From NCBI GenBank assembly GCA_013298245.1, contig JAAFHD010000036.1, forward strand, positions 1 to 15,221: DNA of 15,221 bases, written 5' to 3'. Each line of letters begins with the position of its first letter. Within the stretch, counting starts at the first letter, position 1. Position numbers and translations under genes: made by a program. This document shows positions 1-15,221 of this stretch, in pieces. The notes under the pieces are model-generated. The model ran no database searches. It was not told the origin of the DNA and was given only the letters and a program-made list of their open reading frames with translations. The DNA is from Alphaproteobacteria bacterium. Its GTDB lineage: Bacteria; Pseudomonadota; Alphaproteobacteria; Acetobacterales; Acetobacteraceae.

Positions 1-1098
1 GCGAGTTATGACCAGGTTCCGTTGGTGCAGCCGGGGATGCCGCCGGTGCCGCCTGAGGTTGCGCAGCGGTTTCGGTTGAATGCGCCGGGGCCGGCTTTGG
101 GGCCGGCGCGGTTTCGCCCGCGGGAGGTGTTGAGTGCGCATGTGCCGCCCAATGGTTTTCTGTTGTCGCTCAGGATGGCGGATGGGGGGTGGTTGAATTT
201 GCGGATCACGCCGCCGGCGCCGCGGCCGTGGCACAGCGAGAATTTCCTGTGGGCGTTTATTGCGATGAGTTTCTGTGCGGCGGCGTTGATCTTGTGGGGG
301 GTCAGGCGGTTGACGCGGCCGGTGGCGGATTTGGCGGTGGCGGCGGAGGCGTTGGGTCGCAATGTGAATGCGCCGCCTTTGCCGGAGGTGGGGCCGAGCG
401 AGACGGTACGTGCGGCGGTGGCTTTCAACACGATGGCCAGCCGGATCAGGCGTTTTGTGGATGATCGGACGCAGATGTTGGCGGCGATCGGGCATGATTT
501 GCGCACGCCGATCACCAGGCTGCGGCTGCGTGCGGAGTTCATGGATGATGACGAGCAGCGGCAGAAGATGCTGCGTGATTTGGCGGAGATGGAGGCGATG
601 ATCGACGCCACCTTGGCTTTTGCGCGCGATGATGCGGCGCGGGAGCCGAGTGTGGCGTTTGATTTGGCCGCCCTGTGCCAGACGGTGCTGGATGAGGCGG
701 CGGATGCGGCGCCGGAGGCGGCCGAGAGGATCGGTTATGAGGGGCCGGAGCGGATGCCCGCGGTGGGTCGGCCTGCGTCGTTGAAGCGGGCGCTCGCCAA
801 TCTGGTGGGCAATGCGATGGCCTATGGCGGTGCGGCGCGGCTGGCTTTGGCGCGTGATGGCGCGCAGTTCGCCATTCGGGTCGAGGATGAGGGGCCAGGC
901 ATTCCGGAGGACCAGTTGGAGGGCGTGTTCCAGCCGTTCCGGCGGCTGGAGGGCAGTCGGAATCGGGAGACGGGTGGCACTGGTTTGGGGCTGACGATCG
1001 CGCGCAATATTCTGCGCGCGCATGGCGGGGATGTGGTGTTGCGCAATCGCGCGGGCGGTGGGCTGGCGGCTGTATTGACCATGCCTGCCGCAACCTGA
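1..1098 (+). CDS. Sensor histidine kinase, EnvZ-like (5' end outside window)
   Basis: This is the C-terminal part of a membrane sensor kinase that autophosphorylates on histidine and passes the phosphate to a response regulator. The frame is open at base 1, so the true start and most of the sensor domain lie upstream; the TTG at 22 is only the first in-window start-like codon. Visible in order: the end of a periplasmic region, a membrane segment (FLWAFIAMSFCAAALILWG, about bases 244-300), a HAMP linker beginning RLTRP, an H-box GHDLRTP with the histidine codon at 493-495, an N-box NLVGNAMAYG, a G1 box DEGPGIPED and a G2 box GGTGLGL. All catalytic boxes look intact, so the protein should be active. 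The partner OmpR-type regulator is not in the window and would be expected just upstream. Codon use is unusually rich in TTG, GAT and GGG compared with later genes. Family assignment is firm; the signal is unknown. Confidence 0.93.
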   Translation, partial: ASYDQVPLVQPGMPPVPPEVAQRFRLNAPGPALGPARFRPREVLSAHVPPNGFLLSLRMADGGWLNLRITPPAPRPWHSENFLWAFIAMSFCAAALILWGVRRLTRPVADLAVAAEALGRNVNAPPLPEVGPSETVRAAVAFNTMASRIRRFVDDRTQMLAAIGHDLRTPITRLRLRAEFMDDDEQRQKMLRDLAEMEAMIDATLAFARDDAAREPSVAFDLAALCQTVLDEAADAAPEAAERIGYEGPERMPAVGRPASLKRALANLVGNAMAYGGAARLALARDGAQFAIRVEDEGPGIPEDQLEGVFQPFRRLEGSRNRETGGTGLGLTIARNILRAHGGDVVLRNRAGGGLAAVLTMPAAT

Positions 1099-1154
1099 AG
1101 TGGCATCACACGCTTGTGTGGCAAGCGCGATGGTTGTGGTGATATGTGCTGCCC

Positions 1155-1757
1155 ATGCGCGTGATGATGCTGGTCATGATGTTGTTGGTGCCGGGCCTGG
1201 CGGGCGCGTCCTCGCCGGCGGCGATGTGCGCGGGCGAGTGTGCTGCGCAATCCAACCAGGCGGCGTGCATGATCCGTTGTCGGGCGGCGCATGATTTCCT
1301 GAACCAGCAGCGGCACGCGATGGTCAATTCCGGCATGCCAAGGCCGGCGGCGCAGCAGCGGGTGGCGAGTGGGCCGGTCAGTGCGCAGCCGCCGCGCGGG
1401 CAGCGCTGGGGTGCCATCTATGCAGCACTGCCGCCGACGCCCGCGATCGGCACCAATGAAGGTGCCGTGGGGCGCGACATCGTGCATGCGCGGGCGGAGG
1501 GCGCGTGTCGGGCGCAGGCGCGTGGCGATTGCCGGTTGCTGACAGAATTCAACAGTGGCTGTGGTGCTGCGGCGCAGGCGACGCGGCTGATCGCGGTGGT
1601 GCAGACGCATGACCCGAGCGTGAACCGCGTGACCTTCGTGACGGCGGCCAATGGCCCGACGCGGGCGGATGCGGAACGGGCGGCGCTGGCGCAGTGCAAT
1701 GGCCGCGACCGCAGTGCGTCGTGCCGCGTTGTGGCGGCGCTGTGCGTGGGAAGCTAA
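1155..1757 (+). CDS. Secreted cysteine-rich DUF4189 protein
   Basis: The protein of 200 residues has a hydrophobic signal peptide (about residues 1-18, ending GLAGA), so it should be exported. A DUF4189-like domain fills about residues 85-197, recognised by WGAIYAA, the G-A-C and G-D-C cysteine positions and the C-terminal CRVVAALC. I count ten cysteines (25, 29, 38, 42, 118, 126, 136, 181, 190, 197), consistent with disulfides in the periplasm. The N-terminal four form a CX3C-X8-CX3C pattern. DUF4189 has no settled function. I chose the ATG at 1155 because it begins the signal peptide; a GTG at 1146 would add three residues, and neither has a clear Shine-Dalgarno. The gene lies 56 bases after the kinase gene, so co-transcription is possible. 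Its stop overlaps the stop of the converging flavin reductase gene. Confidence 0.8.
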   Translation: MRVMMLVMMLLVPGLAGASSPAAMCAGECAAQSNQAACMIRCRAAHDFLNQQRHAMVNSGMPRPAAQQRVASGPVSAQPPRGQRWGAIYAALPPTPAIGTNEGAVGRDIVHARAEGACRAQARGDCRLLTEFNSGCGAAAQATRLIAVVQTHDPSVNRVTFVTAANGPTRADAERAALAQCNGRDRSASCRVVAALCVGS

Positions 1758-2233
1758 GCGACGACGTGATAGCGGCGCTGGAAATACACCAGCCCGCCGC
1801 TGTCGGGGCCAAGGCGCACGGCGCGCACACGCGCGAACAGCACGGCGTGGGTGCCTTGTTCGGCCACTTCCACAATGTCGCAATCGAAGGCGGCCGCGGC
1901 TGATTGCAGCACGGGCGCGCCGGTTTCAAGGTGCAGCCATTCGCCCACGGTGAAGCGGTCCGCACCTTCCAGGCCGCGCTGGCCTGCAAAAGTGTTGGAG
2001 ATTTCCTCCGCACCCGCGCCCAGCACATTCACGCACAGCACGCGGTTGGCCAGGAATGCGTCGGCGTTGGAATTGCCGCGGTTCATGCAGACCAGCAACG
2101 TCGGCGGATCATCGGTCACGCTGCACACCGCGCTGGCGGTGAAGCCCGAGCGGCCGGCGGCACCATCGGTGGTGATGACGTTCACGGCGGCCGCCAGGCG
2201 CGACATGGCGTTGCGGAAATTCTGGCGGTCCAT
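1754..2233 (-). CDS. Flavin reductase-like FMN-binding protein
   Basis: The 159-residue protein matches the flavin reductase/HpaC-RutF group, which uses NAD(P)H to reduce FMN or FAD and hands the reduced flavin to a partner monooxygenase in the cytoplasm. Diagnostic stretches are the start MDRQNFRNAMSRLA, the flavin-binding GFTASAVCSV followed by DDPPTLLVC, a GTHAVLFARV segment with the usual histidine, and the terminal YFQRRYH. Length is normal for the family. I chose the ATG at 2233, 11 bases after the upstream stop, because family members begin this way; a TTG at 2248 would add five residues and overlap the DUF3047 stop. It is the second gene of a minus-strand pair. No monooxygenase partner is in the window, so the physiological role (for example HpaC-like or RutF-like) is open. 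Confidence 0.87.
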   Translation of the reverse strand: MDRQNFRNAMSRLAAAVNVITTDGAAGRSGFTASAVCSVTDDPPTLLVCMNRGNSNADAFLANRVLCVNVLGAGAEEISNTFAGQRGLEGADRFTVGEWLHLETGAPVLQSAAAAFDCDIVEVAEQGTHAVLFARVRAVRLGPDSGGLVYFQRRYHVVA

Positions 2234-2244
2234 TGGTGCGTCTT

Positions 2245-2907
2245 TCAACAGGCGGAAAAGCGGATGCGCTCGATGCGCGCATCGATGCGGCTGCGGGTGT
2301 CATCGACATCTGTGCCGATGACGATTTCCTGCAAGGCCGGCGGGTCGGCGCCGAAGGCAAGGCGCCAATCGGCGGCCAGGTCCACGCGTTCCTCGAACCA
2401 TTGCGCGGTGGGCGCGGTGGCGGCGCGCAGGCGGAATACTTTTCCAAGGCCGGCGGCCCAGGGGGAATAGAAGCGCTGCGGCTCGTCGCTGGTGCCGCCC
2501 CAGACATAGATCAGGATCGACCGCGGCAGGCGGTGCGCGCCGGCGCGGGCTTGCGCGATGCCGTGCTGGGTGCGCTGCCAGGCGCTGGATTGCGGCGGGA
2601 AGCCGACGAAACCGACGGCGAGTGACAGCGCGCGGTCATCGCCACCGCGGCGGGTCAATGGTGTGCCGGGCGGGCCGGCATCGACGCGCCAGCGCCAGGC
2701 CAGGCACTGCGCGCTGCCCTGCACCGTGCGCCAGACGAAACTGCCCGCGGACTGGCCTTCCACGCGAACGCCATCGGGCTGTGCGGTGAAGCGTGCGGGC
2801 GCGATGCCGCTGTATTCCTGGTGCGTCCAGCCGGCGTCGCGCAGCGCATCGGCCTGCCCGCGCGAGGGCAGCAGCGCGGCGGTGGCGAGCATGGCGCGGC
2901 GGAGCAT
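2245..2907 (-). CDS. DUF3047 domain protein, probably exported
   Basis: The 220-residue protein begins with a short Arg-rich and hydrophobic leader (MLRRAMLATAALLPS), which could be a signal peptide. The body resembles DUF3047: a CLAWRWRVD strand, a GGDDRALSLAVGF segment, SILIYVWGG, an aromatic FYSPWAAGLGKVFRLR stretch and a near-terminal EIVIGTDVDDTRS motif. The family has no firmly known function; the W-x-W and DVDDT motifs suggest a secreted beta-sandwich, which is inference. The ATG at 2907 is preferred to the GTG at 2910; no strong ribosome binding site precedes either. The stop lies 11 bases before the flavin reductase ATG on the same strand, so they likely form a transcript. The gene is divergent from the dienelactone hydrolase gene across only 46 bases. 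Confidence 0.78.
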   Translation of the reverse strand: MLRRAMLATAALLPSRGQADALRDAGWTHQEYSGIAPARFTAQPDGVRVEGQSAGSFVWRTVQGSAQCLAWRWRVDAGPPGTPLTRRGGDDRALSLAVGFVGFPPQSSAWQRTQHGIAQARAGAHRLPRSILIYVWGGTSDEPQRFYSPWAAGLGKVFRLRAATAPTAQWFEERVDLAADWRLAFGADPPALQEIVIGTDVDDTRSRIDARIERIRFSAC

Positions 2908-2941
2908 CACGGGTTACATGCAGGCAATAGCAGTGCAGCAC

Positions 2942-2948
2942 AAGGAGG
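2942..2948 (+). promoter_or_regulatory. Strong Shine-Dalgarno for dienelactone hydrolase
   Basis: AAGGAGG lies five bases before the ATG at 2954. It decides the start against the longer open frame that begins far upstream, which would run antisense through the DUF3047 gene. Confidence 0.85.
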
Positions 2949-2953
2949 ACGCC

Positions 2954-3667
2954 ATGGCGGAGATCAGCATCAAGGCGACGGATGGTGCGGGCGCGTTCAG
3001 CGCCTATGTCGCGGAACCCAAGGGCAAGCCTGTCGGCGCAGTCGTGATGATCCAGGAAATCTTCGGCGTGAACCGCACCATGCGCGCGCTGTCGGACTGG
3101 GTCGCGGCGATGGGGTTCATCGCGATTTCGCCTGACCTGTTCTGGCGGCAGAAGCCGGGCGTGGAGCTGGACCCGGATGGCGGGCAGACGCAATGGGAAG
3201 CGGCCTTCGGCTACATGAAGGGCATGGACCAGGCGAAGGCGGTGGAGGATTTGAAGGCCACCATCGCCGCGGCACGCGCCCTGCCCGGCTGCAATGGCAA
3301 GGTCGGCACCATGGGCTACTGCCTGGGCGGGCGGCTGGCCTTCATAATGGCGACGCAGTCGGATGCCCAAGGGGGCGCTGATTGCAACATCAGCTATTAC
3401 GGCGTGGGGCTGGAGGGGTTGGTCGCGGATGCGGCGAAGATCACCGCGCCCGCGCTGGTGCACATCGCCGCCAAGGACAAGTTCGTGCCGCCCGAGGCGC
3501 AGGCCGCGATCAGCGCCGGCCTGGCCGGGCACGCGATGGCCAGCGTGATGATCCACGCCGATGTGGACCACGCCTTCGCGCGGCTTGGGGCGCATAGTTA
3601 CGACGCGCGGGCCGCGACCATCGCCAATGGGCGCAGCGCGGAAATGCTGGTGCGCTGCCTCGGTTGA
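2954..3667 (+). CDS. Dienelactone hydrolase family protein
   Basis: A 237-residue alpha/beta hydrolase of the dienelactone hydrolase family (ClcD-type), cytoplasmic, acting on lactone or ester bonds such as those in chlorocatechol breakdown. The catalytic set is visible: nucleophile elbow GYCLGG with Cys123, Asp175 in AAKDKFVP, His206 in DVDHAF, and the conserved Glu35 of QEIFG that primes the cysteine in the family. Length and residue spacing match characterised members (ClcD uses Cys123, Asp171 and His202). The start is fixed by a strong Shine-Dalgarno. No other aromatic ring-degradation gene is next to it, so the real substrate may be another ester or lactone. The next gene on the strand begins 50 bases later, behind a strong hairpin. 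Confidence 0.93.
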   Translation: MAEISIKATDGAGAFSAYVAEPKGKPVGAVVMIQEIFGVNRTMRALSDWVAAMGFIAISPDLFWRQKPGVELDPDGGQTQWEAAFGYMKGMDQAKAVEDLKATIAAARALPGCNGKVGTMGYCLGGRLAFIMATQSDAQGGADCNISYYGVGLEGLVADAAKITAPALVHIAAKDKFVPPEAQAAISAGLAGHAMASVMIHADVDHAFARLGAHSYDARAATIANGRSAEMLVRCLG

Positions 3668-3689
3668 CGCTCCCGGGGGGGCAGCGGAA

Positions 3690-3715
3690 GCTTCCTCCAT
3701 AACAATGGAGGAAGC
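3690..3715 (+). promoter_or_regulatory. Perfect 11-bp hairpin enclosing the tctC-like gene's ribosome binding site
   Basis: Arm GCTTCCTCCAT (3690-3700) pairs without mismatch to ATGGAGGAAGC (3705-3715) across the loop AACA. The right arm contains the Shine-Dalgarno GGAGGA (3707-3712) for the ATG at 3718, and the left arm carries the complementary TCCTCC. Folded, the RNA would hide the ribosome binding site. It could control translation of the binding-protein gene, or act as an attenuator or weak terminator after the hydrolase gene; there is no T-run after it. The pairing is seen; the role is inferred. Confidence 0.6.
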
Positions 3716-3717
3716 CC

Positions 3718-4680
3718 ATGTTCCATCGTCGCACCATGCTGGCCTTGCCGCTGCTGGCCACGCCCGCCCTCGCCCAGGCCTGGCCTGAACGCCAGGTGAC
3801 CATCGTGGTGCCCTGGGCGCCCGGCGGCAGCACGGATTTCCTGGCCCGCCTGGTCGCGCAGCGGCTGACGGAATCGCTGGGCCAGCCCTTCGTGGTGGAC
3901 AACCGGCCGGGCGGCTCGGGCACGGTGGGGCATCTTTCGGTGGCGCGCGCGCGGCCCGATGGGCTGACGCTGCTGGTGGGTGCGAACGGCACCTACAGCA
4001 TGGCGCCACACATGATGGACCTGCCCTATGACAACAACACCGCCTTCGCGCCGGTGGGCGTGCTGGGGCGCAGCCCGATCTTCTTCTGCGCCAATCCGCG
4101 CAGCGGCATTGCGGGCATGTCGGCGCTGATCGACCAGGCGCGGGCGCGGCCCGGGCAGGTGGCTTATGCGTCCTCGGGCGTGGGTTCCTCGGCGCATCTG
4201 GCGGCCGAGTTGTTCGCGATCATGGCGGGCGTGGAATTGCTGCATGTGCCCTATCGCGGCGGCGGGCCGGCCGCGCAGGCGTTGATCGCAGGCGAGATCG
4301 CCTTCGGGCCCACCGATGCGCCGACCGCGCTGCCGCTGATGCGCGCGGGCAGCGTGACGGCGTTGGGCGTGGGCAATGCGACCCGCAGCGCGCAGGCCGC
4401 GGATGTGCCCACGATTGCCGAGCAGCACGCCTCGCTCGCCGGTTTTGAATGCGCCTCCGAATTCGCGATGCTGGCGCCCGCGGGCACGCCCGCGCCGATC
4501 ATCGCGCGGCTGTCGGAGCATGTGCGCGCGGCGATGGCGCACCCCACGCTGCTGGCGCGGCTGACCGAGGGCGGCATGGAGGCCACACCGGGCACGCCCG
4601 AGCAATGGCCCGCCTATCTGGCGCGCGAGAACGAGAAATGGGGCCGGGTGATCCGCGCGCGGGGCATTCGCGCGGGCTGA
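3718..4680 (+). CDS. Bug/TctC-family periplasmic substrate-binding protein
   Basis: The 320-residue protein is a tripartite tricarboxylate transporter-type binding protein (Bug family), exported to the periplasm to bind small carboxylates. Residues 1-21 form a signal peptide with twin arginines (FHRRT) and a cleavage site near AQA-WPER. Family marks follow: ITIVVPWAP-like strand with the PGGSTD ligand loop (35-40), DNRPGGSGTVG, the YASSGVGSSAHLA helix, HVPYRGGGPA, and a C-terminal PAYLARENEKWGRVI helix. The start ATG follows GGAGG by six bases. TctA and TctB membrane partners are absent here, which is usual for the many orphan Bug proteins of Acetobacteraceae and Burkholderiales. Its ligand is unknown. 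The stop is one base from the stop of the converging GNAT gene. Confidence 0.93.
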   Translation: MFHRRTMLALPLLATPALAQAWPERQVTIVVPWAPGGSTDFLARLVAQRLTESLGQPFVVDNRPGGSGTVGHLSVARARPDGLTLLVGANGTYSMAPHMMDLPYDNNTAFAPVGVLGRSPIFFCANPRSGIAGMSALIDQARARPGQVAYASSGVGSSAHLAAELFAIMAGVELLHVPYRGGGPAAQALIAGEIAFGPTDAPTALPLMRAGSVTALGVGNATRSAQAADVPTIAEQHASLAGFECASEFAMLAPAGTPAPIIARLSEHVRAAMAHPTLLARLTEGGMEATPGTPEQWPAYLARENEKWGRVIRARGIRAG

Positions 4681-4681
4681 A

Positions 4682-5713
4682 TCACGACGCCTCGATGCTG
4701 AAGAGCAGGTGCTCGTGCATCGGGTGTTCGGGGCCGATGCGCGGGTGGCCGAAGCGGCCGGCGGGGTGCAGGCCGAGGCGGTGCATCACGGCCTGGCTGG
4801 GCGCATTGGCGGGGATGGTGAAGGCCACGATGCGCGGCAAGCGCAGCACGTCGAAGGCATGGCGCAGCGCGAGGCGCGCGGCCTGCGTGGCCAGGCCACG
4901 GCGCTGAAAACCAGGCCGGATCCGCCAGCCGATTTCAACCGCCGGCGTGAAGGGCGCGGACCAGGAAATATGCATCAGGCCGACCACGCCGATGCAGGGC
5001 GCATCGGGCAAGTCCACCGCGCAGAAGCCGAAGCCGTGCGTGGCGTGATGCGCCATCAGGCGGTCCACCCAGGCGTCTGATTCGGCGCGCGTCATGGGTG
5101 CAGGGAAGTGGCGCATCACCGCGGGGTCGGTGTTCATGGCGGCGATGCTGGGCTTGTCGGCATCGGTGATGGGGCGCAGCGCGAGGCCGGGGGCTGGCAC
5201 CTGCATGCCCAGGCGCAGCAACGGCGCGGCGTCGGGCCAGGTGATGTCCTGGTAGCGGATGGGGACGCCGAACATGGTGGTGTCGTATGGCGCGCCGGGG
5301 GTGGCGCCGTGGCGCTGGTAGAAGCGTAGCGCGCCGGTATTGCCCTCGATGATGGTGAGCCGTGCGCCGCGCGCGCCCATAGCGGCGAGGCAGGCCAGCG
5401 CGTCGCCGATCAGTCGCGCGCCGATGCCCTGGCCGCGCGCGCCGGGCATCATGTGCAGGCTGTCGATATAGGCGGCGCCGTCGCGCAGCCAGACGGAGAT
5501 GAGGCCAAGCGCGCGGCCGGCGTCTTCCGCCAGCAGCACCACGCCGGGTGGTGTTTCGGCCAGCACCTGGTCCCAGTTCGCACGACATAGCGCGGGGTAT
5601 TGGTCGCGCAGGAAATCGGCGGGCAGCAGGTCAGCATAAGCATCCTGCCAGGATGCGACGCGGATCGCGTTCAGTGTCGCGGCGTCCGCCGGGGTTGCGT
5701 GGCGTATGCGCAT
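4682..5713 (-). CDS. Tandem GNAT protein (two acetyltransferase domains in one chain)
   Basis: A single 343-residue open frame carries two different GNAT N-acetyltransferase domains, which move acetyl from acetyl-CoA to an amine. Domain one (about 2-150) is of the ordinary Acetyltransf_1 kind, with the acetyl-CoA loop ARGQGIGARL (92-101) and the NTGALRFYQRHG end. Domain two (about 175-340) is of the RimJ-like Acetyltransf_3 kind, starting LALRPITDAD, with EIGWRIRP, the loop QRRGLATQA (270-278) and the NAPSQAVMHRLGL end. A linker of about 25 residues joins them. The ATG at 5713 begins the canonical MRIRHATPAD; the frame stays open far upstream but that part is antisense to the CoA-transferase gene. 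Both cofactor loops look intact. Substrates are unknown. It is divergent from the seven-gene run. Confidence 0.88.
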   Translation of the reverse strand: MRIRHATPADAATLNAIRVASWQDAYADLLPADFLRDQYPALCRANWDQVLAETPPGVVLLAEDAGRALGLISVWLRDGAAYIDSLHMMPGARGQGIGARLIGDALACLAAMGARGARLTIIEGNTGALRFYQRHGATPGAPYDTTMFGVPIRYQDITWPDAAPLLRLGMQVPAPGLALRPITDADKPSIAAMNTDPAVMRHFPAPMTRAESDAWVDRLMAHHATHGFGFCAVDLPDAPCIGVVGLMHISWSAPFTPAVEIGWRIRPGFQRRGLATQAARLALRHAFDVLRLPRIVAFTIPANAPSQAVMHRLGLHPAGRFGHPRIGPEHPMHEHLLFSIEAS

Positions 5714-5770
5714 GCGCGGGCTATGGCGCGGCGGCGGGCGGGGGTAAAGTGGCGCTTGGAGGAACTGCCG
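5714..5770. promoter_or_regulatory. 57-base divergent region before the seven-gene run
   Basis: This short gap must hold the start signals for the plus-strand run unless transcription begins inside the GNAT gene. A perfect palindrome GCGCATGCGC (5708-5717) overlaps the GNAT start codon and could be an operator, though such GC palindromes arise easily here. GGAGG at 5758-5762 is a good ribosome binding site eight bases before the ATG at 5771. I see no convincing -35/-10 pair; TAAAGT at 5745-5750 is the only weak -10-like hexamer. Confidence 0.35.
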
Positions 5771-6589
5771 ATGACACCGATGAGCCTCGATGCGATGGCC
5801 GCCAGCGTGCCCGATGGCGCGTTGATCGCGATGCCGCCGGACAATTCGCTGCCGTCGGTGGCACTGGCGAAGGCGCTGATCAGGCGCGGGGTGCGGGGCC
5901 TGCGGCTGCTGGGCGTGCCGGTGGGTGGGTTCGCGGCGGATATCCTGATCGGCGCGGGCTGTGTCGTGGAGGTGGAGACGAGTGCGGTGTCGCTGGGCGA
6001 GGCGGGGTTTGCGCCACGGTTTTCGGCGGCGATCCGCGCGGGGTCCATTGTGATGCGCGACTGCACCTGCCCGGCCGTGCACACCATGCTGCAGGCCGCC
6101 GAGAAGGGCGTGCCGTTCATGCCGCTGCGCGGGTTGATCGGCTCGGACATCCTGGCGCATCGGCCGGATTGGAAGGTGGTGCCGAACCCCTATGGCGAGC
6201 CAGGCGATGACATTGTGCTGCTGCCCGCGATCAGCCCGGATGTGGCGGCGTTTCATGCTGTGATGGCCGATGAGGCCGGCAATGTGTGGGTGGGGCGCAG
6301 GCGCGAATGCGCGACGCTCGCGCATGCATCCAAGCGCGCGCTGGTGACGGTGGAACGCGTGGTGCCGGGCAATTTCCTGGAAGACGAAAACCTGGCGAGT
6401 GGCGCGATCAGCGCGACCTATATCGAGGCGGTCGCGATCGCGACGCGGGGCGCGCGGCCGGCGGCGCTGCTGGATGAATATGGGTTCGATGCGGCCTATG
6501 TGGCCGAGTATGCGCGGATGGCGCGCAGTGAGGCGGGCTTCCAGGAATGGGTGGCGCGCGAGGTGTTCTCGCAGGCCGTCGCGGCATGA
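5771..6589 (+). CDS. Class I CoA-transferase-like alpha subunit (GctA/IpdA-like)
   Basis: The 272-residue protein matches the alpha subunit of class I CoA-transferases such as glutaconate CoA-transferase, which move CoA between carboxylic acids; relatives such as mycobacterial IpdAB use the fold to open rings instead. Visible marks: VPDGALIAMPPDNSLPSVAL, the LLGVPVGG strand, SLGEAGFAPRF (about 74-84), GVPFMPLRGLIGSDI (about 113-127), PNPYGEP, and ADEAGNVWVGRRRE, where the family has a GN/GD turn. Length is near normal. The ATG follows GGAGG by eight bases. It opens the run and overlaps the beta-subunit gene by four bases (ATGA). Family placement is clear; whether it acts as transferase, hydrolase or lyase is not settled because the beta partner lacks the usual glutamate. 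Confidence 0.87.
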   Translation: MTPMSLDAMAASVPDGALIAMPPDNSLPSVALAKALIRRGVRGLRLLGVPVGGFAADILIGAGCVVEVETSAVSLGEAGFAPRFSAAIRAGSIVMRDCTCPAVHTMLQAAEKGVPFMPLRGLIGSDILAHRPDWKVVPNPYGEPGDDIVLLPAISPDVAAFHAVMADEAGNVWVGRRRECATLAHASKRALVTVERVVPGNFLEDENLASGAISATYIEAVAIATRGARPAALLDEYGFDAAYVAEYARMARSEAGFQEWVAREVFSQAVAA

Positions 6590-7335
6590 GTTTCGTGTTG
6601 GAAGAGTTGCTGGCGGTGACGATTGCGCGGTTGATCCGCGACCCGGCAGCGCCGCCGGCGCGGCATATCGCGGTGGGTGCGGCATCGCCCATCCCGGCGG
6701 CCGCGTGTTGGCTGGTGGCCAAGCAGGGCGCGCCCGTGCGGCTGTCCTTGCTGCATAAGCGCAGCGGCAATCCCTTCACCGAGGGCACGCGCGAGTTGTT
6801 CGACCTGACGGGCCAGGGGCGGATTGACCTGTTCTTCTTGGGCGGCGGCGAAATTGATGGCGCCGCGAATTTGAACCTGATCGGCACCGGCGAATGGCCA
6901 GGCACCGGCGTGCGCTTCCCCGGCAGTTTCGGCAGTGCGTTCATGTACATGATGACCAACCGCACCATCCTGTTCCGCGAGGAGCATTCACCGCGCGTGT
7001 TGGTGGACCGCGTGGCGCATATCTCGGCGCCGGGCGTTTCTGCGCCGGGCGTGTTCCGGCGCGGGCATGCGCAGGCGTTGGTGACGGGGCGGTGTGTGTT
7101 TCGCTTCCATCCTGAGCGGGCGCGGTTTTCGCTGGAGAGCCTGCATCCGGGCGAAAGCGTGGATGCCATCCGCGCCGCGACCGGCTTTGATTTCGACGCC
7201 GCCGACGACGTGCCGCAAACCACCGCGCCAACCGACGCTGAACTGGCGCTGCTGCGCGGCGTGGTGTGCGACGAGATGCGCGAAACCTATCCCGAATTCT
7301 GTGCCCGCGTGTTCAACAGAAAGTCCGCCGCATGA
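6586..7335 (+). CDS. Class I CoA-transferase-like beta subunit, catalytic Glu apparently missing
   Basis: The 249-residue partner of the preceding subunit. The beta fold shows HIAVGAASPIPAAAC, FFLGGGEIDGAANLN (about 83-97), FPGSFGSAFMYM and a hydrophobic-basic strand ending TNRTILF. In active class I CoA-transferases the glutamate that forms the thioester sits at an (I/F)xExG-like turn, near residue 54 in glutaconate CoA-transferase. Here the matching stretch reads LSLLHKRSGNP (53-63), with Lys58 and Arg59 where Glu is expected and no acidic residue until Glu66. That suggests it is not a standard transferase; IpdAB, which from memory also lacks this Glu, is a precedent. The alignment was made by eye. 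The ATG at 6586 overlaps the upstream stop by four bases, so translation is probably coupled. Confidence 0.82.
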   Translation: MSFVLEELLAVTIARLIRDPAAPPARHIAVGAASPIPAAACWLVAKQGAPVRLSLLHKRSGNPFTEGTRELFDLTGQGRIDLFFLGGGEIDGAANLNLIGTGEWPGTGVRFPGSFGSAFMYMMTNRTILFREEHSPRVLVDRVAHISAPGVSAPGVFRRGHAQALVTGRCVFRFHPERARFSLESLHPGESVDAIRAATGFDFDAADDVPQTTAPTDAELALLRGVVCDEMRETYPEFCARVFNRKSAA

Positions 7336-8567
7336 CCGACGCCATCCCCATGCTCGAAGGCAAGGGCCTCGCCAAATCCGCAGGCGCCCTGGCGGGCCTC
7401 AAGGTCATCGACCTGACGCGCGTCCTGGGCGGCCCTTACTGCACCATGATCCTCTCGGATCACGGCGCCGAGGTCATCAAGCTGGAACCGCCGCAGGGCG
7501 ACGAAGTGCGCGACTGGGGCCCCCCGTTCCACGAGGGCGATGCCAGCTACTACATCGGCGTCAACCGCAACAAGAAATCCGTGGGCCTCGACCTCGGCAA
7601 GCCGGAAGGCCGCCAGGTGCTGATGCGCCTGCTGGAAGACGCCGATGTACTGGTCGAAAACTTCAAGCCAGGCAGCATGGAAAAATGGGGCCTGGGCTAT
7701 GAGGACGTGCTGGCCAAACGCTTCCCCCGCCTGATCCATTGCCGCGTCTCCGGCTTCGGCGCGACCGGCCCTTATGGCGGCGCGCCGGGCTATGACGCGA
7801 TCGTGCAGGCGGTGGTGGGGCTGATGTCCACCAACGGCACCGCGACCTCCGGCCCCACGCGGCTTGGCACGCCGATGGTCGATATCGGCACCGGCCTTTA
7901 CTCCGCCATCGCCATCCTGATGGCGGTGCATGAACGCACCACCTCAGGCCTTGGCCAATACCTGGACATGACGCTGCACGACTGCGGCATGGCGCTGATG
8001 CACCCGCATGCCGCGAACCATCTGCTGAACGGCAAGCGCCCGGTGGCCACCGGCAATCCGCATCCCAACCTGGCGCCCTATTCCACCTTCCGCACGCGCA
8101 CCTGCGACATCTTCATGGGTGTGGGCATTGACGGCGCCTTCCGCAAGCTGTGCGAATTCCTGGGCATGCCGGAAGTCGCCGCCGACGCACGCTTCGCCAC
8201 CAACGGCGCGCGCGTGGTCAACCGCGAAGCACTGACCGAATTGCTCGACGCACGCTTCGCCGATGAAGACGGCTTCGAGCTCTGCCCGCGCATGCTGGCC
8301 GCAGGCCTGCCCGCCGGGCCGGTCACGCATGTCGACCAGGCGCTCGCCGCCCCCCACACCGCGCACCGCGAAATGGTGACGGAACTGGGCTGGTTCCGCG
8401 GCCTTGGCACGCCCATCAAGATGTCGCGCACGCCTGGCGGCACGCGGCGCGAACCGCCGCGCTTCGGGCAGGACACCGCGGCGGTGCTGGCCCAGCACGG
8501 CTTCACGACCGACGAGATTCAGAAGCTGCGCGACGGCGGCGTGGTGATGGAAGCGCGCCGAAAATGA
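7332..8567 (+). CDS. CaiB/BaiF family class III CoA-transferase
   Basis: A 411-residue class III CoA-transferase, cytoplasmic, that moves CoA between acyl-CoA and a free acid through an aspartyl thioester. After a short N-terminal tail the core starts ALAGLKVIDLTRVLGGPYC, then GAEVIKLEPPQGDEVRDWG, NRNKKSVGLDL, VLVENFKPG and CRVSGFGATGPYGGAPGYD. The catalytic aspartate is Asp184 in GTPMVDIGTGLYSA, in the position of the family's active-site Asp. Length and motif order are standard, so activity is likely. The start is the ATG of an ATGA overlap with the beta-subunit stop; there is only weak Shine-Dalgarno-like sequence, consistent with coupled translation. From here on, codons end more often in C than in the two preceding genes. 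The substrate acid is unknown. Confidence 0.95.
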   Translation: MTDAIPMLEGKGLAKSAGALAGLKVIDLTRVLGGPYCTMILSDHGAEVIKLEPPQGDEVRDWGPPFHEGDASYYIGVNRNKKSVGLDLGKPEGRQVLMRLLEDADVLVENFKPGSMEKWGLGYEDVLAKRFPRLIHCRVSGFGATGPYGGAPGYDAIVQAVVGLMSTNGTATSGPTRLGTPMVDIGTGLYSAIAILMAVHERTTSGLGQYLDMTLHDCGMALMHPHAANHLLNGKRPVATGNPHPNLAPYSTFRTRTCDIFMGVGIDGAFRKLCEFLGMPEVAADARFATNGARVVNREALTELLDARFADEDGFELCPRMLAAGLPAGPVTHVDQALAAPHTAHREMVTELGWFRGLGTPIKMSRTPGGTRREPPRFGQDTAAVLAQHGFTTDEIQKLRDGGVVMEARRK

Positions 8568-9004
8568 TCCGCCCCGCCCTCCCCTCGGACTGGCCGCAAT
8601 GGCTGCCGCTGTGGGAGGGCTACAACGCCTTCTACGGCCGCCCGGCCTTCGACCCCGCGATCACGCGCGCCACCTGGGCCGGCTTCCACGACCCGGCCGA
8701 ACCGATGCACGCGCTGGTCTTCGAACAGGGCGGCGCGTTGCTGGGCCTGGCGCACGCCATCTTCCACCGCAGCACCACGCAGCCCACGCCGAACTGCTAC
8801 CTGCAGGACCTGTTCACGCTGCAAGCCGCACGCGGCCAGGGCATCGGCCGCGCGCTGATGCACGCAGTGTTCGACCTGGCGCGCGCGGCCGGCAGCCGCC
8901 GCGTCTATTGGCAGACGCACCAGGCCAACCCCGGGCGTGCATTATACGACCGGATGGGCGAGCATCGCGGCTCCATCGTCTATGTGAAGGACCTCCCGGC
9001 GTGA
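8564..9004 (+). CDS. GNAT family N-acetyltransferase
   Basis: A compact 146-residue single-domain acetyltransferase. It starts IRPALPSDWPQWLPLWEGY, has a central strand with CYLQDLFTL, and carries the acetyl-CoA loop ARGQGIGRAL (89-98), followed by VYWQTHQANPGRALYDRMG, which is the usual C-terminal strand and helix. It should acetylate a small amine or a protein in the cytoplasm; the substrate cannot be predicted. The ATG at 8564 forms a four-base ATGA overlap with the CaiB gene, and its own stop forms a GTGA overlap with the RidA gene. It is not similar in detail to the tandem GNAT gene across the divergent promoter region. Confidence 0.92.
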   Translation: MIRPALPSDWPQWLPLWEGYNAFYGRPAFDPAITRATWAGFHDPAEPMHALVFEQGGALLGLAHAIFHRSTTQPTPNCYLQDLFTLQAARGQGIGRALMHAVFDLARAAGSRRVYWQTHQANPGRALYDRMGEHRGSIVYVKDLPA

Positions 9005-9375
9005 TCGAATTCCTCCACCCGCCAGAGCCCGGATCGCCCCGCCCCTTCAGCCGCGTCGCCAAGGCCGCGGGGCTGGTTTTCGTCTCGGGCCATTCCGCAC
9101 CGCATGACCCCTCGCGCGGCATCCATCGCGGCGAAACAGCAGCCGAGGAAACGCGCAACGCGCTGCACCACATCGCGTCGTTGCTCACCGAAGCCGGCTC
9201 GTCCCTCGACCGCGTCGTGCAGGTGACGATGCTCATCACCGATCGCGCCGACTACGCCGAATGCAACGCCGAATATGTGCGGCACTTCCCCGCCGGCCTG
9301 CCCGCGCGCCACACCGCGCTGTTCGGCGTGCCGACCGAGGCGCGGGTGGGCTTCGCGTGCACGGCACTCGCATGA
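9001..9375 (+). CDS. RidA (YjgF/YER057c/UK114) family protein
   Basis: A 124-residue RidA-fold protein. RidA enzymes hydrolyse reactive enamines and imines, such as 2-aminoacrylate, to ketoacids, usually as trimers. Visible: PFSRVAKAAGLVFVSGHSA with the pocket serine, ETAAEETRNALHHIASLL, AGSSLDRVVQVTMLI, ECNAEYVRHF with the asparagine, and PARHTA with Arg103, the equivalent of the carboxylate-binding Arg105. The usual C-terminal VEIEAIA is replaced by VGFACTALA, so the acidic residue equivalent to Glu120 is missing, and the tyrosine near the N-terminus is Phe. It may therefore bind a carboxylate but act differently from RidA proper. The start is GTG in a GTGA overlap with the GNAT stop; the only frame that matches the family begins here. 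Confidence 0.88.
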   Translation: MIEFLHPPEPGSPRPFSRVAKAAGLVFVSGHSAPHDPSRGIHRGETAAEETRNALHHIASLLTEAGSSLDRVVQVTMLITDRADYAECNAEYVRHFPAGLPARHTALFGVPTEARVGFACTALA

Positions 9376-9926
9376 CCACCTGGCTCGCCCAGCGCTGGGT
9401 CACGGGCGCGCTGTTCATGGCCGCCGCCCTGCTGGCCCTGGTGCCTTTGCTGCGCGAAGCCTGGCCGGCCTGGGTCGTGCTGATCTTCCTGCACTCGCCC
9501 GCCTACATGCTGCACCAGGTGGAGGAACACAGCGCCGACCGCTTCCGCCAATTCGTGAACAACGTGATGTTCCATGGCCGCGATGCACTGACCACGCCCG
9601 ATGTGCTGGTCATCAACCTGCCGCTGGTCTGGGGCACCAACCTCTTCGCGCTGTATGCCGGGCTGTGGTGGGGGCCGGGCTGGGCGCTGGTGGCGCCGTG
9701 GGTGGTGCTGGTCAACGGCATCACGCATATCGCGGCCACCGTGAAGCTGCGGCGGGCCAATCCTGGCGTGTACAGTTCCGTGCTGCTGTTCCTGCCGCTG
9801 GCGGTGATCACGCTCATGGTCGTGCCGGCGGGATTGGGTGCGCATGTCGCGGCCGTGGCGGCGGCACTTGTGCTGCATGCCGGGATTGTCGCCCTGGCCT
9901 TCTGGCGCGCAAGGCGCGCGACGTGA
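9372..9926 (+). CDS. HXXEE domain integral membrane protein
   Basis: A 184-residue membrane protein with about five or six hydrophobic segments (about 9-27, 31-47, 78-100, 102-123, 136-154, 158-177). At the end of the second segment it has HQVEEH (48-53), the HXXEE motif that names the family; a second histidine sits in NGITH (119). A His-Glu-Glu-His cluster at the membrane edge, plus later His119 and His169, would suit metal binding, which is inference. The family has no established function. The ATG at 9372 overlaps the RidA stop by four bases, and its stop overlaps the next gene's GTG by four. It is the only membrane protein in the run, so it could be a membrane enzyme or transporter-like component of the same pathway. 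Confidence 0.85.
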   Translation: MTTWLAQRWVTGALFMAAALLALVPLLREAWPAWVVLIFLHSPAYMLHQVEEHSADRFRQFVNNVMFHGRDALTTPDVLVINLPLVWGTNLFALYAGLWWGPGWALVAPWVVLVNGITHIAATVKLRRANPGVYSSVLLFLPLAVITLMVVPAGLGAHVAAVAAALVLHAGIVALAFWRARRAT

Positions 9927-10282
9927 TCAAGGGTGCCGCCACCATCTTCGCGGTGCGCGACATGGCGGCCGCCTTGGCCTTCTACCGCGACGGGCTGGGG
10001 TTCAAGGTCAGCTTCGAATGGGGCACGCCCACATCCTATGCCTGCCTGTGCCGCGATGATGTGGATTTGCACCTGGTCGCGGGTTCCGCACGCGCGCCGG
10101 GCCAGGGCGCCATCTGCCTTTTCGTGCGTGACGTGGATGCGCTGCACGCCGAATGGTCCGCGCGTGGCGTGGCGTTGCCGCAAGCGCCCGCCGACCGTGA
10201 CTACGGCATGCGCGACTTCATGCTGACCGACCCGGATGGCAATGAAATCAGCGCCGGCCAGGCAGTCGCGGGCGCGGCATAA
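9923..10282 (+). CDS. VOC superfamily (glyoxalase/bleomycin-resistance-like) protein
   Basis: A 119-residue single vicinal-oxygen-chelate protein. The first beta-alpha-beta module starts AATIFAVRDMAAALAFYRDGLGF and ends DDVDLHLV; the second is AICLFVRDVDALHAEW and ends FMLTDPDGNEIS. His50 and Glu108 sit where VOC enzymes place two metal ligands; the first-strand position that often holds His is not one here (TIFAV), so the site may be incomplete, as in bleomycin-binding relatives. Members may be dioxygenases, isomerases, lyases or simple binding proteins, so no reaction is claimed. The GTG start is set by a GTGA overlap with the HXXEE stop. It is the last gene of the run, and its TAA lies in the loop of a GC-rich hairpin. 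Confidence 0.88.
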   Translation: MIKGAATIFAVRDMAAALAFYRDGLGFKVSFEWGTPTSYACLCRDDVDLHLVAGSARAPGQGAICLFVRDVDALHAEWSARGVALPQAPADRDYGMRDFMLTDPDGNEISAGQAVAGAA

Positions 10283-10294
10283 AACCGCGCCCGC
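10268..10294 (+). terminator. GC-only hairpin at the end of the seven-gene run
   Basis: GCGGGCGCGG (10268-10277) pairs perfectly with CCGCGCCCGC (10285-10294). The seven-base loop CATAAAA contains the VOC gene's TAA stop. It lies between converging genes and could end transcription both ways; the right side is not followed by a T-run, so it may instead mainly protect the mRNA end. Confidence 0.55.
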
Positions 10295-10300
10295 CGCATA

Positions 10301-10519
10301 TCACCGCCGGCGCGAAGACGGCGCCGTCACCGCGCCGCCCACGGCACCCACCGCGCCGCCGACAACCGCACCCGTCGCCAGACTGCCGCCGGTCAAAGCC
10401 GCCGCGCCCGCACCGACACCGGCGCCGATCAGGCCGCCGCTGACAGCGCGTTCACCCGGGCGCTGGCCGCAGCCCGCCAGGCCAATCGCCAGTACACCGA
10501 CGAGAAGAATTGCACGCAT
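10301..10519 (-). CDS. Small glycine-zipper lipoprotein
   Basis: A 72-residue protein with a lipoprotein signal peptide: MRAILLVGVLAIG followed by the lipobox LAGC, so Cys17 would be lipidated and the mature protein anchored in a membrane facing the periplasm. The mature part is a glycine zipper (about residues 28-64, repeated GxxxG/GxxGG spacing as in GGLIGAGVGAG and GGAVGAVGG), ending in a basic SSRRR tail. Such small proteins resemble the Rickettsia 17-kDa antigen/OsmB-like glycine-zipper groups, thought to insert in or stabilise the envelope; that role is inference. The start at 10519 is set by a Shine-Dalgarno seven bases upstream; an in-frame codon at 10540 would wrongly place residues before the signal peptide. 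It converges on the VOC gene. Confidence 0.82.
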   Translation of the reverse strand: MRAILLVGVLAIGLAGCGQRPGERAVSGGLIGAGVGAGAAALTGGSLATGAVVGGAVGAVGGAVTAPSSRRR

Positions 10520-10526
10520 ATTGGTT

Positions 10527-10534
10527 CCTCCTTT
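10527..10534 (-). promoter_or_regulatory. Shine-Dalgarno deciding the lipoprotein start
   Basis: On the minus strand this reads AAAGGAGG, seven bases before the ATG at 10519. It rules out the longer frame that starts at 10540. Confidence 0.85.
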
Positions 10535-10546
10535 GAACACCTGAAC

Positions 10547-10567
10547 ATTCTACCCGGATTCGGGCAG
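10547..10567 (-). promoter_or_regulatory. Possible -10 box and small hairpin between oxidoreductase and lipoprotein genes
   Basis: On the minus strand TAGAAT (10547-10552) matches five of six -10 positions and sits 27 bases before the lipoprotein ATG, but no good -35 is seen 16-18 bases upstream. Just before and overlapping it, CTGCCCG and CGGGTAG (10550-10567) form a seven-pair stem with one G-U around AATC, which could be a weak terminator after the oxidoreductase gene. Both uses cannot be optimal at once. Confidence 0.3.
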
Positions 10568-10581
10568 CGATGTGGCGCCTG

Positions 10582-11511
10582 TTACGCAGTGGCGATCGCC
10601 GCCTCCACCCGCAACGCAACCGACAATGCGGCACGACCGGCGGCGCCATCCACCGCAGGCGGCTCGCCGCTGCGGACGGCGTGCAGGAAGGCGGCGTGTT
10701 GCGCCTCCAGGCTGTCATGGTCGGTCCAGCTGCGCAGGTCACGGCCCCAGCCGGGCATGTGTTCGGCGGGCTCGGCGCCGCCCGGGCGCAGCGCGGCCAA
10801 TTCACGCGCCAGGAAATCAACGCGCACTTCTCCGCCGTCACCCAGCAGTCGCAGGCGGCGTTCCATGGCCACCGCGACGCGGCTAGCGGTCAGTTCCGCC
10901 TGCATGCCATTGGCGAAGCGCAGTTGCGCCACCGCATAATCCGGGTGCGGTGACATCACGGCGCGGCCCACGGCGCGCACCTCCACCGGCTCCGCGCCCG
11001 CCAGGCTCAGCACCAGGTCGATGTCGTGGATCATCAGGTCCAGCACCACCGACACATCCAGGCTGCGCGGGCGGAAGGGTGCGACGCGCGTCGCCTGCAT
11101 GGCGCGGGGCGTGAAGCCCGCCAATTCCGCGCGCAGTGTGCGGATCGCGGCCGAATGGCGTTCGATATGCCCGACTTGCAGCACGCGGCCCTGCGCGGCT
11201 GCGATCAGGGCGTCGGCCTGTTCCAGCGTCGCGGCGATGGGTTTTTCCATGAACAGGTGCCGCCCGGCGGCCAGCACGCGCAGCCCGATATCCAGGTGAA
11301 ACCGCGTGGGTGCCGCCACCACCACCGCATCGGATGCCGCGATCAGCGAGTCGAGCGGCATGGCGGCGCAGCCCGCTTCACCCGCCACCTGCGCGGCCCG
11401 CGCGGCATCCGCATCATGCAAGCCGGACAGCGCGCCGATTCCGGCCAGTTTCAGCGCGTGAAACCGCCCGAAATGGCCCGCGCCGACGACGCCCACGCGC
11501 AAGGCTTGCAT
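10582..11511 (-). CDS. Gfo/Idh/MocA family NAD(P)-dependent oxidoreductase
   Basis: A 309-residue sugar-type dehydrogenase. The Rossmann start is RVGVVGAGHFGRFHA with the GxGxxG glycines at 10-15, the nucleotide domain ends in the MEKP signature (Glu89-Lys90-Pro91), followed by LQVGHIERHSAA, and the catalytic region has VLDLMIHDIDL with His162 and Asp163. The VGHIER stretch resembles GnnA-type UDP-GlcNAc 3-dehydrogenases, which help make amide-linked lipid A, but no gnnB or lpx gene is nearby, so that is only a suggestion. I chose the ATG at 11511 because GGAGAG (minus strand, 11516-11521) precedes it by four bases; a TTG at 11568 would add an unrelated tail. It is divergent from secDF across 82 bases and lies 62 bases before the lipoprotein gene on the same strand. 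Confidence 0.9.
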   Translation of the reverse strand: MQALRVGVVGAGHFGRFHALKLAGIGALSGLHDADAARAAQVAGEAGCAAMPLDSLIAASDAVVVAAPTRFHLDIGLRVLAAGRHLFMEKPIAATLEQADALIAAAQGRVLQVGHIERHSAAIRTLRAELAGFTPRAMQATRVAPFRPRSLDVSVVLDLMIHDIDLVLSLAGAEPVEVRAVGRAVMSPHPDYAVAQLRFANGMQAELTASRVAVAMERRLRLLGDGGEVRVDFLARELAALRPGGAEPAEHMPGWGRDLRSWTDHDSLEAQHAAFLHAVRSGEPPAVDGAAGRAALSVALRVEAAIATA

Positions 11512-11593
11512 CCCACTCTCCACAGAAGCATGTTCCGCCCGCTTCGGCCGCCCATGGGTGGTCGTCAACCCCGCTCAGGAACGCTTGCCCGCC
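11512..11593. promoter_or_regulatory. Divergent region between oxidoreductase gene and secDF
   Basis: This 82-base gap must serve both genes. I see no clear -35/-10 pair on either strand. A quasi-palindrome centred on CCCATGGG (11548-11561, one mismatch per half) is the only symmetric element and may be an operator or chance. AGGAA (11577-11581) is a weak, rather distant ribosome binding site for secDF. Confidence 0.3.
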
Positions 11594-14164
11594 ATGATGT
11601 ATTTCGCCCGATGGAAGCAGGCTGTGATCCTGGCGGTGTGCCTGTTCGGCGTGCTGGTGACGCTGCCGAACCTGTTGCCGCGCGCATCCTTCCCCGATTG
11701 GTTCCCGGTGCGCCAGGTGAACCTTGGCCTGGATTTGCGCGGCGGGTCGTATCTGCTGCTGGAAGTGGACACCAACGGGCTGCTGCGCGAACGCCTGGAA
11801 CAGTTGGTGGAAGGCGCGCGCCGTGGCCTGAACCAGCCCAACCAGCGCATCGGCTACACAGGCCTGCGGGCGGAGCAGGACCAGCGCCGCATCAGCCTGC
11901 GCCTGACCGATGCCGGGCAGCGCGAGGCAGCGCTGCGCATCGTGCGCGAACTGGGCCTGGAGGTGCAGCTGGGCGCCGGGCAGCGCGCGCAGGATATCGA
12001 GGTGGCCGTCAACGCGGAGGGCATGCTGACCGCGACCGTGACCGAAGCCGGGCTGCGCGCCAAGGCCGGTGCGGCGGTGGAGCAATCCATCGAGATCGTG
12101 CGCCGCCGCATCGATGAAACTGGCGTGGTGGAAGCGCTGATCGCGCGGCAGGGTGCCAACCGAATTCTGGTGCAATTGCCGGGTGTGGATGACCCGGACC
12201 GGATCAAGCAGCTGCTGGGTCGCACCGCGCGCATGACCTTCCATTTGCTGGACGAGACGGCGAGCCTGCAGGCCGCGACGCCACCGCCGGGCGTGATGTT
12301 CCTGCCCGCCGATCAGGGTGACCAACGCTACGCCGTGCGCCGGCGCATCGAGGTGGATGGCGCGTCGCTGACCGATGCGCGGGCGGGGCAGGATTCGCGC
12401 TCGGGCGAATGGGTGGTGAACTTCACCTTCGACAGTGTCGGCACGCGGCGCTTCGCCGACATCACGCGGCAGAATGTCGGCCGCCCCTTCGCCATCGTGC
12501 TGGACGACAAGGTGATCACAGCGCCCAATATCCGCGAGCCGATCATCGGTGGCCGCGGGCAGATTTCCGGCAATTTCACCGTGCGGACGGCCAATGATTT
12601 GGCGGTGCTGCTGCGCGCCGGCGCCCTGCCCGCGCCGCTGACCGTCATTGAAGAACGCACTGTCGGGCCGGAGTTGGGGGCGGATGCGATCCGCGCGGGC
12701 ATCATCAGCCTGGCGGTCGGGACGGTGTTCGTCTTCCTGTATATGGGGTTTGCGTATGGGTTGTTCGGGTGGTTCGCGAATATCGCGCTGCTGTTGAACA
12801 TCGTCTTCATCATCAGCTTTCTCTCGCTGCTGGAAGCGACACTGACGCTGCCGGGCATCGCCGGCATGGTGCTGACATTGGGCACGGCGCTGGACGCCAA
12901 TATCCTGATCAATGAACGCATCCGCGAGGAAGTGAAGAACGGACGAAGTCCGATCAACGCGCTGGAAGCGGGCTTCACCAAGGCATCCGGCACCATCCTG
13001 GATTCGAACCTGACGAACCTGATCGCGATGGGCTGTCTCTATGCCTTCGGCTCGGGGCCGGTGAAGGGGTTTGCAGTGACCGTCGCGATCGGCACTGTCA
13101 TCCAGATGTGGACCGCGACTGTGCTGACGCGGCTGATGATGGTGTGGTGGTATCGCTGGCGGCGGCCGAAGGAATTGCCGGTGCTGGAGCGGCCCGGCAT
13201 GTCGATCGGGCAGCGCCTTGCGCGACCGCTGTTCCGGCTTTGCCCGGATGTGACCAAGATTCCCTTCATGCGCGGTGCGGTTGCGGGGCTGGTGGTCTCG
13301 GCCGTGCTGTCCACCGCGTCGCTGGTGGGCGCGCTGTATCCGGGGCTGGAAAAGGGCATCGACTTCCGCGGCGGCATCATCATGGAAGCGCGCACGCAAG
13401 GCCCCGCCGACCTGGCGGCACTGCGTGGTGCGGCATCCGCGCTGAATGTCGGCGATGTCGGCATCCAGCAATTCGGCGATGCGCAGACCGTGCTGCTGCG
13501 CATCCCCGTGCCCGACCAGGAAGCCCAGGTGCAGGTGGTGGTGAACCGCGTGCGCGCCGCACTGGAAGCGACCGCACCCGGCATCCGCATCCTGCGGGTG
13601 GAGGCCGTCGGCAACCGTATTTCGGATGAGCTGTTCAAGGGCGGGTTGATCGCGCTGGGCATCAGTCTGTTCGCGATGCTGCTCTACATCTGGTTCCGCT
13701 TCGAATGGCAGTTCGGGATCGCGGCGATCGTGACGCTGATCCTGGATACCACCAAGACCATCGGCTTCATGGTGCTGTTCCAGGTGGAGTTCAATCTGAC
13801 CACCATCGCGGCCATCCTGACCGTCATTGGCTTCAGTGCGAATGACAAGGTCGTGGTGTTCGACCGCATGCGAGAAAACCTGCGCAAATACAAGCAGATG
13901 CCGCTGGAACAGCTGGTCGATCTGTCCATCAACGAGACGCTGAACCGCAGCCTTGGCACGTCCATGACACTGTTGCTCTCGGCGCTTCCCCTGGCGTTGT
14001 TTGGTGGTGATGCCCTGTCGGGCTTTGCGTTGGTGATGCTGTTCGGGATTTTCATCTCGGCCAGCAGTTCGGTGTTCATCGCAGCACCCATCGTGCTGTT
14101 CAGCGGGCGCAACCGGCTGCGGCGCGGGGATGCGCCGGCGGCGGGGGCGGCGCCGGCGGCGTAG
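11594..14164 (+). CDS. secDF: Protein translocase SecD-SecF fusion
   Basis: One open frame of 856 residues holds SecD then SecF, membrane proteins that use proton flow to help pull proteins through SecYEG and release them outside. SecD part: start MMYFARWKQA, first membrane helix (about 10-29), GLDLRGGSYLLLEVD (45-59), a long periplasmic domain, then a helix bundle from about 365 with TALDANILINERI, Asp434 being the conserved charged residue in the membrane. A linker of about 20-25 residues after VWWYRWRRPKELP leads into SecF (from about 535): TKIPFMR, GIDFRGG with Asp590, the VVFDRMREN loop and NETLNRSLGTSMT. The Ala-rich end PAAGAAPAA follows GRNRLRRGD. Fused SecDF occurs in some bacteria. 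yajC, which often precedes secD, is not upstream. ATG 11594 is chosen by likeness to other SecD starts; GTG at 11558 is less likely. Confidence 0.95.
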   Translation: MMYFARWKQAVILAVCLFGVLVTLPNLLPRASFPDWFPVRQVNLGLDLRGGSYLLLEVDTNGLLRERLEQLVEGARRGLNQPNQRIGYTGLRAEQDQRRISLRLTDAGQREAALRIVRELGLEVQLGAGQRAQDIEVAVNAEGMLTATVTEAGLRAKAGAAVEQSIEIVRRRIDETGVVEALIARQGANRILVQLPGVDDPDRIKQLLGRTARMTFHLLDETASLQAATPPPGVMFLPADQGDQRYAVRRRIEVDGASLTDARAGQDSRSGEWVVNFTFDSVGTRRFADITRQNVGRPFAIVLDDKVITAPNIREPIIGGRGQISGNFTVRTANDLAVLLRAGALPAPLTVIEERTVGPELGADAIRAGIISLAVGTVFVFLYMGFAYGLFGWFANIALLLNIVFIISFLSLLEATLTLPGIAGMVLTLGTALDANILINERIREEVKNGRSPINALEAGFTKASGTILDSNLTNLIAMGCLYAFGSGPVKGFAVTVAIGTVIQMWTATVLTRLMMVWWYRWRRPKELPVLERPGMSIGQRLARPLFRLCPDVTKIPFMRGAVAGLVVSAVLSTASLVGALYPGLEKGIDFRGGIIMEARTQGPADLAALRGAASALNVGDVGIQQFGDAQTVLLRIPVPDQEAQVQVVVNRVRAALEATAPGIRILRVEAVGNRISDELFKGGLIALGISLFAMLLYIWFRFEWQFGIAAIVTLILDTTKTIGFMVLFQVEFNLTTIAAILTVIGFSANDKVVVFDRMRENLRKYKQMPLEQLVDLSINETLNRSLGTSMTLLLSALPLALFGGDALSGFALVMLFGIFISASSSVFIAAPIVLFSGRNRLRRGDAPAAGAAPAA

Positions 14165-14167
14165 CGT

Positions 14168-14204
14168 CCGATCGGAACGGGCGACAGCCTGTTCCGTGAA
14201 TCGG
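14168..14204. terminator. Bulged 15-bp hairpin between secDF and a converging PBP gene
   Basis: An inner stem CGGAACGGGC (14173-14182) pairs with GCCTGTTCCG (14187-14196), with one G-U, around GACA. It is extended by CCGAT (14168-14172) with ATCGG (14200-14204) across a three-base bulge. It starts four bases after the secDF stop and lies between converging genes, so it probably ends transcription from both sides. There is no T-run. Confidence 0.6.
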
Positions 14205-14218
14205 CCGCGCAGGATGTG

Positions 14219-15221
14219 TCAGCGCGCGGCTTCGATCACTTCTCGGAACAGGCGCGCGGGCATGGTGCCGCCGCGCACCTGTTCCATCGGTTCTCCGCGG
14301 TCATTGCCGAGCCAGACGCCGATCACGACATCGCCGAAAAATCCCACGAACCAGGCGTCCTTGTAGTCCTGGGTGGTGCCGGTCTTGCCGCCCGTCACGG
14401 CGCCGCGCACGGCGGCCTGGCGGCCGGTGCCGCTGGTCACCACAGCCTGCATCAGGCGACGCATGGCGGCCGCTGTGTCGGCGCTGATTGCCGCTTCGGG
14501 GGGTGGCACGCGCATGGGCTGCGGGCGGCCCTCGCTGACCAGCGCGCGGATGCCGTGCGGTGTGACGCGCCGGCCGCCATTGACCAGCGCGGCATAGGCG
14601 GCGGTCAGTTCCAGCAGCGTCACCTCCGCGGTGCCCAGTGCGACAGATGCGTTGTTCGGCACGGGGCTGCGAATGCCCAAACGCTGCGCCATGGCGCGCG
14701 CGCCGGCAGGCCCGCCGCCCATGTCCAGCACGCGCACGGCCGCCGTGTTCACCGATTGCGCGAAGGCTTCCTCCAGCGTGATTTCGCCGCGCGTGCGCCA
14801 CTGCCCATTGCCAGGCGACCAGCCGCGCCTGGTCAGCGGGCCATCGGCGACCATGGTGCTGGGGGTGGCGCCGGCCTCGATGGCAGCGGCGTAGACCACC
14901 GCCTTGAAGGCACTGCCGGGCTGGCGGCGCGCGGCGACAGCGCGGTTGAAGGGGCTGCCGCGGTAGTCGCGCCCGCCGACCATCGCGCGCACCGCGCCGG
15001 TTGCGGCATCCATGACGATGATGGCGCCCTGCCCCACCTCGGCCTGCGCGCCCTCGGCGGCCAGCAGGGTGCGCAGGCGGGTCTCGGCCGCGCTCTGCCA
15101 GCGCGGGTCAAGCGTGGCGCGGATGGTGATGTCGCGCAGCTGGGGGTGCGCTTCCTCGACCTGGTCCACAACCCAATCGGTGAACCAGCCGCCACCCGTG
15201 CCAGGCCGCGCGGGCAATTCC
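14219..15221 (-). CDS. Class A penicillin-binding protein, transpeptidase end (5' end outside window)
   Basis: This is the C-terminal portion of a bifunctional peptidoglycan synthase; the frame is open at the right edge, so the membrane anchor and glycosyltransferase domain lie outside. The transpeptidase domain cross-links stem peptides in the periplasm and is the target of beta-lactams. After DITIRATLDPRWQ, the three active-site motifs are present: SAFK (Ser codon 14912-14914 on the minus strand, in RQPGSAFKAV), SVN (Ser codon 14753-14755), and KTGTT (Lys codon 14384-14386). The chain ends about 50 residues after KTG with PARLFREVIEAAR, without an added C-terminal domain such as that of PbpC. 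It resembles PBP1A-type or shorter class A PBPs; I do not assign a symbol. It converges with secDF. Confidence 0.93.
   Translation of the reverse strand, partial: ELPARPGTGGGWFTDWVVDQVEEAHPQLRDITIRATLDPRWQSAAETRLRTLLAAEGAQAEVGQGAIIVMDAATGAVRAMVGGRDYRGSPFNRAVAARRQPGSAFKAVVYAAAIEAGATPSTMVADGPLTRRGWSPGNGQWRTRGEITLEEAFAQSVNTAAVRVLDMGGGPAGARAMAQRLGIRSPVPNNASVALGTAEVTLLELTAAYAALVNGGRRVTPHGIRALVSEGRPQPMRVPPPEAAISADTAAAMRRLMQAVVTSGTGRQAAVRGAVTGGKTGTTQDYKDAWFVGFFGDVVIGVWLGNDRGEPMEQVRGGTMPARLFREVIEAAR

Follow-up and report, generated by a model that had tools for sequence, protein, structure and literature searches.

The window, a contig of 15,221 nucleotides (C290) from an incomplete Acetobacteraceae assembly (523 contigs, 82.8% complete), carries between positions 5771 and 10282 of its forward strand seven open reading frames, each uninterrupted, in frame, and terminated by a stop codon (Table 1). 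Starts were called from sequence alone; our own gene caller prefers 5780 to 5771 as the start of ctA, and the junctions are unaffected. A first-pass annotation of this DNA had described the seven frames as joined by six consecutive 4-nucleotide overlaps, and all six are borne out in position and in letters (ATGA, ATGA, ATGA, GTGA, ATGA, and GTGA at 6586, 7332, 8564, 9001, 9372, and 9923, respectively). The family names given there to the seven products are likewise supported, with best Pfam families all above their gathering scores: CoA_trans for both ctA and ctB, followed by CoA_transf_3, Acetyltransf_1, Ribonuc_L-PSP (RidA), HXXEE, and Glyoxalase/VOC. The Ribonuc_L-PSP domain of ridA scores 62.9 bits against a cut-off of 27.3, while its matches to three NCBIfam models all fall short of their cut-offs.

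Table 1. Genes and junctions of the seven-gene run
Feature	Coordinates	Strand	Description
ctA	5771..6589	+	272 aa; alpha subunit, glutaconate-CoA-transferase fold; invariant Cys100 where IpdA has Glu105
ctB	6586..7335	+	249 aa; beta subunit; catalytic segment shortened, without conserved glutamate
caiB	7332..8567	+	411 aa; class III CoA-transferase (PF02515, 394.8 bits; PDB relatives, synteny)
gnat	8564..9004	+	GNAT acetyltransferase; putative lineage-specific passenger
ridA	9001..9375	+	RidA-family protein; putative lineage-specific passenger
hxxee	9372..9926	+	HXXEE membrane protein; putative passenger
voc	9923..10282	+	VOC/glyoxalase-fold protein; putative lineage-specific passenger
ctA/ctB overlap	6586..6589	+	ATGA; the conserved junction
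ctB/caiB overlap	7332..7335	+	ATGA
Four junctions around gnat and hxxee (8564, 9001, 9372, 9923)	8564..9926	+	Direct caiB/ridA and ridA/voc overlaps here in G003 and G008

Four-nucleotide overlaps are common in this genome: a sample of 20 of its 523 contigs (206,882 bases, 208 called genes) has 130 same-strand neighbour pairs, of which 39 overlap in this way, the longest run being two. Among the best 80 Acetobacteraceae loci chosen by ctB, they join 179 of 636 pairs, with a longest run of three. At 30% per pair, we estimate a run of six at 0.3^6, a chance of about 0.0007 at any one starting pair; a genome of some 2,300 same-strand pairs would then, with independence assumed, be expected to contain roughly one such run. 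Given how common such overlaps are here, the run is unusual, not extraordinary. It is plausible that all seven genes share one transcript and are translationally coupled. A scan of positions 5500 to 10700 for promoters and terminators returned no promoter-like site and a single terminator-like site, on the opposite strand and scoring below the shuffle mean.

Candidate catalytic residues of CtA, CtB, and CaiB

Both ctA and ctB match PF01144 above its gathering score and give Foldseek matches to 1poi. The fold matches of ctA are, in order, GctA and then AibA and IpdA, whereas those of ctB are IpdB and then AibB and GctB. The AlphaFold2 model of ctA has a mean pLDDT of 81.6; that of ctB is weak (mean 70.1), with low values at positions 60 to 74, 98 to 116, and 139 to 159.

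The active-site segment of the beta subunit sets ctB apart. In the model, a predicted strand at positions 52 to 55 stops where the catalytic segment should be, and the adjoining stretch from 60 to 74 falls below a pLDDT of 50. The segment is shorter than that of AibB, and no position from 48 to 63 carries a conserved glutamate in 139 aligned homologues, the register within the shortened loop being uncertain. Nor is cysteine among the six commonest residues of any column from 48 to 63, unlike AibB with its Cys56. Position 66 holds glutamate in 85 of the 139 rows, aspartate in 45, and other residues in 9. The absence of a conserved glutamate at the type I site, as in IpdAB, means that the label "CoA-transferase subunits" in the first-pass annotation is probably wrong as to function.

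The alpha subunit offers a candidate key residue. Cys100 of ctA is cysteine in all 139 homologues (the window, 18 loci, the best 80 Acetobacteraceae loci, and 40 class loci), a set that consists mostly of Acetobacteraceae and in which several organisms of the 18 loci reappear among the 80. It is also cysteine in 11 of 11 further loci, of which one (L240) comes from a genome already counted, two share a genome, and two are only 29 to 31% identical. The same column holds Glu105 in IpdA, with an alignment that is ungapped around the site, glutamine in GctA, and glycine in AibA; in the four readable of five other type I loci, it holds Asn, Glu, His, and His. The title of PDB entry 6coj names IpdA E105A, a variant in this very column. 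In the ctA model, Cys100 is predicted to begin the helix that follows a strand at positions 94 to 97. Public sources name some of the 120 listed ctA proteins "glutaconate CoA-transferase subunit A," "CoA synthetase," or "CoA transferase."

The third gene, caiB, covers positions 1 to 366 of the 366-position PF02515 profile, a full-length family III domain. Its PDB relatives are 4ed9, 10uh, and 9br6. All 16 rows of its alignment have aspartate at position 184, which is also aligned to an aspartate in the PDB relatives shown. We take the class III catalytic aspartate to be Asp169 in formyl-CoA transferase.

When these results are taken together, we lean, with modest confidence, toward a conserved ctA-ctB-caiB unit to which four small genes were added in this lineage at ATGA/GTGA junctions, and in which CtAB would be a C-C-breaking acyl-CoA enzyme with Cys100 as its key residue. 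CaiB, judged by its family, would transfer CoA from a donor thioester to an organic acid. CtA and CtB would then assemble into a heteromer of the glutaconate-CoA-transferase fold, lacking the catalytic beta glutamate, that most likely binds the acyl-CoA and breaks a C-C bond, by hydrolysis as in IpdAB or by decarboxylation as in AibAB, and Cys100 would act in the place of IpdA Glu105. The C-C-breaking assignment is suggested by the absence of the glutamate, the closest fold matches, and the strict conservation of the cysteine. What CtAB catalyses, what Cys100 does in it, whether CaiB acts before CtAB, and the assembly of a heteromer are all inferred. Against the reading stand the best fold match of ctA, which is GctA, a true CoA-transferase, the weakness of the ctB model, the occurrence of ctAB and caiB each on its own, and the changing gene neighbours elsewhere in the class.

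The first of these points also favours a different role for Cys100. CtAB could be a thioesterase for acyl-CoAs, or else an atypical CoA-transferase in which Cys100 stands in for the beta glutamate; CaiB would in that case put CoA on an acid and CtAB take it off again. Such a role would suit the CoA-transferase fold with GctA as the top ctA match, an invariant cysteine could be a nucleophile, and a change from glutamate to aspartate makes a hydrolase of another class I enzyme (CtfAB E46D, by the title of entry 9cq2). However, the two families that best match ctB, IpdAB and AibAB, are not transferases, CtfAB E46S is inactive by the title of entry 9cry, and no CoA transfer was seen for IpdAB, which lacks the glutamate, on the short-chain substrates assayed (PMC5380842). 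We consider a thioesterase or transferase role rather unlikely.

Distribution of the core and of the downstream genes

The first-pass annotation had suggested that the seven genes could belong to one process. This stands in part, in that ctA-ctB-caiB recurs in Acetobacteraceae and in other Alphaproteobacteria, whereas the four genes that follow are absent or scattered in relatives. Among the best 80 Acetobacteraceae GTDB loci chosen by ctB, which represent the nearest relatives only, ctA is present in all 80 and caiB in 71 within the stretch examined. Five of the nine loci without caiB end at most about 1.1 kb downstream (L064, L075, L085, L121, and L131), and the other four extend for 3 to 7 kb downstream without it (L080, L082, L091, and L105). 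The ctA/ctB overlap of 4 nucleotides is kept in 78 of these 80 loci and in 25 of 40 other loci, and the ctB/caiB overlap is kept in 47 of the 71 loci with both genes and in 4 of 20 elsewhere.

Across the class, the ctB profile identifies 70 of 385 Alphaproteobacteria genomes at 251 bits or more, separated from other type I members at 128 bits or less. The next match, at 128 bits (G339), lies in two adjoining pieces that may be a split ctB member, and the count of 70 is perhaps one too few. An orthologue of caiB (E <=1e-110, up to four candidates scored per genome) occurs in 76 of the 385. Both genes occur together in 43 genomes, and in 32 of these, spread over many families, they form a same-strand tandem, with at most 151 nucleotides between the matches in 29. 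Their co-occurrence has a Fisher odds ratio of 13.6 (p 2e-18), with genomes treated as independent and phylogeny uncorrected. In a 398-genome sample of the phylum, 12 genomes match at E <=1e-40: the window's own, ten more from the class, and one from outside it.

The link between ctAB and caiB across the class is strong, not obligate, and its exceptions bear on whether the two enzymes share a substrate at all. It could be argued that CtAB and CaiB have separate substrates and that their adjacency is historical, not functional, as 27 of the 70 ctB genomes hold no caiB orthologue, 33 of the 76 caiB genomes hold no ctB, and other genes lie between ctAB and caiB in several Acetobacteraceae. Full scoring of 20 class genomes without caiB after ctB left 13 without any caiB relative of at least 50% identity. 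Nevertheless, caiB is still found downstream after such insertions, and the tandem in 32 of the 70 ctB genomes recurs over many families, which makes separate substrates improbable in our judgement.

The surroundings of the core vary from locus to locus in the class. An acyl-CoA dehydrogenase, molybdopterin enzymes, a crotonase, a beta-keto acid cleavage enzyme, transporters, an ATPase, and an exonuclease are each single-locus neighbours, and they fit CoA-thioester catabolism in part while pointing to no particular substrate. Gene calling on 40 loci picked incorrect frames in some of the GC-rich ones, among them the window, and served only for choosing neighbours, the synteny of these loci being read by tblastn. 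Among the 20 neighbour proteins scanned, which are part of the neighbours and include the window's own DLH-family protein, no constant catabolic neighbour was seen. This DLH-family protein (positions 2945 to 3667) was considered as a fourth core gene, as it lies 25 nucleotides (L043) and 4 nucleotides (L049) upstream of ctA in two loci, and was set aside, as only 13 of the best 80 loci have a relative in the stretch examined. In the open-licence literature, we found neither an operon joining a CoA-transferase, CaiB, and RidA nor a CoA-transferase with CaiB in Roseomonas; CaiB, a glutaconate CoA-transferase, and a gene cluster are mentioned together in one paper.

The four genes downstream of caiB behave differently from the core. 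Within the genus, ctB is present in eight of nine genomes, the window's own included, the ninth (G004) being 69% complete. In the eight other genomes, ridA and voc accompany the core in two, gnat and ridA in one, and hxxee in none. The order ctA-ctB-caiB-ridA-voc is found in G003 and G008, split in G003 over two contigs, on each of which ctB is present in whole or in part. In G001, the order runs ctA-ctB, a gene on the opposite strand, caiB-gnat, another opposite-strand gene, and ridA. The core ctA-ctB-caiB of G005, G006, and G007 is followed by none of the tail genes within the stretch examined, and the contig of G002 stops after caiB. Rows from a second gnat query, an off-frame translation with its stops written as X, were left out of the counts given here. 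Relatives of gnat at 61% identity or more occur in three of the nine genomes, after caiB in G001 (61%) and on a different contig from ctB in G006 (65%). Those of ridA at 70% or more occur in four, after caiB in G003 and G008 (89 to 93%) and downstream of it in G001 (70%), and voc is found in three, counting the window's genome, and follows ridA in G003 and G008.

In the wider family, ridA matches occur in 4 of the best 80 family loci, with only L077, apparently G001 again, close (70%), downstream, and on the same strand; gnat occurs in one (L077), and hxxee and voc occur in none. HXXEE was also considered as a pathway member in its own right and rejected. It is present in one of nine genus genomes and, across the family, in 7 of 299, the window's genome among them, and the six others show no ctA, ctB, or caiB match in the stretch examined, which has flanks of only 1.5 kb in one case and a contig end less than 1 kb away on one side in two.

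The junctions themselves suggest how such genes might come and go. The ridA-to-voc junction of G008 reads CTCGC-ATGA-TCAAGG, and the two sides of hxxee in the window have matching flanks, CTCGC-ATGA-CCACC and GAC-GTGA-TCAAGG; gnat is placed likewise between caiB and ridA in the window. A gene bounded by ATGA or GTGA overlaps can enter or leave without a scar while its neighbours stay coupled. As these junctions can outlast gene entry and exit, passengers may appear coupled as tightly as the core. G001, more distant by its caiB (84% against 97%), also has gnat after caiB, which fits either a loss in G003 and G008 or two gains. The four tail genes would on this evidence be lineage specific and outside the core reaction.

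It is very improbable that all seven genes serve one pathway, in which RidA would clear an enamine or imine, HXXEE would act at the membrane, and VOC would carry out an additional conversion. Six consecutive overlaps, the 4-nucleotide overlaps that also attach ridA and voc after caiB in G003 and G008, and the strict translational coupling of 13 of 14 tested pairs among the overlapping genes frequent in prokaryotes (PMC6728339) speak for it. Against it, the full order was seen in the window's own genome only (0 of the 80 best family loci and 0 of 20 in another set), an outcome that the first-pass annotation had itself named as refuting; hxxee occurs in one of nine genus genomes and, in six other family genomes, apart from the core within the stretch examined; and voc occurs in three of nine. 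The enamine pathway proposed in the first-pass annotation is therefore not supported, and this analysis revealed no functional tie between the CoA genes and ridA, hxxee, or voc. The overlaps are real, but reading them as a single pathway went too far, and they serve as a warning that such a run is not to be taken as one. The lasting value of the locus lies in the ctA-ctB-caiB core and its putative glutamate-less, cysteine-type enzyme.

Comparison with known systems

Among the class III CoA-transferases (CaiB/BaiF and formyl-CoA transferase type), caiB is a full-length member that reaches the cut-off of no NCBIfam equivalog, the best score being 319.1 of 750 bits. For CtAB, the class I enzyme GctAB shares the fold and provides the top match of ctA, but has a catalytic beta glutamate that is not conserved in ctB. 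AibAB, the 3-methylglutaconyl-CoA decarboxylase, resembles CtAB in its fold, in lacking the beta glutamate, and in a cysteine thought to be important (C56 variants in entry titles). That cysteine, however, lies in the beta subunit AibB and not in the alpha subunit as in ctA, and AibA has glycine at the Cys100 column.

IpdAB (ScdL1L2) is the COCHEA-CoA hydrolase of steroid ring catabolism, encoded beside ipdC, echA20, and other steroid catabolic genes. It shares with CtAB the two-subunit glutaconate-CoA-transferase fold and a beta glutamate that is not conserved, and IpdB is the best fold match of ctB. The essential type I glutamate, Glu54 of the beta subunit in GCT, is replaced by Gly57 in IpdAB (PMC5380842), and the reaction is given as a retro-Claisen hydrolysis (PMC6678751). 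CtAB differs from IpdAB in having Cys100 in place of IpdA Glu105 and in an identity in the range of 25%, and the score gap sets ctB off from the IpdB-like proteins of the same class. No pointer to a steroid cluster was seen among the window families or the 20 neighbour proteins scanned.

It can be hypothesized, more tentatively than the C-C-breaking reading itself, that CtAB is a so far uncharacterised type of enzyme, widespread in Alphaproteobacteria, that has the class I CoA-transferase fold, has dropped the beta glutamate, carries an invariant alpha cysteine at the position of the IpdA glutamate, and receives its CoA thioester from CaiB. If this reading is true, the public labels of ctA would be misleading in many Alphaproteobacteria, and the invariant Cys100 opens a direct mutational test of it. 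CtAB might then represent a third catalytic solution within this fold, beside those of IpdAB and AibAB.

Loci lacking caiB and a ctB match in two pieces

Downstream of ctB, caiB was not found in two loci (L091 and L105), where ctA-ctB is followed instead by gfo/secDF, which in the window stand at the flank of the cluster. This position of gfo/secDF beyond ctA-ctB suggests that caiB was lost at one shared site.

In genome G339, whose ctB match ranks next below the 70 ctB genomes, the match consists of two adjoining pieces (G339:C49:29683-30423), which could represent a split gene, a frame-shifted gene or an assembly error.

Genes near the run

Relatives of the dienelactone-hydrolase-family protein lie within the stretch of 13 of the 80 best family loci picked by ctB. 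In L043 such a relative precedes ctA by 25 nt, and in L049 by 4 nt. A single open reading frame with two GNAT domains is divergent from ctA, with a gap of about 57 nt between them. Shortly past voc, on the antisense strand, a 72-aa frame looks like a glycine-rich lipoprotein, and a 69-aa gene is called at the matching position in L037.

Features of the window near the seven-gene run
Feature	Position	Strand
Dienelactone-hydrolase-family protein	2945-3667	
Single ORF with two GNAT domains	4682-5713	minus
Small ORF	10301-10519	minus

Further CtAB copies

A second copy of CtAB, the pair of subunits with a CoA-transferase fold, at about 50% identity, is present in G019 (L051, 2999-8521), flanked by a molybdopterin oxidoreductase on one side and by an SDR and a beta-keto acid cleavage enzyme on the other. 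More distant is the CtAB of G038 (L053, 3061-7993; identity 32-36%), which keeps the cysteine of ctA (Cys100); the run it belongs to also encodes a CaiB-type protein, a crotonase and an AMP-forming ligase.
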